The translations under genes and the position numbers were made by a program. A stretch of 64,000 nt of DNA from Bacteroidales bacterium (lineage in GTDB: Bacteria > Bacteroidota > Bacteroidia > Bacteroidales > UBA932), in the NCBI GenBank assembly GCA_017443465.1, contig JAFRXO010000073.1, positions 21,869 through 85,868 on the forward strand, given 5' to 3'. How positions within the stretch are numbered: position 1 is the stretch's first letter; each line of letters starts with the position of its first letter. Shown here in pieces: positions 1 to 64,000 of the stretch. Under the pieces are notes generated by a model. The model saw nothing but the letters and a program-made list of their open reading frames with translations. It ran no database searches and was not told the origin of the DNA.

Positions 1-248
1 CTCGTCATGTAGCTGTGTACCAGGGGGATGGCCCAGTCCCCGGACATCACTTCCTGAGTGTAATCGAGGGTGGCTCCCGGGACTCCCTGGGAGGTGGTCC
101 TGCGGGCCTTAGTCTGGATTTCCTGGGTGACCTTCCAGGCAGCCCCGTCGGGGTCGGTTATGATTCCCTGGGTAGTGGTCGGGCCCTGGGCGAGGGCAGA
201 GGCCCCGAAAGAGAGCGCAATCAGCGCAGACAGAATCTTCTTGGACAT
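1..248 (-). CDS. Secreted protein of unknown function, N-terminal part only
   Basis: Reading the minus strand from the ATG at 248 gives an open frame of 82 codons that runs off the window edge. It begins with two lysines followed by a hydrophobic stretch and a likely signal peptidase site after ALA (about residue 20), so the product is probably periplasmic or surface exposed. The mature part seen here (about 60 residues, with a TWxxTQEIQTKARRT-like basic segment) matches no family I recognise. It is transcribed divergently from the GH106-like gene, sharing an 81-bp intergenic region with symmetric promoter-like boxes. The start codon lies inside a CATATG. Length and function cannot be judged from this fragment. 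Confidence 0.65.
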   Translation of the reverse strand, partial: MSKKILSALIALSFGASALAQGPTTTQGIITDPDGAAWKVTQEIQTKARRTTSQGVPGATLDYTQEVMSGDWAIPLVHSYMT

Positions 249-271
249 ATGCTTTGTGCTGAAAGTGGAGA

Positions 272-309
272 CAAACTTACTGAAAAAACCGGAATAATCA
301 GTAAGTTTG
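272..309. promoter_or_regulatory. Symmetric divergent promoter pair within an inverted repeat
   Basis: CAAACTTACTG (272-282) and CAGTAAGTTTG (299-309) are perfect inverted repeats separated by 16 bp. Each half contains TAAGTTTG facing outward, matching the Bacteroidota -7 box TAnnTTTG: 279 to 272 points to the minus-strand gene starting at 248, and 302 to 309 points to the gene starting at 330. The symmetry may simply be two back-to-back promoters or may also be a regulator site. The -33 boxes are weak. Confidence 0.5.
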
Positions 310-329
310 CCTAAATACTGATTACACAT

Positions 330-3300
330 ATGCGCACCAGAACTATCTTACCAGCCGTTTTCATCATTTTCGCGTCTATGCTTCAGGCATATGCACAAGT
401 CGCCATATGCCCGTCCCCGGAGGAGGTCTATCGCAGCTTCTCGCAGCTGGATGCCGAGGCATTCCTGTCTCCGGAGAAACTGTACTATCCCGAAACCTGG
501 TTCCACTGGGTCGGGGGTAATGTTTCGGAGGAGGGGATATTGGCAGACCTGGAGGCCATGGATGCCGCCGGGCTTTCGGGCCTGCAGTGGTTCCACGGGG
601 ATTTCGGGTGGCTGATGCCCGGGATCGACAAGCCCCTCAAGGCTTTTACCCCGGAGTGGAACCGCCTTCTGGGAGTCATGGGACGGAAGGCCAGGGAACT
701 TGGTCTGAGACTCTCAGTGCAGACATGCCCGGGATGGGCGATGGCCGGCGGACCGTGGATAGAACCTAAGGATGCCATGAGGACTATAGTCTGGACGAGG
801 ACCGATGTAAAGGGAGGCAAAGTTGAGGCGGACCTGCCTCTCGCAGGAGAGGCCGCCACTTCATGGAGGGACTATCAGGACATATGCGTGCTGGCTTTCC
901 CCACTCCTGATGGCGACACTGGGAAATATCTGGAAGTCAGTGATGTACATGGCGACGGAGATTTCGACTGGGCTGCATGTCTGGGTGGCTCTCTGTCCAA
1001 GCCTCTGTCTCTTCCGGGAGGATCGGTCCACACCATTTCTTTCAAGACGGACGGGATGGTCAGGACATTGGTGCTGCCCAATGTGGATTCCTACAGCCAT
1101 TATTACGGATACAAGCCTGACATACATGTGACTCTCACTGCCGTCCTTCCCGGAGGAAGCAAGGAAAGGATACTCGACCTGGATGTCCCTAAGGCCAACT
1201 GGCAGGACCGCGGCCGTCTCGAACTGGCCTGCGACGAGGCTCCGGGAGCCCTTTCATATGAATTGTCTGTCCGGAACGCACATAACATGGCCCTGGGATA
1301 TGTCCGCTTCCTGTCCGCAGCGCGGAAGAATAACTGGCAGGGGGAGGCAGGCTGGTCACTCATTTCGGTCGAGAGGAGCCAGGAGCACACCAGGCAGAGC
1401 CTTGCCGCGTTCGTGAAGAGGGGTGATGTGATGGATATCAGTTCCATGATGGATGCCGGAGGACATCTGATCTGGTCTTCCCCCGGGCCGGGGGACTGGA
1501 CAGTCCTCAGGGTAGGCCATGTGAACACCGGGAGGAAGAATTCTCCGGCACCGCCGGAAGCTACGGGCTGGGAATGCAACAAATTCGACCCGAGGGGAAC
1601 CGACATCCAGTTCTCCAATTATGTTGGGAGGATATGCAGCGGCCCGCTGGAGGGGCTTGCCAACGGAATGCTCATGGACAGTTGGGAGTGCATGACCCAG
1701 ATGTGGACCGACGGGATCGAGGAGGAGTTCCTGCGCCGGAACGGATATGCCCTCAGGCCTTGGATTCCGGCCCTGCTGGGCTACACTGTCGCCGACCAGG
1801 AGACTACGAGCCGGTTCCTGGTCGACTGGAGGCGCTTCGTGGATGCCCTTTATTGTGAAAACTTCTTCAAGCGGATGACCGACCTGGCCCATTCCCAGGG
1901 ACTCGACGTGCAGTTCGAGACTGCCCAGGGTGACGTAATCCCCGGAGACATAATGGAGTACCACAAATATGCCGACATCCCTATGTGCGAATTCTGGCAG
2001 CCGCTGGGGGAGGGCACTGTGGCCGATGTGCAGTTCAAGCCTGTCAAGCCAACCGCTTCGGCGGCCCACGTATATGGGAAGACCCGTGTCGCAGCTGAGG
2101 CGCTCACCAGTTTCAACCTGACGTGGGATGAGCACTGGAGCGACCTGAAGGAGATAGTCAACTTCAACCTTTGCGAGGGAGCGACCCACGCGGTTTTCCA
2201 CACATTTACTCATAATCCCTCGGTAGGCGGAAAGGCTCCGGGCATATGTTTCAATGAGATAGGCACTCCTTTCCTCAGGGAACAGACGTGGTGGAAGCAT
2301 ATGAAGAGCTTCACTTCGTTCATCGCGCGGTCGACATATATGCTCGAGAGGGGCAGGATGGTGTCGGACGTGCTGTGGTATCTCGGGGACGAAGTAGACC
2401 ATGTGCCTGACCAGAGGGCTCCGTTCCCGGCGGGTTTCAGATATGATTACTGCAATCCGGACGTGCTCCTTCACAGGCTAAGCGTCCGGGACGGACTGCT
2501 TGTCACTCCCGAAGGACAGGAGTACAAGGTGCTATGGATTCCCGGGAACGAGAGGATGCTTCCCGAGACCGTGGAGAAACTCCGCGAGCTGGTGTCGCAG
2601 GGAGCTGTAGTGGTAGGGAATCCGCCGCTTGCTCCTGCTACCCTTAGGGCAGGGGCGGAAGGCCGGTTCAAGAAGGCTGTCAAGGCTCTCTGGAAAGGGA
2701 ACGGCCGCGGTGTCAGGAAGATAGGCAAGGGGAAGCTGGCGGCAGGGATGAGCCTGGACGAAGCCTTGAAGACCTTCGGGATCGCACCGGATGTGGTTGC
2801 TCCGTCGGGACTGATGTGGCTCCACCGCAATGTCGATGGGGCTGACTGGTATATGGTAGCCCCGGAGCCGGGCAGGGATTTCCATGGAGACGTAAGTTTC
2901 CGGAGCACCGGGAATGCGGAGTTCTGGAATCCGACCGACGGCAGCCGGTACAGCGTTCCTTTCAGGACTGAGGGCGGAAGGTGCAGGATCCATCTGGATC
3001 TCTGCCGTTCGCAGAACGCTTTCATCGTTTTCCGTCGCGACGGCGGTTCTCCGGCACCGGAGATGCCTTCAACCACGTCCGTAAAAGCCTTGGACAGGCC
3101 CTGGACCCTTTCGTTCCCGGAAGGATGGGGCGCTCCAGGGCAGTTCCTGACATCCGAACTTAAGCCGTTGAAGGATATGGACTTCGGGGAAGAAGGCCGT
3201 GCCTTCTCCGGTACCGTAGCTTATTCAACTACTTTCAATCTCAGCCAACTCTCCCAGGGAGCCAGTGTTATCCTGGACCTCGGACGTGTGGACATGCTTG

Positions 3301-3551
3301 CCGCAGTCAAGGTCAATGGAAAGTATGCCGGCACAGTCTGGGCGGAACCATTCACCTTGTCTGTCGGTGAACTGGTGAAGCCTGGAGAGAACACCCTGGA
3401 GATAGAAGTTACCACTACCTGGTACAACCGTCTGGCCTACGATTCTTCCCGTCCTGAGGCGGAAAGGAAAACCCTGCTAAGGAAATGGCTTCCCGCAGGG
3501 TCTTCTCTTCGTGACACCGGCCTCCTCGGCCCGGTTGTCCTGAAATACTGA
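330..3551 (+). CDS. GH106-like alpha-L-rhamnosidase, secreted
   Basis: A 1073-residue protein with a signal peptide (residues 1-22, cleavage near QAYA/Q). Residues 57-83 (WFHW...GNVSEEGI..DLEAMDAAGL) and the downstream CPGWAMAGGPW segment are characteristic of glycoside hydrolase family 106, which removes alpha-L-rhamnose from plant or bacterial glycans. The C-terminal 120 residues form a GH2-like jelly-roll sugar-binding domain ending in the WYNRLAYD region common to this family. Length fits GH106. It converges on uxaC with a 3-bp gap, leaving no room for a separate terminator. Family membership is from motif recall; the exact substrate is not determinable, and other rhamnosidase-like enzymes share this architecture. 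Confidence 0.78.
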   Translation: MRTRTILPAVFIIFASMLQAYAQVAICPSPEEVYRSFSQLDAEAFLSPEKLYYPETWFHWVGGNVSEEGILADLEAMDAAGLSGLQWFHGDFGWLMPGIDKPLKAFTPEWNRLLGVMGRKARELGLRLSVQTCPGWAMAGGPWIEPKDAMRTIVWTRTDVKGGKVEADLPLAGEAATSWRDYQDICVLAFPTPDGDTGKYLEVSDVHGDGDFDWAACLGGSLSKPLSLPGGSVHTISFKTDGMVRTLVLPNVDSYSHYYGYKPDIHVTLTAVLPGGSKERILDLDVPKANWQDRGRLELACDEAPGALSYELSVRNAHNMALGYVRFLSAARKNNWQGEAGWSLISVERSQEHTRQSLAAFVKRGDVMDISSMMDAGGHLIWSSPGPGDWTVLRVGHVNTGRKNSPAPPEATGWECNKFDPRGTDIQFSNYVGRICSGPLEGLANGMLMDSWECMTQMWTDGIEEEFLRRNGYALRPWIPALLGYTVADQETTSRFLVDWRRFVDALYCENFFKRMTDLAHSQGLDVQFETAQGDVIPGDIMEYHKYADIPMCEFWQPLGEGTVADVQFKPVKPTASAAHVYGKTRVAAEALTSFNLTWDEHWSDLKEIVNFNLCEGATHAVFHTFTHNPSVGGKAPGICFNEIGTPFLREQTWWKHMKSFTSFIARSTYMLERGRMVSDVLWYLGDEVDHVPDQRAPFPAGFRYDYCNPDVLLHRLSVRDGLLVTPEGQEYKVLWIPGNERMLPETVEKLRELVSQGAVVVGNPPLAPATLRAGAEGRFKKAVKALWKGNGRGVRKIGKGKLAAGMSLDEALKTFGIAPDVVAPSGLMWLHRNVDGADWYMVAPEPGRDFHGDVSFRSTGNAEFWNPTDGSRYSVPFRTEGGRCRIHLDLCRSQNAFIVFRRDGGSPAPEMPSTTSVKALDRPWTLSFPEGWGAPGQFLTSELKPLKDMDFGEEGRAFSGTVAYSTTFNLSQLSQGASVILDLGRVDMLAAVKVNGKYAGTVWAEPFTLSVGELVKPGENTLEIEVTTTWYNRLAYDSSRPEAERKTLLRKWLPAGSSLRDTGLLGPVVLKY

Positions 3552-3554
3552 TTA

Positions 3555-4970
3555 TCAGAAGTTGAAGTAGTTCTTGGCGTTGCGATAGCTGATGTCTCCG
3601 ACCATCTTCTTCAGGAACGGCATTTCCTCTGACGGGAGCTTGCCGTCTTCGATGTCGCGGCCGATCACGTCGCAGAGGATGCGGCGGAAATACTCGTGAC
3701 GGGGATAGCTGAGGAATGAACGGGAGTCGGTAAGCATTCCCACGAAGCGGCTCAGGAGGCCGTTGGCGGAAAGGGCGTTGATCTGCTTGCGCATGCCGTC
3801 TTCCTGATCGAGGAACCACCAGCCGGAACCGAACTGCATCTTTCCGGGGAAGGAGCCGTCGTTGAAGTTGTAAGCCATCGTGATGAGAACCTCCATGTCC
3901 TTGGGATTCAGGCAGTAGAGGATGGTCTTGGTGAGCTTGCCTTCACGGGCGAGGGAGTCGAGGAACCTGTTACCGTCCTTGGCAACCGGCATGTCGTGGA
4001 TGGAGTCGTAACCGGTGTCCGGTCCGAGAGCCTTGAACATGCGGGTGTTGTTGTTGCGGATGGCACCGACATGGAACTGCTGTGCCCAGCCGGCCTCAGC
4101 GTCCATGACAGCGAAGTCGTGGAGGGTAGCGCTGCGGAATTTCTCGATTTCCTCTGCATCGGGCTGCTTGCCGGCGAGGACCTTCGCGAATATGCGCTCG
4201 ATCTCTGATTCGGTGTAGGGAGCGGCGTGGAAAGCCTCCAGACCGTGGTCGGAGAGCTTCGAACCCATTGCCTCGAAGAACTCGTGACGGCGCTTCAGGG
4301 CGTCGAGAAGGGTAGCATATGACTTGATTTCGATGCCTGCTGCCTCGGAGAGTTTCTTCAGGTACTCATTGTAGGCTGTCGGGTTCTCGATAGCCATGGC
4401 CTTGTCGGGACGCCAGGCGGGGAGGATCTTGACGCCGAAGGGATTCTCGGCGATCATCTTGTGCCAGCGGAGGTCGTCTGCAGGGTCGTCGGTGGTGCAG
4501 ACGGTCTCGACGTTGAAGCGCTTGATAAGGGCCTGTCCGCGGAACTCCTCGGTAGCGAGTTTCTCATTGCACTCATCGAAGATTTCACGTGCGGTGTCGG
4601 GATTCAGCTGCTTGTGGATTCCGAATACCCTTGCCAGCTCCAGGTGTGACCAGTGGTAGAGGGGATTACGCATGGTGTAAGGCATTGTCTCTGCCCATTT
4701 CTGGAAGATCTCCCAGGATGACCTGCGGCCTCCGGTTATGTATTCCTCGCTTACTCCGTTGCCCCTCATTGCGCGCCATTTGTAATGGTCGCCGGCCTTG
4801 CCGTCAGTCAGCCAGAGCTCGGTGATGTCCTTGAACTGGACGTTCTCGGCTATGAGCTGCGGAGAGAGGTGGCAGTGGTAGTCGATGATGGGCATCGCCT
4901 CGGCGGCGCCATGGTAGAGCTCCCTGGCAGCATCGGTCGAGAGCATGAAATTTTCATTGATGAATGGCAT
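3555..4970 (-). CDS. uxaC: Glucuronate/galacturonate isomerase (uronate isomerase)
   Basis: A 471-residue protein of the usual UxaC length. The amidohydrolase-type HxH metal motif IDYHCHL is at residues 29-35, and the remaining sequence (for example DITELWLTDGKAGDHYKWRAMRGNG) is typical of UxaC. The enzyme is cytoplasmic and converts D-glucuronate to D-fructuronate and D-galacturonate to D-tagaturonate. It is divergent from the exuT operon; the 86-bp region between them holds a LacI-type palindrome and a minus-strand -7 box. UxaE, encoded at 37 kb, would epimerise the tagaturonate product. The start codon is inside CATATG and yields the expected N-terminus. Confidence 0.95.
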   Translation of the reverse strand: MPFINENFMLSTDAARELYHGAAEAMPIIDYHCHLSPQLIAENVQFKDITELWLTDGKAGDHYKWRAMRGNGVSEEYITGGRRSSWEIFQKWAETMPYTMRNPLYHWSHLELARVFGIHKQLNPDTAREIFDECNEKLATEEFRGQALIKRFNVETVCTTDDPADDLRWHKMIAENPFGVKILPAWRPDKAMAIENPTAYNEYLKKLSEAAGIEIKSYATLLDALKRRHEFFEAMGSKLSDHGLEAFHAAPYTESEIERIFAKVLAGKQPDAEEIEKFRSATLHDFAVMDAEAGWAQQFHVGAIRNNNTRMFKALGPDTGYDSIHDMPVAKDGNRFLDSLAREGKLTKTILYCLNPKDMEVLITMAYNFNDGSFPGKMQFGSGWWFLDQEDGMRKQINALSANGLLSRFVGMLTDSRSFLSYPRHEYFRRILCDVIGRDIEDGKLPSEEMPFLKKMVGDISYRNAKNYFNF

Positions 4971-4989
4971 ATGTGTTAAAAATTATTGT

Positions 4990-5027
4990 TAAATTTGAGA
5001 AAATTTTTGCAATCGTTTGCAAAAGTA
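4990..5027. promoter_or_regulatory. Divergent uxaC/exuT promoter region
   Basis: TAAATTTG at 4990-4997 reads toward exuT, and CAAAAGTA at 5020-5027 is the reverse complement of TACTTTTG reading toward uxaC. Both fit the Bacteroidota -7 consensus TAnnTTTG. The uxaC box overlaps the right half of the LacI-type operator (5005-5024), and the exuT box lies just upstream of it, so a bound repressor could block both. The -33 boxes are not convincing. Confidence 0.5.
5005..5024. promoter_or_regulatory. LacI-family operator (one mismatch)
   Basis: TTTTGCAATCGTTTGCAAAA is a CG-centred 20-bp palindrome with a single mismatched pair. The TGCAA-CG-TTTGCA core is the classic LacI/GalR-family operator form and matches the perfect palindrome upstream of uxaE at 36991-37004. 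The window encodes one LacI-family protein (62759-63802), the obvious though unproven candidate binder. Confidence 0.65.
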
Positions 5028-5056
5028 AATAAAAATTAATTAATAACCATATCAAC

Positions 5057-6526
5057 ATGGCAGAAAAATCAACACAAAAGAAACTGATGACCAATTGGCG
5101 GTGGTGGTTGTGTTCACTGCTCTTTTTCGCATTGACAGTCAATTACCTTGATAGGCAAGTCCTCTCGTTGACCTACGAGGGTTTCATCAAACCGGAGTTC
5201 GGCTGGACTGATGCCAACTACGGTACGATTACATCCGCATTCTCAATCCTTTATGCCATCTTCTGCCTCTTTGCTGGCAAGTTCGTCGACTGGATGGGCA
5301 CGAAGAAAGGCTACCTGATCGCAATCGGCGTGTGGTCTCTCGGTGCTGTCCTGCATGCAGTCTGCGGATGGGCGACCGTCCACCTGGTTAGCGGTGTCGA
5401 TTCAGTAGCCGCCCTCAAGGCAGGTTCGGTGGCGGGTGAGACCATGAGTATGGTAGTGACCGTTTCAGTCTGGCTCTTCCTTCTGTGCCGCGGCATCCTC
5501 GCACTTGGCGAAGCTGGCAACTTCCCTGCTTCCATCAAGGTCGTGGCAGAATATTTCCCGAAAAAAGACCGCGCATTCGCGACTTCGATATTCAACTCCG
5601 GAGCTTCTGTTGGCGCACTTGCCGCCCCGATCTGCATTCCTCCCCTCGCCAAGGCGTTCGGATGGGAATGGGCATTCATCATCATCGGTGGTGTCGGCTT
5701 CCTGTGGATGTTCTTCTGGGCATTCATGTATGACAAGCCCGAAATCAGCAAGCACGTGAACGAGGCAGAACTCGAGTACATCCACCAGGATGACGCGGAA
5801 GAGGCCAGGGAGAAGGCCGAGGCTGCAAAACTTGCCGCCAGCGAGCCCAAGCTCAGCCTCCTGCAGTGCTTCAAGTACAAACAGACATGGTCTTTCGTCA
5901 TAGGTAAGTTCTTCACCGACGGAGTGTGGTGGTTCTACCTGTTCTGGGCTCCCAGCTACTTCACGAACCAGTTCGGAATCAAGATGACCGAGCCCAAGGG
6001 GCAGGCACTCATATTCGTCCTCTATGCGATCGTGACCGTCCTGTCGATTTTCGGAGGTTACCTCCCGAAGGTCTTCGTCGAGAAGAAGGGTATGAATCCA
6101 TATGCCGGAAGGATGCTTGCGATGTTCCTCTTCGCCTTCTTCCCGCTCTTCTCTCTCCTCGCCCAGCCGATGGGAACCATATCACCGTGGTGGCCCGCCA
6201 TCCTTATCGGTCTCGCTGCCGCAGGTCACCAGGCCTGGAGCGCCAACATCTTCTCCACTGTCGGTGACATGTTCCCGAAGAGCACGGTAGCTACTGTCAC
6301 CGGTATCGGCGCAATGGCCGGCGGTGTCGGCTCCATGATCATCCAGAAAGTCGCTGGTAACCTCTTCACATATGCGGAGAACGCAGGTGACGCATTCACC
6401 TTCCTCGGCTTCTCAGGCAAGCCTGCAGGTTATTTCATCATATTCTGCTTCTGCGGAATAGCCTACCTCCTCGCCTGGACCATCATGAAGTCCCTCGTCC
6501 CGAAATACAAGCAAGTTGAAGTTTAA
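5057..6526 (+). CDS. exuT: Hexuronate transporter, MFS (ExuT-like)
   Basis: A 489-residue, 12-helix major facilitator of the anion:cation symporter family. The N-terminus carries the NYLDRQVLSL signature of ExuT/GudP-type sugar-acid transporters, and a charged cytoplasmic loop (about residues 235-275, rich in Glu/Ala) separates the two six-helix halves. It should import glucuronate and/or galacturonate across the inner membrane. It heads a run of seven genes on the same strand with gaps of 5-36 bp (kdgK, eda, hepA, sialidase, hepB, hepC) and is divergent from uxaC, so context strongly supports a hexuronate role. A LacI-type operator lies 33 bp upstream of the start. Confidence 0.88.
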   Translation: MAEKSTQKKLMTNWRWWLCSLLFFALTVNYLDRQVLSLTYEGFIKPEFGWTDANYGTITSAFSILYAIFCLFAGKFVDWMGTKKGYLIAIGVWSLGAVLHAVCGWATVHLVSGVDSVAALKAGSVAGETMSMVVTVSVWLFLLCRGILALGEAGNFPASIKVVAEYFPKKDRAFATSIFNSGASVGALAAPICIPPLAKAFGWEWAFIIIGGVGFLWMFFWAFMYDKPEISKHVNEAELEYIHQDDAEEAREKAEAAKLAASEPKLSLLQCFKYKQTWSFVIGKFFTDGVWWFYLFWAPSYFTNQFGIKMTEPKGQALIFVLYAIVTVLSIFGGYLPKVFVEKKGMNPYAGRMLAMFLFAFFPLFSLLAQPMGTISPWWPAILIGLAAAGHQAWSANIFSTVGDMFPKSTVATVTGIGAMAGGVGSMIIQKVAGNLFTYAENAGDAFTFLGFSGKPAGYFIIFCFCGIAYLLAWTIMKSLVPKYKQVEV

Positions 6527-6550
6527 TCTATAAGCCTAAAACACAGACAT

Positions 6551-7573
6551 ATGGCAAAAATCGTAACCATGGGCGAGATAATGCTCCGCCTCACTCCTCC
6601 GGGAAATTCCAGATTCGTACAGTGCGACTCCCTCTGCCTCGAGTTCGGCGGCGGTGAGGCGAACGTGGCCCTCAGCGTTGCCAACTACGGACATGACGCC
6701 TACTTCGTCACCAAACTGCCCAAGCACGAAATCGGCCAGGCGACAGTCAATTTCCTTCGCCGCTACGGAGTCCATACTGATTATATAGCACGCGGTGGTG
6801 ACCGCGTGGGAATCTATTTCCAGGAGACCGGATCCGCTATGCGTGCGAGCAAGGTCATATATGACCGCGCCCACTCGGCGATTTCCGAGGCCGAGCCCTC
6901 AGACTTCGATTTCGACAAGATCTTCGAAGGCGCCGACTGGTTCCACTGGACCGGAATCACCCCGGCGGTTTCGGACAAGGCAGCTGAACTGGTGAAACTG
7001 GCCTGCGAGGCCGCCCACCGTCACGGGGTCACCATCTCCTGCGACCTGAACTTCCGCAAGAAGCTCTGGACTTCGGAGAAGGCCCAGTCGGTAATGCGCC
7101 CGCTCATGGCATATGTCGACGTGTGCATCGGCAACGAAGAGGATGCCCAGAAATGTCTCGGCTTCGTCCCCGATGCCGACGTTCTCGCCGGAAAGACCGA
7201 CGCAGCAGGCTACAAGGGGATCTTCAAACAGATGAAAGAGCAGTTCGGGTTCAAGTACGTCGCCACCACCCTCAGGGAGTCCTTCTCAGCATCCCATAAC
7301 GGATGGAAAGCCTTGATCTACGACGGAAAGGAATTCTACGAGTCCAAGCGCTACGACATCCAGCCCATAGTTGACCGCGTAGGCGGAGGAGACTCCTTCT
7401 CAGGCGGTCTCATCCACGGTCTCCTTACCAAGGCTACCCAGGGAGAGGCACTCGAATTCGCAGTGGCGGCTTCCGCCCTCAAGCACACCATCCCCGGAGA
7501 CGTAAACCTGGTTTCCGTCGATGAGGTTGAGGCCCTTGCAAAGGGTGACGGCTCAGGACGCGTACAGAGATAA
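6551..7573 (+). CDS. kdgK: 2-keto-3-deoxygluconate kinase
   Basis: A 340-residue PfkB-family carbohydrate kinase. The N-terminal FGGGEANVA segment (residues 32-40) binds sugar, and the C-terminal PfkB signature DRVGGGDSFSGG is at 275-286, with D281 as the likely catalytic base. It phosphorylates 2-keto-3-deoxygluconate to KDPG in the cytoplasm. It lies 24 bp after exuT and 22 bp before the KDPG aldolase gene, which fixes the substrate better than sequence alone, since related kinases act on fructose or ribose. The start lies in a CATATG, with an A-rich leader rather than a Shine-Dalgarno. Confidence 0.92.
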   Translation: MAKIVTMGEIMLRLTPPGNSRFVQCDSLCLEFGGGEANVALSVANYGHDAYFVTKLPKHEIGQATVNFLRRYGVHTDYIARGGDRVGIYFQETGSAMRASKVIYDRAHSAISEAEPSDFDFDKIFEGADWFHWTGITPAVSDKAAELVKLACEAAHRHGVTISCDLNFRKKLWTSEKAQSVMRPLMAYVDVCIGNEEDAQKCLGFVPDADVLAGKTDAAGYKGIFKQMKEQFGFKYVATTLRESFSASHNGWKALIYDGKEFYESKRYDIQPIVDRVGGGDSFSGGLIHGLLTKATQGEALEFAVAASALKHTIPGDVNLVSVDEVEALAKGDGSGRVQR

Positions 7574-7595
7574 ACCTCTAATCCAGACAACAGAA

Positions 7596-8264
7596 ATGGC
7601 AAAATTCGACAAGATACAGGTGATGACCAAGATCGGTTCCACCGGAATGGTCCCCGTTTTCTACAACAAGGATGTGGAAGTCTCCAAGAATGTCATCAAG
7701 GCTTGCTATGACGGCGGTGTCCGTGCATTCGAGTTTACCAACAGGGGAGACTTCGCACATGAGGTGTTCGCCGCGGTGATGAAGTTCGTCAGGGCAGAGT
7801 GCCCCGACATGGCACTCGGTGCCGGGACGATATTGGATGCTCCTACCGCTGTAATGTATATGCAGTGCGGCGCCGACTTCATCGTATCCCCCAATTTCAA
7901 TCCCGATGTGGCAAAGGTCTGCAACCGCAGGGGAGTGTCCTATTCCCCGGGCTGCGGCTCGGTCTCTGAAATCGGTTTCGCCCAGGAGGCGGGTGCCGAC
8001 CTGGTGAAGATATTCCCGGGCGATGTCCTCGGCCCGAGATTCATCAAGGACGTCCTCGGTCCGCTCCCATGGTCCAAGCTAATGGTTACCGGCGGCGTGG
8101 CTCCGGAGAAGGAGAATCTGGAGGGATGGTTCAAGGCCGGTGTATTCAGTGTCGGAATGGGATCGAAACTGTTCCCGAAAGACAAGGTGGCTTCCGGTGA
8201 CTGGGGTTATGTGACGGAGAAATGCCGCGAAGCCCTGTCGTTCATCGCAGACGCCAAAAAATAA
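7596..8264 (+). CDS. eda: KDPG/KHG aldolase
   Basis: A 222-residue class I aldolase, beginning at the ATG at 7596; longer in-frame starts would run back into kdgK. The Schiff-base lysine is K138 in DLVKIFPGD, and E46 in FEFTNRGDF is the likely proton-transfer residue. It cleaves 2-keto-3-deoxy-6-phosphogluconate into pyruvate and glyceraldehyde 3-phosphate, the last step of hexuronate catabolism. It follows kdgK by 22 bp and precedes hepA by 5 bp, so it is presumably co-transcribed with the transporter and the lyases. Confidence 0.93.
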   Translation: MAKFDKIQVMTKIGSTGMVPVFYNKDVEVSKNVIKACYDGGVRAFEFTNRGDFAHEVFAAVMKFVRAECPDMALGAGTILDAPTAVMYMQCGADFIVSPNFNPDVAKVCNRRGVSYSPGCGSVSEIGFAQEAGADLVKIFPGDVLGPRFIKDVLGPLPWSKLMVTGGVAPEKENLEGWFKAGVFSVGMGSKLFPKDKVASGDWGYVTEKCREALSFIADAKK

Positions 8265-8269
8265 GAGAT

Positions 8270-10660
8270 ATGTTAAAGAAATATTTCCTTTCAATATGCG
8301 CCATCTTCTTCATGGCGCATATCGCCTTTTTATCTGTTGCCTCCGCAGCGCAGGCCGACAGAAAGACCCTCCCCGACGGGACATATGTAGAGGCCCTCAC
8401 TCCCTGTGACCTCTCCCTCAACGTTGTTGACGGTGTCCTCAAGGAAATCACCGTGAAGGTGCCGGATGAATCCACCAAAGTAGTGGAACTTCTGAGCAAC
8501 AAGGCCCTTCACACCCCTGTGGATTTCGTGACCACAATCTGGGACGACGCCAAGCAGCAGGAGAAACTGATAGTCCGTATAGTCAATCCCGGCGGAATGG
8601 CTTACACTACCCGCACCTTTGCCATAATGGACGGTCCCATCACAAGCGACAAGGAATTCTACGAGAAGGTCCTGAACCTTTTCTACCCGGGACTCGAAGA
8701 AGTCCGCCGCGCCGTGAATTCAAAGGACTACGCCGCCGCGCAGAAAGCATATGTAAAGTATCTCAAGACGCGAAAGACCCCCGTCTGGTCATTCGACTGG
8801 AGGGACTTCGACAAGGCTTCTTCGCGCGATGCCGGTTATGACACCTCCGCGGCCGACAAGATAGCGGGCAACCTGCTTTCCAGCTGCAGCGTACCCTACC
8901 AGTTCGGGAACCACATCGACTGGGCGATCAACCCGACCAAGCCCTATTACATGGAATGGACCTGGCAGCTGAGCCGCCATCCTTTCTGGAACACCCTCGG
9001 GCAGGCCTACTGGGCTACCGGTGATGAGAAATACGCCAAGGCTTTCGTCAGGCAGTTGCGTGGCTGGATCATCGACAACCCGCTCCCCGACAATTCCGCC
9101 AACATAGACTATTCGCGTTGGAGAACCATAGAGACCGGAATCCGTTCGGCCGGAGTATGGCCCATTTCGTTCTTCCGCTTCCTGGGTTCCCCCTCTTTCG
9201 ACGACGAGTCTATCGTAATGATGGTCAAGTCCTTCTATGAGCATGGAGTTCATCTGGAGAAATTCCCGTCAGGCGGCGGAAACTGGCTGACGATGGAGAT
9301 GAACGGACTGTATCACATCGCTGTCATCTTCCCCGAGTTCATTGCCTCCCAGAGATGGGAGAAACTTGCCGGCGACAAGCTCTATGCCGAGCAGAAGATC
9401 CAGTTCCTTCCTGACGGAGCACAGGTAGAGCTCGCTCCGGGTTATCACGGAGTCAGCGTCAGCAACATGTTCTCCGTGGTACCTTTTGCCAGGATGAACG
9501 ACAGGAAACTTCCCGGCGGCTACATCGACAACTTCGAGCTGATGTACGAGTACTATATGAAGATCGCATTCCCCGACGGAAAGACCCCGGCGGTGAATGA
9601 TTCCGGCTGGGGCGACTGCCGTTCATGGCTGGACAGGGGCCTCGAGAGCTTCCCCGGCAGGAAGGACTTCCAATATGTGGCCACCGAAGGGAAGGAGGGC
9701 ACCGAGCCCGCCTACAAGTCCCTGTGGATGCCCTGGGCCGGCTGGTACATCATGCGTTCCGGCTGGGACAGCAAGGCTCTGCACGCCCATTTCGACGTGG
9801 GGCCGTTCTCCGGCTGGCACTCTCATGAAGACGCGCTTTCTCTCCTTCTGAGCGCATATGGCGACAGGATCCTCTCCGAGTGCGGGACATATGCATATGA
9901 CACATCCGAGTGGAGGGCATATGCCATCTCCGCGCGCGGTCACAATGTAGTCCGCGTTGACGGGAAGGACCAGGAGTGGAGGAAAGCCGGAAGCGGCAAA
10001 TCCTTCGAGAACGAGGAACCCATGGGCAACCGCTGGATCACAAATGACAAATTCGATTTCGGAGTGGGCTGGTACCGTACCGGATATGGTCCCGAGATCG
10101 ATCAGACGGTGTCACAGTACCGTGCCCTTCTCTACCTGAAAGACCGCTGCTGGCTGATGTTCGACATGTTCCTTCCGAAGGACAAGGCAAAGCACACATA
10201 TGAGACATCATTCCATCTGAACGAGGCCGAGGCCGAGGTCAAGTCCGGGCTCCAGGCGGTAGTCGGGACCCATGAGGGAGTCGCCAACCTGGCGATAGTT
10301 CCGCTCAATTCCAAGGGATTGGATGTGAACGTAGTATGCGGACAGGAGACTCCTGAGGTCCTGGGATGGATCCATGACGAGAGGTGCGGGGCATATGGCT
10401 GTCGTCCGGTGGCTACCCCGATCTACAAGCGTGAAGTCGCCGGCCAGTGGGTCGAGCCATATCTTCTCTATCCGGTGAAGGCTGGGGAGGAGTTCCCGGT
10501 CGCATCGGTGAAGGCCAAGGGCGCCGGTCGCTACTTAGTCACCTTCAAGGACGGAACCCGTATCACCGTTAACCTGACTGCAGGAGCCGAATCCCTCGGG
10601 ACCCTGTCCTATACGATAAAGGGCGGCAAGGGCGCTCCCGTTTCAGCCAAGGTCCTGTAA
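8270..10660 (+). CDS. Heparinase II/III-family polysaccharide lyase, paralogue A
   Basis: A 796-residue protein starting at the ATG at 8270, directly followed by a signal peptide (about residues 1-26). A small N-terminal beta domain (about 30-120) precedes an alpha/alpha barrel (about 130-400) and a C-terminal beta-sandwich with HSHED at 517-521. The EMNGLYHIAVIFPEF (343-357) and GYHGVS segments resemble the catalytic region of PL12 heparin/heparan lyases. It probably cleaves uronate-containing polysaccharide by beta-elimination in the periplasm or outside the cell. It is the first of three paralogues in this operon, only 5 bp after eda. The precise PL family and substrate are uncertain; alginate and other uronans are alternatives. 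Confidence 0.78.
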   Translation: MLKKYFLSICAIFFMAHIAFLSVASAAQADRKTLPDGTYVEALTPCDLSLNVVDGVLKEITVKVPDESTKVVELLSNKALHTPVDFVTTIWDDAKQQEKLIVRIVNPGGMAYTTRTFAIMDGPITSDKEFYEKVLNLFYPGLEEVRRAVNSKDYAAAQKAYVKYLKTRKTPVWSFDWRDFDKASSRDAGYDTSAADKIAGNLLSSCSVPYQFGNHIDWAINPTKPYYMEWTWQLSRHPFWNTLGQAYWATGDEKYAKAFVRQLRGWIIDNPLPDNSANIDYSRWRTIETGIRSAGVWPISFFRFLGSPSFDDESIVMMVKSFYEHGVHLEKFPSGGGNWLTMEMNGLYHIAVIFPEFIASQRWEKLAGDKLYAEQKIQFLPDGAQVELAPGYHGVSVSNMFSVVPFARMNDRKLPGGYIDNFELMYEYYMKIAFPDGKTPAVNDSGWGDCRSWLDRGLESFPGRKDFQYVATEGKEGTEPAYKSLWMPWAGWYIMRSGWDSKALHAHFDVGPFSGWHSHEDALSLLLSAYGDRILSECGTYAYDTSEWRAYAISARGHNVVRVDGKDQEWRKAGSGKSFENEEPMGNRWITNDKFDFGVGWYRTGYGPEIDQTVSQYRALLYLKDRCWLMFDMFLPKDKAKHTYETSFHLNEAEAEVKSGLQAVVGTHEGVANLAIVPLNSKGLDVNVVCGQETPEVLGWIHDERCGAYGCRPVATPIYKREVAGQWVEPYLLYPVKAGEEFPVASVKAKGAGRYLVTFKDGTRITVNLTAGAESLGTLSYTIKGGKGAPVSAKVL

Positions 10661-10696
10661 ACAGCCTCAGGGCGGCATTTTAACCGCATATCCGTG

Positions 10697-12325
10697 ATGA
10701 GAAAGTTATTGACATTAGCTTTGATCCTTTCCCTTGGAGCCGGTTGCGTCCGGGAGAGCAAGACGTTGACATCGACTGTAAACGTGCCAAATGTCCCGGT
10801 ACTTGCCCTCAAGGACATGAACAGGATCGCCACGGTCGGAATAGCCGCTCCTGAAGGGTTTCAATATTCCTTGAAAGCCGTCGAGGTGGATCTCTCTGCC
10901 TCCGCAGGTATGGGAGATGTACGCAAGGTGGCAGTCCTGAGCGGTGATGGAACTGTCGCTGAGGCAGACCTTATGACTGATGCCCGCGTGAAGGTTGCCA
11001 GGCTCCAGTTTGAAGCCCCGCTTGAAGGGCCGGTGACAGACCTTGCCATCGGCCTGGTGACTGCGGATGAGGTGGATCTCGACAACAAGATCACCCTCAA
11101 GGGGATCAAACTGCTGACTTCGGACGGGAAGGTGACTGTGGATTGCTCCGGAGCACCTGTCTTGAGGACCGCGATAGCCCTCCGGCAGAACGGGCAGGAC
11201 GGGGTCGACAACTGCAGGATCCCCGGACTTGCCATCACTCCAAAAGGGACGATCATAGCGATATATGATGCCCGCCGGGACCGTAACCGCGACCTTCAGG
11301 GAGACATAGACATATGCTACAACCGAAGCACTGACGGCGGGAGGACATGGTCCGAAATGAAGGTTGCCATGGACATGGGAGAGTGGGGAGGACTGCCTCA
11401 GAAATACAACGGAGTAAGCGATCCCTGCATCCTCGTGGATGAGAATACGGGCGACATCTACATTTCCGCGTGTTGGATGCACGGAGTAATAGATGAAAAG
11501 ACCGGGAAATGGATCGAGGGTCTGACAGCAGAGTCTACAGCATGGAACCACCAGTGGCGTACTAACGGGACCCATCCGGGCTACGATGTCAAGCAGAGTT
11601 CCCAGTGGATGGTAGTGAAAAGTACGGACGACGGCCTGACCTGGAGCGCTCCTGTGAATTGTACACGTCAGGTCAAGCCTGAGGAGTATTGCCTTACGAT
11701 CAACGCTCCCGGTGCGGGTATTACCCTCAATGACGGCACATTGGTCTTCCCAGGCCAGGGAAGGCGCGAAGACGCCAGCAGTTTCTCTACGCTCATTTAC
11801 AGCAAGGACGGCGGAAAGACCTGGCAGTCAGGTAAACCGGTTTTCGATGACCATTCAATCCATTGCAACGAATGCATGTGCGTCCAGCTTGCTGACGGGT
11901 CTATAATGCTCAATATGCGCTCGGGTAAGAACCGCGGGAACCACGAAGAGAACGGCCGTTTGGTCGCTGTAACGAAAGACCTCGGCCAGACATGGGAGAT
12001 CCATCCGACTTCGGGCCATGTCCTGACCGAACCCACATGCCAGGGTTCGATCCTCAAGCATATGTACAGGCAGGCGGACGGCAGCGAGAAGGAACTGCTG
12101 TTATTCTTCAATCCGAATGATCCTGACAAGAGGGTCCATCATTCGATCCGCTGCAGTTTTGACGAGGGAATGACCTGGCCTGCGGTCCTGGAGGTGGACG
12201 AAGGCCAGGGGGCGGGCTATTCCTGCATGATTTCCGTGGACAACGAAACCATCGGGGTCATTTACGAAGGCAGCGGCGCCAATCTCGTGTACCAGCAGAT
12301 AAAGATTTCAGACATAATTAATTAA
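10697..12325 (+). CDS. Sialidase-like lipoprotein (GH33)
   Basis: A 542-residue protein from the ATG at 10697 (a GTG one codon upstream is an alternative). A lipobox LGAGC puts the lipidated cysteine at residue 17, so it is membrane anchored. The N-terminal 20-160 region is a beta domain as found before many bacterial sialidases. RIPG is at 174-177, and four Asp-boxes (STDGGRTW, STDDGLTW, SKDGGKTW, SFDEGMTW) mark a six-bladed propeller. It likely releases terminal sialic acid. It sits between hepA and hepB in the uronate operon, 36 bp and 6 bp from its neighbours. BNR-repeat relatives that are not sialidases exist, so the substrate is an inference. Confidence 0.82.
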   Translation: MRKLLTLALILSLGAGCVRESKTLTSTVNVPNVPVLALKDMNRIATVGIAAPEGFQYSLKAVEVDLSASAGMGDVRKVAVLSGDGTVAEADLMTDARVKVARLQFEAPLEGPVTDLAIGLVTADEVDLDNKITLKGIKLLTSDGKVTVDCSGAPVLRTAIALRQNGQDGVDNCRIPGLAITPKGTIIAIYDARRDRNRDLQGDIDICYNRSTDGGRTWSEMKVAMDMGEWGGLPQKYNGVSDPCILVDENTGDIYISACWMHGVIDEKTGKWIEGLTAESTAWNHQWRTNGTHPGYDVKQSSQWMVVKSTDDGLTWSAPVNCTRQVKPEEYCLTINAPGAGITLNDGTLVFPGQGRREDASSFSTLIYSKDGGKTWQSGKPVFDDHSIHCNECMCVQLADGSIMLNMRSGKNRGNHEENGRLVAVTKDLGQTWEIHPTSGHVLTEPTCQGSILKHMYRQADGSEKELLLFFNPNDPDKRVHHSIRCSFDEGMTWPAVLEVDEGQGAGYSCMISVDNETIGVIYEGSGANLVYQQIKISDIIN

Positions 12326-12331
12326 CCACAT

Positions 12332-14734
12332 ATGAAAAGATTCCTAGTTATCCTGGCGGCAGCCACGATGTCACTGTTCCCACTCACCGTGGCAGGGCAG
12401 AACATGCTTTCCCTGTCTTTCGGGAAGGGAGGCAAGTTCAACATTCCGGGAAACACCTGGATTGAATCCAAGACTCCCTGCCTTCTCGAGATAACCATGG
12501 AGGGAGACAGGATTAGCGAGATCGCCGTCTATCCCAAGGATGCCTCGACGAAGGAAGTTGAGCTGATAACCAACAAACCGCTCCATATGGCCGACAACCG
12601 TGTCACTACCATATGGGATGACGAGACTGGCCAGGAAAGGCTGATAGTCCGTCTCCCGGGCGGGGAGAATCCGGTGGAGAGGTTCAAGATCCAGGACGGC
12701 CCGATTACCAGCGACGAGAAGTTTTTCAGCGAGGTCCTGAACCTGGACTATCCAGGCCTGGAAGACGTCAAGAAGGCCGTTGCGGCGAAGGACTGGGCCG
12801 CGGCCAGGACTGCATATGTGAAATATCTCAAGACCCGCAAGACCCCGATCTGGTTCTTTGACTGGAGAGACTTTGACAAGGCTTCTTCAAGGGATGCATC
12901 GTACGACAGGACAGCGGCAGACAAAATCGCATCCAACCTTCTGGAAAGCTGCCTGGTGCCCTACCAGTACAAGAACCATGTCAACTGGTCCATCAACCCG
13001 ACCGAACCCTATTACGTGGAGTGGACCTGGCAGCTGAGCCGCCACGGCTTCTGGGGCACCCTCGGGAAGGCCTACTGGGCCACCGGTGACGAGAAGTACG
13101 CCAAGGCATTCGTCAGGCAGCTTCGCGGCTGGATCATCGACAATCCTCTTCCCGATTATGCCGCGAACGACCAGTACTCCCGCTGGAGGACCATAGAAAC
13201 CGGCATCAGGACACTTGGCAGCTGGCCGAACGCCTTCTTCCGTTTCCTGGGTTCCCCGTCCTTCGACGACGAATCTATCGTCATGATGGTCAAGTCTTTC
13301 TACGAGCATGGCGTCCATCTGGAGACTTTCCCGTCACGTACCGGCAACTGGCTTACCCATGAGATGAACGGTCTCTACCACACGGCCGTGATCTTCCCCG
13401 AATTCAAAGATTCTCCCAGGTGGGAGGCTTTTTCCGCGAACAAACTCTATGATGAGGAAAAGATCCAGATCTATCCTGACGGAGCCCAGATCGAGCTGAC
13501 TCCCCATTATCATGGAGTCACCCTCTGGAACCTTCTTGGAATCTATCCCGTAGCCAAGATGAACGGGAAGGAACTTCCGGCCGAGTACATCCCCAATCTG
13601 GAGAGGGCATATGAGTACTATGTCAAGATCCGTTTCCCGAACGGCCGCTGCCCGGCCCTGAACGATGCCGACTGGGATGAGAATGCCGATGCGAAACTGA
13701 AAGACGGCCTTTCCTACTTCCCTGACCGCAAGGATTTCCTGTATGCCATGACCGGCGGGACCGAAGGCACCAAGCCTGCTTTCACCTCGGTCTGGATGCC
13801 ATGGGCCGGATGGTACAACATGCGTTCCGGCTTCGATCCCCAGGCTCTCCATGCCCATTTCGAGGTCGGCCCCTTCTCTGCCGGCCACTCCCATGAAGAC
13901 AAGCTGTCTTTGACACTTATGGCATATGGGGACATGCTGATGTCCGAGGGAGGGAACTATCCTTATGACGTGTCCCAGTGGCGCAGATATGTGCTTTCCC
14001 CGCGTGCCCACAATATTTCCAAGGTTGACGGAAAGGAGCAGAACCGCGGTGCACTGCGCAGCAACGACCTGATCCGCTACTCCCGCAAACCCATGACCAA
14101 CAGGTGGATCAGCAATGACAAGTTCGATTTCGGCGAAGGCTGGTACGACGAAGGTTTCGGCCCGAAGAACGACTCGACAGTTACTCAGTACCGTGCACTG
14201 GTCTTCCTGAAAGACAAGTGCTGGCTGCTCTTCGACATATTCACTCCCAAGGACAAGGCCGTCCACAAATACGAATCCACCTTCCATCTGGATTCCCCGG
14301 ACGGCGGCAGGATAGCCGGACTCGGTCCCGCGGTAATGGGCAAGAATCCCGGGCACGCCACCCTGGCCATGGTACCTCTCCATCAGGATGGCCTCGATGT
14401 GACCATTGTGAAAGGACAGGATGAGCCTCAAGAGGTTCAGGGATGGGTACATCGGGTAACCCACAGCTATTCAGTCGATGCGGTGGCCACTCCGGTCTTC
14501 ATGCGTGAGGCTGCAGGACAGGTAGTGGAGCCCTACCTTCTCTGGCCCGTGAAGGCCGGGGAGGAGTGCCCGGTCGCTTCAGTCTCATCGGCAGGCGGAG
14601 GGACTTACACCGTCAACTTCAAGGACGGTTCCGTGATGACCGTCAAACTCAAGGTCTCCGGAAACAGCCTTGGTAAGCTTTCCTATTCGATAAAGGGAGG
14701 AAAGGACGGTTCCGTTTCAGCAAAAGTACTTTAA
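12332..14734 (+). CDS. Heparinase II/III-family polysaccharide lyase, paralogue B
   Basis: An 800-residue secreted protein: signal peptide MKRFLVILAAATMSLFPL and beyond, N-terminal beta domain, alpha/alpha barrel with EMNGLYHTAVIFPEF, and C-terminal beta-sandwich with HSHEDKLSL. It is clearly homologous to the genes at 8270 and 14748 over its whole length, and its signal peptide and final 18 residues are nearly identical to those of the latter, indicating a recent tandem duplication. It lies 6 bp after the sialidase gene and 13 bp before paralogue C. A few active-site-region residues differ from A and C (NRTG/THEMN versus GGGN or KRGN/TMEMN), which may mean different substrate preference. Confidence 0.78.
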   Translation: MKRFLVILAAATMSLFPLTVAGQNMLSLSFGKGGKFNIPGNTWIESKTPCLLEITMEGDRISEIAVYPKDASTKEVELITNKPLHMADNRVTTIWDDETGQERLIVRLPGGENPVERFKIQDGPITSDEKFFSEVLNLDYPGLEDVKKAVAAKDWAAARTAYVKYLKTRKTPIWFFDWRDFDKASSRDASYDRTAADKIASNLLESCLVPYQYKNHVNWSINPTEPYYVEWTWQLSRHGFWGTLGKAYWATGDEKYAKAFVRQLRGWIIDNPLPDYAANDQYSRWRTIETGIRTLGSWPNAFFRFLGSPSFDDESIVMMVKSFYEHGVHLETFPSRTGNWLTHEMNGLYHTAVIFPEFKDSPRWEAFSANKLYDEEKIQIYPDGAQIELTPHYHGVTLWNLLGIYPVAKMNGKELPAEYIPNLERAYEYYVKIRFPNGRCPALNDADWDENADAKLKDGLSYFPDRKDFLYAMTGGTEGTKPAFTSVWMPWAGWYNMRSGFDPQALHAHFEVGPFSAGHSHEDKLSLTLMAYGDMLMSEGGNYPYDVSQWRRYVLSPRAHNISKVDGKEQNRGALRSNDLIRYSRKPMTNRWISNDKFDFGEGWYDEGFGPKNDSTVTQYRALVFLKDKCWLLFDIFTPKDKAVHKYESTFHLDSPDGGRIAGLGPAVMGKNPGHATLAMVPLHQDGLDVTIVKGQDEPQEVQGWVHRVTHSYSVDAVATPVFMREAAGQVVEPYLLWPVKAGEECPVASVSSAGGGTYTVNFKDGSVMTVKLKVSGNSLGKLSYSIKGGKDGSVSAKVL

Positions 14735-14747
14735 TCAAGAACAGCAT

Positions 14748-17171
14748 ATGAAAAGATTCTTAGTCATTCTCTCTGTCGCCGCGATGTCTGCATTCACGCT
14801 GACCGCGGCCGGGCAGGACACTCTTTCACTATCTTTCTGCTCCGGCGGAAAGGCAAACCTCAGGGGGGGAACCTGGATTGAGGCGAAAACCCCGTTCGAC
14901 CTCAAGGTGGTCATGGACGGTGACCAGGTCAGTGAACTTACAGTGTTCCCGAAGGGAGCATCGAACCAGGTCGAATTCGTTACCAACAGGCCATGGCATA
15001 TGGCAAACAACCATGTGACGACGATCTGGGACGACCAGACCGGGACGGAGCGTATCATAGTCCGCGTGCCCAAGGGAAAGATCGTCTCCAAGGACAGTTT
15101 CAAGATCCAGGACGGTCCGATAACCAGTGACGAGAAGTTCTTCAGCGAGGTGCTGAACCTGGACTATCCAGGCCTGGAGGACGTAAAGAAGGCCGTTGCC
15201 GCCAAGGATTGGCTTGGAGCAAGGACCGCATATGTCAAATACATCAAGACCCGTGAAACCCCAAGGTGGTTCTTCGACTGGAAGGATTTCGGGAAAGGAA
15301 AGGAGCAGGCGGAGAGCAGGACCGACCAGGACGGCAGGGTCTATCCGGCCAACATCGAGGTGGCCGACAGGACGGCTGGCAACTATCTGACCAGCTGCAG
15401 CGTACCCTATCAGTTCGGCAGCCATGTCAACTGGTCGATCAATCCGACCCCGCTGGTGTACAACGAGTGGACCTGGCAGCTCAGCCGGCATGCATGGTGG
15501 GAGACACTAGGCTCTACCTACTGGGCTACCAAGGATGAGAAATATGCCAAGGCATTCGTTAGCCAGATGCGCGGTTGGGTCATTGACAATCCGCTCCCGG
15601 ACTATGCCGCCAATGACGCTTTCTCCCGCTGGAGGACCATCGAGACCGGGATCAGGACCCTCGGACACTGGCCGGAGGCCTTCTTCCGCTTCCTGCCTTC
15701 CCCGTCCTTTGACGACGAGTCCATCCTCATGATGGTCAAGTCCTTCTACGAGCATGGAGTGCACCTTTCGGCCTTCCCGTCGAAGAGAGGCAACTGGCTT
15801 ACGATGGAGATGAACGGTCTCTACCATGTCGCCGTGCTGTTCCCGGAATTCAAGGATTCTCCTGAGTGGGAGAAACAATCCTCCGAGACCCTTTACAAAG
15901 AGGAGAACGTCCAGGTCTATCCCGACGGCGCCCAGTTCGAGCTTGCCCCGGGTTACCATGGTGTCAGCCTCAACAGCATACTCGGTCCGTGGAGGCTGGC
16001 AAGACTTAACGGCAAGACCCTCCCGGGGGACTATGTGAAGAACATAGAGAAGATGTATTCATATTTTATGAATATCCGCATGCCTGATGGGATGATGCCG
16101 TCGCTGAATGATTCGGGCTGGGGTCGTGCCGACTCGAAACTGCGTGAGGGGGCAGGCTTTTTCCCTGAGAGGACGGACCTGCTCTATGTCGCGTCTGACG
16201 GAAGTGAAGGCACGAAGCCTTCGTTCACTTCCGTATGGATGCCCTGGGCCGGCTGGTATGTGATGCGTTCCGGATGGGAGCGCGATGCGAAGTACGCCCA
16301 TTTCGAGGTCGGACCCTATTCCGCCGGACATTCCCACGAGGACAAGCTGTCGCTTATCCTTTCAGCATATGGCGACAGGATCCTGACCGAAGGCGGAACA
16401 TATGCATATGATGTGTCCCAGTGGCGTACATATGCCCTTTCCGCCCGCGCCCATAACCTTACCCGCGTTGACGGGATGGACCAGAACAGGCGCAGTATCG
16501 CGAATAAGGACGGGGTCCGCATAGTAAGCGAGCCGCTGGCGAACCGCTGGAAGACAAACCCGAAGTTCGATTTCGGCGAGGGCTGGTACAATGAGGGATT
16601 CGGCCCGAAGAATGATTCCACCGTGACCCAGTACCGTGCCCTGGTCTTCCTGAAGGACCGCTGCTGGCTGCTCTTCGATGTGTTCTCTCCTGCCGACGAT
16701 GCTACCCACACCTATGAGACATCCTTCCACCTGAATGCTCCGGAGGCCGCCATGGACGAGAAGCTCCAGGCAGTGACCGGCGTCAAAGACGGGTCTGCAG
16801 TGCTTTCCATCGTACCGCTGAGAAAGGGAACAAGTGTGCAGGTCATTACTGGCCAGGAGGTTCCTGAAGTTCAGGGCTGGGTGCATGACGAATCTTGCGA
16901 GACATATGAGGACCGCCCGGTCGCGACCCCGATATTCAGACGGGAAGCAAAGGGCCAGTGGGTTGAGCCTTACCTGCTCTATCCGCTCAAGGCCGGTGAG
17001 GAGAGCCCCGTTGCCTCGGTCGCTTCTGCGGGCGAGGGAACTTACGCCGTCAGCTTCAAGGATGGTTCCGTGATGACCGTGAAGTTGAAAGTCTCCGGAG
17101 GCAGCCTGCAGAAACTCTCCTACTCCATCAAGGGCGGGAAAGACGGTTCAGTTTCCGCAAAGGTCCTGTAG
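14748..17171 (+). CDS. Heparinase II/III-family polysaccharide lyase, paralogue C
   Basis: An 807-residue secreted lyase-like protein and the last gene of the exuT run. Domain order is as in paralogues A and B, with the EMNGLYHVAVLFPEF and HSHEDKLSL segments kept. It has about 11 extra residues near position 185 (GKEQAESRTDQDGRVYP region) before the conserved DRTAGNYL segment. The last 18 residues match paralogue B exactly. A long inverted-repeat element (17190-17315) lies directly downstream, before the convergent C69 gene, and may end transcription. Which uronan it cleaves is unknown. Confidence 0.78.
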   Translation: MKRFLVILSVAAMSAFTLTAAGQDTLSLSFCSGGKANLRGGTWIEAKTPFDLKVVMDGDQVSELTVFPKGASNQVEFVTNRPWHMANNHVTTIWDDQTGTERIIVRVPKGKIVSKDSFKIQDGPITSDEKFFSEVLNLDYPGLEDVKKAVAAKDWLGARTAYVKYIKTRETPRWFFDWKDFGKGKEQAESRTDQDGRVYPANIEVADRTAGNYLTSCSVPYQFGSHVNWSINPTPLVYNEWTWQLSRHAWWETLGSTYWATKDEKYAKAFVSQMRGWVIDNPLPDYAANDAFSRWRTIETGIRTLGHWPEAFFRFLPSPSFDDESILMMVKSFYEHGVHLSAFPSKRGNWLTMEMNGLYHVAVLFPEFKDSPEWEKQSSETLYKEENVQVYPDGAQFELAPGYHGVSLNSILGPWRLARLNGKTLPGDYVKNIEKMYSYFMNIRMPDGMMPSLNDSGWGRADSKLREGAGFFPERTDLLYVASDGSEGTKPSFTSVWMPWAGWYVMRSGWERDAKYAHFEVGPYSAGHSHEDKLSLILSAYGDRILTEGGTYAYDVSQWRTYALSARAHNLTRVDGMDQNRRSIANKDGVRIVSEPLANRWKTNPKFDFGEGWYNEGFGPKNDSTVTQYRALVFLKDRCWLLFDVFSPADDATHTYETSFHLNAPEAAMDEKLQAVTGVKDGSAVLSIVPLRKGTSVQVITGQEVPEVQGWVHDESCETYEDRPVATPIFRREAKGQWVEPYLLYPLKAGEESPVASVASAGEGTYAVSFKDGSVMTVKLKVSGGSLQKLSYSIKGGKDGSVSAKVL

Positions 17172-17189
17172 CTTATATGTAGCTTGTCG

Positions 17190-17315
17190 CGCTTTGGGGG
17201 CAGTTAGCCCTGCAAACCCGTGGTCGCCCGTGACCTCGTGAACGGGGGAACCGCCGCTAGCGGCGGTGGGATGGAGCGAAGCGGAAGGTTTGCAGGGCTA
17301 ACTGCCCCCAAAGCG
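17190..17315. repeat. Long inverted-repeat element, copy 1
   Basis: The 29-nt arms (17190-17218 and 17287-17315) are perfectly complementary and enclose a 68-nt core. The core contains CCCGTGGTCGCCC, a GC-rich hairpin CCGCCGCTAGCGGCGG and GATGGAGCGAAGCGG. The core is shared with copies at 52314-52447 and 62536-62644, in the same orientation, whereas the arms differ between copies but remain self-complementary. It fills most of the gap between convergent genes. It may act as a bidirectional terminator, a structured RNA or a small palindromic mobile repeat; no target-site duplication is obvious. Confidence 0.85.
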
Positions 17316-17323
17316 TAATTGAA

Positions 17324-18742
17324 TTATGCTCCGTGGAAGCGGTAGGTCTTTTCGATGTCGGCGGTGAGCCTTGTGAACAGTTCCTCCTGCAGGGAATCGG
17401 CGACCTCCAGGGATTTGGCCATCATCCTGTCTGAGAACCTCTGGAGCATTTCCCTCGCTGCGATAGGCCTTGAGATGTACATAGCAAGGTACTCTTCCTC
17501 CATCTCCTTCTGCCTCTGGTCGTTCTCGGCCTCGAGGTCTGCGAACGCCTTCTTGACTACCGGAGCATATGCATTGTAGTCGGTCATTGCGAGCACGCTG
17601 ACCTTGCGGAACTTCCAGTACGCCGAATTCGCGGACGACTCTTTCCCTCCAACCAGCCATGGCTTTGCATATGAACTGACTCCCTGGTACAGGGGCAGGA
17701 AGACGCTCAGGTCCGCCATTCCCTCAGACATATAGTTTACACACCCGATCTCTTTCGGGAGCCACGGGCGTATCTGGAGGATATGGGTGTTAATCGTGCG
17801 GAAAATCGACACCGGACGATAAGGCTCCTTTGGATTGGAGTGGAGATAGGGGTCGTGTGAAGTCCCGTCATAATGGAAACGGAAGACATCCCTTACGTCG
17901 CTCAGGGTTATGGGCCTGTCGGCTTTCTGGAAGACGGGGAAGTCATTGACTTTCACATTGGTCTTGACAGAGGGGGTAAGGAGTTTCTGGATTCCCCAGA
18001 CCCGCGGGTAGTTGTAGGTCTTGTCGTTCTCGCTTTCCAGGCTGTAGGCCTCATGGAAGTCGAAATCTCCCTTGGCCGGGTCGTAGAGCCCGTTCTGTAC
18101 TGCGAATTCAATCAGGTCCTTGGATGCCAGATAGTTCCGCTTGTCTTTCGGATTGTATTCACGGTAGCGGCTCTGGTTGCCGGATACGAAATAGACATCC
18201 TCGGGAAGCCTGCGGGCCAGCCACCTGTGTCCGCCGGCATTCTCCAGGTACCAGAGTTCATCCGCATCCATGAAAGCTATCCCGAAGCCTTCGGCGCTGC
18301 CGTGCTTTTCGATGAGCGAGCCGAGCCTCTTCACGCCCTCGCGGGCGGATGTTACATATGGCAGGACTATATCATATACGCAGTTCTCTCCAAGGCCAGC
18401 GGGTACATATGGATCTGTCGCGAGCACCTTTTCGCTGGAGAATATGGTCTCCGTGGCGCTCATTCCAACACCTGCGGAGTTGAAGCCGGCTTCGCCCCAG
18501 TGTCCCGGGAGTCCGGTGCGTCCGACAGCCGAATATCCCAGCCTCTTGGAGGGGAGGTCGCACCTGAAGGGACTGTCAATGGCCTTGAACTCTTTCGGAC
18601 CGTTGTCGCTGTCCTTGTAGATGGCCAGGTTCACTGCGTTCTTCGACGTGGAGTCATCGCTCCTGGCGTAGATCCTCGATCCGTCCGCGGTCATCGCGGT
18701 CCCTACGGCGAGGGTCGTGCAGGCTTCGTTGTTATGCTTCAT
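17324..18742 (-). CDS. C69-family dipeptidase
   Basis: A 472-residue protein resembling PepD-type dipeptidases of peptidase family C69. The N-terminus NNEACTTLAVG matches the CTT motif of this N-terminal-nucleophile family, with Cys8 the predicted nucleophile after removal of a short leader; SRIYARSDD follows at the usual position. No signal peptide is apparent, so it is probably cytoplasmic, although some Bacteroidota homologues are exported. It would hydrolyse dipeptides of broad specificity. It is followed on the opposite strand by the inverted-repeat element, and its own start lies in a CATATG, 20 bp downstream of the serine palmitoyltransferase gene. Confidence 0.85.
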   Translation of the reverse strand: MKHNNEACTTLAVGTAMTADGSRIYARSDDSTSKNAVNLAIYKDSDNGPKEFKAIDSPFRCDLPSKRLGYSAVGRTGLPGHWGEAGFNSAGVGMSATETIFSSEKVLATDPYVPAGLGENCVYDIVLPYVTSAREGVKRLGSLIEKHGSAEGFGIAFMDADELWYLENAGGHRWLARRLPEDVYFVSGNQSRYREYNPKDKRNYLASKDLIEFAVQNGLYDPAKGDFDFHEAYSLESENDKTYNYPRVWGIQKLLTPSVKTNVKVNDFPVFQKADRPITLSDVRDVFRFHYDGTSHDPYLHSNPKEPYRPVSIFRTINTHILQIRPWLPKEIGCVNYMSEGMADLSVFLPLYQGVSSYAKPWLVGGKESSANSAYWKFRKVSVLAMTDYNAYAPVVKKAFADLEAENDQRQKEMEEEYLAMYISRPIAAREMLQRFSDRMMAKSLEVADSLQEELFTRLTADIEKTYRFHGA

Positions 18743-18762
18743 ATGATGTGGTTATCAGTTGG

Positions 18763-19950
18763 TTACCAGATGATTCCCTGGTTAATGAAAATGTCCTTGA
18801 GGATCTGGACTCCTTTCTCGACCTGCTCTTTGGTATGGGTGGCCATCAGGGCGAAGCGCACCAGGGTGTCCTGTGGAGCACATGCGGGCGGGATTACGGG
18901 ATTGATGAAAACCCCGTTGTCGAAAGCCAGCTTAGTGACCCGGAAAGTCTTCTCGATGTCACGTACGTACAGGGGGATGATGGGACTTTCAGTAGCACCG
19001 ATTTCGAAGCCCTCTTCGCGGAAGCGGCTCAGGGCATATGAAGTGATCTCCCAGAGCTTGCGCTGGCGCTCGGGCTCCTTTTGGATGATATGCAGGGCCT
19101 CCAGTGCGGCGGCAGTTGCCGCAGGAGTGTTGGATGCACTGAAAATATATGACCTGCAGTTGTGGCGCAGGAAGTTTATGGTGTCCTTGTCTCCCGCTAT
19201 GAATCCGCCGATGGATGCCATGCTCTTGGAGAAGGTTCCCATTATCAGGTCTACGTCGTCAGTAACCCCGAAATGGTCGCAGACCCCCCGGCCCTGTTTG
19301 CCGAAGACTCCGAGGCCATGGGCCTCATCAACCATCAGGGAGCAGTTGTACCTGTTCTTCAACTCTATGATTTCCGGGAGGTTGGCCAGGTCGCCTTCCA
19401 TTGAGAAGACCCCGTCGACCACTATGAGCTTTACTGCATTCTTGGGCAGTTTCCTCAGGACTCTCCTCAGGTCGTCCATGTCGTTGTGCTTGTAGTGGTA
19501 CTGCGTGGCGAAGGAAAGCCTGCGGCCGTCTACTATGCTGGCGTGGTCGCGGTCATCGCATATGATGTAGTCTCCCCGTCCGGCGACTACGGCAAGGACT
19601 CCCTGGTTAACGGAGAAACCTGTGCTGAAGCTTATGCAGTCATCCTTGTGGATGTATTCGGCGAGCTCTTTCTCCAACTGTACGTGGAGGTCGAGGGTGC
19701 CGTTGAGGAAGCGGCTGCCGGCGCATCCGGTGCCGTATTTGTCAAGTGCGGCCTTCGCCGCGTCGATAATCCTCTGGTCGCCTACGAGACCTGTGTAGGC
19801 GTTTGACCCGAACATCAGGACTCTGTGTCCTTCCATGTCCACCTCGGTTCCCTGCTTGCCCTTGATGGCGCGGAAATAGGGATAGACACCCTTCGCCATG
19901 TAGCCCTGGGGAACCCGGTAGGATTTGTATCTTTCTTGTAGTTGTCCCAT
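18763..19950 (-). CDS. spt: Serine palmitoyltransferase (alpha-oxoamine synthase)
   Basis: A 395-residue PLP-dependent alpha-oxoamine synthase. The PLP lysine is K242 in GTFSKSMASIGG, DEAHGLG is at 208-214, and GTGCAGSRFLNG near residue 73 is the substrate-loop motif. The sequence resembles the serine palmitoyltransferases of Bacteroides, which condense serine with an acyl-CoA to start sphingolipid synthesis. Glycine C-acetyltransferase (Kbl) and AONS are close relatives, but the NAYTGL and FINPVIPPACAP segments favour Spt. It precedes the C69 gene by 20 bp on the same strand. Presence of sphingolipid synthesis supports a Bacteroidota origin. Confidence 0.85.
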   Translation of the reverse strand: MGQLQERYKSYRVPQGYMAKGVYPYFRAIKGKQGTEVDMEGHRVLMFGSNAYTGLVGDQRIIDAAKAALDKYGTGCAGSRFLNGTLDLHVQLEKELAEYIHKDDCISFSTGFSVNQGVLAVVAGRGDYIICDDRDHASIVDGRRLSFATQYHYKHNDMDDLRRVLRKLPKNAVKLIVVDGVFSMEGDLANLPEIIELKNRYNCSLMVDEAHGLGVFGKQGRGVCDHFGVTDDVDLIMGTFSKSMASIGGFIAGDKDTINFLRHNCRSYIFSASNTPAATAAALEALHIIQKEPERQRKLWEITSYALSRFREEGFEIGATESPIIPLYVRDIEKTFRVTKLAFDNGVFINPVIPPACAPQDTLVRFALMATHTKEQVEKGVQILKDIFINQGIIW

Positions 19951-19985
19951 AGTAAGTGTTTTAACATACGTTTACCAGTCACCGG

Positions 19986-20651
19986 TCAGCCTTCGATCAG
20001 GCCGTCGCGGATCAGGAGGGTCCTGTCGCACATACGTGCCAGCCCGTCGTCGTGGGTGACTATGATGATTGTCTGTCCAAGGTCTTCCCTCAACTGGAAA
20101 AAGAGTTCGTGAAGGCTGGCCTTGGTCACGCTGTCTAGGTTCCCGGAAGGTTCATCCGCAAAGAGGACAGCAGGATCGTTCACAAGGGCCCTGGCAATCG
20201 CGACCCTCTGCTGCTCTCCGCCTGAGAGCTGGGACGGCTTGTGCTCGGTCCTTTCCGACAGCCCCAGCTTGTCCAGGAGTCCCAGGGCCTTTTTCCTGGC
20301 GTCCCTTGCGGAGGTGCCACCTATCAGGGCCGGAATCATAACGTTCTCGACTGCAGTGAATTCGGGAAGGAGATGATGGAACTGGAAGACGAATCCAATC
20401 CTGCGGTTGCGGAAGGCTGACAGGGACTTGCTGTCCAGTTTCAGGACGTCTGTCCCGTCGATGGAAAGGCTCCCTGTGTCAGGTGTCGAAAGGGTGCCCA
20501 GGATCTGCAGCAGGGTGGATTTGCCGGCTCCGGAGGCTCCCATTATGGACACTACTTCCCGCTCGGCCACGCTAAGGTCAATGCCCTTCAGAACCTTCAG
20601 GCTGCCAAAGCTTTTGCAGATATTTTGCGCTTGAACGATCATACCTGACAA
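19986..20651 (-). CDS. lolD: ABC transporter ATP-binding protein, LolD-like
   Basis: A 221-residue ATPase with Walker [10 protein letters not shown] (38-46), signature [15 protein letters not shown], Walker [13 protein letters not shown] and the switch histidine in VTHDD. It belongs to the MacB/FtsE/LolD group and is closest in look to LolD, which powers release of lipoproteins from the inner membrane. No permease gene lies beside it in this window, common for lolD in Bacteroidota, so the assignment rests on the ATPase alone. The initiator could also be the Met four codons in. It is divergent from tRNA-Pro. Confidence 0.8.
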
Positions 20652-20662
20652 ATATACTATTT

Positions 20663-20693
20663 TTTGCGGATTGACGAAAACCGTGTATATTTG
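20663..20693 (+). promoter_or_regulatory. Promoter of tRNA-Pro
   Basis: TTTG at 20663-20666, a 19-bp spacer, then TATATTTG at 20686-20693 matches the Bacteroidota primary-sigma consensus (TTTG N19 TAnnTTTG) exactly. The expected start point falls a few bases before the mature tRNA 5' end at 20704. Confidence 0.8.
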
Positions 20694-20703
20694 CAGTCCT
20701 TTT

Positions 20704-20777
20704 CGGGGTGTGGCGCAGTTGGCTAGCGCACCTGCTTTGGGAGCAGGGGGTCCCGCGTTCGAGTCGCGGTACCCCGA
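20704..20777 (+). tRNA. tRNA-Pro (anticodon TGG)
   Basis: A 74-nt cloverleaf. The acceptor strand CGGGGTG pairs with TACCCCG (one G-T pair), followed by discriminator A. The D arm contains GGCGCAGTTGGCTAGCGC, and the anticodon stem CCTGC/GCAGG encloses loop TTTGGGA, giving TGG. The T arm contains GTTCGAGTC. CCA is not encoded (CAG follows), as is common in Bacteroidota. Confidence 0.95.
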
Positions 20778-20780
20778 CAG

Positions 20781-20821
20781 AACGAAGGCAGCTGATCTTT
20801 TCAGGATCGGCTGCCTTCGTT
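20781..20821 (+). terminator. Hairpin after tRNA-Pro
   Basis: AACGAAGGCAGC (20781-20792) pairs perfectly with GCTGCCTTCGTT (20810-20821), and the loop can extend the stem through GATC/GATC. There is no T-tract after it, so it may be a factor-dependent terminator or a 3' end protecting structure. Confidence 0.6.
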
Positions 20822-20910
20822 GTATGTGCAGCCCATATTACAATTGCTCCTGAGCGGAAATTGACATGAAAATAGTACATTTGCAACAACAGATATTGTA
20901 ACACTGGACT

Positions 20911-22710
20911 ATGAGGAGAATACTGATTGTCGTTTTGCTGGGCTCTTTGCTCGCAGTTCCATCTGGGGCCAGAAGGACTGGCCCATGGCCTAAGGAGAAA
21001 GCGTGGGAATGGTATGACAGCCAGCCTTGGATACGTGGCTGCAACTATATGAGTGCAGATTGTGCCAACAGGGTTGACCAGTGGCAGGAACTTGGATTCG
21101 AAGAAAGGTGGAAAACCCAGGAGGAAGAGTTGTCGCTCGCAGAATCGATAGGATTCAATACCCTGAGGCTTATTTTTGCGGAGGAAGGATTCGGAGTCTG
21201 GTATGCAGACCATGACGGCTTCATGGAGAGGGTGGAGCGTACTCTCGCCCTTTGTGCGAGCCATGGGATGAGAGCCATAATAGTCCTGGGCAATGATTGC
21301 TCAAGGCCGCGTGAACTATGGTCGTTCCCGACTCCGGGACCGCAGAAATATGATTGGGGGTATCATGGCGGCAGGAAGCAGTCCCAGCATGGTTCTTTCC
21401 CGAATGCGGTGGGATATACCGTCCTTGACGATCCTGCCCTGGCCCCGCTCTTCTACCAGATGTGCCGTGAGGTGATTACGAAGTACAAGGATGATGACAG
21501 GATCCTTTTCTGGGACCTGTGGAATGAGCCCGGGAACAATAACCGGGGGAAATTGACCGCCGTCAATCTGCCGAAGCTTTTCGAAATAGCCTGGGAAATC
21601 GATCCGAAGCAACCTCTTGCGGCTGATCTGTGGCACAATTGGTTCAAGGACAACCAGGCGGGAGACCTCTCGGATATTATCAGCTACCACAGTTACAGCC
21701 CTCTTGAGACGAACAAGAAAATCGTCGCGGATCTCAGGGAAAGATATGGCCGGCCGATTATCAATACTGAGTGGATGGCCAGGATACTGGACTGCAATAT
21801 AGAAGACATGTACCCCTGGTTTGAACAGCAGCGTATCGGTTGTACGATGTGGGGTTTTGTCGCCGGGAAATATCAGACTTACGAACCATGGGAAGGTACA
21901 TGGAAGCAAATCGAGAACGGAAAGGGAAAGAACTACAAGATCACGAAATGGTTCCATGACCTGTTCCGTCCGTCCCTTCGCCCATATGATCCTGCAGAGA
22001 TCGAGATCATAAAGCATGTGAATCATCAGGCCGACATGGAGTCCGGAATCGTGGAAGGGAAAAGCCTGCGCCAGAAAGTCGGTGTGTCCCGCAAGATCCT
22101 TTCAGAGGACATATGGAACTGCGTCCGCAGGACATCGTTCGATTTCGAAGGATACACTGCTTGCATAGTGGAACCCAGCATCGACGCTCCGGAAGGCTCT
22201 CCCTGGGCTTTGACAGTGTCCGACCCGGAACTTTTCCCGGACCGGACCGGAGTGCTGGAACTTGTCCGGAACGGATGGCATTATGCCTCGATCCAGGCAC
22301 CTGAAGACGTAACAGCCAGGTTTATGCGGTTTGTGTCATCTGACCTCGGACTTGGGGGGAAGGCATTTGTCATAGGGACGGGAGAAGAAGGAAAGAAAGC
22401 GGCGGATCTGGCATATGCTAACAGGGAATCGGTTGCCGCTCTTTATCTGGACGGCCCTGTCTTAAAGAAGAAAGAGTCGTCAAAGCTGGCCGGGGAACTG
22501 TCTAAGGCCGGAATCCCCGTCCTGCTGATGTTCGGAACGATGGATAAAGTTGCAAGCCCTGAGGCCTGTGCCCTATTCGAGGAGGAATTCTCAAAAGGCG
22601 GAGGCAATATCACTACCGTCCGGAGGGAGCTGTTCGGGCATTATCCCCTTGGACTCGAAGCGGCACGTGTGGGAATAATTACCTCTTTTGTCCAGGCAGC
22701 GCTGAAATAA
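20911..22710 (+). CDS. GH5-like glycosidase fused to a degenerate alpha/beta-hydrolase domain
   Basis: A 599-residue secreted protein: signal peptide 1-20, then a TIM-barrel glycosidase (about 30-350). WDLWNEP places the acid/base glutamate at E206 and INTEWMAR the nucleophile at E287, the GH5/clan-A layout. The C-terminal 200 residues look like an alpha/beta hydrolase (VLLMFGTMDKVASPEA, then LFGHYPLG), with the aspartate near 545 and histidine near 577. The expected nucleophile elbow reads VIGTGEEG (487-494), with no serine, so this half is probably not an active esterase. A TACATTTG -7 box lies at 20876-20883. The glycosidase substrate is unknown. The YbaK gene follows after 3 bp. Confidence 0.72.
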   Translation: MRRILIVVLLGSLLAVPSGARRTGPWPKEKAWEWYDSQPWIRGCNYMSADCANRVDQWQELGFEERWKTQEEELSLAESIGFNTLRLIFAEEGFGVWYADHDGFMERVERTLALCASHGMRAIIVLGNDCSRPRELWSFPTPGPQKYDWGYHGGRKQSQHGSFPNAVGYTVLDDPALAPLFYQMCREVITKYKDDDRILFWDLWNEPGNNNRGKLTAVNLPKLFEIAWEIDPKQPLAADLWHNWFKDNQAGDLSDIISYHSYSPLETNKKIVADLRERYGRPIINTEWMARILDCNIEDMYPWFEQQRIGCTMWGFVAGKYQTYEPWEGTWKQIENGKGKNYKITKWFHDLFRPSLRPYDPAEIEIIKHVNHQADMESGIVEGKSLRQKVGVSRKILSEDIWNCVRRTSFDFEGYTACIVEPSIDAPEGSPWALTVSDPELFPDRTGVLELVRNGWHYASIQAPEDVTARFMRFVSSDLGLGGKAFVIGTGEEGKKAADLAYANRESVAALYLDGPVLKKKESSKLAGELSKAGIPVLLMFGTMDKVASPEACALFEEEFSKGGGNITTVRRELFGHYPLGLEAARVGIITSFVQAALK

Positions 22711-22713
22711 TCC

Positions 22714-23202
22714 ATGAAACAGGACAACGTGAATAAAGCCCAGAAAACGAATGCCGCACGTCTGCTTGACGCGGCAGGCATCGCATATGAGCTTATTCCT
22801 TATGAGGTGGATGAGAATGACCTTGCCGCAGGCCATGTCGCGGCATCGCTTGGAGAACCGATCGAGCAGGTGTTCAAGACCCTGGTGCTCCGCGGTGACC
22901 GCAACGGGCTTTTCGTCTGCGTCATGCCAGGGGACATGGAGGTTGACCTCAAGGTCGCGGCGAGGATTTCCGGAAACAAGAGCGCGGATATGATCAGGAT
23001 GAAAGAACTCCTGCCCGAGACCGGGTACATCAGGGGTGGCTGTTCCCCTATAGGGATGAAAAAGCCTCTTCCGACATTCATATATGAAAGCGCCCTCCTC
23101 TACGATTACATTTACGTCAGCGCAGGCGTGCGCGGACTCCAGCTGCGTATCTCCCCTCAGGACCTGATCGGCTTCACAGGCGCCGGTATTTACCCGTTGT
23201 AG
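22714..23202 (+). CDS. ybaK: Cys-tRNA(Pro)/aminoacyl-tRNA deacylase YbaK/EbsC
   Basis: A 162-residue YbaK/ProX-superfamily protein. The N-terminal KTNAARLLDAAGIAYELIPYEVDE, the VFKTLVLRGD strand with the conserved lysine, and GGCSPIGMKKPLP are family signatures. YbaK hydrolyses Cys-tRNAPro (and sometimes other mischarged tRNAs) in the cytoplasm. It starts 3 bp after the GH5-like gene and ends 19 bp before trmN6, so the three may share a transcript, though functions differ. Its proximity to a tRNA-Pro gene 2 kb away is probably coincidental. Confidence 0.9.
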   Translation: MKQDNVNKAQKTNAARLLDAAGIAYELIPYEVDENDLAAGHVAASLGEPIEQVFKTLVLRGDRNGLFVCVMPGDMEVDLKVAARISGNKSADMIRMKELLPETGYIRGGCSPIGMKKPLPTFIYESALLYDYIYVSAGVRGLQLRISPQDLIGFTGAGIYPL

Positions 23203-23221
23203 TCATAACCTGGGAGTGCAT

Positions 23222-23929
23222 ATGGGAGTTTTCCGTTTCAAAAGATTCTCGGTAGCCAATGAGGCTTCGGCGCAGAAGGTCGGCACGGATGCCGTACTTC
23301 TCGGTGCGGCCGCTCCTCTGCCTGACGGGTCCCCGTCCGTGCTGGATGTCGGGACTGGCACCGGGGTGGTGGCCCTGATGCTGGCTCAGAGACTTTCAGA
23401 CGCCGGGAAAGAATTCAGGATCATAGGGATAGACTCGGACGCCCCCTCGGCCGCAGAGGCCTCATCGAATTTCGCCGCTTCCGAGTGGGCGGAAAGGATG
23501 GAAGCCAGGCATATGTCTTTTTCGCAGTGTGGTGATGCAGGCACGTGGGACCTGATCGTCTCGAATCCGCCTTATTACGACATGTCTCTCGAAGCACCGG
23601 ACCCCCGACGCAGCGCAGCCCGCCATACGGACACCCTGTCATTCCGTGAACTCTGTGCATATGCATATGACCATCTTTCGGCTGACGGTTTCCTTTCGAT
23701 GATCCTTCCCTCTGACCAGGAAAAAGCCCTTATGCGCTATGCGGCTTCTTTTTCACTGTATCCGTTTTCCATCCTCAGGGTCAGGACCACGGAAAGGAAG
23801 CCCCCTTCGCGGATCGTGGTGTCTTTTTCCAGGCATTCAAGCCCTGTAGAAGAGTCGTCTTTAGTACTGATGGAAAAAGGGAAGCGTACTGCTGAGTACA
23901 CCTCCCTTGCAAGCGGGTTCTATCTGTAA
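23222..23929 (+). CDS. trmN6: tRNA1(Val) (adenine-N6)-methyltransferase
   Basis: A 235-residue Rossmann methyltransferase. The SAM motif LDVGTGTG is at 41-48 and the N6-adenine catalytic motif NPPY at 115-118. The N-terminal MGVFRFKRFSVANEASAQKVGTDAVLLGA is typical of the YfiC/TrmN6 family, which methylates A37 of tRNA1(Val). I chose the ATG at 23222, which lies within CATATG; a GTG two codons upstream is possible. It converges with the Spy-like gene, 7 bp away. Confidence 0.88.
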   Translation: MGVFRFKRFSVANEASAQKVGTDAVLLGAAAPLPDGSPSVLDVGTGTGVVALMLAQRLSDAGKEFRIIGIDSDAPSAAEASSNFAASEWAERMEARHMSFSQCGDAGTWDLIVSNPPYYDMSLEAPDPRRSAARHTDTLSFRELCAYAYDHLSADGFLSMILPSDQEKALMRYAASFSLYPFSILRVRTTERKPPSRIVVSFSRHSSPVEESSLVLMEKGKRTAEYTSLASGFYL

Positions 23930-23936
23930 ATCCTGT

Positions 23937-24434
23937 TTACTGCTGGGGTTTCCCTTCCGGTTTCCTGCCCAGGCGGTTGATCTGGCTACGGCGGAATTCT
24001 TCCTCTCCGACGTAGAGCTTGGCCACCTTTTCGGCAGGCAGGATTTCAAGGTATTTCTTTATGTTGGCCTCTTCCCGTGAAGCCGACTCATCCTTGGCTT
24101 TGGCATATGCCATGAGGAGCCTCTCTACTTCAGCCTTGCCTGCATTGTTCTGAATGGCCTTCTCCAGTTCTTTGTAAGAATTCAGAAGCTTCAGGAAAAT
24201 CTCGTGGCCTTCCTGGTCCACCTGGTTGTAAACCGGCCAGAACTTTTCCGCTTCCCTGGGGGTAAGGTCCATCCTGGTTGTCAGGAAAGCGACTTTTTCG
24301 GCTTTGAGTTTATCTCTCCAGTCCCTTTTTCCGCCCTGGTTCTGGGGAGGCGTCGCGAATGCTGTGATGGAAAGGATGAGGGCTGCAAGGATAGCAGCGG
24401 ATCGGATTATGTTGTGTTTCATTTTTGTGGTCAT
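23937..24434 (-). CDS. Periplasmic Spy/CpxP-like protein
   Basis: A 165-residue helical protein with a signal peptide (hydrophobic 10-25, cleavage near AFA). The mature part has the LTPREAEKFWPVYNQ motif, an LTxxEAxxFWP form common in Bacteroidota Spy/CpxP-related proteins, and long amphipathic helices. Such proteins act as periplasmic chaperones or stress/metal sensors. Its ATG overlaps the stop of the preceding membrane-protein gene (ATGA), so it is translationally coupled to the sigma-factor operon. By analogy to CnrX of the CnrYXH system it may sense envelope stress, but that is inference. Confidence 0.65.
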   Translation of the reverse strand: MTTKMKHNIIRSAAILAALILSITAFATPPQNQGGKRDWRDKLKAEKVAFLTTRMDLTPREAEKFWPVYNQVDQEGHEIFLKLLNSYKELEKAIQNNAGKAEVERLLMAYAKAKDESASREEANIKKYLEILPAEKVAKLYVGEEEFRRSQINRLGRKPEGKPQQ

Positions 24435-24841
24435 TGATTTTGTGCCAATACCCAGCTCAAGCCTTCGGAGCTGCAGTCTGAAGCGATGAGATAATTGACG
24501 ATATCCTCGTCAGTGATACTTTCTTGGCTGTCGTAGCCGAGGCTGTTCTCATATGCCATGTTATAGATGCTGGCGGGAGATGTCAGGGCTACATATTGCT
24601 CGTAGGTATAGTCCTCGGCCGGTTTTCCGGCGGTGGACTTCAGGATGGCGTTCCCGATGATGAACGCGGCTACAAAGCTCGCTGCCAGAGCCAGGTACGG
24701 GCGGAGCCTCAGGTGTTTGGCAGGCTGAGGTCCGCTGACTGTCTCCCCGGCAAGCTGCTGGGAGGGAATCCGCATGAGTCTTTCCTGCAGATTCCCGAAG
24801 TAGCCTTCAGGTACGGAGTACATTTGTTTTTTCTTGTCCAT
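24431..24841 (-). CDS. Single-pass membrane protein, candidate anti-sigma factor
   Basis: A 136-residue protein from the ATG at 24841 (an upstream in-frame GTG would add nine residues). An N-terminal cytoplasmic segment has YSVPEGYFGNLQERL, a motif often seen in Bacteroidota membrane proteins encoded after ECF sigma factors. A transmembrane helix (LALAASFVAAFIIGNAIL, about 50-68) and a 70-residue exported tail follow. It sits between the ECF sigma gene (32-bp gap) and the Spy-like gene (4-bp overlap). Anti-sigma function is inferred from location and topology only. Confidence 0.6.
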   Translation of the reverse strand: MDKKKQMYSVPEGYFGNLQERLMRIPSQQLAGETVSGPQPAKHLRLRPYLALAASFVAAFIIGNAILKSTAGKPAEDYTYEQYVALTSPASIYNMAYENSLGYDSQESITDEDIVNYLIASDCSSEGLSWVLAQNQ

Positions 24842-24873
24842 CGAATCTTTTGACGTGAAAAGTGTCACGGGGT

Positions 24874-25380
24874 TTAAATATCTTCTCCTATGTTGCTCTT
24901 AAGTTTCTCGCATGCAATGTGGTACGAGGCCTTGAGGGCACCGACGGATGTCCCTGTAATCTGGGCGATGTCTTCGTATTTCATATCCCCGAAATATTTC
25001 ATGTTGAATACGAGGCGTTGTTTCGTCGGGAGCGCGGCGACGGCTTTGGCCAGCTTTCTCTGAAGGGCTGTGCCGTCGAACCACGGGTCTTCGTCAATCT
25101 GGCGGGAAGTCTCTTCATCCAGGCTCTGGAACATAAGGGCGGCGCGGACCTTACGCCTGCGGAGGAAATTCAGGGCTTCGTTAGTGGCAATCCTGTAAAT
25201 CCATGTATAAAGATTCGCCTCCCCCCTGAAGGAGGGAAGCGATTTCCATATCTTTACGAAAATCTCCTGGACGAGGTCGTCGGCATCCTCATGGGAGTAC
25301 ACAAAACGGCGGACATGCCAGTAGATTTTCTCTGAATAGTCCTTAACTATCTGGTTGAAGAGCTGTTCCTGCTGACTCAC
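24874..25380 (-). CDS. ECF-type RNA polymerase sigma factor
   Basis: A 168-residue sigma-70 family protein. Region 2 contains DADDLVQEIFVKIWKSL and the RGEANLYTWIYRIATNEALNFLR segment (about 32-75), and region 4 contains the helix-turn-helix KYEDIAQITGTSVGALKASYHIA near the C-terminus. The start is GTG at 25380. It is the first gene of a three-gene set with a membrane protein and a Spy-like periplasmic protein, suggesting regulation by an envelope signal. The target promoters are unknown; the region 4 helix favours an ECF group common in Bacteroidota. Confidence 0.9.
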   Translation of the reverse strand: MSQQEQLFNQIVKDYSEKIYWHVRRFVYSHEDADDLVQEIFVKIWKSLPSFRGEANLYTWIYRIATNEALNFLRRRKVRAALMFQSLDEETSRQIDEDPWFDGTALQRKLAKAVAALPTKQRLVFNMKYFGDMKYEDIAQITGTSVGALKASYHIACEKLKSNIGEDI

Positions 25381-25387
25381 CGGGTGG

Positions 25388-26344
25388 TCAGTTTTTTCTG
25401 TCCAGGACTTTCTTGGCGGCCTCTACGATATGTGCGGAGTCCAGGCCATAGGCTGCAAGCAGCTCTGACGGGGTTCCGGACTGGCCGAAGCGGTCGCCGC
25501 CATTGATGAACTCCAGGGGAGTGGGGCAGCGGGTTGCCAGGACGCCTGCGATGAGTTCTCCGAGTCCGCCGCAGACATTGTGCTCTTCGGCTACAACGGC
25601 GCAGCGGGTTTTCCTGATGGAGTTGATGACAGTCATGGTGTCGAGAGGCTTGATGGTGGCGATGTCGATGACTTCCGCGCATATGCCTTCAGCCTCGAGG
25701 GCCTGTGCTGCACCGAGAGCCTCCCACACAAGATGTCCGGTAGCAAAGATTGTGACGTCCTTACCCTCGTTCATCACATATGCCTTGCCGATCTCAAAGG
25801 GCTCGTCAGGGTCGGTGAAGTTGGGCCACTTGGGACGGCCGAACCTCAGGTAAACGGCTCCGTTGTATTTAGCCGCCGCTATGGTAGCGTTCTTGGTCTG
25901 GTTGAAATCGCAGGGATTGATTACCACCATTCCGGGAAGGGCGCGCATGAGGGCGATGTCTTCCATTGTCTGGTGCGTGGCGCCGTCCTCTCCAAGGGTT
26001 ACACCTGCGTGGGAGGATGCCAGCTTGACATTGGTGTTGCCATAGGAAACTTCCTGGCGGATCTGGTCATAGACGCGTCCGGTGATGAATTCGGCGAATG
26101 AGCCGGCGAATGGGATCTTTCCGGCGAGGGCCATACCGGCAGCTACTCCCACCATGTTGGCTTCACCGATGCCGCACTCGAAGTACCTGTCAGGGAATGC
26201 CGCTGCAAAGTCACCCATCTTTACCGAACCCTGGAGGTCGGCGGTGAGGGCTACTACGCGCGAGTCCTGCTTACCCGCTTCAAGGAGTCCGGCTCCAAAG
26301 CCGCTGCGGGTGTCGATTTTTCCTGAGTCTGTGTATTTTTTCAT
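25388..26344 (-). CDS. Transketolase, C-terminal subunit (split enzyme)
   Basis: A 318-residue protein covering the pyrimidine-binding and C-terminal domains of transketolase. GIGEANMVGVAAGMALAG holds the catalytic Glu-type motif, followed by SSHAGVTLGEDGATHQ and the C-terminal GLDSAHIVEAAKKVLD. I chose the ATG at 26344; another lies three codons upstream. With the N-terminal subunit encoded 12 bp upstream it forms a two-chain transketolase (318+279 residues against about 660 in single-chain enzymes), acting in the non-oxidative pentose phosphate pathway. Split versions are well known, so this is not a frameshift: both halves have their own proper starts. Confidence 0.88.
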   Translation of the reverse strand: MKKYTDSGKIDTRSGFGAGLLEAGKQDSRVVALTADLQGSVKMGDFAAAFPDRYFECGIGEANMVGVAAGMALAGKIPFAGSFAEFITGRVYDQIRQEVSYGNTNVKLASSHAGVTLGEDGATHQTMEDIALMRALPGMVVINPCDFNQTKNATIAAAKYNGAVYLRFGRPKWPNFTDPDEPFEIGKAYVMNEGKDVTIFATGHLVWEALGAAQALEAEGICAEVIDIATIKPLDTMTVINSIRKTRCAVVAEEHNVCGGLGELIAGVLATRCPTPLEFINGGDRFGQSGTPSELLAAYGLDSAHIVEAAKKVLDRKN

Positions 26345-26356
26345 GATAGTCAATCT

Positions 26357-27196
26357 TTAAAAGTCACCCATCGTCTCGTCAAGCTGCTTCATAGCCTCTT
26401 CGACCTGCTCCTGGTTGGGAGCCTTTCCGTGCCACTTGTGAGTGCCGGCCATGAAGTCGACTCCGTGACCCATCTCGCTGCGGAAGAGGATCATGACCGG
26501 CTTGCCTTCGCTCTTTCCTGCCTCTTCAAAAGCAGCGAGGATGGCATCGAAATCATGTCCGTCCGTAACGATGGTCTTCCATCCGAAAGCTTCCCATTTT
26601 GCCTGAAGGTCTCCGAGTCCTCCAACGTCTTCAACTTTGCCGTCGATCTGTTGGCCGTTCCAGTCGGTGAAGGCGATAAGGTTGTCGAGTTTGTGGTGGG
26701 CGGCGAAAATACCTGCCTCCCAGATCTGTCCTTCTTCGCTTTCTCCGTCTCCGCAGAGGACGTAAACCTTCTTGTCGTCCTTGTCAAGTTTCTTGGCGAG
26801 GGCGACTCCTGCGGCGCATGAGAGTCCCTGTCCGAGGGATCCGGCTGCCTGGTGCACGCCGGGAAGGTTCTTCTGGACCGAGGGATGTCCCTGGAGCCTG
26901 GAGCCGTATTTCCTCAGGGAGCCGAGTTCGGCTGCGGGGAAGTAGCCCCTGCGTGCGAGGACTGCGTAGAGCACCGGTGCAAGGTGTCCTGCAGAGAGGA
27001 TGAAGACATCCTGTCCTTTTCCGTCGCGGGTCCAGGTTTCAGGAGTCTGGTCCATGACGTTGAAATAGAGCGCAGTCATGAAATCCGTGCTGCTCATTGA
27101 ACCGCCCGGGTGTCCGGATCCGGCCATCGAGACCATCCGGATGATGTCCCTGCGCACTTGCGATGCGATTCCTTTAAGTTCTTCTTTTGAAGCCAT
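26357..27196 (-). CDS. Transketolase, N-terminal subunit (split enzyme)
   Basis: A 279-residue thiamine-pyrophosphate-binding domain. SGHPGGSMSSTDFMTALYF near residue 25 and the TPP motif GDGESEEGQIWEA...DWNGQQIDG are clear. It lacks the C-terminal domains, which are supplied by the next gene. It transfers two-carbon ketol units between sugar phosphates. A TACTTTTG -7 box on the minus strand at 27254-27247 is a plausible promoter for the pair. Confidence 0.88.
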   Translation of the reverse strand: MASKEELKGIASQVRRDIIRMVSMAGSGHPGGSMSSTDFMTALYFNVMDQTPETWTRDGKGQDVFILSAGHLAPVLYAVLARRGYFPAAELGSLRKYGSRLQGHPSVQKNLPGVHQAAGSLGQGLSCAAGVALAKKLDKDDKKVYVLCGDGESEEGQIWEAGIFAAHHKLDNLIAFTDWNGQQIDGKVEDVGGLGDLQAKWEAFGWKTIVTDGHDFDAILAAFEEAGKSEGKPVMILFRSEMGHGVDFMAGTHKWHGKAPNQEQVEEAMKQLDETMGDF

Positions 27197-27246
27197 ATCA
27201 GTAGTATTAGATGATTTTCCAGCTGTTTTGTCAATTCAGCATCTGA

Positions 27247-27254
27247 CAAAAGTA
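27247..27254 (-). promoter_or_regulatory. Candidate -7 box for the transketolase pair
   Basis: The plus strand reads CAAAAGTA, giving TACTTTTG on the minus strand, which fits TAnnTTTG. It lies about 50 bp upstream of the transketolase start in a gap of 86 bp. No convincing -33 element at standard spacing. Confidence 0.35.
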
Positions 27255-27282
27255 GCAATAATAATGCAAAAAGGAAATAACC

Positions 27283-28002
27283 TTATTTGTCGCCGGTGTA
27301 GAGGCGGCATATCCCCAGCGACAGCGCCCGCTGCGAGACATTCCGGAAGCCGCAGGACTCCATGAAGGTAACCCATTGCTGCGGTTTCGGGAAGCGGACT
27401 ACAGACTCGTGAAGGTATCTGTACGAGGCTTTGTTACCGGAGATAATCCCTCCTATTTTTGCCACGGTGAAGAAATATCTGTCGTACAGCCATCTGAGAA
27501 CCGGACCAGTCGGGAACGAGAGTTCCAGCATAACGAACCTCCCTCCAGGACGCAGCACCCGCAGGACTTCCCGCAGGGCAGTCTCCCTCTTTTCGAAATT
27601 CCTCACCCCGAAAGCTACCGTGACGCGGTCAAAGGAACCGTCGGCATATGAAAGGTCTTCGCAGTCTCCTTTCTCCGCCGAGACCATGTCTTCCAGGGCG
27701 AGGCGGTTTACTTTCCCGATCATCACGTTCAGCATGCCATCGGATATGTCAGCGCCGGTAACATGCCCGCGGATGCCCTTTTTCTTCATGGCCTTTGCAG
27801 CGGCTATAGCGAAATCACCGGTCCCGCATGCGATGTCCAGGACCTGCCACGGAGAATCATGTCCCTCAGGGACGTCGATGACCTGGCGGAGGGCACGTTT
27901 GCGCCACCCTTTGTCAATGTTGAATGACATCAGGTGGTTCAGGGAGTCATAATCGCCCGAGATGTTGTCGAACATCTTCCGGATATTCTCTTTTACTGGC
28001 AT
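27283..28002 (-). CDS. menG: Demethylmenaquinone methyltransferase
   Basis: A 239-residue UbiE/MenG-family methyltransferase. VLDIACGTGDFAIAAAK (about residue 53) is the SAM-binding motif and SYRYLHESVVRFP near the C-terminus is a family signature. In an anaerobic Bacteroidota it would make menaquinone from demethylmenaquinone. It starts 23 bp after the GT2-like gene on the same strand. UbiE activity on ubiquinone precursors is unlikely in this group. Confidence 0.9.
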   Translation of the reverse strand: MPVKENIRKMFDNISGDYDSLNHLMSFNIDKGWRKRALRQVIDVPEGHDSPWQVLDIACGTGDFAIAAAKAMKKKGIRGHVTGADISDGMLNVMIGKVNRLALEDMVSAEKGDCEDLSYADGSFDRVTVAFGVRNFEKRETALREVLRVLRPGGRFVMLELSFPTGPVLRWLYDRYFFTVAKIGGIISGNKASYRYLHESVVRFPKPQQWVTFMESCGFRNVSQRALSLGICRLYTGDK

Positions 28003-28025
28003 GGGAAACGCTTTTGAAATGATTC

Positions 28026-28604
28026 CTATTCGTTAAGGAAATCTACGATGCGACGCAGAAGGGATATCTTCCTCCAGAAGGGGACCTTTTCCGGAAGAGG
28101 CATCGCGTCCTCCCCGCATGTCGCAAGGATCCCCGGGGCCATAACCAGGCTCAGGCGCTGAGGATGCTGTGAAGGAGCCTGCCGTGGGACCAGATAGAAC
28201 ATTTCGTCGTAGATCCGGCAGGGTACGGGGATTACGGGGTCAGGCTGGATCAGCTTCCCGTTCTTGGAGCGGCCTCCATATACCACTTTCCCGTCCGGGC
28301 CGGCAACGGAGGCTACCATTATGGCCTTGTCATTGACGAAGGCGGAGTTTTCCAGCATGATTGAGAAAGCCTTGTCGGCAAGCTGCAGGCGGCTGTCCAC
28401 GTGGATAATGAAATCATATGTACCCGAGGCGGCCTTTTCTTTGTCCTGTGGATTGTCAGAGCGGAGTATTTCCACCTCGAAATCATCGTCAGCGGCAAGG
28501 AGGTCCGCCTGATGCCTGCAGGCAGTGAAGAAATCCCCGCCCTGAAGGGCGGCAGGACCGCCCGGGGAGGGGACGACTGTTACATATATCGCCAGGCTCT
28601 TCAT
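28026..28604 (-). CDS. Short protein resembling part of a family 2 glycosyltransferase
   Basis: A 192-residue cytoplasmic protein with no signal peptide or clear membrane helix. TYDFIIHVDSRLQLADKAFSIMLENSAF and AGPDGKVVYGGRSKNGK resemble the middle of GT2 glycosyltransferases (the DxD-type region and the YGG strand), but the usual N-terminal nucleotide-sugar segment is replaced by SLAIYVTVVPSPGGPAAL and the length is only two thirds of a typical GT2. I cannot assign an activity. It lies 1 bp from lepA's stop and 23 bp before menG. Confidence 0.5.
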   Translation of the reverse strand: MKSLAIYVTVVPSPGGPAALQGGDFFTACRHQADLLAADDDFEVEILRSDNPQDKEKAASGTYDFIIHVDSRLQLADKAFSIMLENSAFVNDKAIMVASVAGPDGKVVYGGRSKNGKLIQPDPVIPVPCRIYDEMFYLVPRQAPSQHPQRLSLVMAPGILATCGEDAMPLPEKVPFWRKISLLRRIVDFLNE

Positions 28605-28605
28605 C

Positions 28606-30396
28606 TCAGGAGTCCAGTTTGAGCACGGCCATGAATGCGCTCTGGGGCACCTGTACGGTACCGATCTGACGCATCCTCTTCTTTCCTTCCTTCTGCTTTT
28701 CGAGCAGTTTCCTCTTTCTTGTCACATCTCCGCCGTAGCATTTTGCAGTGACGTCCTTACGTACCTGACGGACCGTCTCCCTGGCGATGATCTTGGCTCC
28801 GATGGCGGCCTGGACAGCGATGTCGAACTGCTGCCTTGGTATGAGTTCCTTCAGTTTGAGGCACATCTTCCTTCCCAGGTCATATGCATGGTCTTCGTGG
28901 ACCAGGGAGGACAGGGCGTCCGCGGGCTCGCCGTTAAGAAGGATGTCCAGCTTGACCAGCCTCGCCTGGCGGAACCCTATGAGGTGATAATCGAATGAGG
29001 CGTAGCCGCGGGATATGCTCTTGAGCTTGTCGTAGAAGTCAAAAACTATCTCCGAGAGGGGCATGTCATATGTGAGCTCGACCCTGTCTGCGGTGATGTA
29101 GTGCTGCGAAACGAGGGTCCCCCTGCGGTCGAGGCAGAGCTTCATTATGGGGCCGAAGAATTCCGACTTGGAGATGACCTGGGCCCGGATGTAGGGCTCC
29201 TCTATGTGGTCGATTACCGTCGGAGCAGGCAGGCCGGAAGGATTGTGGACATCCATGCATTCTCCCTGAGTAGTCCAGACCTTGTAGGACACGTTGGGGA
29301 CAGTAGTGATGACGTCCATGTTGAATTCGCGGAAGAGCCTTTCCTGGACTATCTCCAGATGCAGCAGCCCGAGGAAACCGCATCGGAACCCGAATCCTAG
29401 CGCAAGCGACGACTCCGGTTCATATGAGAAAGAAGCGTCGTTGAGCTGGAATTTCTCGAGGGTTGCGCGGAGCTCCTCGTATTTGTCGGCCTGAACGGGA
29501 TACATTCCCGCGAAGACCATCGGCTTTACCTCTTCGAATCCTGCTACGGCCTGGGCGCATGGCCTGTCCACATGGGTGATTGTGTCACCGACCTTGACTT
29601 CCACCGCACTCTTGACTCCGGAAATGATGTAGCCTACGTCTCCGCATCCGACTTTGCCGGTGGGGACCAGTTTCATCCGGAGAAGTCCCACCTCTTCGGC
29701 ATCGTATTCCTTCCCGGTACTGACGAATTTGACTTTCTCGCCACTGTGGAGCTCTCCATTAAGGACTTTGAAATAGGCTATGATTCCCCTGAAGGGGTTG
29801 AATACGGAGTCGAAGATGAGGGCCTGGAGGGGCGCTTGCGGGTCGCCCTTGGGGGCGGGGATCTTCTCTACTATCGCATCCAGGAGCGGGGCGACCCCTT
29901 CTCCTGTCCTTGCAGAAACCCTGTAAACATCTTCCGGGGAGCAGCCGAGCAGGTCGCAGACCTCGTCGGTGACCACGTCCGGCTGTGCGGAATCCATGTC
30001 TATCTTGTTGAGGACTGGGATTATCTCCAGGGAATGGTCGATGGCCTGGTACAGGTTGGAGATCGTCTGGGCCTGCACTCCCTGGGAGGCATCAACCACC
30101 AGCAGGGCGCCTTCGCACGATGCTATCGAGCGGGACACTTCATATGAGAAGTCCACATGGCCCGGTGTGTCGATCAGATTCAGGGTGTACTGTTCGCCTT
30201 CATGCATATAATGCATCTGGATGGCGTGGCTCTTGATCGTGATGCCTTTTTCCTTCTCAAGTGCCATGTCGTCCAGGACCTGGTTCTCCATCTCCCGCTG
30301 CGCCAGGGTTCCGGTCAACTCCAGCAGACGGTCTGCCAGAGTGCTTTTGCCGTGGTCGATGTGGGCGATGATGCAGAAATTCCTGATATGGCGCAT
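28606..30396 (-). CDS. lepA: Elongation factor 4 (LepA)
   Basis: A 596-residue GTPase, starting at the ATG at 30396 because the N-terminus [20 protein letters not shown] aligns with known LepA; in-frame ATGs 12 and 21 bp upstream exist. G1 [10 protein letters not shown]3 DTPGH and G4 NKID are intact, and the LepA-specific C-terminal domain ([17 protein letters not shown] and [28 protein letters not shown], about residues 470-580) is complete. It remodels stalled ribosomes on the inner face of the membrane. It is the last housekeeping gene before yidD, 52 bp away. Confidence 0.97.
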
Positions 30397-30447
30397 GTCC
30401 GTTTCCATAGGATACAAAGATAGCTATTTTTGGCGTTCTTCCTGCAT

Positions 30448-30690
30448 TCAGGGTACCGGATCGTAGCCGCTGCCTCCGCCGGGGCGGCATCGGATTATAC
30501 GTTTGAAACTGAGTATGAAGCCTTTCAGCGGACCGTACTTGCGGAATGCTTCCAGGGCATATTGGGAGCAGGTCGGTGTAAAACGGCAGCTCGACATGGT
30601 GAAAGGAGAGATGCAGACCTGGTAGAAGCGGATGAGGATGATGAACGGGATGTTCACCACCTTCTTGAGAAGTTCTTTAACGCTGCTCAT
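30448..30690 (-). CDS. yidD: Membrane protein insertion efficiency factor YidD
   Basis: An 80-residue protein with [37 protein letters not shown], the hallmark of YidD, and a C-terminal [14 protein letters not shown]. It is a small amphipathic, membrane-associated protein that helps YidC-dependent insertion. Its start lies inside the 3' end of rnpA (14-bp overlap), the standard rnpA-yidD order in bacteria. Confidence 0.95.
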
Positions 30691-31036
30691 CGGCGGTCCT
30701 CCTGAGGATCTCAGCTACAAGCGAGCATATGGTCTGGAAATCAGTTGCTTCCTTTGAATTGTAGATGAACAGGATGTCTGTTCCGGGGCTGGCGGGAAGC
30801 AGGTCTTTCTGTGTGCGATAGGCCTCGCGGACACGCCTTTTGTACAGATTGCGCATCACCGCCCTCTTGAAGAGTTTCTTGGGGACCGAGACCATTATGC
30901 GGTTGAAGTCCGTTCCGTTCGGTGATAGTGTGCAGTAACGTATCGCGCCGGCATTTCCCCAGCGTCCTTCCGACATCAGTTTCGAGATGGCGGAAGTGCC
31001 TGAGAGTCTTTCAGCTTTCCTTAAAGTGGCGCCCAT
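30677..31036 (-). CDS. rnpA: Ribonuclease P protein component
   Basis: A 119-residue basic protein with the RnpA signature region: [31 protein letters not shown] (about 49-79), in which [15 protein letters not shown] is the RNR motif. It binds the RNase P RNA and assists 5' processing of pre-tRNAs. Its start abuts the hemD stop (1-bp overlap) and its end overlaps yidD, a compact block typical of Bacteroidota. Confidence 0.95.
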
Positions 31037-31782
31037 CAGGATTTGTCATTCGACAGGAAGGCGGCCAGGGCCAGGGCCACGGACGGCATCTGGGGCGTGG
31101 GAGCCTTGACGTCGGGGTGAAGTCCTGCATTTTCCATCGCGCTTACGATGGATTTTCCGTAAGCCACGAACTTGATGTCTCCCTGGGTGAATGACGGGAA
31201 ATTCACGAAAAGGGACTTGACGTCGTTCGGGTTGTAGAGTACGATGATGTCGTATTTGTCCAGTTCCAGGGATTTCAGGTCCCGGGGTACTGCCTTGATG
31301 ACGCTGGCTGCAGTGTACTTGAGCTTGGCGCCGTCAAAGAGTCTGGTAATGGAGTCGGAGTTGGCTCCATCGGTCATGGTGATGAGGAAGTTCTCGCCGC
31401 TGTGCTTAGTGCCTATGAGATTCAGCACGGACTGCGGAGTCCCGTTTCCGAAGAATATCTTGCGCTTGCGGTAAACGATATGCTTCTGCAGGTACATGGC
31501 CACGGCCTCTGTAGTGCAGAAATACTTCATCGTGTCGGGGACCTTAACCCTGAGTTCCTCAGTCAGGCGGAAGTAGGCGTCAATGGCGTGCCTGGAAGAA
31601 AAGACGATCGCCGTAAAATCGGCGAGGTTGACTTTCTGCTCACGGAACTCCCTGGAAGTCAGGGGCTCAACCATGAAGAACCTTTTGAATTCGATCTCTA
31701 CGTCAAACTTTTCCTTGAGTTCGGCGTAAGGTGCTAAGTTGAGGGGGGTGTTCTGAGCTATAAGTATTCTTTTTTCTGCCAT
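31036..31782 (-). CDS. hemD: Uroporphyrinogen-III synthase
   Basis: A 248-residue HemD-family protein. The sequence is divergent, as is usual, but FSSRHAIDAYFRL, KYFCTTEAVAMYLQKH and YDIIVLYNPNDVKSLF are in the expected order of the two-lobed fold. It cyclises hydroxymethylbilane. The hemD-rnpA-yidD arrangement is common in Bacteroidota. Cell location is cytoplasmic. An alternative is a HemD-like protein lacking activity, since catalytic residues are not strictly conserved. Confidence 0.8.
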   Translation of the reverse strand: MAEKRILIAQNTPLNLAPYAELKEKFDVEIEFKRFFMVEPLTSREFREQKVNLADFTAIVFSSRHAIDAYFRLTEELRVKVPDTMKYFCTTEAVAMYLQKHIVYRKRKIFFGNGTPQSVLNLIGTKHSGENFLITMTDGANSDSITRLFDGAKLKYTAASVIKAVPRDLKSLELDKYDIIVLYNPNDVKSLFVNFPSFTQGDIKFVAYGKSIVSAMENAGLHPDVKAPTPQMPSVALALAAFLSNDKS

Positions 31783-31834
31783 GCCTTTTCGTCGGTTTTC
31801 TCTGCGAAATCCAACCTAACAGTCTAATAATGAG

Positions 31835-32455
31835 CTACAAAAGGATGGCCGCGGCCACCAGCGCTCCCGTTGGAAGGAATTCAAGCGCGCAAAGATACAA
31901 AAAAGCCGTGAAAGGATTGCAAAATGTTGATAGAATTTGGGTTTTGCGGATCAGGTAGAAGAAGTAGAAAACCGCGAGGAAGAGAAGGAAGATCCTTTGG
32001 ATTGTCAGGACGGGAAGGTCTGTCAGGCTGAATATGCCCGCACCGAACAGGAGGATCGAGGTGCATATGATGAAATAATTCCTGGAACTGCGGCATGCTA
32101 TCCCGTAGCGGTCGGCAGGGGAGCGCCTCGGGGCGCATCTCCATTGCATGAAGGCTCGGATCAGTATGTATATGAGAAATGCCCCCAGGACGGCGAGGAA
32201 GTGCCAGAAATCATCCAGGTTGGCTGTCAGCTTCGGGTCCCATAAGCGGAAATGACTGGCTATCAGGGTGAATGGCAGGATGCATATTCTCGCTACGCTG
32301 TTACGGTCACGAGTGAGCGGAACGCTCTCTTCCAGATTGGCACTGCCTTTGGCACGGAAAACGCATTCTGTCAGGGAGGGAATCAGCCTCAGCCAGTTGC
32401 GCATGCACAGCAGGCAAAGAAGCAGGGTGATTATAACAGTCAGGGAATACTCCAT
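31835..32455 (-). CDS. DUF4271 membrane protein
   Basis: A 206-residue protein with about six hydrophobic segments (for example SLTVIITLLLCLLCM, FWHFLAVLGAFLIYILI, FIICTSILLFGAGIF, IFLLFLAVFYFFYLI, FLYLCALEFLPTGALV). The composition, YLIRKTQIL motif and position directly before hemD match DUF4271, a Bacteroidota inner-membrane family of unknown function. It is 52 bp upstream of hemD and 8 bp after the SUI1 gene on the same strand. Confidence 0.75.
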   Translation of the reverse strand: MEYSLTVIITLLLCLLCMRNWLRLIPSLTECVFRAKGSANLEESVPLTRDRNSVARICILPFTLIASHFRLWDPKLTANLDDFWHFLAVLGAFLIYILIRAFMQWRCAPRRSPADRYGIACRSSRNYFIICTSILLFGAGIFSLTDLPVLTIQRIFLLFLAVFYFFYLIRKTQILSTFCNPFTAFLYLCALEFLPTGALVAAAILL

Positions 32456-32463
32456 GGTCCGCC

Positions 32464-32808
32464 TCAGTTGCTTCTTTTGGAGTTATAGCCCATGGCGGTC
32501 AGGATGGCGACCGCTTTGTCGCGCAGGTCCCCCTGGAGTAGGATCTCCCCGTCTTTTGCGGAGCCTCCGCATCCGCATTTGGTTTTCATGGTCTTGCACA
32601 GGGCGGAAAGATCATCGGGGGAGCCTTTGAAACCGCTGATCAGGGTAACGGTCTTGCCGGAGCGGTTCCTGCGGTCGATTCCGACCAGAAGCCGCTGTTT
32701 CCCAGGGGGAAGGGTCTGGACTTCCTCCTGGGGCTGATACTCGTATTCGTAGTCCTTGTTGGTGGAATAGACTACTCCCAGACGTTTTTTCCAGTCGTTT
32801 TCAGCCAT
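32464..32808 (-). CDS. SUI1/YciH-family translation initiation factor
   Basis: A 114-residue protein whose C-terminal 75 residues form an eIF1/SUI1 domain: GKTVTLISGFKG, LSALCKTMKTKCGCGGSAKDGEILLQGDLRDKAVAIL. The bacterial homologue YciH affects initiation fidelity. It is divergent from the DUF2723 gene; a TATATTTG -7 box on the minus strand overlies 32837-32830. Confidence 0.9.
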   Translation of the reverse strand: MAENDWKKRLGVVYSTNKDYEYEYQPQEEVQTLPPGKQRLLVGIDRRNRSGKTVTLISGFKGSPDDLSALCKTMKTKCGCGGSAKDGEILLQGDLRDKAVAILTAMGYNSKRSN

Positions 32809-32829
32809 GTTTCATGTGATTGGGTTTTG

Positions 32830-32858
32830 CAAATATAACGAATCTATTCGTATCTTTG
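32830..32858. promoter_or_regulatory. Divergent promoters with central palindrome
   Basis: CAAATATA (32830-32837, TATATTTG on minus) faces the SUI1 gene, and TATCTTTG (32851-32858) faces the DUF2723 gene, with TTTTG 21 bp upstream. Between them ACGAAT-CT-ATTCGT (32838-32851) is a perfect palindrome that could bind a regulator or be incidental. Confidence 0.5.
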
Positions 32859-32882
32859 TAAGATATTGTCAAAGCGCACAAC

Positions 32883-35800
32883 ATGCAAACGAAGAAATTC
32901 AACTTCTGGAACAGGATAGTGGCAGGCGCAGTCTTCTTGATTTCCGCCGTGACTTACCTGTCAACGATAGAGCCGACCGCATCATTCTGGGACTGCGGCG
33001 AATTCATAGCCTCATCCTACAAGCTGGAGGTCGGTCACCCGCCCGGAAACCCGACATTCCAGCTCATAGCCAGGGTGTTCACCATGTTCGGCGACAACAT
33101 GCACGCTGCCGTGGCAGTGAATGCCATGAGCGCGCTATGTTCCGCGCTTACGATATTCTTCCTTTACCTGACCATCGTTTTCTTCCTCAAGAGGATGATC
33201 AGGCCGCGGGAAGACGGCACCTGGTCTACCGGAGACAGCATCGCGATTTTCGGGAGTGCGGCCGTAGGGTCCCTGGTATATTGTTTCTCCGACACTTTCT
33301 GGTTCTCGGCCGTCGAAGCCGAGGTGTACGCCATGTCATCCCTCTTCACCGCCGTGGTGTTCTGGGCCATGACGAAGTGGTACGAACAGGCTGACACCCC
33401 ATATGCCAACAGGTGGATAGTATTCATATGCTTCATGATGGGCCTTTCCATCGGAGTGCACCTGCTTAACCTCCTGACCATCCCCGCCCTGGTCTTCATG
33501 TTCTATTTCAAGAAGAGGGAGGAGGGGACTTATTCCTTCGGCGAGTACATCAAGATTCTCCTCGTTTCGGGAGTGATCCTCGGCATACTCAATTTCATCC
33601 TGGTGCCATGGCTGCCCAAGGTCGCCGCCTGGTCTGACCTGTTCTTCGTGAATGTACTCGGTCTTCCGTACAATTCCGGAGCCGCATTCTTCATGATAGC
33701 CCTCCTGGTCCTGTGCTTCGTGGCCATCTTCCAGTCCCTGAAGAAGAACAGGGTGGTCCTGAACACAGTCATGCTGTGCTTCACGTCCATAGTGATCGGT
33801 TTCTCCATTTTCTCGATAGACATCATCCGTTCCTGCGTCAAGACCCCGACCAACGAGTACCAGCCGGACAATGCCTTTACCCTCGTGAGGTACCTTTCCC
33901 GCGAGCAGTACGGCAAGACCCCTCTTCTCTACGGCCAGTATTTCGACGCTCCATATGATATCAAGACCGGAAAGTACTGGGCGCCCCTCAACGGGAAGTA
34001 CCAGCATGTGAGCGCTCCCTCCGAGGCGGTTTACAAGGCATCCGGAAAGATGCTCTTCCCGCGTATGTGGAGCGATGACCCGACCGGACGCTACGAGGAG
34101 TTCTACGAAGGGTATATGAAGGGCAAGGGACAGGCAGTGGAAGGCGCAAAGCACAAGAAGCCGTCATTCTTCACGAACATATACTATTTCCTGGATTACC
34201 AGTTGAACTGGATGTACTGGAGGTATTTCATGTGGAACTTCGTGGGACGGCAGAACGACATCGCGAGTCCGACTCCCGGTGAACTCTTCTACGGAAACTG
34301 GGAGAGCGGAATCAAGTTCATAGACAATGCCCGTCTCGGGGACCAGGAACTGGCTCCCGCACCGCTGAAGGACAACACGGGAAAGAACCATTATTTCTTC
34401 CTTCCGCTGCTCCTGGGTCTCATCGGTCTGTTCTTCCAGTTCGACAGGGACCGCCGCGGATGCTGGGTTGTTTTCCTGCTGTTCCTCTTGACCGGAATCG
34501 CCATAGTGATCTACCTGAACCAGCCTCCGTATCAGGTGAGGGAGAGGGACTATGCATATGCAGGCTCATTCTATGCCTTCTCCATATGGGTTGGATTCGC
34601 CGTTGCGGCGCTTTACAGCCTCATCGGGAATGCACTCAAAGGGAAATACGGCGCCGTCAGCGCCGCAGCGGTGACTGTCATATGCCTGCTCGTTCCCGCA
34701 CGAATGGCTGCCGAGAACTGGGATGACCACGACCGCAGCAACCGCAGCACCGCCGTGGAAATGGCCAGGAACTACCTGAATTCAGTAGGGGAGAACGGCA
34801 TACTCATCACCCACGGAGACAACGATACTTTCCCGCTCTGGTACGCCCAGGAGGTGGAGAATGTCAGGACTGACGTCCGCATCGTAAACACATCCCTCCT
34901 CGGGACGGACTGGCACATCGACCAGATGAAATATGCGGTAAACGAGTCCGCACCGCTCGACCTTAAAGTCGGTCCAGAGCAGTATCTCTACGGTACAAAT
35001 GAATATGTTTACATCAACGACACCAGGAACCAGGCCTTCCTGCTTTCTGATGTGATGAAGGTCTTCAGGCATCCTGATGCAAAGGTCGTCCTTGCAAGCG
35101 GGGAGAAGGTGGACTACATAATGTCCCGCCGTCTCCTGATACCTGTGAACAAGGAGAATGTACTCAAATGCGGACTAGTGCCCGAGTCCATGATGGACCA
35201 GGTCCCGGATACTATAGAGATTGCCATACCGAAGGACAAGAACCTGGTTACCAAGCCGGAACTGTTCCTCCTGGATCTGCTTTCAAACTATAATTGGGAC
35301 AGGCCGCTGCATGTCCTGAATTTCGGCGGCGACCTAAATGTCGGAATCAAGGATTATCTCTTCTTCAACGGATATTCCGAAGTCTTCGTCCCGATCAGGA
35401 ACAGGCCGAGCACCACCGATCCCGGCAAGGTTGACACGGAGAAACTCTACCATCTGATGAAGGATGTCTATTCATGGGACGCCCTCAGCCGGGAAGACTA
35501 TAATGTGGACTATCAGAACTACTACACCCATCTGGGAGTGCTGTCCCAGCGCGGCATGTTCGTGAACAGCGCCATCGCTTTCATGGCGGCCGGCCAGAAT
35601 GACAGGGCCCTGGAGATGCTGGACATGTGCCAGGAGAAGATCCATCCGAAGAGGTATCCACTGGAGAGCGTATGCATAGGTTTCAGCGGCAATGATTACA
35701 TGGTCACCCAGATGATATCCCTGTACTACAAACTCGGGCAGGATGACAAGGCCCGCAAGCTGGCCGCCGAGTTCAAGGATGACCTCCTGGTTACCTGCAG

Positions 35801-35963
35801 GTTCTACAAGGATTTCTATCCTTATTCCCAGTATGACCTTGAGACCTGCACCCAGTACTACTATTACCTTTGCGACATGATGGATGTGGCCGGTGACGAG
35901 GAACTCGCCAAGAAGTACAAGGCGGAGTTCTCCGACATCATGGGGCTGGGACCGGAAGAATGA
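32883..35963 (+). CDS. DUF2723 membrane protein (glycosyltransferase-like)
   Basis: A 1026-residue protein with about ten or more transmembrane helices in the first 650 residues and a large soluble C-terminal part. The N-terminal [28 protein letters not shown] is the DUF2723 hallmark, with the acidic pair typical of GT-C-fold protein O-mannosyltransferase-like enzymes. In Bacteroidota these proteins are candidates for lipid-linked sugar transfer, possibly in protein O-glycosylation. The 3' end overlaps the following methyltransferase gene by 4 bp (ATGA). Its enzymatic role is inferred from the family only. Confidence 0.85.
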   Translation: [1026 protein letters not shown]

Positions 35964-36922
35964 CGTCTATGGCTGAATTCCCTTCAAACACCTGGCAGGA
36001 TTACGAGCTGGTCGATTCCGGTGACGGCGAGAAGCTGGAACGCTTCGGGAAGTACACATTGATACGTCCTGAGCCGAAAGCCTTATGGACCAAGTCCATG
36101 CCCTATGCCAAATGGCGCTCTTTCGCCAATGTAAGGTTTTCTCCCGGGGCCGGATTCGGCAAGGCCGGAAAAGAGGACAGCGGCACATGGGACAAGGCCG
36201 GGGCGATGGATGACCAGTGGTACATCCGTTACAAAGGCTGTTCAACTGAGACTTCCTCATTGGAAATGAATCTGCGCCTGGGACTTACGGCTTTCAAACA
36301 CGTAGGCGTTTTCCCGGAGCAGGCCCCCAACTGGGAGTGGATATATGCCAGGACATCCGAACTTGTGGCGAAGGCTAAAGCCCGCTCGGAGGCCCCCCCG
36401 AAGGTGCTGAACCTGTTCGCATATACCGGTGCGGCGTCCCTTGCCGCCAAGGCCGCGGGAGCCGAGGTGACACATCTCGATTCAGTCCGCCAGGTCGTGA
36501 CCTGGGCGCGGGGAAACATGGAGCGCAGCGGTATGGACGGCATACGCTGGGTCGTGGAGGATGCGATGAAGTTCGTCTCGCGCGAAGTGCGCAGGGGAAA
36601 TCTCTACCAGGGAATAATCCTTGACCCGCCTGCATATGGACACGGTCCCGACGGGGAGAAGTGGAAGCTGGATGAACTCCTTTTCAAGATGATGCAGGGA
36701 GTCTCTTCCATCCTGGCTCCCAGGGATTCTTTCATGGTTCTCAACCTCTACTCGAACGGCTATTCTTCACTTCTGGGGGAGACTGTAGTCCGGCAGGCGT
36801 TCGGTCTGAAGGATTCCGGGGCGGGGGAGCCTTCCTATGTCCTGACTTCCGGGGAGCTCGCCCTCCAGGACCGTTTCGGGAAGGCCCTGCCGTTGAGCAT
36901 TTACGTACGCCTGACACTTTAG
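35960..36922 (+). CDS. Class I SAM-dependent methyltransferase, RlmI-like
   Basis: A 320-residue protein. VLNLFAYTGAASLAAKAAGAEVTHLDSV (about 136-163) is the SAM-binding region and ILDPPAYGHG the catalytic DPPxxG motif of the RlmI/RlmK-type 23S rRNA cytosine methyltransferases, although the usual N-terminal PUA domain is reduced to about 100 residues. It overlaps the DUF2723 stop by 4 bp, indicating translational coupling. The exact target base is not determinable. Confidence 0.8.
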   Translation: MTSMAEFPSNTWQDYELVDSGDGEKLERFGKYTLIRPEPKALWTKSMPYAKWRSFANVRFSPGAGFGKAGKEDSGTWDKAGAMDDQWYIRYKGCSTETSSLEMNLRLGLTAFKHVGVFPEQAPNWEWIYARTSELVAKAKARSEAPPKVLNLFAYTGAASLAAKAAGAEVTHLDSVRQVVTWARGNMERSGMDGIRWVVEDAMKFVSREVRRGNLYQGIILDPPAYGHGPDGEKWKLDELLFKMMQGVSSILAPRDSFMVLNLYSNGYSSLLGETVVRQAFGLKDSGAGEPSYVLTSGELALQDRFGKALPLSIYVRLTL

Positions 36923-36957
36923 GACCCATGGGTAATGCTTCCCGTTCAAAAAAATAG

Positions 36958-36986
36958 TTGTAATTTGAAAATCATTCGTATATTTG
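36958..36986 (+). promoter_or_regulatory. Promoter of uxaE
   Basis: TTG at 36958-36960, an 18-bp spacer, then TATATTTG at 36979-36986 fits the Bacteroidota consensus. The expected transcription start falls at the beginning of the LacI-type operator 36991-37004, an ideal position for repression. Confidence 0.65.
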
Positions 36987-36990
36987 CGCC

Positions 36991-37004
36991 TGCAAACGTT
37001 TGCA
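36991..37004. promoter_or_regulatory. LacI-family operator (perfect palindrome)
   Basis: TGCAAACGTTTGCA is a perfect CG-centred 14-bp palindrome, 19 bp upstream of the uxaE start and just past its -7 box. It differs at only one position from the core of the site between uxaC and exuT (5008-5021), tying the two uronate loci together. Confidence 0.75.
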
Positions 37005-37023
37005 AAAAACCAATAATAACCAT

Positions 37024-38286
37024 ATGACAATGAAAATCGCCAAGTATTCTTTTGGAGTGGGTGACCGCTTCGCACATGAAGGGGTAGCACAGCTCAAAGC
37101 CCTCCTGAAGGCGGAAAAAGAGTTCGGAGTAAGTTTCGTCCCGGTGTGGAACAAATCCAACAGGGAGCATGAGATCGTAGGCACTGAGCCTTCTGCCGTA
37201 AGGGTAGAGGCTGATGCTGCCGTAAAGGCTCTCGGGTACACCGGACAGTACTTCGTCGACGCCGACCACATCAATCTCAAGAACGTCGACAGGTTCATCG
37301 ATTCTTCCGATTTCTTCACCATCGATGTTGCCGACAACATCGGGAAAGAGGCTGATCCCGCTTCGATGGAGGCTTTCGTAAAGAAGGCCATGGCATATGC
37401 AGGGGACCTTGTGATTCCGGGAATCGAGAAGCCTTTCAAGGTAGATGAGGCCCTTCTCCGCACCCTCGCGTCAAGGTACCTCTCCGCAGCCCAGGAAGCC
37501 GGCCGCATATATGCTCACATCGCTGCCGCCAAGGGCGCCGACAACTTTGTCACAGAGGTTTCCATGGATGAGGTCGAGGAGCCCCAGACTCCCGTCGAAC
37601 TTTTCTTCATCCTGATGGCCCTCTCATATGAGGGAGTCCCGATGCAGACCATCGCTCCGAAGTTCACGGGAAGATTCAACAAGGGAGTGGACTACCGTGG
37701 CGACCTCGCCCAGTTCACCCGTGAATTCGAGGAAGACCTCCTGGTAATCGATTTCGCTGTCAAGGAGTTCGGGCTTCAGGACAACCTCAAGCTCAGCATC
37801 CATTCCGGATCAGACAAGTTTTCCATCTATCCCATTATGGGAGACTTGCTCCGCAAGCATGGAAAAGGAATCCACATCAAGACCGCAGGCACCACATGGC
37901 TCGAAGAGAACATCGGCCTCGCACTCGCCGACCCGAAGGCCCTCGTCCTTGCCAAGAGGATATACAAAGAGGCCCTTTCCCGCATGGACGAGCTCACGAT
38001 TCCATATGCAGCGGTAATCGATGTCGACAGGAATGCGCTTCCTTCCCCCGAAGAGGTAGACAAGTGGGACGCTGAGACATATGCCCGCACCATGCGTCAC
38101 AATCCTTCCGATCCGCTCTTCAACTCTTCGTTCCGCCAGCTCATCCATGTCAGCTACAAGATCGCTGCAGAGCTCGGAGATGAGTTCCTCGGATCGCTGG
38201 AGCGTCATGCCGACGTAATCGCTGAGCAGATTTCGGCGAACCTCTGCGACCGTCACATAGCCAGGCTCTTCCCTGTCAGGAAATAG
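37024..38286 (+). CDS. uxaE: Tagaturonate/fructuronate epimerase
   Basis: A 420-residue protein starting at the ATG at 37024, inside CATATG; upstream TTG is in the operator and unlikely. Segments YSFGVGDRFAHEG, YFVDADHINLKNVDRFIDSSDFFTIDVAD and KLSIHSGSDKFSIYP match the UxaE family, metal-dependent epimerases that convert tagaturonate to fructuronate, completing a bridge from galacturonate to the glucuronate branch. It is cytoplasmic and stands alone between a methyltransferase gene and a convergent GH92. A perfect LacI-type operator overlaps its expected transcription start. Confidence 0.88.
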   Translation: MTMKIAKYSFGVGDRFAHEGVAQLKALLKAEKEFGVSFVPVWNKSNREHEIVGTEPSAVRVEADAAVKALGYTGQYFVDADHINLKNVDRFIDSSDFFTIDVADNIGKEADPASMEAFVKKAMAYAGDLVIPGIEKPFKVDEALLRTLASRYLSAAQEAGRIYAHIAAAKGADNFVTEVSMDEVEEPQTPVELFFILMALSYEGVPMQTIAPKFTGRFNKGVDYRGDLAQFTREFEEDLLVIDFAVKEFGLQDNLKLSIHSGSDKFSIYPIMGDLLRKHGKGIHIKTAGTTWLEENIGLALADPKALVLAKRIYKEALSRMDELTIPYAAVIDVDRNALPSPEEVDKWDAETYARTMRHNPSDPLFNSSFRQLIHVSYKIAAELGDEFLGSLERHADVIAEQISANLCDRHIARLFPVRK

Positions 38287-38295
38287 CTCCCGGCA

Positions 38296-40545
38296 TCAGT
38301 TTTTCACAGGTTCCTGTCCCATCGTCAGCACCAGCCGTCCACCGGCGAGGATGTCCGAATGGGACAGGATGCTTTTATCATATGGTTTCCCGTTGAGGGT
38401 CGCGTCCTGGATGTAGATGTTCTCATCCGAGAGGCCTTCCGCTTCGATAGTGAAGGTCTTTCCGCCGGGAAGGTTGATGGTCAGTTTGGGGAATGAAGGG
38501 CTTCCGAGAGCATATTCCGGTTTTCCGGGGCAGACGGGGTAGAAGCCCATCATGCTGAAGACCAGCCAGGCCGACATCTGACCGCAGTCATCGTTCCCTG
38601 ACAGGCCGTCCGGACGCGGCTTGTATTCCCTCCCGATGATTTCATGCACCAGGCGCTGGGTCTTCCAGGCTTGGCCCGCATATGCGTACATGTAGGGGAT
38701 ATGGTGCCCCGGCTCATTGCCGTGCCAGTACTTTTTCTCTGCGAAAAACGTGTCCAGGAGGTCGGTGAAGCGGTCTTTCCCGCCCATATGTTCCATCAGT
38801 CCGGTCACGTCGTGAGGCACGGACCATGTGTAGTGATAGGGAGTTCCCTCGCATATGTACGGTGCCTTGGAATTGGGGTCGAAGGGTTCGTCGAAACTGC
38901 CGTCTTCATGGCGGCCCCGGGCATATCCGGTTCCGGGGTCGATCACGTTCTTCCAGAACGAGGCCCGGCGGATCAGGCTGTCCCTGTCGGCCTCATGCCC
39001 CAGCTTGTCTGCGACCTGCGCCAGGACGAAATCGTCATATGCATATTCCAGGGTCCTGGAGGTCTGTTCTCTCTGGTGGAAGGCCTCGCGGACGGGATCC
39101 TCTAAGGGGATGTAGCCGTACCTGAGGTAGGATTCGAGGGCGCGGCGTCCTTTTCCGTCCTTGTAGGAAGGATAGTCCCGGTTGACCTCGAAGGCGTTCT
39201 TCCGCATAAGGGCATATGCCCTTTCATAGTCAAATCCTTCAATCCCTTTCATGATCGCATCCCCGATGAGGGAGATCCCATGGTCTCCGATCATCTCGGA
39301 AGTATATGATCCCCAGCATGGGAAGATAGGCAGCCAGCCTCCGATCTCGCCCATTTCGAGGAAGGAGCCGATCATCCTGGAGGACAGGTCCGGGTCAATC
39401 AGGGTCAGGAGCGGATGAAGGGCGCGGAAGGTGTCCCAGAGGGAGAAGTCCCCGTACTGTACGTTGTCCGAATGCCTGGTCCCGCTGTAGTCGAATCCCG
39501 GCCATGAGCCGTCCACGTCACTGTAGGTCCTGGGCAGGATCATGGCGTCGTAAAGGGCCGAGTAGAACATTTCGCGTTTGTCCGAGGAACCACCTTCTGC
39601 CACTATGCACCCAAGGGTCTTTTCCCACGCTTTTTCGGACTGCCCTGCTACCTTGTCGAAGTTCCATCCAGGAATCTCGGCTTCAAGGTTCTTCCTGGCG
39701 TTATCGGTGGAGGTGAAAGAGGTGCCTACCTTTACCAGGACGGTCCCGGGCTTGTCCAGATGGATGCGAACCCAGGCTCCGACCTTGTTGCCGGATGCCT
39801 TGTACTCAAGTCCTTCCAGAGGCTCTCCGTCATTCTCCCAAAGTCCGAAGTCCAGGGGCTTGACATTGGTCCGGATTACGAAATGACCGCTGAAACCGGC
39901 GGGTTTTCCGTTGCCCTGGTAGATCCGGTGGACCGGGTTCGAGCCGGAAACCTCCCCGGTTGAGGGATCGATCTTCAGGCTTGCCTGGCGCTCATCGCTG
40001 TTTGGCTCTATGACCAGATAATGGTCTCCGGCCTTGTCGAATGTAAAGCGCATGATCCCGGCACGTGACAGTCCGGTAATCTCCCCCAGGATGCCGTAAT
40101 CTTCCAGGACAGCGCTGTAGAGGTAGGGCCTGGAATCTTCCGTTTCATGTGAGAATGCTGAAGACCGGTCCTTGGGGTCTGTGGACAGGACATCGTTCAT
40201 TGGCATGACCGTTACGCTGCCGTAATCCTGGGTGCAGCTTCCGTTCATCCAGTGGCTGGCTCGGAAACCCTGGATCCTCCCAGTGGCGTAGTAATAGGGT
40301 GGAATACACTTCCTCTCAGTCGCCTCCGTCTGGGGAACCCAGGAAGTCATTCCGTGCGGAACCCCGACTACGGGGGCAATCTTGCCGTAATCCGCGGAAA
40401 GGTCTCCGATTGCGTTTACCGTCCTGCTGGCGTCTGTCCCGACAAGGGGGTTGACGAATGAAGTAAGAGAGGTTTTTTGGCTGCAGGAGACGGCGCAGAA
40501 AGCTAAAGCCGCGGCTAAGAAGGAAAACAAACGGTCCGATGTCAT
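38296..40545 (-). CDS. GH92 alpha-mannosidase lipoprotein
   Basis: A 749-residue protein with lipobox AVSC (Cys about residue 21). The N-terminal VNPLVGTD...PVVGVPHGMTSWVPQT and the C-terminal DDCGQMSAWLVFSMMGFYPVCPGKPEYALGSPSFPKLTI are GH92 hallmarks: calcium-dependent exo-alpha-mannosidases that trim N-glycans or yeast mannan. It is surface or periplasmic. Length fits the family. It converges with uxaE, 9 bp apart, and its promoter faces the nag operon. Linkage specificity (1,2/1,3/1,4) cannot be assigned here. Confidence 0.92.
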   Translation of the reverse strand: MTSDRLFSFLAAALAFCAVSCSQKTSLTSFVNPLVGTDASRTVNAIGDLSADYGKIAPVVGVPHGMTSWVPQTEATERKCIPPYYYATGRIQGFRASHWMNGSCTQDYGSVTVMPMNDVLSTDPKDRSSAFSHETEDSRPYLYSAVLEDYGILGEITGLSRAGIMRFTFDKAGDHYLVIEPNSDERQASLKIDPSTGEVSGSNPVHRIYQGNGKPAGFSGHFVIRTNVKPLDFGLWENDGEPLEGLEYKASGNKVGAWVRIHLDKPGTVLVKVGTSFTSTDNARKNLEAEIPGWNFDKVAGQSEKAWEKTLGCIVAEGGSSDKREMFYSALYDAMILPRTYSDVDGSWPGFDYSGTRHSDNVQYGDFSLWDTFRALHPLLTLIDPDLSSRMIGSFLEMGEIGGWLPIFPCWGSYTSEMIGDHGISLIGDAIMKGIEGFDYERAYALMRKNAFEVNRDYPSYKDGKGRRALESYLRYGYIPLEDPVREAFHQREQTSRTLEYAYDDFVLAQVADKLGHEADRDSLIRRASFWKNVIDPGTGYARGRHEDGSFDEPFDPNSKAPYICEGTPYHYTWSVPHDVTGLMEHMGGKDRFTDLLDTFFAEKKYWHGNEPGHHIPYMYAYAGQAWKTQRLVHEIIGREYKPRPDGLSGNDDCGQMSAWLVFSMMGFYPVCPGKPEYALGSPSFPKLTINLPGGKTFTIEAEGLSDENIYIQDATLNGKPYDKSILSHSDILAGGRLVLTMGQEPVKN

Positions 40546-40581
40546 GGGATATAATTTTTGGACTATAAAAATATGAAAAGA

Positions 40582-40614
40582 TTGCGCAAATGCGGTTAAA
40601 AATTGTTATTTTTG
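40582..40614 (+). promoter_or_regulatory. Candidate promoter of the phosphatase-nag operon
   Basis: TTG at 40582-40584, a 22-bp spacer, then TATTTTTG at 40607-40614 resembles the Bacteroidota consensus with slightly long spacing. It lies 22 bp upstream of the start codon of the histidine phosphatase gene. Confidence 0.45.
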
Positions 40615-40636
40615 GTGTTAATCACATTTTTATCAT

Positions 40637-41938
40637 ATGAAGAAACCGATAACCCTTATCATCCTTGCGCTGCTCTGCGCCGTGGCTTGTGCGGCTCCCA
40701 AAACCGACAAGGTGACTTACACTGAAGAGCAAGTCAAGGCCCTTCTCAAGGAGATGCCAGAGCGTGCATCCAACCTGCATCATTTCTACGAAGTTCCGGC
40801 AATCAAGGACACCAAGGCTCCTGCAGGTTATGAGCCTTTCTATGTCAGCCATTTCGGACGTCACGGATGTCGTTACCACACCAGCTCCAGCCCATATGAG
40901 ACAGCCCTTGGATATCTGAAGAAACTGGATTCCCTGGACCAGCTGACCGCTTACGGGAAAGGACTGCTCGAGGCAGTGGAATCCCTGAAATATACCCAGA
41001 GGGGAATGGACGGCATGCTTACCCAGAAGGGTGCGCAGACCCACAGGGGCATAGCCACCAGGCTTGCGGGGCGCTATCCCCAGATATTCAGCCAGAGCGA
41101 AAGGAATGACGTCAGGGCATTCTCCTCGACAGTCCAGCGATGCATAATGAGCATGTCAAACTTCATCCTTGGTCTTGACAAGGCCGCTCCCGGACTGGAT
41201 ATCAGCATGGATACAGGCGCGAGGTACATGGATTACATCGCCCACTCGTCCAGCGGCGCTCCAGCCAACAGGGGAGGGCAGATACGCGATTCCATGTTCA
41301 AGGCCCTTTTTGATCCGGGCCGTATAAGCAAGCTTCTCTTCAAGGATCCCAAAGCTCCCGCGAAGATTTTCAAGGACAAGGAGTACAGCTTCTATTATTC
41401 AGTTATCAATGCCGGAGACATCGCCCAGTGCCTCGACACCGAGGTCCCCAATTTCTATTCAGAAATGACCCTGGACGAGATTTACGCCTTCTGGGCCGCA
41501 AACGACATAGGGACAGTCAACAATATGGGCCGCACCAAGGAGAATGGCGGTTACCGTGAAAGGGTTGTCGGTGGTCCCATCCTTAACGACTTCCTGAACA
41601 AGGCACAGGACGCTATCGACGGCGGAAAGGTCTGCGCCGACCTCCGTTTCGGCCACGACTCCGGTATCATGCCTTTCCTCTTCCTAATCAAGCTGAACGG
41701 GTTCGAAGAGACCTATTCGTGCGCAGAAGCCCCGTCGAAGTGGCTCTGCTTCAAGGAGGTCCCGATGGCCGCGAACATCCAGTTCGTGTTCTTCAAGAAC
41801 AAACAGGGTTCTATCCTGGTCAAGGTACTCCTCAATGAGTGCGAGCGCACCTTCCCGGCCCTTGAGGCTGTGAATGGCGTCTATTACAAATGGCCTGTGC
41901 TGAGAGACTACCTGCAGGCGATAGCTGACGGGAAATAA
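40637..41938 (+). CDS. Histidine acid phosphatase lipoprotein (MINPP/phytase-like)
   Basis: A 433-residue protein with lipobox AVAC (Cys about 18). The branch-2 histidine phosphatase motif VSHFGRHGCRYHTS (about 71-84) provides the nucleophilic histidine, and FGHDSGIMPFL the proton donor HD. Such enzymes hydrolyse inositol polyphosphates or other phosphomonoesters in the periplasm or at the cell surface; some Bacteroides homologues are exported phytases. It is the first gene before nagP, 11 bp away, so co-transcription with GlcNAc catabolism is likely. Its start lies in CATATG. Confidence 0.82.
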   Translation: MKKPITLIILALLCAVACAAPKTDKVTYTEEQVKALLKEMPERASNLHHFYEVPAIKDTKAPAGYEPFYVSHFGRHGCRYHTSSSPYETALGYLKKLDSLDQLTAYGKGLLEAVESLKYTQRGMDGMLTQKGAQTHRGIATRLAGRYPQIFSQSERNDVRAFSSTVQRCIMSMSNFILGLDKAAPGLDISMDTGARYMDYIAHSSSGAPANRGGQIRDSMFKALFDPGRISKLLFKDPKAPAKIFKDKEYSFYYSVINAGDIAQCLDTEVPNFYSEMTLDEIYAFWAANDIGTVNNMGRTKENGGYRERVVGGPILNDFLNKAQDAIDGGKVCADLRFGHDSGIMPFLFLIKLNGFEETYSCAEAPSKWLCFKEVPMAANIQFVFFKNKQGSILVKVLLNECERTFPALEAVNGVYYKWPVLRDYLQAIADGK

Positions 41939-41949
41939 AACTGGCTGCC

Positions 41950-43254
41950 ATGGACGGAAAGAAAAGGTTCTATATCTCGATGGCCATCCTCGCCGGGATG
42001 TTCTTCATCTTCGGCTTCGTGTCCTGGATGAATTCCATCCTCATCCCGTATTTCAGGATTGCCTGTGAACTTACCCATTTCCAGTCATATTTCGTGACCC
42101 TCGCATTCTACATCGCCTATCTGGTGATGTCGGTGCCCTCCGGAATACTCCTGAAAAAAGTCGGATTCAAAAGCGGGATGATGATAGGGTTCCTGCTGAT
42201 GTCCCTGGGCGCGTTCATATTCGTTCCTGCGGCATATGCCAGGGCCTTCCCGATATTCCTCGTGGGCCTGTTCTCCATTGGAACCGGCCTCGCGATCCTC
42301 CAGACCGCAGCGAATCCATATGTCACCATCATCGGTCCCATCGAAAGCGCGACCCGCCGTATCAGCATCGTAGGCATATGCAACAAGCTCGCGGGAATCC
42401 TTTCCCCGCTGGTCTTTGCCGCCATTATCCTGAAACCGACCGACAGCCAGCTTTTCGCTGCCGTGGAGAGCGGAACCCTCGATGCGGTTACCCAGGCCGC
42501 CATGCTGGACGAGCTTATACGCCGTACCATAGTGCCATATGCCTGCCTCGGAGTGCTGTTGCTCCTGTGCGGTATCGGAATCAAGTATTCCGTACTTCCC
42601 GAGATCGATACCGAGGAGCAGAATGCCTCTTCGGAGGATGCCGGCGACAAGAAGAGCATCTTCGATTTCCCGTACCTTATCCTTGGCGCCCTCGCTATTT
42701 TCTTCCATGTCGGGACCCAGGTCGTGGCAATCGACACTATCATAAACTATGCGAATTCCTTCGGAATCAACCTGCTTGAAGCCAAGGTCTTTCCGTCATA
42801 TACCCTTGCATGTACGATGCTGGGCTACATAATCGGAATCATAGTCATACCGAAAGTCATATCGCAGCAGAAAGTGCTGGTGCTGTGCACCGTGCTGGGA
42901 CTGCTGCTGTCCTTCGGGGTGATACTCGCAGCCGGGAATCTTTCCCTCTTCGGCCATGACGCCAAGACATCCATATGGTTCCTCTGCGCCCTCGGACTTC
43001 CCAATTCCCTGGTCTATGCAGGCATATGGCCGCTGGCCATCCGCGGTCTGGGCAAGTTCACTAAGACAGGTTCATCTCTTCTGATAATGGGCCTCTGCGG
43101 AAACGCCATAATGCCCCTTCTCTACAGCTGGTGCGCCAAATACCTGGGTCTCCAGGGTGGTTACTGGATACTGGTACCGTGCTACCTCTACCTGATCTTC
43201 TTTGCTGTCAAAGGCTACAAGATAACCTCTTGGGGCCGCAGCGCTGCCAAATAG
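41950..43254 (+). CDS. nagP: MFS sugar transporter, NagP/FucP-like
   Basis: A 434-residue protein with 12 predicted helices, of the fucose:H+ symporter group: FFIFGFVSWMNSILIPYF, FFVTLAF-like and LQTAANPYVTIIGP motifs. Homologues transport fucose, glucose/galactose or N-acetylglucosamine. Direct linkage to nagA (9 bp) and nagB argues for GlcNAc. It would act in the inner membrane on sugars released from glycans. Confidence 0.8.
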   Translation: MDGKKRFYISMAILAGMFFIFGFVSWMNSILIPYFRIACELTHFQSYFVTLAFYIAYLVMSVPSGILLKKVGFKSGMMIGFLLMSLGAFIFVPAAYARAFPIFLVGLFSIGTGLAILQTAANPYVTIIGPIESATRRISIVGICNKLAGILSPLVFAAIILKPTDSQLFAAVESGTLDAVTQAAMLDELIRRTIVPYACLGVLLLLCGIGIKYSVLPEIDTEEQNASSEDAGDKKSIFDFPYLILGALAIFFHVGTQVVAIDTIINYANSFGINLLEAKVFPSYTLACTMLGYIIGIIVIPKVISQQKVLVLCTVLGLLLSFGVILAAGNLSLFGHDAKTSIWFLCALGLPNSLVYAGIWPLAIRGLGKFTKTGSSLLIMGLCGNAIMPLLYSWCAKYLGLQGGYWILVPCYLYLIFFAVKGYKITSWGRSAAK

Positions 43255-43263
43255 TATATCCAT

Positions 43264-44451
43264 ATGGACAGGTTGATAATCCGTGGCGGCAAGGCGGTCC
43301 TGAAAGACAGGATCGTGGAAGGTCTTTCGCTGGTGTGCGAGGACGGATGCTTCTCCGCCCTTCTCCCCTCAGATAAAGTGGTCCCTTCTCCCTCGGACAG
43401 GATAGTGGATGCGGACGGGCTTTTCTTTTCGCCGGGATTTATCGACATGCACACCCATGGCGCCGGCGGAGCGGATTTCATGGACGGGACGGTGGATGCA
43501 TATGTGACTGCCGCCCGCATGCATGCCAGTCACGGCACCACCCTGCTGTTTCCGACCACACTGACTAGTACTAACGAGCTGCTGTACAATACTTTCGACA
43601 TATATGACAAGGCCTCCCGGGCCAATGTGGACGGGGCCGCATTCGGGGGAATGCATCTCGAAGGGCCGTATTTCGCGAAAGAATATGCAGGAGCCCAGGA
43701 TCCTCGCTACCTCCGCAATCCCGAACCGTCAGAGTACCTGGAAATCCTCTCACGCTCGGACCGGATTGCCAGATGGAGTTTCGCTCCGGAACTGCCCGGC
43801 GCTCCCGAATTCGCAGCCGAGCTCGCCCGCCGCGGCATAGTCGCATCAATAGGGCATACCAGCGCTACGTTCGAGGACTGTGACGCTGCATTCAGGATGG
43901 GCGCTACACATATGACCCATTTCTTCTCCTGCATGAGTACTATCACCCGCCGGAACGCATTCCGCTACGCCGGGGTGGTAGAGTACGGCTACTGGCAGGA
44001 CGGGATGACCCTGGAAATCATTGCGGACGGCATCCATGTACCCGGCACCCTGCTTCGCCTGATCCTTAAGATCAGGGGAGTGGACAGCATCTCAGTGGTA
44101 ACCGACTCCATGCGCGCCGCAGGAATGCCGGAGGGCCCGAGCCTTCTCGGGGGCCTCGCAGACGGCCAGGAGGTAATAGTAGAGGACGGAGTGGCGAAAC
44201 TGCCTGACCGCTCGGCTTTCGCCGGGAGCGTGGCGACTGCTGACCGTCTGGTGAGGACCATGATAAAGGATGGAGGCTTGACTCTTCCCGAGGCGGTACG
44301 GATGATTACCTGCAATCCGGCATCCGTAATGAGGATTTCCGGACGGAAAGGCAGTTTCGACGCCGGGAAGGACGCCGACGTCACAATATTCGATGAAAAC
44401 ATAAATGTCAAATACACAATAGTTAAAGGAAATGTCATCTACAGAGCATAA
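43264..44451 (+). CDS. nagA: N-acetylglucosamine-6-phosphate deacetylase
   Basis: A 395-residue amidohydrolase. HLEGPYF (about 125) holds the metal-binding Glu, IGHTSA the metal-binding His, and TDSMRAAG the catalytic Asp; DMHTHGAGG near residue 60 is the first strand motif. It deacetylates GlcNAc-6-P in the cytoplasm. Its last 20 bp overlap the nagB start, supporting coupled translation. The start lies within CATATG. Confidence 0.93.
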   Translation: MDRLIIRGGKAVLKDRIVEGLSLVCEDGCFSALLPSDKVVPSPSDRIVDADGLFFSPGFIDMHTHGAGGADFMDGTVDAYVTAARMHASHGTTLLFPTTLTSTNELLYNTFDIYDKASRANVDGAAFGGMHLEGPYFAKEYAGAQDPRYLRNPEPSEYLEILSRSDRIARWSFAPELPGAPEFAAELARRGIVASIGHTSATFEDCDAAFRMGATHMTHFFSCMSTITRRNAFRYAGVVEYGYWQDGMTLEIIADGIHVPGTLLRLILKIRGVDSISVVTDSMRAAGMPEGPSLLGGLADGQEVIVEDGVAKLPDRSAFAGSVATADRLVRTMIKDGGLTLPEAVRMITCNPASVMRISGRKGSFDAGKDADVTIFDENINVKYTIVKGNVIYRA

Positions 44452-45217
44452 GCCGGCTGACAAGATCTTCCGGGAGGGACTTCTGGAAGTCAGGATATTC
44501 GCGGACATCCGCGACATGGGCGCCGCTTCGGCGGAGGAAATCGCACAGGCGGTCATCGCCAAACTGAAAGAGAAAGATGAAGTAAACATGATTTTCGCTG
44601 CCGCCCCTTCACAGGATGAAATGCTGAAGAGGCTGGTTGCATATGAAGGAATTGACTGGACAAGGGTGAACGCCTTCCATATGGATGAATATGTCGGTCT
44701 AGGGCCTGATGCTCCTGCCGGATTCGGGAACTTCCTCAGGCAGAGGGTGTTCGGCAAGCTGCCATTCAAGAGCGTCAACTATCTGGACGGACTTGCCGCC
44801 GATCCCGAGGAAGAATGCGCCCGCTATACCAGGCTCCTCGCGGAGCATCCTGTGGACATCGTATGTCTCGGCATAGGGGAGAACGGGCACATCGCTTTCA
44901 ATGATCCGGGTGTCGCCGATTTCAATGACCCGAAAGCCGTCAAGGTAGTCGCCCTCGACAGGGTCTGCCGCCAGCAGCAGGTAAACGAGAAATGCTTCCC
45001 CGACTTCGACTCGGTCCCGGCATATGCCTTTACTCTCACCGTGCCTTCCCTGATGAAGGCAGACAAGATGATCTGCGTGGTGCCGTTCACCAACAAGGCT
45101 CCTGCAGTGAGGCGTGCCCTTAAGGGAGAAATCTCCGAGGAATGCCCCTCAAGCATACTCAGGACCAAGGCAGGCGCAGTCCTCTACCTCGATGCCGACA
45201 GCGCCTCCCTGCTGTGA
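44432..45217 (+). CDS. nagB: Glucosamine-6-phosphate deaminase
   Basis: A 261-residue protein with the DEYVGLGPDAPAGFGNFLR motif and the GIGENGHIAFNDPG signature characteristic of NagB, which converts glucosamine-6-P to fructose-6-P and ammonia. With nagP and nagA it forms a complete uptake and entry route for GlcNAc, apart from a kinase not seen in this window. It overlaps nagA by 20 bp. Confidence 0.93.
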   Translation: MSSTEHKPADKIFREGLLEVRIFADIRDMGAASAEEIAQAVIAKLKEKDEVNMIFAAAPSQDEMLKRLVAYEGIDWTRVNAFHMDEYVGLGPDAPAGFGNFLRQRVFGKLPFKSVNYLDGLAADPEEECARYTRLLAEHPVDIVCLGIGENGHIAFNDPGVADFNDPKAVKVVALDRVCRQQQVNEKCFPDFDSVPAYAFTLTVPSLMKADKMICVVPFTNKAPAVRRALKGEISEECPSSILRTKAGAVLYLDADSASLL

Positions 45218-45249
45218 TCCGATAATATTTCAAATCTAAATAACCGATC

Positions 45250-46254
45250 ATGAAAAAGTTAATCGCCCTTTTGGCCATCGCTGCGATCTGCGTGGGCGCC
45301 AGTGCGCAGAATGTAATGCGCATAGGCATCATAGGCCTTGATACATCCCACTCCACTGCTTTCACCGAGCTCATCAACGGTGGCACTGATCCGGCTTTCT
45401 CGGACGGATGGAAAGTGGTTGCGGCGTATCCTTATGGCTCCAAGGTTATCGAGTCCAGCTACAGCAGGATTCCCGGCTACATTGAGAAAGTCAAGGCGGC
45501 CGGAGTGGAGATCTGCTCGTCCATTGCTGAGATGCTGGGGAAGGTGGACTGCGTACTCCTTGAGACCAATGACGGCACGATCCATCTGGAGCAGGCAGCC
45601 GAGGTCTTCAAATCCGGGAAGCCTGTCTATATCGACAAGCCTATGGGGGCCACCCTGGGCCAGACTATAGCCATCTACAAACTTGCGGAGAGGTACGGAG
45701 TCAAGACATGGTCCTCTTCCGCCCTGCGTTTCAGCGCAGAGACCCAGAAACTCGGAGCCGGAGAGTATGGAAAGATCATTGGTGCAGACTGTTTCAGCCC
45801 TCACCATCCTACTCCTACACATCCTGATTTCGGTTTCTACGGCATCCATGGCATAGAGTCCCTCTATACTGTCCTCGGGACCGGCTGCAAAGCAGTCAGC
45901 CGTGTGCACAGTGAAATGGGTGATGTGGTTACGGGAGTCTGGAACGACGGCCGCCTGGGTACGTTCCGTGCCATCGAGAAGGGCCCCAGCATATATGGCG
46001 GAACGGCTTTCGGAGAGAAGAAAGCTATTGCAGTAGGTCCTTACGAAGGTTACAAGCCGCTTCTGGCAGAGATACTCAAGTTCTTCAAGACAGGTGTTCC
46101 TCCTGTGCCTGAAGCCGAGATCATAGAGATGTTCGCCTTCATGAAGGCCTCGAATATGAGTGTGGAAAGGGACGGAAAGATGGTTACCCTCGAGGAAGCC
46201 ATGAAGAAGGGAGAGAAAGATGCCCGCAAACTCCTGAAACCTTACCTCAAGTAG
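45250..46254 (+). CDS. Secreted Gfo/Idh/MocA-family oxidoreductase
   Basis: A 334-residue protein with a Sec-type signal peptide (1-20, ASAQ cleavage) and an N-terminal Rossmann fold: RIGIIGLDTSHSTAFTELI (about 23-41), with YIDKPMGATLGQTI holding the EKP-like KP motif. It probably oxidises or reduces a sugar with NAD(P) as bound cofactor. An exported oxidoreductase must retain its cofactor, as known for GH109-type and glucose-fructose oxidoreductases. It starts 32 bp after nagB and leads a five-gene set ending in a GH31. Substrate unknown. Confidence 0.75.
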   Translation: MKKLIALLAIAAICVGASAQNVMRIGIIGLDTSHSTAFTELINGGTDPAFSDGWKVVAAYPYGSKVIESSYSRIPGYIEKVKAAGVEICSSIAEMLGKVDCVLLETNDGTIHLEQAAEVFKSGKPVYIDKPMGATLGQTIAIYKLAERYGVKTWSSSALRFSAETQKLGAGEYGKIIGADCFSPHHPTPTHPDFGFYGIHGIESLYTVLGTGCKAVSRVHSEMGDVVTGVWNDGRLGTFRAIEKGPSIYGGTAFGEKKAIAVGPYEGYKPLLAEILKFFKTGVPPVPEAEIIEMFAFMKASNMSVERDGKMVTLEEAMKKGEKDARKLLKPYLK

Positions 46255-46260
46255 AATTTG

Positions 46261-47073
46261 ATGGGCAATCTGGTGTCACATAGCGAGTTCCATCCCGCGG
46301 AAGGTCTCTTCTACGGATCGGTTCCGTATGTGATGCACACCCGTTTCGACGTAGTCATGATGAGCTCCGCCAAAGAGACTGCCGAGATTGTCTGGGAGGA
46401 CATATGTACTGAGCTGGAGAGGCTCTGGCATATGCTCGACCGCTTCGATCCCGCCAGCGAGGTGTCAGCTCTGAATTCCGGTGCCGCTCTCTCTCCGGTA
46501 AGGGTGAGCGAAACGATGGTCGAGGTGCTGCGGCTCTGCGCCATGTACCATGAGCGCACGATGGGTATCTTCGACGTCACGAAAAGGGATTTTTCCAGGG
46601 TTAGGCTGGAAGGGGACAATGTGAGCTTCTCCGCTCCGGACACTTTCCTCGACCTGGGTGGCTTCGCAAAGGGATATGCCGTCAGGAAAGTCCGCGACCT
46701 GCTGTCCCGCGCAGGGATAGAGGATGCATATGTGGATTTCGGGGGAAGTACAATCCTCGGGATGGGGCACCATCCGTTCGGTGACAGCTGGAAAGTCTCC
46801 CTCCAGAATCCTTTCAGCGGTGAGCCTATAGGGGAGTTCAGTCTGAGGGATTCCACCCTTTCGACGTCGGGGAATACTCCTGAATATGCCGGGCATATTA
46901 TCAATCCGCGCACAGGTGCGAAAATTGCAGGAAAAATCGCCTCGACGGTGATGTCTCCGGATCCCCTTGATGCAGAGGTCTTAAGCACGGTCTGGCTTGT
47001 CGCCGGAGCGCAGCAGAGACAGGAAGTGAGGAAGAATTTCCCGGATATGATTGCGTCAGTTTACGAATTATGA
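46261..47073 (+). CDS. apbE: ApbE-like FAD:protein FMN transferase
   Basis: A 270-residue protein from the ATG at 46261 (a TTG precedes). LDLGGFAKGYAVRKVRDLL, VDFGGSTILGMG and DSTLSTSGNT...GHIINPRTG follow the ApbE order for FAD binding and Mg coordination. ApbE attaches FMN to threonine or serine of partner proteins. Most Bacteroidota homologues have signal peptides or lipoboxes; none is seen here, so it would act in the cytoplasm unless the N-terminus is longer. It sits 6 bp after one oxidoreductase and 11 bp before another; no obvious flavinylated target lies in the window. Confidence 0.8.
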   Translation: MGNLVSHSEFHPAEGLFYGSVPYVMHTRFDVVMMSSAKETAEIVWEDICTELERLWHMLDRFDPASEVSALNSGAALSPVRVSETMVEVLRLCAMYHERTMGIFDVTKRDFSRVRLEGDNVSFSAPDTFLDLGGFAKGYAVRKVRDLLSRAGIEDAYVDFGGSTILGMGHHPFGDSWKVSLQNPFSGEPIGEFSLRDSTLSTSGNTPEYAGHIINPRTGAKIAGKIASTVMSPDPLDAEVLSTVWLVAGAQQRQEVRKNFPDMIASVYEL

Positions 47074-47084
47074 TTTAACAAGAT

Positions 47085-48377
47085 ATGAACAGAAGAGATT
47101 TCATGAAAAATATGGGAGTGGCTACAGGCGGGGCCCTGCTTGCCACATCTCCCTGGCTGAATGCATCCGCCCGGAAGAAGGGTGGAGAACTCTCCGGGGA
47201 GAAGGCCAGGATAGGAATGATCGGAACCGGATCCAGGGGCCAGTACAACCTGGACCTGCTCCTCCACATCCCACACGCCCAGGTGGTCGCCCTCTGCGAC
47301 AATTACGAGCCCAACCTGCAGACCGCCGCGGCTCTCGTTCCCGGGGCCAAACTATACAGGGATTATCACAAGCTCCTGGAGGATAAGGACATAGACGGAG
47401 TGGTAATCTCCACTCCGCTCAACTGGCATGCCCCTATGGTCCTGGATGCGATCGCAGCCGGCAAGAATGTCTATTGCGAGAAGGCCATGGCCCGTACCAT
47501 GGAACAGTGCAAGGCCATTTACGATGCCTACAGGCAGACGGACAAGGTGGTCTATTTCTGCATGCAGCGAATGTTCGACGAGAAGTATGCCAAGGGTATC
47601 CAGATGCTTCAGAACGGTGAGCTGGGAGACATAGTGGGAATGCGGTGCCACTGGTTCCGCAATGCCGACTGGCGTCGTGAAGTCCCTTCTCCCGAACTGG
47701 AGCGCAAGATCAACTGGCGCCTCTACAAGGAAAGTTCAGGAGGCCTCATGACAGAGCTGGGCTGCCATCAGCTGGAAGTCTGCAACTGGGTGGCCGGAAA
47801 GCTCCCGGTAAAGGTACAGGGAGTAGGGGACATTGTCCACTGGAAGGACGGCCGCGAGGTCTATGACAGCGTGAATGTGATCTACAGTTTCTCCGACGGA
47901 GTCAAGATCAATTACGAGTCCCTCATCTCCAACAAGTTCAACGGGATGGAAGACCAGATCCTCGGAACCAAGGGTACCATAGACCTGGCAAGGGGAATCT
48001 ACTGGCTCGAGGACGACCACACCCAGTCCGGTATCCGCCAGCTGCTTGAACAGGTGAAAGACAAGGCGTTCGCCGCTGTCCCGAGTGCCGGCCCCAGCTG
48101 GAGACCGGAGACCAAGACCGGGCATATCCCTCATTCTGTCATCCAGGGAGACATCCATGTAAACGGCGGCCAGAGCATGATCGGTGCGGCAAACGACGGC
48201 TCGGACAAGATAATGTCCGCCTATTGCCGTTCAGTGATAACCGGGGAGAAGTCTCCCAATGTAGTGGAAGAGGCCTACTGCGCCACCATCCTCTGCCTTC
48301 TCGCCAACGAGGCAATGGAAGGGCAGAAGATAGTGGAGTTCCCGGAAGAGTATAAGATCCCATATATGAAGTTCTAG
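47085..48377 (+). CDS. Tat-exported Gfo/Idh/MocA-family oxidoreductase
   Basis: A 430-residue protein with a Tat signal (NRRDFMKNMGVATGGALLA, residues 2-20) and Rossmann motif IGMIGTGSRGQYNLDLL; NVYCEKAMARTMEQ matches the EKP region with Ala in place of Pro. Tat export indicates folding with cofactor before transport. It is flanked by apbE and a small membrane protein. Possible roles include glycan oxidation/reduction and GH109-like glycoside hydrolysis with bound NAD; the sequence alone does not decide. Confidence 0.78.
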   Translation: MNRRDFMKNMGVATGGALLATSPWLNASARKKGGELSGEKARIGMIGTGSRGQYNLDLLLHIPHAQVVALCDNYEPNLQTAAALVPGAKLYRDYHKLLEDKDIDGVVISTPLNWHAPMVLDAIAAGKNVYCEKAMARTMEQCKAIYDAYRQTDKVVYFCMQRMFDEKYAKGIQMLQNGELGDIVGMRCHWFRNADWRREVPSPELERKINWRLYKESSGGLMTELGCHQLEVCNWVAGKLPVKVQGVGDIVHWKDGREVYDSVNVIYSFSDGVKINYESLISNKFNGMEDQILGTKGTIDLARGIYWLEDDHTQSGIRQLLEQVKDKAFAAVPSAGPSWRPETKTGHIPHSVIQGDIHVNGGQSMIGAANDGSDKIMSAYCRSVITGEKSPNVVEEAYCATILCLLANEAMEGQKIVEFPEEYKIPYMKF

Positions 48378-48379
48378 AG

Positions 48380-48625
48380 ATGAAAGATATAGTTATAACC
48401 GCACAACGGGTCAAGCGTGAGTGGCTGACAGTCCTTGTCTGCTTCATCGCCGCATGCCTTGTCAATCTTGGAGCGATAATCGGCTATTCGCGTCCTTGGA
48501 CAGAACTCTTTTCCCAGATCGGCTATGTAGTGGCCGTCACGGTTCTCCTGTACATCCTGCTCTGGATAGTGCGCGGGATCATAGCCCTGGTGAAGTGGAT
48601 CATCCGTAAAATAACCAAACACTGA
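48380..48625 (+). CDS. Small two-helix membrane protein of unknown function
   Basis: An 81-residue protein beginning 2 bp after the oxidoreductase stop and ending 5 bp before the next oxidoreductase. Two hydrophobic segments (LTVLVCFIAACLVNLGAII and YVVAVTVLLYILLWIVRGII) are separated by a short polar loop, and the C-terminus is basic (KWIIRKITKH). No known family. The tight spacing on both sides supports real translation and a link to the flanking exported oxidoreductases, for example as a membrane partner. Confidence 0.6.
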   Translation: MKDIVITAQRVKREWLTVLVCFIAACLVNLGAIIGYSRPWTELFSQIGYVVAVTVLLYILLWIVRGIIALVKWIIRKITKH

Positions 48626-48630
48626 AACAT

Positions 48631-49974
48631 ATGTCAACTAGAAGAGACTTTTTCAAAGAGCTCGCAGGCGGTGCCGCGGCTTTTACTGTCGGAAGCGTTG
48701 TGCCTGGCTTCAGCGCAAGCGCAAGGGCGAAAGTCGCCGGCGCAAATGACAGGATCAATGTGGCCGTAATCGGAGTCAATGCCCGTGGCAAGGCTATATC
48801 CACCAATCTCTCCAAGCTCCATGATGAGTGCAATGTCGCTGCCCTCTGCGATGTGGACTCCAGGGCACTTGAGACCTGTCAAGGGGTAGTCGCAAAATAC
48901 TCCGGAACCACTCCCAAGGGTTATAAGGATCTCCGGAAACTTCTGGAGAACAAAGATATAGATGCAGTGTTCATTGCTATGCCGGACCACTGGCACGCAC
49001 CTGCGGCCATAATGGCCATGCAGGCAGGGAAGCATGTCTATCTTGAGAAACCGACGAGCCACAATCCGGCTGAGAACGAGCTTCTCATCAGGGCCATCAG
49101 CAAGTATGGCAAAGTAGCCCAGGCAGGTAATCAGAGGCGTTCTTGGCCGAACGTAGTTGCTGGTATGAATGAGGTCAGGTCGGGAGCCATTGGCAAGGTG
49201 CAGTATGCGAAGGCATGGTACACCAACAACCGTGACACCATCGGCGTAGGAAAGCCGGCTCCGGTTCCGGATTGGCTGGACTGGGACCTCTGGCAGGGAC
49301 CGGCACCCAGGCGAGCATACAAGGACAATATCGTCCACTACAACTGGCACTGGTTCTGGCACTGGGGAACCGGTGAGGCTCTCAACAACGGAACCCACTT
49401 CGTAGATATGCTCCGCTGGGGCCTCGGTGTGGAGTATCCGACTATGGTTTCTTCCGTAGGAGGCCGCTACCGTTTCCAGGACGACTGGGAGACGCCTGAC
49501 ACCCAGATGATTTCCTTCCAGTTCGCAAACGGGATGGCATGTTCCTGGGAAGGCCGCAGCTGCAACCAGCAGCCGGTTGACGGCATGGGTTCCGGCGTAG
49601 CCTTCTACGGTGACACCGGTACTGTTTTCATCCCCGGAGGCAACGAGTACAAGATCACCGACATAAAGGGCCGTGTCATCAAGGAGGTCAAGAGCAATGT
49701 CAGTTACGAGCAGGGCAACCTTCTCGGACCTTCCGAGCAGCTGGATGCTCCTCATTTCATCAACTTCTTCAACGGCATCCGCAAGGGAGAGCAGCTCCAT
49801 TCACCTGTATATGAAGCCTGCATCAGCACCCAGCTGGTTGAGCTCGGGAACATTTCCCAGCGTGTGGGCCGTTCGCTCAAGATCGATCCCTCCAATGGCC
49901 GTATCATTGGAGACAAGAAGGCCATGAAGTTCTGGGGTCGTGAATACGAGAAGGGCTGGGAGCCCAAAGTCTGA
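48631..49974 (+). CDS. Tat-exported Gfo/Idh/MocA-family oxidoreductase
   Basis: A 447-residue protein with a Tat signal (TRRDFFKELAGGAAAFTVG) and Rossmann motif INVAVIGVNARGKAIS. The dinucleotide/sugar motif HVYLEKPTSHNPAE is intact (EKP), and WYTNNRDTIGVGKPAPVPDWLDWDLWQGPAPRR is typical of large exported Bacteroidota members of this family. It is distinct from the two other oxidoreductases in this operon, arguing for different steps in one pathway. Start in CATATG, 5 bp after the small membrane protein gene. Confidence 0.8.
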   Translation: MSTRRDFFKELAGGAAAFTVGSVVPGFSASARAKVAGANDRINVAVIGVNARGKAISTNLSKLHDECNVAALCDVDSRALETCQGVVAKYSGTTPKGYKDLRKLLENKDIDAVFIAMPDHWHAPAAIMAMQAGKHVYLEKPTSHNPAENELLIRAISKYGKVAQAGNQRRSWPNVVAGMNEVRSGAIGKVQYAKAWYTNNRDTIGVGKPAPVPDWLDWDLWQGPAPRRAYKDNIVHYNWHWFWHWGTGEALNNGTHFVDMLRWGLGVEYPTMVSSVGGRYRFQDDWETPDTQMISFQFANGMACSWEGRSCNQQPVDGMGSGVAFYGDTGTVFIPGGNEYKITDIKGRVIKEVKSNVSYEQGNLLGPSEQLDAPHFINFFNGIRKGEQLHSPVYEACISTQLVELGNISQRVGRSLKIDPSNGRIIGDKKAMKFWGREYEKGWEPKV

Positions 49975-49995
49975 CATCTTTAGGATCTTTGGATC

Positions 49996-52278
49996 ATGAA
50001 AATATTATTACTTTTCCTGAGCTTGCTGGTAAGCGAGCCGGGAATCCTTTTCACTTCTCCCTCCGGTGTGAAATGCCGTCTCACTGCACGCGGAGACGGT
50101 GCATGGAGGCTCCAGAGTGAATCGAAACCCGGAGCGGGATTCAATGATGAGGGCGCCGTCCAGGCTCTGTCATCTTTCCTCGGTGAGACATTGGATGATG
50201 CTGCTCTCCCTGTAAAGCAGAAAAGCGGGCAGGTAATTACCGCAAAGTCTCCAGACGGCTCCAAGGCTCAGTTGCTCCCCGACGGTTCACTGGTCTTCAT
50301 TTCGGCTTCCGGGCGGGAGGTAATGCGCATAAATTCAATTGACTGTAAGGCCGGAAAGACATATGTTACCGGGGTCCTTCCGAAAGGGGATAATGTCTTC
50401 GGCCTGGGAGAGAGGCTCGACCGCCTCGGCAAGGCGGGCCAGAAAGTGACTCTCTACACCAGTGACGGATGGAACGACTCGAATGCGACATATATGGCTA
50501 TCCCGTTGTTCTCGACCACTCGCGGAGGAGGCCTGTTCGTCAACAGCTACGCCCGTTCTGTGATGGATTTCGGCGAGAGCATCTCCGGTGGGTGGAGCAT
50601 AGAACTGGAAGACCCGGAGTTCGATGCATATGTCTTCGCGACGGACAAGATAGCGGAGGTGCTCAGCGGATATACCCGCCTTTCAGGCGCCCCCGGAAAG
50701 CCGGAAGCGTGGAACTACGGTCCGATCATATGCCGCTACAGTCCTGATTTCTCGGTCTTGAAGGGCTATCGTTCCGGAATGAAGGGTGACACCCGTTTCC
50801 TCGGCCGCGGCATTGTGGACATCATAAAGGCCCACTGTGAACTCGCTTCGAGGCCTACCGCGGTCATTCTGGAGCCCTGGAACGTGAATGTGTTCAGCAA
50901 GGCTCCGGGCGAAGTGGTGATCGCCGACAGGAACGCGGACGGATCGCTCAGGTACCTGAATACGGAAAAGACCGACATCGCAGTGAAGAAGGTAAGGGCT
51001 GAGGGTGCGGAAGGTGCCCGCATGCGTGATCAGGCCCTGCGTGATGCAGGAGAATACCTCAATGCCCTTGGAATACATATGATGTGCTATATGCGTGTCG
51101 GGTCGGTGCTTTCGAAGGACGCTCCGGGCTTCAAGCCGGAATATCTTGTCAAGGCTGATATCCTTTCCGGAGGCAAGGTAGTTGCCGAGAACAGCAGTCT
51201 CATCCCTGATGTATATGGAGGCCATATCAATCCTGACATCACCCGCGGCAGGGCATATGAGTACATCGACGTGACCAACCCGGAAGCCTGGGACTGGTAC
51301 ATCAACACTGTATGGAAAGAACTGGCCGACTGTGGGATAGAAGGAATGAAGATCGATTTCTGCGAACTTATGCCGGACGACGGGCATGAATATGAAGGCG
51401 TCTCAGTGCATTACAGATGGCATAATCCCAAGGTGTTCGCTAACGCTGAAGTCCATCATGCATATCCCACCTTTTTCGTGTCCGCGCTCAGGAAGTCCCT
51501 CGAAGGCCGTGTGCGCGGCGGTGGCAGTTTCATGGCATTGGCCCGCGGCGGAGGCATAGGCTCCCAGCGCAATCCGTTCATGTGGGCGGGCGACCAGCTG
51601 AGGGTCTTTGAAAAACTCGATGACCAGCTCCTCGCAGTGACCAACTCTTCGATCTCGGGTGTCCCGTGGATGACATATGACATGGCAGGATATCAGTATG
51701 CCGGCCTGAAGCCCAGACCCGTCGGAGTGTACAACCGCAAGACAAATGAGATCGACCTCACCCGTGTCGAGGCGAGGGAAGGAGAGGAAGTAGTGAATAT
51801 CAGGACCAGCAGCACCGTACCTCCCGAGATGGAGGCCAGGGTCTTCCTCCGTGGAACGGCTTTCACTACCTACACTCCATGTGTCCAGACCCATGGATTC
51901 GTGATGCACGTCTATGAGTTCGATGAGGCGACCCGTGAGGCTTACAGGAAGCTCATGGCGACCCATGCAGAACTATATCCCCTGTTCGGGAAACTCGCCG
52001 ATGAAGCAGTGGCTACCGGACTGCCTCCGGTCCGTCCGCTGGCACTTGGCTGGCAGGATGATCCGAAGGCATGCTCCGTCGAGGATGAATTCATGCTCGG
52101 GGAAGAATACCTCGTCGCTCCCATCCTTACGGACACTGATTCACGAGAGGTCTATCTTCCCAAGGGTAAATGGGTAGAAAAGGAGACCGGCCGGAGATTC
52201 AAGGCTCCGAAGGCCGGCATGGTCCTTAAGGTTAAAGCCAAGCCCGGTGAGATCCCGGTGTACCTTCTTCAGAAATAG
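49996..52278 (+). CDS. GH31-family glycosidase
   Basis: A 760-residue protein with a short hydrophobic N-terminus that may be a signal peptide. The nucleophile motif MKIDFCE gives D454, and PFMWAGDQ gives the acid/base D533, as in GH31; the N-terminal beta domain contains GLGERLDRL (about 137-145). Family members act on alpha-glucosides, alpha-xylosides or sulfoquinovosides. The extra 40-residue segment around 400-420 (SSLIPDVYGGHINPDITRG) is unusual for alpha-glucosidases. It closes the oxidoreductase operon (21-bp gap), suggesting its product is fed to the redox enzymes or vice versa. Substrate not assigned. Confidence 0.82.
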   Translation: MKILLLFLSLLVSEPGILFTSPSGVKCRLTARGDGAWRLQSESKPGAGFNDEGAVQALSSFLGETLDDAALPVKQKSGQVITAKSPDGSKAQLLPDGSLVFISASGREVMRINSIDCKAGKTYVTGVLPKGDNVFGLGERLDRLGKAGQKVTLYTSDGWNDSNATYMAIPLFSTTRGGGLFVNSYARSVMDFGESISGGWSIELEDPEFDAYVFATDKIAEVLSGYTRLSGAPGKPEAWNYGPIICRYSPDFSVLKGYRSGMKGDTRFLGRGIVDIIKAHCELASRPTAVILEPWNVNVFSKAPGEVVIADRNADGSLRYLNTEKTDIAVKKVRAEGAEGARMRDQALRDAGEYLNALGIHMMCYMRVGSVLSKDAPGFKPEYLVKADILSGGKVVAENSSLIPDVYGGHINPDITRGRAYEYIDVTNPEAWDWYINTVWKELADCGIEGMKIDFCELMPDDGHEYEGVSVHYRWHNPKVFANAEVHHAYPTFFVSALRKSLEGRVRGGGSFMALARGGGIGSQRNPFMWAGDQLRVFEKLDDQLLAVTNSSISGVPWMTYDMAGYQYAGLKPRPVGVYNRKTNEIDLTRVEAREGEEVVNIRTSSTVPPEMEARVFLRGTAFTTYTPCVQTHGFVMHVYEFDEATREAYRKLMATHAELYPLFGKLADEAVATGLPPVRPLALGWQDDPKACSVEDEFMLGEEYLVAPILTDTDSREVYLPKGKWVEKETGRRFKAPKAGMVLKVKAKPGEIPVYLLQK

Positions 52279-52313
52279 GTCTTGCCCCGCAGGGAACAGG
52301 ATGGCCTGTTTTT

Positions 52314-52447
52314 GCAGTCCGCCGGCAGGTAGTCCTGGCAAACCCGTAGCCACCCTCGGCGTCGTTGAAAGGGAGGGGCCCGCCGCGAAGCGGGGGGAGG
52401 GATGGAGCGAAGCGGAAGGTTTGAAGGACTACCTGCCGGCGAACTGC
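52314..52447. repeat. Long inverted-repeat element, copy 2
   Basis: Arms of about 30 nt (52314-52344 and 52418-52447) pair with one mismatch and a small bulge. The core has CCCGTAGCCACCCTCGGC, TCGTTGA, a hairpin CCCGCCGCGAAGCGGGG and GATGGAGCGAAGCGG, matching copies at 17190 and 62536. Relative to copy 1, stem positions in GGCAGTTAGCCCT change to GGCAGGTAGTCCT, with the matching changes in the opposite arm. It lies between the convergent GH31 and carboxylesterase genes. Confidence 0.85.
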
Positions 52448-52457
52448 GGTGTCGGAT

Positions 52458-53792
52458 TCAGGGCTTTACGTCGAAGATCTTCTTGTAGGGCTTGTCCCAG
52501 TGGTACTCGTCCCAGCCGGGATTGCCGGTCTTGCAGAAGCCGGTCCACGCATCCACGACTTCATCGGCGAGGGCATAGTCTCCAGGGGTCCAGGGTCTCC
52601 AGCTGCGCTCCAGGGTATGGAAGACGAACCACAGTTCCGCGGAGTGGAATGCCCCGGGATCTTTCTCCGGGTCATCATCATCCCCGGGCAGGTTCCTTGT
52701 GAACTCATATTCGAAAACAGGAGTCGCACTCAGGGAATCCCTGACAGCGCAGAAACGGTCCACGCTCCTCCCGGCAAGGGCTGCCATGTCCTGGCTGTTG
52801 TAGCCTATCATGATCGGAACGTCGGCAAGAGTGTTGCTGTAAGTAGCCTCACTGAAATCACGGGCTATGACCGGGCCGTCCACATGGGGTGTGTAGAAGC
52901 TCCTGATCTTGGAAAGTTCCTGATAGGAGGCGGCCCTCATCTTCGCCAAATCGTCCAGCCCGGCTGCGTCAAACGCCTTTTTGCTGCGCTCGTCGAGTTC
53001 CTCCTGTGAAGTGTGTGCTGCAGGTTCACCGGGAGCCAGGTCCAGCCCACCTCCGCTTTGGATGATGGCTTTGGAGAACAGCCCTGCGGCCTTCGGGGAG
53101 TTGAGCAGGTATTTGACGCTCATTCCACCGGCGCTCTGACCCATTATGGTTACATTGTCAGGATCTCCACCGAACTGGCTGATATTGTCATGGATCCATT
53201 TCAGTGCGGCGGCCTGGTCCTCGATCCCATAGTTTCCGGAATGTCCTCCCGCTTCAGCCGAGAGTTCGGGATGGTTCAGGAATCCTAGGATTCCGAGCCT
53301 GTAGGCTACCGTGACCAGGATTACTCCTCTCTCCGCCCAGGCTTCCCCGTCGAATTGCGTGCTATAGGGATAGCCGCCGGAAAACGCTCCTCCATGGATG
53401 TTCATCGCTACCGGCAGCTTGGCTTCGGGCCTGCCTGCAGCCTTGGCCGGGGTGAATACATTCAAGTAGAGGCAATCTTCACTCATCTCGGGGTCACCTT
53501 CCCAGTAAAATTCTTTCCAATAGAAAGAACCTGGGACGTTCCCTCTCTGCATGGCACGGAGCCCATATGTATCGGCGATTTTGATTCCTTCCCAGGGGAC
53601 TACCGGCTGGGGTGCTTTCCATCGGAGTTCCCCTACGGGCGGAGCAGCGAAAGGAATGCCTTTGTACACAAGTACATCCTTGTTTTCACCGGGTACTCCC
53701 TGGATCTGTCCTCCGGTTATTGAAAGGACCGGATTCCTTTGGCCGCATGCGCCCAGGGCAAGGACCGCTAGAAGAAGGAAAAAGCGTCTCAT
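52458..53792 (-). CDS. Type-B carboxylesterase, lipoprotein
   Basis: A 444-residue alpha/beta hydrolase with lipobox LGAC (Cys16). The nucleophile elbow GQSAGG is at 218-223 (Ser220), EDCLYLNVFTP (105-115) is the carboxylesterase type-B signature 2, and NIHGGAFSGG forms the oxyanion hole. It would deacylate esterified glycans or small esters at the cell envelope. It is the last gene of the minus-strand set with GH29 and two heparinase-like genes, 24 bp after GH29, so acetyl- or feruloyl-ester removal from a polysaccharide is plausible. Somewhat shorter than many type-B enzymes (about 500). Confidence 0.87.
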   Translation of the reverse strand: MRRFFLLLAVLALGACGQRNPVLSITGGQIQGVPGENKDVLVYKGIPFAAPPVGELRWKAPQPVVPWEGIKIADTYGLRAMQRGNVPGSFYWKEFYWEGDPEMSEDCLYLNVFTPAKAAGRPEAKLPVAMNIHGGAFSGGYPYSTQFDGEAWAERGVILVTVAYRLGILGFLNHPELSAEAGGHSGNYGIEDQAAALKWIHDNISQFGGDPDNVTIMGQSAGGMSVKYLLNSPKAAGLFSKAIIQSGGGLDLAPGEPAAHTSQEELDERSKKAFDAAGLDDLAKMRAASYQELSKIRSFYTPHVDGPVIARDFSEATYSNTLADVPIMIGYNSQDMAALAGRSVDRFCAVRDSLSATPVFEYEFTRNLPGDDDDPEKDPGAFHSAELWFVFHTLERSWRPWTPGDYALADEVVDAWTGFCKTGNPGWDEYHWDKPYKKIFDVKP

Positions 53793-53816
53793 GATATTCT
53801 GTTCTCTTGATATGGT

Positions 53817-55700
53817 TTATCTGACTGGTACAAGCCTTACGGCTATAGGTTGCATATATTGGGCTCCATCGTGCCGTACTCCCTTGAGGGTGCAGGTGAT
53901 CTGGCCTTGCGGCAGTTCGACCTTTCCTGCGCTGAGGGTGGCGGTGCCGTTCTTCTCCAGGAAAGGAGAATAGGTAACATGGAGTTTTTCCTGGCCGAAG
54001 TCCAGGACTACTTCTCCTGAATCTGCCTCAGACGCAGTGTTATAGTCAATGAAAACCTCGAATGCGGCAGGATCCGGCATTCGGAAATCCCATGTGAAAT
54101 ACTGGGAGTCGTTCTTCCAGTTCTTTACGTAATTGCGGTTCCTCTTCCCGTCACCGAAGCCGAATCCGCCTCCGACCAGATTGGCGTCAAAGGCGTAGAG
54201 GATGTTTTCCCCGCCTGGCTCCAGAAGGCCGGTCGTCCCTTCCGAGGGAGTCCCTTTCAGGATGAGGGCTACTACGGTACTGACGCTGTCAGCCTCGGCC
54301 CCGGCAATCTTTACATTGCTGTCGGAAGCCCCTGATTTGTTCCAGGTTACACTGGCTGAAGGACTGCCGACGACCCAGCCTTTTGTTATCTTGCAGTCCA
54401 GTCCTCCTACAGTGACGGCTCCGTCCGAAGGCCATTTGTGGATGTGGAGGTAGAGGGTGTCTCCGCGCATGGTGGTCACTCCCCAGGGCTGGAGGGGAAG
54501 CGGGTCGGCTCCTGCTCCGTATATGCTCTCGCCATTTACGGAGAGCCATTTCCCGACGGTGTGGAAGATGTTCAGGTCTTTCTCGTTCCACCTTCCGTCA
54601 CCCATAGGGCCAACATTCATGAGGATGTTTCCTCCGCGGGAAACCGCATCCTCGAGAAGGCGTATGAAGTGGCCCGGAGCCTTGTGGGAATTGTCCCAGG
54701 CGTTGTAGCCATATGACTCGTTTGTGGTAGGGATGGATTCCCAGAGCCCTTCTACGGGATAGAAATGTGCCGCGCGGTCGCTGGTGCTCTTGTAGTCGCC
54801 GAGGTTATAACTTCCGAAGCGGGCGAGGCGTCCGTTCACTACGATCTTGCAATCGGTGTCCACTTCCCTAAGGGCCTTCAGCACTTCCACGTTGAGGTAA
54901 AGGGGAAGTTTGCCTGGAGTGTCGAACCACATTATGTCCGGGTCATAATTGCGGACCAGTTCACGTATCTGTGGGATGGATTTTTCTTTTACATATTTCT
55001 CCGCGTTCGGGAGAAATGAGGCATATTCGGTGTTCCACCAGTTGGTCCCGCCGAGTTTTCGGTCTCCTCCGGGATGGTCCCAGTCCCAGTCGTTCCCGGG
55101 AGCATCAGGATGCTCCCAATCGAATGCGTGGGAATAGTAGAAGCCGAACTTGATCCCGTGGCGCCTGGCGGCATCGCGGAGCTCCCTCATCGGGTCACCC
55201 TTGTATCCGGAGAGCCGGATGTCGTAGGGATAGGCGTCGGAGGGGAACATGGCGAAGCCGTCATGATGTTTCGACGTGATTATGAAGTACTTCATCCCGG
55301 ATGCCACTACGTCGTCCATCCATTTGTCTGCATCGAATCCTACCGGATTGAAGGACTTGACGAGGGTCTGCCTGTAGGTCTCTACGGGAATTTTGGCCAT
55401 ACGCATCAGATGCTCGGCGTAGCCGTTGTAGATCCTGCCTTCCCACTGACCTCCTGCCTGGGAATATACTCCCCAGTGGACGAAGCATCCGAAACGGGCG
55501 AGGCGGTACCACTCGGTCCTCTCGTCTACGTTTTCCATGGACTTTGCCCACCAGCCCGTCTGCGCTTCCTGGAGCGCGGCCATGTCTTGCGGGAGGTCGG
55601 TTTTTTCAGGGAGCTCAAATGTCCTTTTGGGAGCTTCGGGGTTGCCGGCGCAGGCCGTAAAGGCTGCTATGGCTGCAGCCAGGATGACAAGTCGCTTCAT
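53817..55700 (-). CDS. GH29 alpha-L-fucosidase, lipoprotein
   Basis: A 627-residue protein from the ATG at 55700 (in CATATG), where a signal peptide with lipobox FTAC (Cys17) begins. The N-terminal GCFVHWGVYS, HHDGFAMF (145-152) and nucleophile motif PDIMWFD (D260) are GH29 hallmarks. The C-terminal 140 residues are an additional beta-rich domain. It likely releases alpha-linked fucose from host or plant glycans. It lies 19 bp after a heparinase-like gene. Subfamily (A or B) is not determined. Confidence 0.9.
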   Translation of the reverse strand: MKRLVILAAAIAAFTACAGNPEAPKRTFELPEKTDLPQDMAALQEAQTGWWAKSMENVDERTEWYRLARFGCFVHWGVYSQAGGQWEGRIYNGYAEHLMRMAKIPVETYRQTLVKSFNPVGFDADKWMDDVVASGMKYFIITSKHHDGFAMFPSDAYPYDIRLSGYKGDPMRELRDAARRHGIKFGFYYSHAFDWEHPDAPGNDWDWDHPGGDRKLGGTNWWNTEYASFLPNAEKYVKEKSIPQIRELVRNYDPDIMWFDTPGKLPLYLNVEVLKALREVDTDCKIVVNGRLARFGSYNLGDYKSTSDRAAHFYPVEGLWESIPTTNESYGYNAWDNSHKAPGHFIRLLEDAVSRGGNILMNVGPMGDGRWNEKDLNIFHTVGKWLSVNGESIYGAGADPLPLQPWGVTTMRGDTLYLHIHKWPSDGAVTVGGLDCKITKGWVVGSPSASVTWNKSGASDSNVKIAGAEADSVSTVVALILKGTPSEGTTGLLEPGGENILYAFDANLVGGGFGFGDGKRNRNYVKNWKNDSQYFTWDFRMPDPAAFEVFIDYNTASEADSGEVVLDFGQEKLHVTYSPFLEKNGTATLSAGKVELPQGQITCTLKGVRHDGAQYMQPIAVRLVPVR

Positions 55701-55719
55701 ATGGATAGTATACGTATAA

Positions 55720-57642
55720 TCAGTTTGCGGGCGTAACGGTGAATTTGTAACTGCCTTTGGCCTTGGATGCCTTCGCGGTGAAATCCAGCCTGTAGATCTT
55801 GTCTCCCCAGACATTCGTGAATCTCGGGTCATCCAGGTTGATAGTCTCTATGCTGGCCTTGAAAGCTTTGGGGTCATATGTCAGGACCGCTTTCTTGCCA
55901 TTGGCTTCTATCGAAACCCTGCCGTTACCCATCACCACATCGCCCCAGGTCATGAAGTGAAGAACTGAAGGCTCTTTCGTCTCCTTGAGGGAGAACTTGT
56001 CGGATATCTCAAGCTTTCCGGCATTGTCGAGCCTGTAGCCGCGGATCCAGCTGTTGACCGCAGCTTCTTTCGGATATGCGGTAGCGATGTCGGTGGAGAA
56101 GGTCTTTTTCGCCTTGTCCGCAGTGGTGCCGGTGCCGAAGAACGAGGATCCCTGTCTCTGGGCGACTCCATTGATTACGGGCAGGTTGTGATAGTTGCTC
56201 TGCATCGACCATATGTCGTAGCGCTTGTCGCTGAAAGTGAACTTGGTGTAAGTGCCCACACCGGCGTCAATCAGGAGGGGGGTGTTGTCCACTGTATATA
56301 TGAAAGTGCCCACATCATTGTGATTGTGGCTTTCTCCGTTGTGTCCTCCCTTGGCTGCGAGGAAAGCCCTGCCGCCGCGCATGAAGCAGAACTGGGTCTG
56401 GGGATACCATGTGAACTCCGACGGGGTGAGGGTAGCTGTTTTCCCCTCCATCTCATTCTTGGCCTTGAGTGCCTCTACAGCCCTGTGGAAGTCCGTCCAT
56501 GAAGTGCTTACTCCTGCGGGATGGATGTTGTTGTTCACTACGGCGAAATCCTGCATGAGTTTGCTGTCCACAGCCTTGCCATAGCGCCATATGAGTGTGG
56601 TACCGGGATTGGCTTTTGCGGTGGCATCGGCGAAGTTGACTACCCATCCGTTCCCGATAGTGGCGTTGACTATGTATTCTCCCATGTCGCGTACCACCTT
56701 GTTGTCCCAGAGGTTGATCTTCCCTCCGGTGATCATGTCGAGGCCGCAGAGGTAATCGAAGAGTTTTCCGGCCGCCTCGTACCAGTAGGACGGGCCTTCA
56801 TCGCAGGCTCCGTCTTCCTGTACGGATCCGAAATAGGTGTCAACCGAGCGCATGGTCTTCCATACGGCTTTTGCGAGGGTGTCGCGGTCATTCTCCATGA
56901 GCATGAAGCAGAGGATGGCGTTGGAGTTGCACCAAGGACCCCAGTTGTTCACGCTGGGGTTGTCGTTGAAGCCCATCCACCAGAAGTCTGTGCGTTCCAG
57001 GTATGGAGTTAGTTCGCGTCTCTGGATTTCATAACGCAGGCGGGGGGAGATCCCGTCGTAGATCTTGTCGAATTCCTTGTTGAAGAAATAGTAAATCCAG
57101 CACATCATCTGGGATATGCCACCCTGGGTCAGTTCCAGGATGTTGTCCCTCCAGTCGGGGAAGGGGCTGTGGTCTTTCTGGAAAGAGGAAAGGTGTGCCG
57201 AGATGGCCCAGGAGGTTGTCTCGCAGAAGTAGAGGATTCCGTTGACTATGTCGTCCATGAAACGTCCCTTTCCCTCTGCGAGTTCTGCCATCATGAGGCA
57301 GCTGAGGGCCGTGGTGTTCCTTCCCAGGGCGTTCTGCATCAGGGTGCGGTTTCCGTTGCGGGCATATGCCAGATAATACTCGGCCTTCACGGCGATCCAC
57401 TCGAAATCGAGGTAGTTCTCGCCCTGGGCTATGATCGTGCCCCGGTCCTTGCCCAGAAGGGCTTCCCATCCTGCGCGGTCGGCATATGCCGGGTACGGGA
57501 CCCAGGCCTGGTCCATGACAAGCATATCTTTGAGCGCCGCCTCTGTCGTGGTGCTTTCCAGAACCGGGCGGGCGACGTATTTTGCCTGCATCTGGAAGAC
57601 AGCCAGGCATATGAGGAAAAGGGAGGCAAGAATCTTCTTCAT
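55720..57642 (-). CDS. Heparinase II/III-like polysaccharide lyase
   Basis: A 640-residue secreted protein (signal peptide 1-20). The alpha/alpha-toroid part has VNNWGPWCNSN (231-241) and DEGPSYWYEAAG (281-292), and the C-terminal beta-sandwich begins near 410 with GHNGESHNHNDVG (433-445), the His-rich motif of heparinase II/III-family lyases. It is only distantly similar to the three lyases at 8-17 kb. The cluster with GH29 and an esterase suggests action on a fucosylated, esterified uronate polymer, but substrate is not assignable. Confidence 0.78.
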   Translation of the reverse strand: MKKILASLFLICLAVFQMQAKYVARPVLESTTTEAALKDMLVMDQAWVPYPAYADRAGWEALLGKDRGTIIAQGENYLDFEWIAVKAEYYLAYARNGNRTLMQNALGRNTTALSCLMMAELAEGKGRFMDDIVNGILYFCETTSWAISAHLSSFQKDHSPFPDWRDNILELTQGGISQMMCWIYYFFNKEFDKIYDGISPRLRYEIQRRELTPYLERTDFWWMGFNDNPSVNNWGPWCNSNAILCFMLMENDRDTLAKAVWKTMRSVDTYFGSVQEDGACDEGPSYWYEAAGKLFDYLCGLDMITGGKINLWDNKVVRDMGEYIVNATIGNGWVVNFADATAKANPGTTLIWRYGKAVDSKLMQDFAVVNNNIHPAGVSTSWTDFHRAVEALKAKNEMEGKTATLTPSEFTWYPQTQFCFMRGGRAFLAAKGGHNGESHNHNDVGTFIYTVDNTPLLIDAGVGTYTKFTFSDKRYDIWSMQSNYHNLPVINGVAQRQGSSFFGTGTTADKAKKTFSTDIATAYPKEAAVNSWIRGYRLDNAGKLEISDKFSLKETKEPSVLHFMTWGDVVMGNGRVSIEANGKKAVLTYDPKAFKASIETINLDDPRFTNVWGDKIYRLDFTAKASKAKGSYKFTVTPAN

Positions 57643-57669
57643 TTCTGTATGGTGTTTTCGGAAATAATT

Positions 57670-59547
57670 CTATTTGACCCTCTTGAGGGTAGTTGTGAGC
57701 TCAACGGTCTTCCCTGCGGGGACTGTGATTTCATAGCCTATGAGGGCAGTCCCGTCACAGAGCCTGTCGAATGCTTCGGGGCAAAGGTCCCTGGCTTCAC
57801 GGCCGACCGGCCAGTTTTTGTAGGAAACGGCCGCTCCGTCTGTGTGGAGTTTCATTACGACATCTCCCTGGGTGAGTTCGAAGCCGTCGGCAACCTCCTT
57901 GACGGTCGCGGGGGTAACCATCGTCCAGCGTACCTTCGCGCCCTTGCGGTCAGGGGCGGTAATGCAGTCTGTGACGCTGAGATATTTGCCGTCGACTATG
58001 GAAGCAGTCCTCTTGGCGGACTTGACGTCTCCGCCGAAGATCTCGGTGAGATCGGTCTCAGCCTCGGCTCCGGCTCCTTCACCGGACACCTTGAGGGGCG
58101 CGGTGGCCTTGACGAGATGGCTCTTGTCGTTTACTGTGAGGGTGTTGTGCCTAAGGTTGTGATATGTGAAGAAACGCCAGCGGGGGGAATCCTGGCTCAT
58201 GTCCCAGAGTCCGTCCCGGTTGTCCTTCAGGAAGGCTTCGAGGATGGCGTAGCCGGGATTACCATAGTCCTTGGCCCAGCGGTAGCCATAGGCGTCGAAT
58301 ACGAATTCCCCGGCGTCCATATGAGCGTGGTTGTTGCTGGCGGATCCGCCCTTTATGCCCAGATACAGGTCTTCCTTGCCCCATCCGGTGCGGGTCATCA
58401 TAAGGGGATTGTGTCCCTGGCCGGTGTAGCAGCCTGCGGGAGGTTCGGGAATGTCCTTTATCCCGCTTTTCAGTACCATGGCGATAAGGTAGAAGATGTG
58501 GGTGTTGCCCACTAACTTATGCTCTTCTACATATGGCTTCTCAAGCCAGAGAAGGCTAGGGTCGTTGTTCTTTGCCGCGAAGTACCACTGTGCGATCCGC
58601 GCACCTACTCCCTCGCCGCCGTCAGAGTAGTTGAATGCTTTTCCGGTAGGCCCCGTGGAATACATCTGGTAGGTCCCGGTATTCAGGAAGCCCGGGGTGT
58701 CGGAAAGCCCGAAATCGTGTCCGAGAAGCTGTTCGAACTCCGAGAGCATAAGTACCTCATGATTGGTACCGTAGCTCCAGTAACCGGGGCCTTCCGGGTA
58801 GACTCCGTCTGGGGAGTAGCTCCCTATCATGGCGTTCACATTGCTCGATCCGGCCTTTTCGATAACCGCCTTTGCGATTTCCGGGCAGGTTTCGTAGATG
58901 GCGAAGGCGGCCGTAGCCAGTCCGCACTCGCAGACCTGGTTCCAGTTGTTAGAGGTACTGTGCCACCACCATTCCTTCTGTGTGGACGGGTCCGGTGCCA
59001 TGGACGGGTCTATGGAGTGAGAACGCAATGTTTTGACAACCAGGTCCTTAGTCTCTTGGGAGAGATCGTCGTAAAGCCAGTCATATGCCAGGCCGACGCC
59101 TATGCTCATGGTAGCTGCGCCGAGGAAATGGTCCGGCACCCAGTCGGGGTAATTGCAGATGCACTTGAGATCCCATTCGACATGGTCGAGGTACTTCTTG
59201 TCGCCGGTCATCTTGTAAGCATATGCCGCGGAAACCAGGCGTCCGGTCCCGTCGGTGGTGAGCCTGCGGCCGGATGCGTCCCTGCCGTATTTGAGCTCGG
59301 TCTCGCTCAGGCCAAGCTCGTCGGCGGTCTTCATCAGCTGCTCATGGAGGCTGGTCAGGATCGGGTTTTCATTCCTGGCGACAGCCTTCTTGATGTCTTT
59401 GAAGTCTTTTGCGGTAAAGAATATCCTGGGATGGTTGTCCGCAGTGAGGCTTTCATAACCGGTCTTGGGTTCAGGGGAGCCGCAGGATACCGATATGACC
59501 GCGGCGGCTGCAAGGCAGAGTGCAGCGAACAAACTTTTGAAACGCAT
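57670..59547 (-). CDS. Heparinase II/III-like lyase, lipoprotein
   Basis: A 625-residue lipoprotein (lipobox SVSC, Cys22). SNNWNQVCECG and YPEGPGYWSYG in the toroid and SNNHAHMDAGEFVFDAYG in the beta-sandwich follow the same layout as the gene downstream, but overall similarity is low, so they are not recent duplicates. It is the first gene of the four-gene minus-strand set (27 bp before the next). A TAAATTTG -7 box reads toward it at 59571-59564. Probable role: cleavage or trimming of an uronate-containing oligosaccharide in the periplasm. Confidence 0.78.
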   Translation of the reverse strand: MRFKSLFAALCLAAAAVISVSCGSPEPKTGYESLTADNHPRIFFTAKDFKDIKKAVARNENPILTSLHEQLMKTADELGLSETELKYGRDASGRRLTTDGTGRLVSAAYAYKMTGDKKYLDHVEWDLKCICNYPDWVPDHFLGAATMSIGVGLAYDWLYDDLSQETKDLVVKTLRSHSIDPSMAPDPSTQKEWWWHSTSNNWNQVCECGLATAAFAIYETCPEIAKAVIEKAGSSNVNAMIGSYSPDGVYPEGPGYWSYGTNHEVLMLSEFEQLLGHDFGLSDTPGFLNTGTYQMYSTGPTGKAFNYSDGGEGVGARIAQWYFAAKNNDPSLLWLEKPYVEEHKLVGNTHIFYLIAMVLKSGIKDIPEPPAGCYTGQGHNPLMMTRTGWGKEDLYLGIKGGSASNNHAHMDAGEFVFDAYGYRWAKDYGNPGYAILEAFLKDNRDGLWDMSQDSPRWRFFTYHNLRHNTLTVNDKSHLVKATAPLKVSGEGAGAEAETDLTEIFGGDVKSAKRTASIVDGKYLSVTDCITAPDRKGAKVRWTMVTPATVKEVADGFELTQGDVVMKLHTDGAAVSYKNWPVGREARDLCPEAFDRLCDGTALIGYEITVPAGKTVELTTTLKRVK

Positions 59548-59563
59548 AGTTTTGGTGTTTTTC

Positions 59564-59571
59564 CAAATTTA
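59564..59571 (-). promoter_or_regulatory. Candidate -7 box for the GH29/heparinase set
   Basis: Plus strand CAAATTTA, minus TAAATTTG, fits TAnnTTTG, 17 bp upstream of the start at 59547. Confidence 0.45.
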
Positions 59572-59632
59572 CGAATATTAACCTATTTTAAATCACAATT
59601 TTCAGATTTTTCTAATTTATACTATTTTTGTA

Positions 59633-59640
59633 TACTACAT
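59633..59640 (+). promoter_or_regulatory. Candidate -7 box for the NapH/NapG-like gene
   Basis: TATTTTTG fits TAnnTTTG and is 10 bp before the start codon at 59651, in a strongly A+T-rich intergenic stretch. Its closeness would give a very short leader. Confidence 0.4.
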
Positions 59641-59650
59641 AAAATCGCCT

Positions 59651-61141
59651 ATGCTCAGGAAAATACGTATCGCAATCGCAGCAGTCATGTTCATCGGCGT
59701 GACGCTGTTGTTCCTGGACCTGTCCGGTTCGCTCCATGCATGGCTTGGATGGATGGCAAAAATCCAGTTCCTGCCTGCCGTAATGGCGCTGAATCTGGTC
59801 ATAGTTGCCCTCCTTGCAATTCTGACCCTGGTTTTCGGAAGAGTTTATTGTTCGGTGATATGTCCCCTTGGAATCTTCCAGGACATAGTGTCATGGTTCA
59901 GCGGCCGCCGGAAAGGGAAGAAATCCCGTTTCCATTTCAGGAAAGAACACAAATGGCTCCGTTACGGTCTTCTCGGCCTCTTCATCATCGCCCTGATTGC
60001 CGGGATACAGCCTTTCGTAGCCCTTCTGGCACCTTATAGTGCATATGGACGCATCGTGCAGAGCATCTTCGCTCCGCTGGTGCAGTGGGGCAACAACCTG
60101 CTGGCGCTCCTGGCCGAGCGTGCCGGGTCATATGCATTCTACACCCGGGAAGTCTGGCTCAAGAGTGCAGGGGTGCTGGTTGTCGCAGCCGCGACCCTCG
60201 TAGCTGTAGTCTGGCTGGCCTGGAAGAGCGGCAGGACATGGTGCAATTCCATATGTCCGGTGGGTACTACGCTGAGTTTCCTGTCTCGTTTCTCGCTTTT
60301 CCGCCCCGTGATCGATTCGGAGAAATGCCGTGACTGCCATATGTGCGAGAAGAAGTGCAAGGCTTCATGCATAGACATTTCCGGCGGGCACAACATCGAT
60401 TATTCGCGTTGCGTGGACTGCTTCGACTGCATCGACAACTGCAAGTTCGGAGCTCTCAAGTACCGCTTTGCATTTGCAAAGAAATCCTCGGACAAGGCTG
60501 AAAGTTCTTCAGACAGCGGCCGTCGTGCATTCCTTACTTCAGCCGCGCTCATCACTTTCGGAAGCGCTGCGAGGTCGCAGGAGAAGAAACTCGACGGCGG
60601 ATTCGCCGAGATCATAGGCAAGAAGAAACCCGAGCGCAAGGCACCCCTGACCCCGTTCGGATCGAAGAGCATAAAGGACTTCTACAAGCGCTGCACGGCC
60701 TGCCAGCTCTGCGTTTCGGCCTGCCCGAACAATGTGCTCCGTCCTTCTCAGGACCTCAAGCATTTCATGCAGCCCGAGATGTCATATGAAAGGGGCTATT
60801 GCCGTCCGGAATGTACTGTATGTTCGGAAGTTTGTCCTACCGGGGCTATCCTTCCGCTGACTCCGGAAGAGAAGACCGTATTCCACATCGGTACTGCGGT
60901 TGTGGACAGGTCCCTGTGTATAGTAGAGGCAAAGGATACCAGTTGCGGGAACTGTTCCCGTCACTGCCCGACCGGAGCTATCATCATGGTTCCGATGGAT
61001 CCGGATGACAAGAATTCGCTCAAGCGTCCGGTAGTAAACGAGGAAAGGTGCATCGGCTGCGGAGCATGTGAGAACCTCTGCCCGTCAAGGCCTTACAGCG
61101 CAATCCATGTGGACGGACTCCAGGTCCACGTCGCAAATTGA
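59651..61141 (+). CDS. Membrane polyferredoxin, NapH-NapG-like fusion
   Basis: A 496-residue protein. The first 210 residues have about five membrane helices and two CxxxCP motifs (C67/C71 and C198/C202) as in NapH. Two 4Fe-4S motifs follow (C226 to C236 and C254 to C264). An internal twin-arginine segment GRRAFLTSAALITFGSAA (290-307) resembles a Tat signal, after which a NapG-like domain carries four further cysteine clusters (about 348-478). It could pass electrons across the membrane to the Tat-exported aldo/keto reductase encoded 22 bp downstream. It is related to Nap/Rnf-type electron carriers; no nitrate reductase is present. Confidence 0.8.
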   Translation: MLRKIRIAIAAVMFIGVTLLFLDLSGSLHAWLGWMAKIQFLPAVMALNLVIVALLAILTLVFGRVYCSVICPLGIFQDIVSWFSGRRKGKKSRFHFRKEHKWLRYGLLGLFIIALIAGIQPFVALLAPYSAYGRIVQSIFAPLVQWGNNLLALLAERAGSYAFYTREVWLKSAGVLVVAAATLVAVVWLAWKSGRTWCNSICPVGTTLSFLSRFSLFRPVIDSEKCRDCHMCEKKCKASCIDISGGHNIDYSRCVDCFDCIDNCKFGALKYRFAFAKKSSDKAESSSDSGRRAFLTSAALITFGSAARSQEKKLDGGFAEIIGKKKPERKAPLTPFGSKSIKDFYKRCTACQLCVSACPNNVLRPSQDLKHFMQPEMSYERGYCRPECTVCSEVCPTGAILPLTPEEKTVFHIGTAVVDRSLCIVEAKDTSCGNCSRHCPTGAIIMVPMDPDDKNSLKRPVVNEERCIGCGACENLCPSRPYSAIHVDGLQVHVAN

Positions 61142-61163
61142 CCCAGTTAAACAGAGAAGACAT

Positions 61164-62528
61164 ATGGACAGAAGAGAATTCTTAAAAGTATCAGGTTCCG
61201 GTGCTCTGGCGCTGGGCGCTTCCGCTTGCGCTCCCGGTGGGGCCAAGGGCGGAGCTGACGCAGCGGGGAACGGTGCTGCCGCCGGCAGCGGTGAGATGGA
61301 ATACAGGATTAATCCTAAGAACGGGGACAAGGTCTCCCTGCTTGGTTACGGATGTATGCGCTGGCCCATGATCAGGGGGCGCGACGGAGAAAGGGACAAG
61401 ATCGACCAGGAGACGGTCAACGAACTGGTGGATTATGCCTACAAGCATGGTGTAAATTATTATGACACCTCCCCGGCTTATCTCCAGGGGCAGTCGGAAA
61501 TAGCTGCAGGTGTTGCTCTTAGCCGCTATCCCAGGGATTCATACTACATTGCTACAAAGCTCTCGAATTTCGGGGACACTTCTCCCGAGGGATCCAAGCA
61601 GATGTACTATGACTCCTTCCGTTATCTCCAGACGGACTATTACGATTACTATCTGCTCCACTCTATCGGCAACGGTGGAGTCCCGGCCTTCAACAGGAGG
61701 TACGTGGATAACGGCATGATAGATTTCCTGCTGAAGGAGAGGGAAGCCGGACGTATCCGCAACCTCGGTTTCTCATTCCACGGTACGAAAGATGCCTTCG
61801 ATGCCTTCCTCAAGATGCAGGACCAGTATCACTGGGATTTCGTCCAGATAGAGATGAATTATCAGGACTGGCGCCACGCCAGGGTTCCCCGCAATGTGAA
61901 TGCCGAGTATCTTTATGAGGAACTTGACAAGAGGGAATTGCCTATAGTAATTATGGAACCGCTTCTGGGAGGCCGTCTTGCACGTCTTTCAGACAGCGTC
62001 GTTGAGAGGCTGAAGGCTCGTGAACCGGATCTCTCGGTGGCTTCATGGGCATTCCGTTTCGTTGGTAGCTACCCAAGAGTCCTGTGTGTCCTCAGCGGTA
62101 TGACCTCCATGGACCCGCTTATGGACAACGTCAAGACCTTCTCCGGTTTCAATCCCCTTAACGAGGAAGAAATCGACTTCATCCTGAAGACAGCGGATAT
62201 CATTGCCGAGTATCCTACAGTCAACTGTAATGACTGTAAGTATTGCATGCCTTGTCCCTGGGGTATCGACATCCCTGGCGTGTTCCTGCATTACAATGAG
62301 ATGGTGAATTCCGGTGACATTGCGACTAGCAAGGAGCAGGCTGATTACAAGAAACTTAAGAGACGTTATCTGGTCAGTTACGACAGGGCCATCGAGAGCC
62401 TGAGGCAGGCTGACCACTGTGTCGGGTGCAAAACCTGCGAACCTCACTGCCCGCAGAGCATCGAGATTCCAAAGGAACTTCAGCGTATCGACCACTACAT
62501 CGAAGCCCTCAGAAGGGATACCCTTTAA
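61164..62528 (+). CDS. Tat lipoprotein aldo/keto reductase with 4Fe-4S domain
   Basis: A 454-residue protein from the ATG in CATATG at 61164. The N-terminus DRREFLKVSGSGALALGASAC combines a twin-arginine motif with a lipobox (Cys22). The TIM-barrel AKR domain begins LLGYGCMRWPM with NYYDTSPAY (catalytic Asp/Tyr region). The C-terminus has CNDCKYCMPCPWG (from 355) and CVGCKTCEPHCPQ (from 419), two 4Fe-4S ferredoxin motifs. It likely receives electrons from the NapH/NapG-like protein. Sugar or ketone substrate unknown. Downstream is inverted-repeat copy 3. Confidence 0.85.
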   Translation: MDRREFLKVSGSGALALGASACAPGGAKGGADAAGNGAAAGSGEMEYRINPKNGDKVSLLGYGCMRWPMIRGRDGERDKIDQETVNELVDYAYKHGVNYYDTSPAYLQGQSEIAAGVALSRYPRDSYYIATKLSNFGDTSPEGSKQMYYDSFRYLQTDYYDYYLLHSIGNGGVPAFNRRYVDNGMIDFLLKEREAGRIRNLGFSFHGTKDAFDAFLKMQDQYHWDFVQIEMNYQDWRHARVPRNVNAEYLYEELDKRELPIVIMEPLLGGRLARLSDSVVERLKAREPDLSVASWAFRFVGSYPRVLCVLSGMTSMDPLMDNVKTFSGFNPLNEEEIDFILKTADIIAEYPTVNCNDCKYCMPCPWGIDIPGVFLHYNEMVNSGDIATSKEQADYKKLKRRYLVSYDRAIESLRQADHCVGCKTCEPHCPQSIEIPKELQRIDHYIEALRRDTL

Positions 62529-62535
62529 AGTTGGT

Positions 62536-62644
62536 GCTTCTCCGGGGTGGGACAGCCCCGGGAACCCGTAGCCGCCCTCGGCTTCGTTGAGTGGGAGGGA
62601 TGAGCGAAGCGAAGGTTCAGGGGGCTGTCCCACCCCGGAGAAGC
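62536..62644. repeat. Long inverted-repeat element, copy 3
   Basis: Arms of about 31 nt (62536-62566 and 62614-62644) pair over GCTTCTCCGGGGTGGGACAG and beyond, with a small bulge near the core. The core is the shortest of the three: CCCGTAGCCGCCCTCGGC, TTCGTTGA, GGGAGGGATGAGCGAAGC, without the GC-rich inner hairpin of copies 1 and 2. Arm sequence differs from both others but self-complementarity is kept. It lies between the convergent AKR and LacI-family genes. Confidence 0.85.
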
Positions 62645-62683
62645 CGTGTTTCGCAAAGCATTGATAATCTGGAGATAAAGTAA

Positions 62684-62713
62684 AATCCCTACCTCAAAAT
62701 CGAGGCGGGGATT
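62684..62713 (-). terminator. Probable terminator of the LacI-family gene
   Basis: AATCCCTACCTC and GAGGCGGGGATT pair with one G-T and one mismatch around a short loop. On the minus strand the stem is followed by TTTT and more T-rich sequence, 46 bp after the regulator's stop codon. Confidence 0.55.
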
Positions 62714-62758
62714 ATATGTAACTAGCAGAGAGCCAGTGGATTACAAAACACGCGCGTA

Positions 62759-63802
62759 CTACTTCTTCTTGATGTTTTCGGTGGAGCCGCCGAGGATCAT
62801 TTCCGGCTTGAGGATCACGGTCTCACCGGGTTCATTCTTCTCGATCATCTTTCCGAGGACCTCCACAGCCTTTTCTCCAAGTTCCTTGAGAGGCTGGATG
62901 AGATGGGTGACGGAGGTTTCGTAGAGCTCGTATATGTCACTGACATCAAAGCACACCAGGGCAAGGTCATCAGGAGTCTTGTACCCATTGTCTTTCATGG
63001 TCTTCATGACCTGGGCTGAAAGGGAGTAGGTGGGGAGGAAGAATGCCTCGACGCCCCTTTTGACTGCATCGGTGATAATCTGGGGGATGTCAGTCGCCGC
63101 AGTTGCATATGTTGTGTTGTGGATTTTCGCAAGCCCAGTCAGGCCAGCCTCTTCCATTGCCTTGCTGTAACCGGTCTCGCGCTCAGTGAAACTGGAGATG
63201 CCAAGGGAATAGGAGATCATCTCGATCTTCTTGAGCCCCTTGGAAATCAGCAGCTGCGCTGCATCATAACCGGCCTGGAAGTCGTCAAGGAGGACCTTAC
63301 CGACACCTTCGATACCTTCGATGTTGCGGTCGATGAGGACGGTGGGAATCCTGTAGTCGATAAGTTTCTGGATGGCTTCTTTGCTGCCTTCGCAGGGAGC
63401 GACAATTACGCCGTCGATGTTGTGGGCATTGACAGTGTCAAGGATGTCACCAAGTTTCTTGGCATCCTCATCGGAGCTGGCGAAAAGGGTAGTGTAATTA
63501 TAGTCCTTCTGGGCCTTGTCTTCGATGCAACGGGAGATCCCGGCGAAGAATTTGTTCGAAATGTCGGTAGGGATGACGGCGATAGTGTTGGAACGTCCGC
63601 TGCGCAGGGAAGCGGCAGCTACGTTCTTGCGGTAGCCCAGACGGGCCGCGACTTCCTTGACGCGGGCTGCGGTCTTCGGATTGACCGGGCAGTCGAGACT
63701 TCCGTCGGGCCTCTGTTTTGCATTCATTACGAATGAAACGAGTGTTACGGAGACTCCTGCCTCTTCGGCTACATTTCTGATAGTAACTTTATTTTTCTTC
63801 AT
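62759..63802 (-). CDS. LacI-family transcriptional regulator
   Basis: A 347-residue repressor-type protein. The helix-turn-helix TIRNVAEEAGVSVTLVSFVM (residues 6-25) is followed by a linker about eight residues longer than in PurR, a form seen in many Bacteroidota LacI proteins, then the hinge region and a periplasmic-binding-protein-like sensor domain. A rare Shine-Dalgarno-like GGGAGG (63811-63816 on the plus-strand complement) lies 8 nt upstream of the ATG at 63802, favouring it over an upstream TTG. It is the natural candidate to bind the palindromes near uxaC/exuT and uxaE, though no uronate gene adjoins it. Confidence 0.92.
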   Translation of the reverse strand: MKKNKVTIRNVAEEAGVSVTLVSFVMNAKQRPDGSLDCPVNPKTAARVKEVAARLGYRKNVAAASLRSGRSNTIAVIPTDISNKFFAGISRCIEDKAQKDYNYTTLFASSDEDAKKLGDILDTVNAHNIDGVIVAPCEGSKEAIQKLIDYRIPTVLIDRNIEGIEGVGKVLLDDFQAGYDAAQLLISKGLKKIEMISYSLGISSFTERETGYSKAMEEAGLTGLAKIHNTTYATAATDIPQIITDAVKRGVEAFFLPTYSLSAQVMKTMKDNGYKTPDDLALVCFDVSDIYELYETSVTHLIQPLKELGEKAVEVLGKMIEKNEPGETVILKPEMILGGSTENIKKK

Positions 63803-63887
63803 AAGGTATTCCTCCCTTGACAAATAACGTATTTTCCACCTTTACAACAAATATGGAAAATATTATTCTATTTTTCAAATTTTTAGC

Positions 63888-63926
63888 AAAAAAATTCCCG
63901 GGACCTGTCAATTCCGGCCCCGGGAA
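63888..63926 (-). terminator. Rho-independent terminator of the edge gene
   Basis: TTCCCGGG (63895-63902) and CCCGGGAA (63919-63926) form a perfect 8-bp stem; on the minus strand it is followed by seven T residues (A7 at 63888-63894). It ends the gene whose stop is at 63947, 20 bp away, and separates it from the LacI-family gene. Confidence 0.85.
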
Positions 63927-63946
63927 TAGAAAGATAGTGTTATCTG

Positions 63947-64000
63947 CTAGTGCATGACGACCGTAAGACCCGCCATGACGATGGATACCATGCTCATGAG
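63947..64000 (-). CDS. C-terminal end of a membrane protein, probably a transporter
   Basis: Only 17 codons and a TAG stop are inside the window. The residues LMSMVSIVMAGLTVVMH form most of a hydrophobic helix ending just before the stop, as at the C-terminus of a transporter or other multi-pass membrane protein. It is directly followed by a strong terminator and then the LacI-family gene. The family cannot be determined from this fragment. Confidence 0.5.
   Translation of the reverse strand, partial: LMSMVSIVMAGLTVVMH

Follow-up and report, generated by a model that had tools for sequence, protein, structure and literature searches.

The window analysed here, a 64,000-nucleotide stretch of DNA from a Bacteroidales bacterium, contains three hairpins that we consider fairly likely to be copies of a non-autonomous palindromic mobile element. 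The element would combine a one-strand core of ~70 nt, in which a pseudoknot is joined by a variable hairpin and a mini-hairpin of GNA type, with flanking arms that pair with each other and are nearly free in sequence. Its insertion sites would be intergenic gaps and, in a number of relatives, coding regions that it enters in frame.

Three inverted repeats with pairing arms had been described in an earlier sequence-only reading of the window; they are indeed present and are the longest it contains. Their features and neighbouring genes are as follows.

17190..17315, + strand: copy 1, whole element, with arms at 17190-17218 and 17287-17315 (from sequence, inverted-repeat finding and folding)
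17171 and 17324, convergent: ends of the copy 1 neighbours, a heparinase II/III-family gene and a peptidase C69 gene, respectively
17223..17246, + strand: predicted H-type pseudoknot of copy 1, with S1 GTC at 17223-17225 and GAC at 17232-17234, and S2 CCCGT at 17227-17231 and ACGGG at 17242-17246 (from sequence and family covariation)
17251..17266, + strand: inner variable hairpin of copy 1, CCGCCGC-TA-GCGGCGG, which varies between copies
17276..17282, + strand: mini-hairpin of copy 1 with a GNA triloop, GC-GAA-GC
52314..52447, + strand: copy 2, whole element, with arms at about 52314-52344 and 52418-52447, of which the repeat finder reports a 23-nt part, perfect but for one position
52278 and 52458, convergent: ends of the copy 2 neighbours, a GH31-type gene and a carboxylesterase-type gene
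52349..52373, + strand: predicted pseudoknot of copy 2, with S1 GCC at 52349-52351 and GGC at 52358-52360, and S2 CCCTC at 52353-52357 and AAGGG at 52369-52373 (4/5 pairs)
62536..62644, + strand: copy 3, whole element, with arms at 62536-62566 and 62614-62644; the inner hairpin is absent
62528 and 62759, convergent: ends of the copy 3 neighbours, an aldo/keto reductase gene and a LacI-type gene
62571..62595, + strand: predicted pseudoknot of copy 3, with S1 GCC at 62571-62573 and GGC at 62580-62582, and S2 CCCTC at 62575-62579 and GTGGG at 62591-62595 (4/5 pairs)

The arms of these palindromes are 23 to 32 nt long and pair within each copy while differing in sequence between copies; the complementary stretches measure 29 nt (100%), 23 nt (96%) and 31 nt (94%) in copies 1, 2 and 3, respectively. 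The arm differences quoted in that reading are real, and the arms of copy 3 also pair, as it had said. The core that it quoted as shared is that of copies 2 and 3, whereas copy 1 has CCCGTGGTCGCCCGTGACCTCGTGA; copy 3 is without the inner variable hairpin. With a threshold set at a minimum arm length of 16 nt, no more than two mismatches and a spacer not exceeding 150, the window holds five inverted repeats: these three and two with 16-nt arms, with none other above 16 nt. One mononucleotide-shuffled window gave three at the same threshold. RNA folding of the three copies is far stronger than that of shuffled sequences on the + strand (z = -10.4, -6.5 and -8.6) and on the - strand (z = -9.2, -7.0 and -8.8), with 0 of 200 shuffles as good in each case. 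The core of all three lies on the + strand, and all three occupy gaps between convergent genes, 7 to 114 nt from the flanking stop codons. Elsewhere in the window (20704-20825), a tRNA-Pro(TGG) is followed by a hairpin of 16 to 17 nt.

The core has a defined structure that covaries. In an alignment of 20 cores (A4) it comprises 13 pairs, with 95.7% of cells paired and 6 of the 13 pairs changed on both sides. None of 500 shuffles was as good on four of five covariation measures and the fifth (further pair types) lay below nearly all 500, the shuffle and sign tests used here overstating significance because the copies are related. Two helices, S1 and S2, were parsed in 89 cores with some letters fixed beforehand and the varying positions free. 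S2 is fully paired in 85 of these (CCCGT/ACGGG in 45, CCCAT/ATGGG in 24, CCCTC/GAGGG in 12, CCCGC/GCGGG in 3 and TCCAC/GTGGA in 1); S1 is GCC/GGC in 76, GTC/GAC in 7 and GAC/GTC in 1, with G-U variants in 4 and an imperfect helix in 1. By these patterns S1 and S2 interlock as a covarying, predicted H-type pseudoknot. The base between S1 and S2 tracks the penultimate base of the long loop, A occurring with AA or TA in 27 of 29 cores and G with GA in 59 of 60 (89 cores), an association that may reflect a tertiary contact or shared ancestry. The GNA mini-hairpin is paired in all 20 rows of A4, one of them changed on both sides, and GTRG stands at the start of the core in 18 of the 20 rows, its last G being paired in S1.

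The copies are not confined to the three that the earlier reading had counted. A covariance model built from them (R1) gives 28 matches in the window genome (G000), which reduce to 24 distinct places once four opposite-strand duplicates are dropped; two of the 24 are irregular, one ending at a contig end (L031) and one with an altered core (L032). The latter (G000:C64:21282-21444) is a related element in which the 5' half of the core is changed. In two further loci (L013 and L018; G000:C40:12040-12223 and C64:50244-50428) a longer, mutually similar sequence replaces the inner variable hairpin, perhaps as a nested insertion. A core-only model (R2), built from 18 copies of the window genome and two of genome G001, gives 24 matches in the window genome and has hits in 86 of the 101 genus genomes sampled. 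Those hits total at least 1146, a floor because the genus scan used stricter filters and at most 47 scored candidates per genome. Across an order-wide sample, with 24 candidates scored per genome, at least 4 of 198 genomes have matches, the window genome included. Two of the genomes with core matches in that sample, G426 and G576, belong to different families within the order, where transfer or contamination may be the source. One exact core match lies in the uncultured Bacteroidia record RUG14879.

Elements are ~110 to 185 bp long, with a core of ~70 nt and arms of ~23 to 40 nt, and from their sequences they are probably a family of small, mobile, palindromic DNA elements. No named family had been recognised at the outset, and none fits: Rfam finds only tRNA in the window and nothing at the element copies, and over seven element loci the best score is 26.9 bits against a threshold of 80, with no gathering threshold reached. 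A search of literature with partial coverage, by title and start of abstract, returned no description of the family. The repeats are more numerous than three, covary, and match no described repeat or RNA family among those compared.

Insertion is visible inside genes of relatives. BLAST among the fetched loci identifies orthologous element sites in several species, some of them within genes named by NCBIfam as RecG, KsgA, YgiQ, DnaX, an RsmF/NOL1-type methylase and, with a score of 300.9 bits just short of the 305 cut-off, AroB; two further host genes have no NCBIfam match. Both anchors of the recG site are present in 29 of 30 fetched loci, of which 21 are empty, with a linker of 17 to 18 aa, and 8 carry an insert (full core in 4, truncated core by eye in 1, neither in 3). 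For ksgA, 14 of 30 loci have both anchors; 5 are empty and 9 carry an insert, with a full core in 7. All 17 recG and ksgA inserts, which belong to relatives and not to the window copies, are in frame and free of stop codons, 11 of them with a full core. In some relatives the element would lie in frame in loops of housekeeping proteins and should be translated there. Another palindromic insert with G/C runs, of the CCCCCTTGAGGGGG type and relatives, occurs in frame at the same recG (L177, L183, L184, L178) and ksgA (L061, L172, L148) sites, alone or joined to the element.

By eye, the empty recG and ksgA sites hold neither arm and no palindrome, which indicates that the arms belong to the element and arrived with it. 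Near-identical cores with different arms in G001 had prompted the idea of target-derived arms, formed by an inverted target duplication on insertion; this was rejected, since the empty sites hold neither arm. Inspection of recG and ksgA by eye revealed neither a target duplication nor a parent transposon. For empty sites, no close relative of the window genome was found (best nucleotide matches 65 to 72% in 280 of 314 scored genomes), and the comparison used other genomes of the genus. In-gene copies were seen in relatives. The copies of the window genome are mostly intergenic, L028 and L024 being possible in-gene cases. A single open frame at L028:158-2605 links a FabF-like domain, by way of the element, to an apparent next gene, a possible fusion.

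The placement of the window copies raises the alternative of a structured non-coding RNA or a bidirectional transcription terminator of convergent genes, in which the arms would covary only through selection on an RNA hairpin at gene ends. The convergent gaps, the strong RNA folding and the RNA-like pseudoknot fit this, as do the positions of the 22 window-genome copies examined with a simple ORF heuristic (13 between convergent genes, 5 between tandem genes, none between divergent ones, 3 within an ORF and 1 at the edge of a contig). A terminator consensus scan, however, gives 0 sites around the three copies, although with loops of 3 to 8 it is blind to the element hairpin itself, and no T-run follows the arms by eye. 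Relatives carry copies inside coding sequence in both orientations, and presence or absence differs between close species. We regard a terminator or non-coding RNA as improbable.

Under the mobile-element reading the arms are part of what inserts. In 85 of 89 copies, 2405 of 2599 aligned positions are Watson-Crick pairs by local alignment; shuffled right arms reach a mean score of 12.6 and a maximum of 18, against the 24 required. At an intergenic site common to L015, L070, L072 and L073, the arms differ yet pair, with G:U steps in L070 and L072. Arm identity at fixed length averages 0.72 in 15 orthologous pairs, 0.63 in other within-genome pairs, 0.59 between genomes and 0.50 in shuffles, the cores of the orthologous pairs being 0.84 to 1.00 identical; arms resemble each other more by locus than by core type. 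In the four closest species at ksgA, flanks are 0.87 to 0.89, cores 0.90 to 1.00 and arms 0.49 to 0.71 identical, the arm value being lowered because arm lengths are unequal; at fixed length it is 0.69 to 0.73 in three of the four. Pairing nonetheless holds there at 25/26, 37/38, 28/30 and 32/34 aligned positions. The arms of orthologous copies stay paired while diverging faster than the core. Each arm folded as its own hairpin shows a weak tendency (group mean z -1.93 to +0.15 against shuffles over six genomes).

The residual mismatches are biased by strand. With the five innermost arm positions and four copies of weak arm pairing (L035, L136, L144, L065) left out, mismatches on the core strand are G:U in 60 cases versus A:C in 27 (p 5e-4), and G:A in 50 versus T:C in 4. 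Counting by element gives 32 versus 11 and one copy per orthologous locus 51 versus 26 (p 0.006), and without G043 the G:A bias is 27 versus 3. The window's own genome runs in the opposite direction, not significantly (G:U 1, A:C 6; p 0.12). G:T and G:A are the mismatches that DNA tolerates best. Neither a cruciform nor pure correction of one arm by the other should favour a strand. The bias therefore speaks for a folded core strand, either RNA or single-stranded DNA, and suggests that this one strand is the one that folds.

The sequence-only reading had taken the compensating changes as selection on a folded RNA or DNA cruciform. The compensation is borne out, even between true orthologues (L070/L072); a DNA cruciform, being symmetric, leaves the strand bias unexplained, and selection on a fold accounts for only part of the picture, given insertion, in-frame copies in relatives, homogenised and flipped cores, and arms that change faster than the core. 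Arm complementarity could alternatively arise from mutation alone, if template switching during replication repeatedly copied one arm onto the other and folding were not selected. Arms that outpace core and flanks in change and still pair are what this would produce, and the process has been proposed for other coding palindromes (PMC6649704). Template switching predicts strand symmetry, against the core strand's observed surplus of G:U and G:A, and the small core helices covary too. As the sole cause we think it rather unlikely; templated correction may still contribute to the covariation.

Cores are at least 97% identical in 32 within-genome pairs of copies whose arms average 0.64, so that identical cores stand beside different arms. 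One inner-loop site is A in all 7 fetched G074 copies of one subfamily and C in all 4 in G113, three of the loci being orthologous. In 4 of the 5 orthologous pairs between these genomes, both cores resemble a same-genome paralogue more closely than they resemble each other; the exception, L133, differs by 1 from its orthologue and by 2 from its nearest paralogue (L121/L133, with paralogues at 0 and 2). Cores are thus homogenised within genomes, with support mainly from this one close genome pair. The core also lies in opposite orientation in 3 of the 5 pairs (L112/L128, L121/L133 and L051/L109), and both orientations occur at ksgA (3 one way, 4 the other) and recG (2 and 2). Separate insertions at hot spots are an alternative source of the two orientations. 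Another reading is that the core inserts into palindromes already at the site, which would fit the flips, the arms that are alike by locus and the occurrence of one core with several arms in a genome. The empty recG and ksgA sites are without a palindrome, and the window holds no other inverted repeat with arms above 16 nt, which makes pre-existing palindromes very improbable.

A candidate mobilising enzyme is encoded in the window genome, which has one RAYT-like Y1 transposase of 302 aa (G000:C5:32159-33064). It matches NCBIfam REP_Tyr_transpos at E 1.8e-6, with 27.9 bits against a cut-off of 80, and scores 20.5 against 23 for a second family, both below the curated cut-offs. Of the 86 genomes that carry elements, 69 have a RAYT homologue, compared with 4 of the 15 that carry none (p 8.5e-5, kinship ignored). 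This co-occurrence, the family match and the GTRG at the start of the core, a motif of RAYT REPs (PMC3733652, PMC6006769), are consistent with a REP-type element mobilised by the genome's RAYT-like transposase. Set against this, a clear core match lies near 1 of 20 RAYT loci (L086; window-genome copy ~3 kb away), several RAYT genes adjoin palindromes of another kind, and the G of GTRG is paired in S1. Three genomes, G001, G013 and G014, carry 12, 11 and 15 copies and have neither a RAYT nor a Y1_Tnp match, G001 and G014 being incomplete; a Y1_Tnp search of 26 chosen genomes found the domain in G016, G076 and G105. Because cores do not flank RAYT genes and some element genomes are without Y1_Tnp, we assign no enzyme as mobiliser, and we give mobilisation by this transposase only a minor chance. 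The different palindromes lie at L086 1325-1370 and 3406-3455, L083 2482-2539, and L047 1881-1926 and 2061-2099; at L086 two near-identical ones stand on either side of the RAYT-like gene.

In the mobile-element reading, movement would proceed through a folded single strand, the core strand, as ssDNA or RNA, recognised by its shape and not by arm sequence. After insertion, the core might be exchanged between loci by ectopic conversion or re-insertion and might be inverted through the paired arms. Two processes would jointly maintain arm pairing: selection acting on the core strand in its folded form, and templated correction between the arms. Taken to its full extent, this would describe a two-part parasite: a strand-specific, structured core that copies itself around and replaces older cores either way, and locus-bound arms continually rewritten to pair, with mobility by the shape of one folded strand, no arm sequence needed, and a translated surface loop in recG, ksgA and dnaX. 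We advance this extended form tentatively, as a possibility with more against it than for it.

The best reading is of an element akin to Rickettsia-type or REP-like palindromic mobile elements, the closest known kinds being RPE and REPs with in-gene copies. RPE are described as palindromic repeats of ~150 bp that are scattered over intergenic regions and also occupy unrelated genes in frame (PMC10969869). By description, the present element is likewise a dispersed palindrome, in frame and stop-free in unrelated genes with empty orthologues in relatives. It differs in phylum and probably in sequence, and its arms keep pairing while diverging, whereas the repeats of RPE reportedly become less identical with time (PMC6649704); the RPE descriptions compared mention no pseudoknot core that covaries. 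With REP/BIME/REPIN elements and RAYT (TnpA-REP) it shares hairpins, convergent gene ends and in-gene copies, and its GTRG, with the last G paired in S1, may be a counterpart of the REP motif; REPs predominate at convergent gene ends, with in-gene copies in DNA replication and repair genes (PMC3733652). REPs, however, are 20 to 40 bp long with conserved stems, unlike an element of ~110 to 185 bp with free arm sequence that does not flank RAYT genes in 19 of 20 loci tested. MITEs are also small and non-autonomous, with inverted repeats and many dispersed copies, but the inverted repeats of the element are not conserved between copies, even beside identical cores. Integron attC sites are recognised as a folded strand with variable stem sequence, and offer an analogy for how the element might work through the shape of a folded strand. 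Long inverted repeats in the coding sequence of Nematomorpha mitochondria have arms that are actively kept complementary (PMC6649704); unlike those of the element, the arms there code for conserved residues of the gene in which they lie, and they share no mobile core.

Since its arms go on pairing as their sequence turns over, the element would serve as a natural system for separating folding selection from templated arm correction through the strand-bias test. In-frame palindromic insertions, known from Rickettsia and from REP-rich genomes, would gain a further setting in many species of one gut-type Bacteroidia genus, where a given site in an essential gene may be occupied in one sister species, vacant in another and flipped in a third. 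What sets it apart from the known kinds is pairing kept through fast arm change, a pseudoknotted core, and an apparent exchange of cores with flipping.
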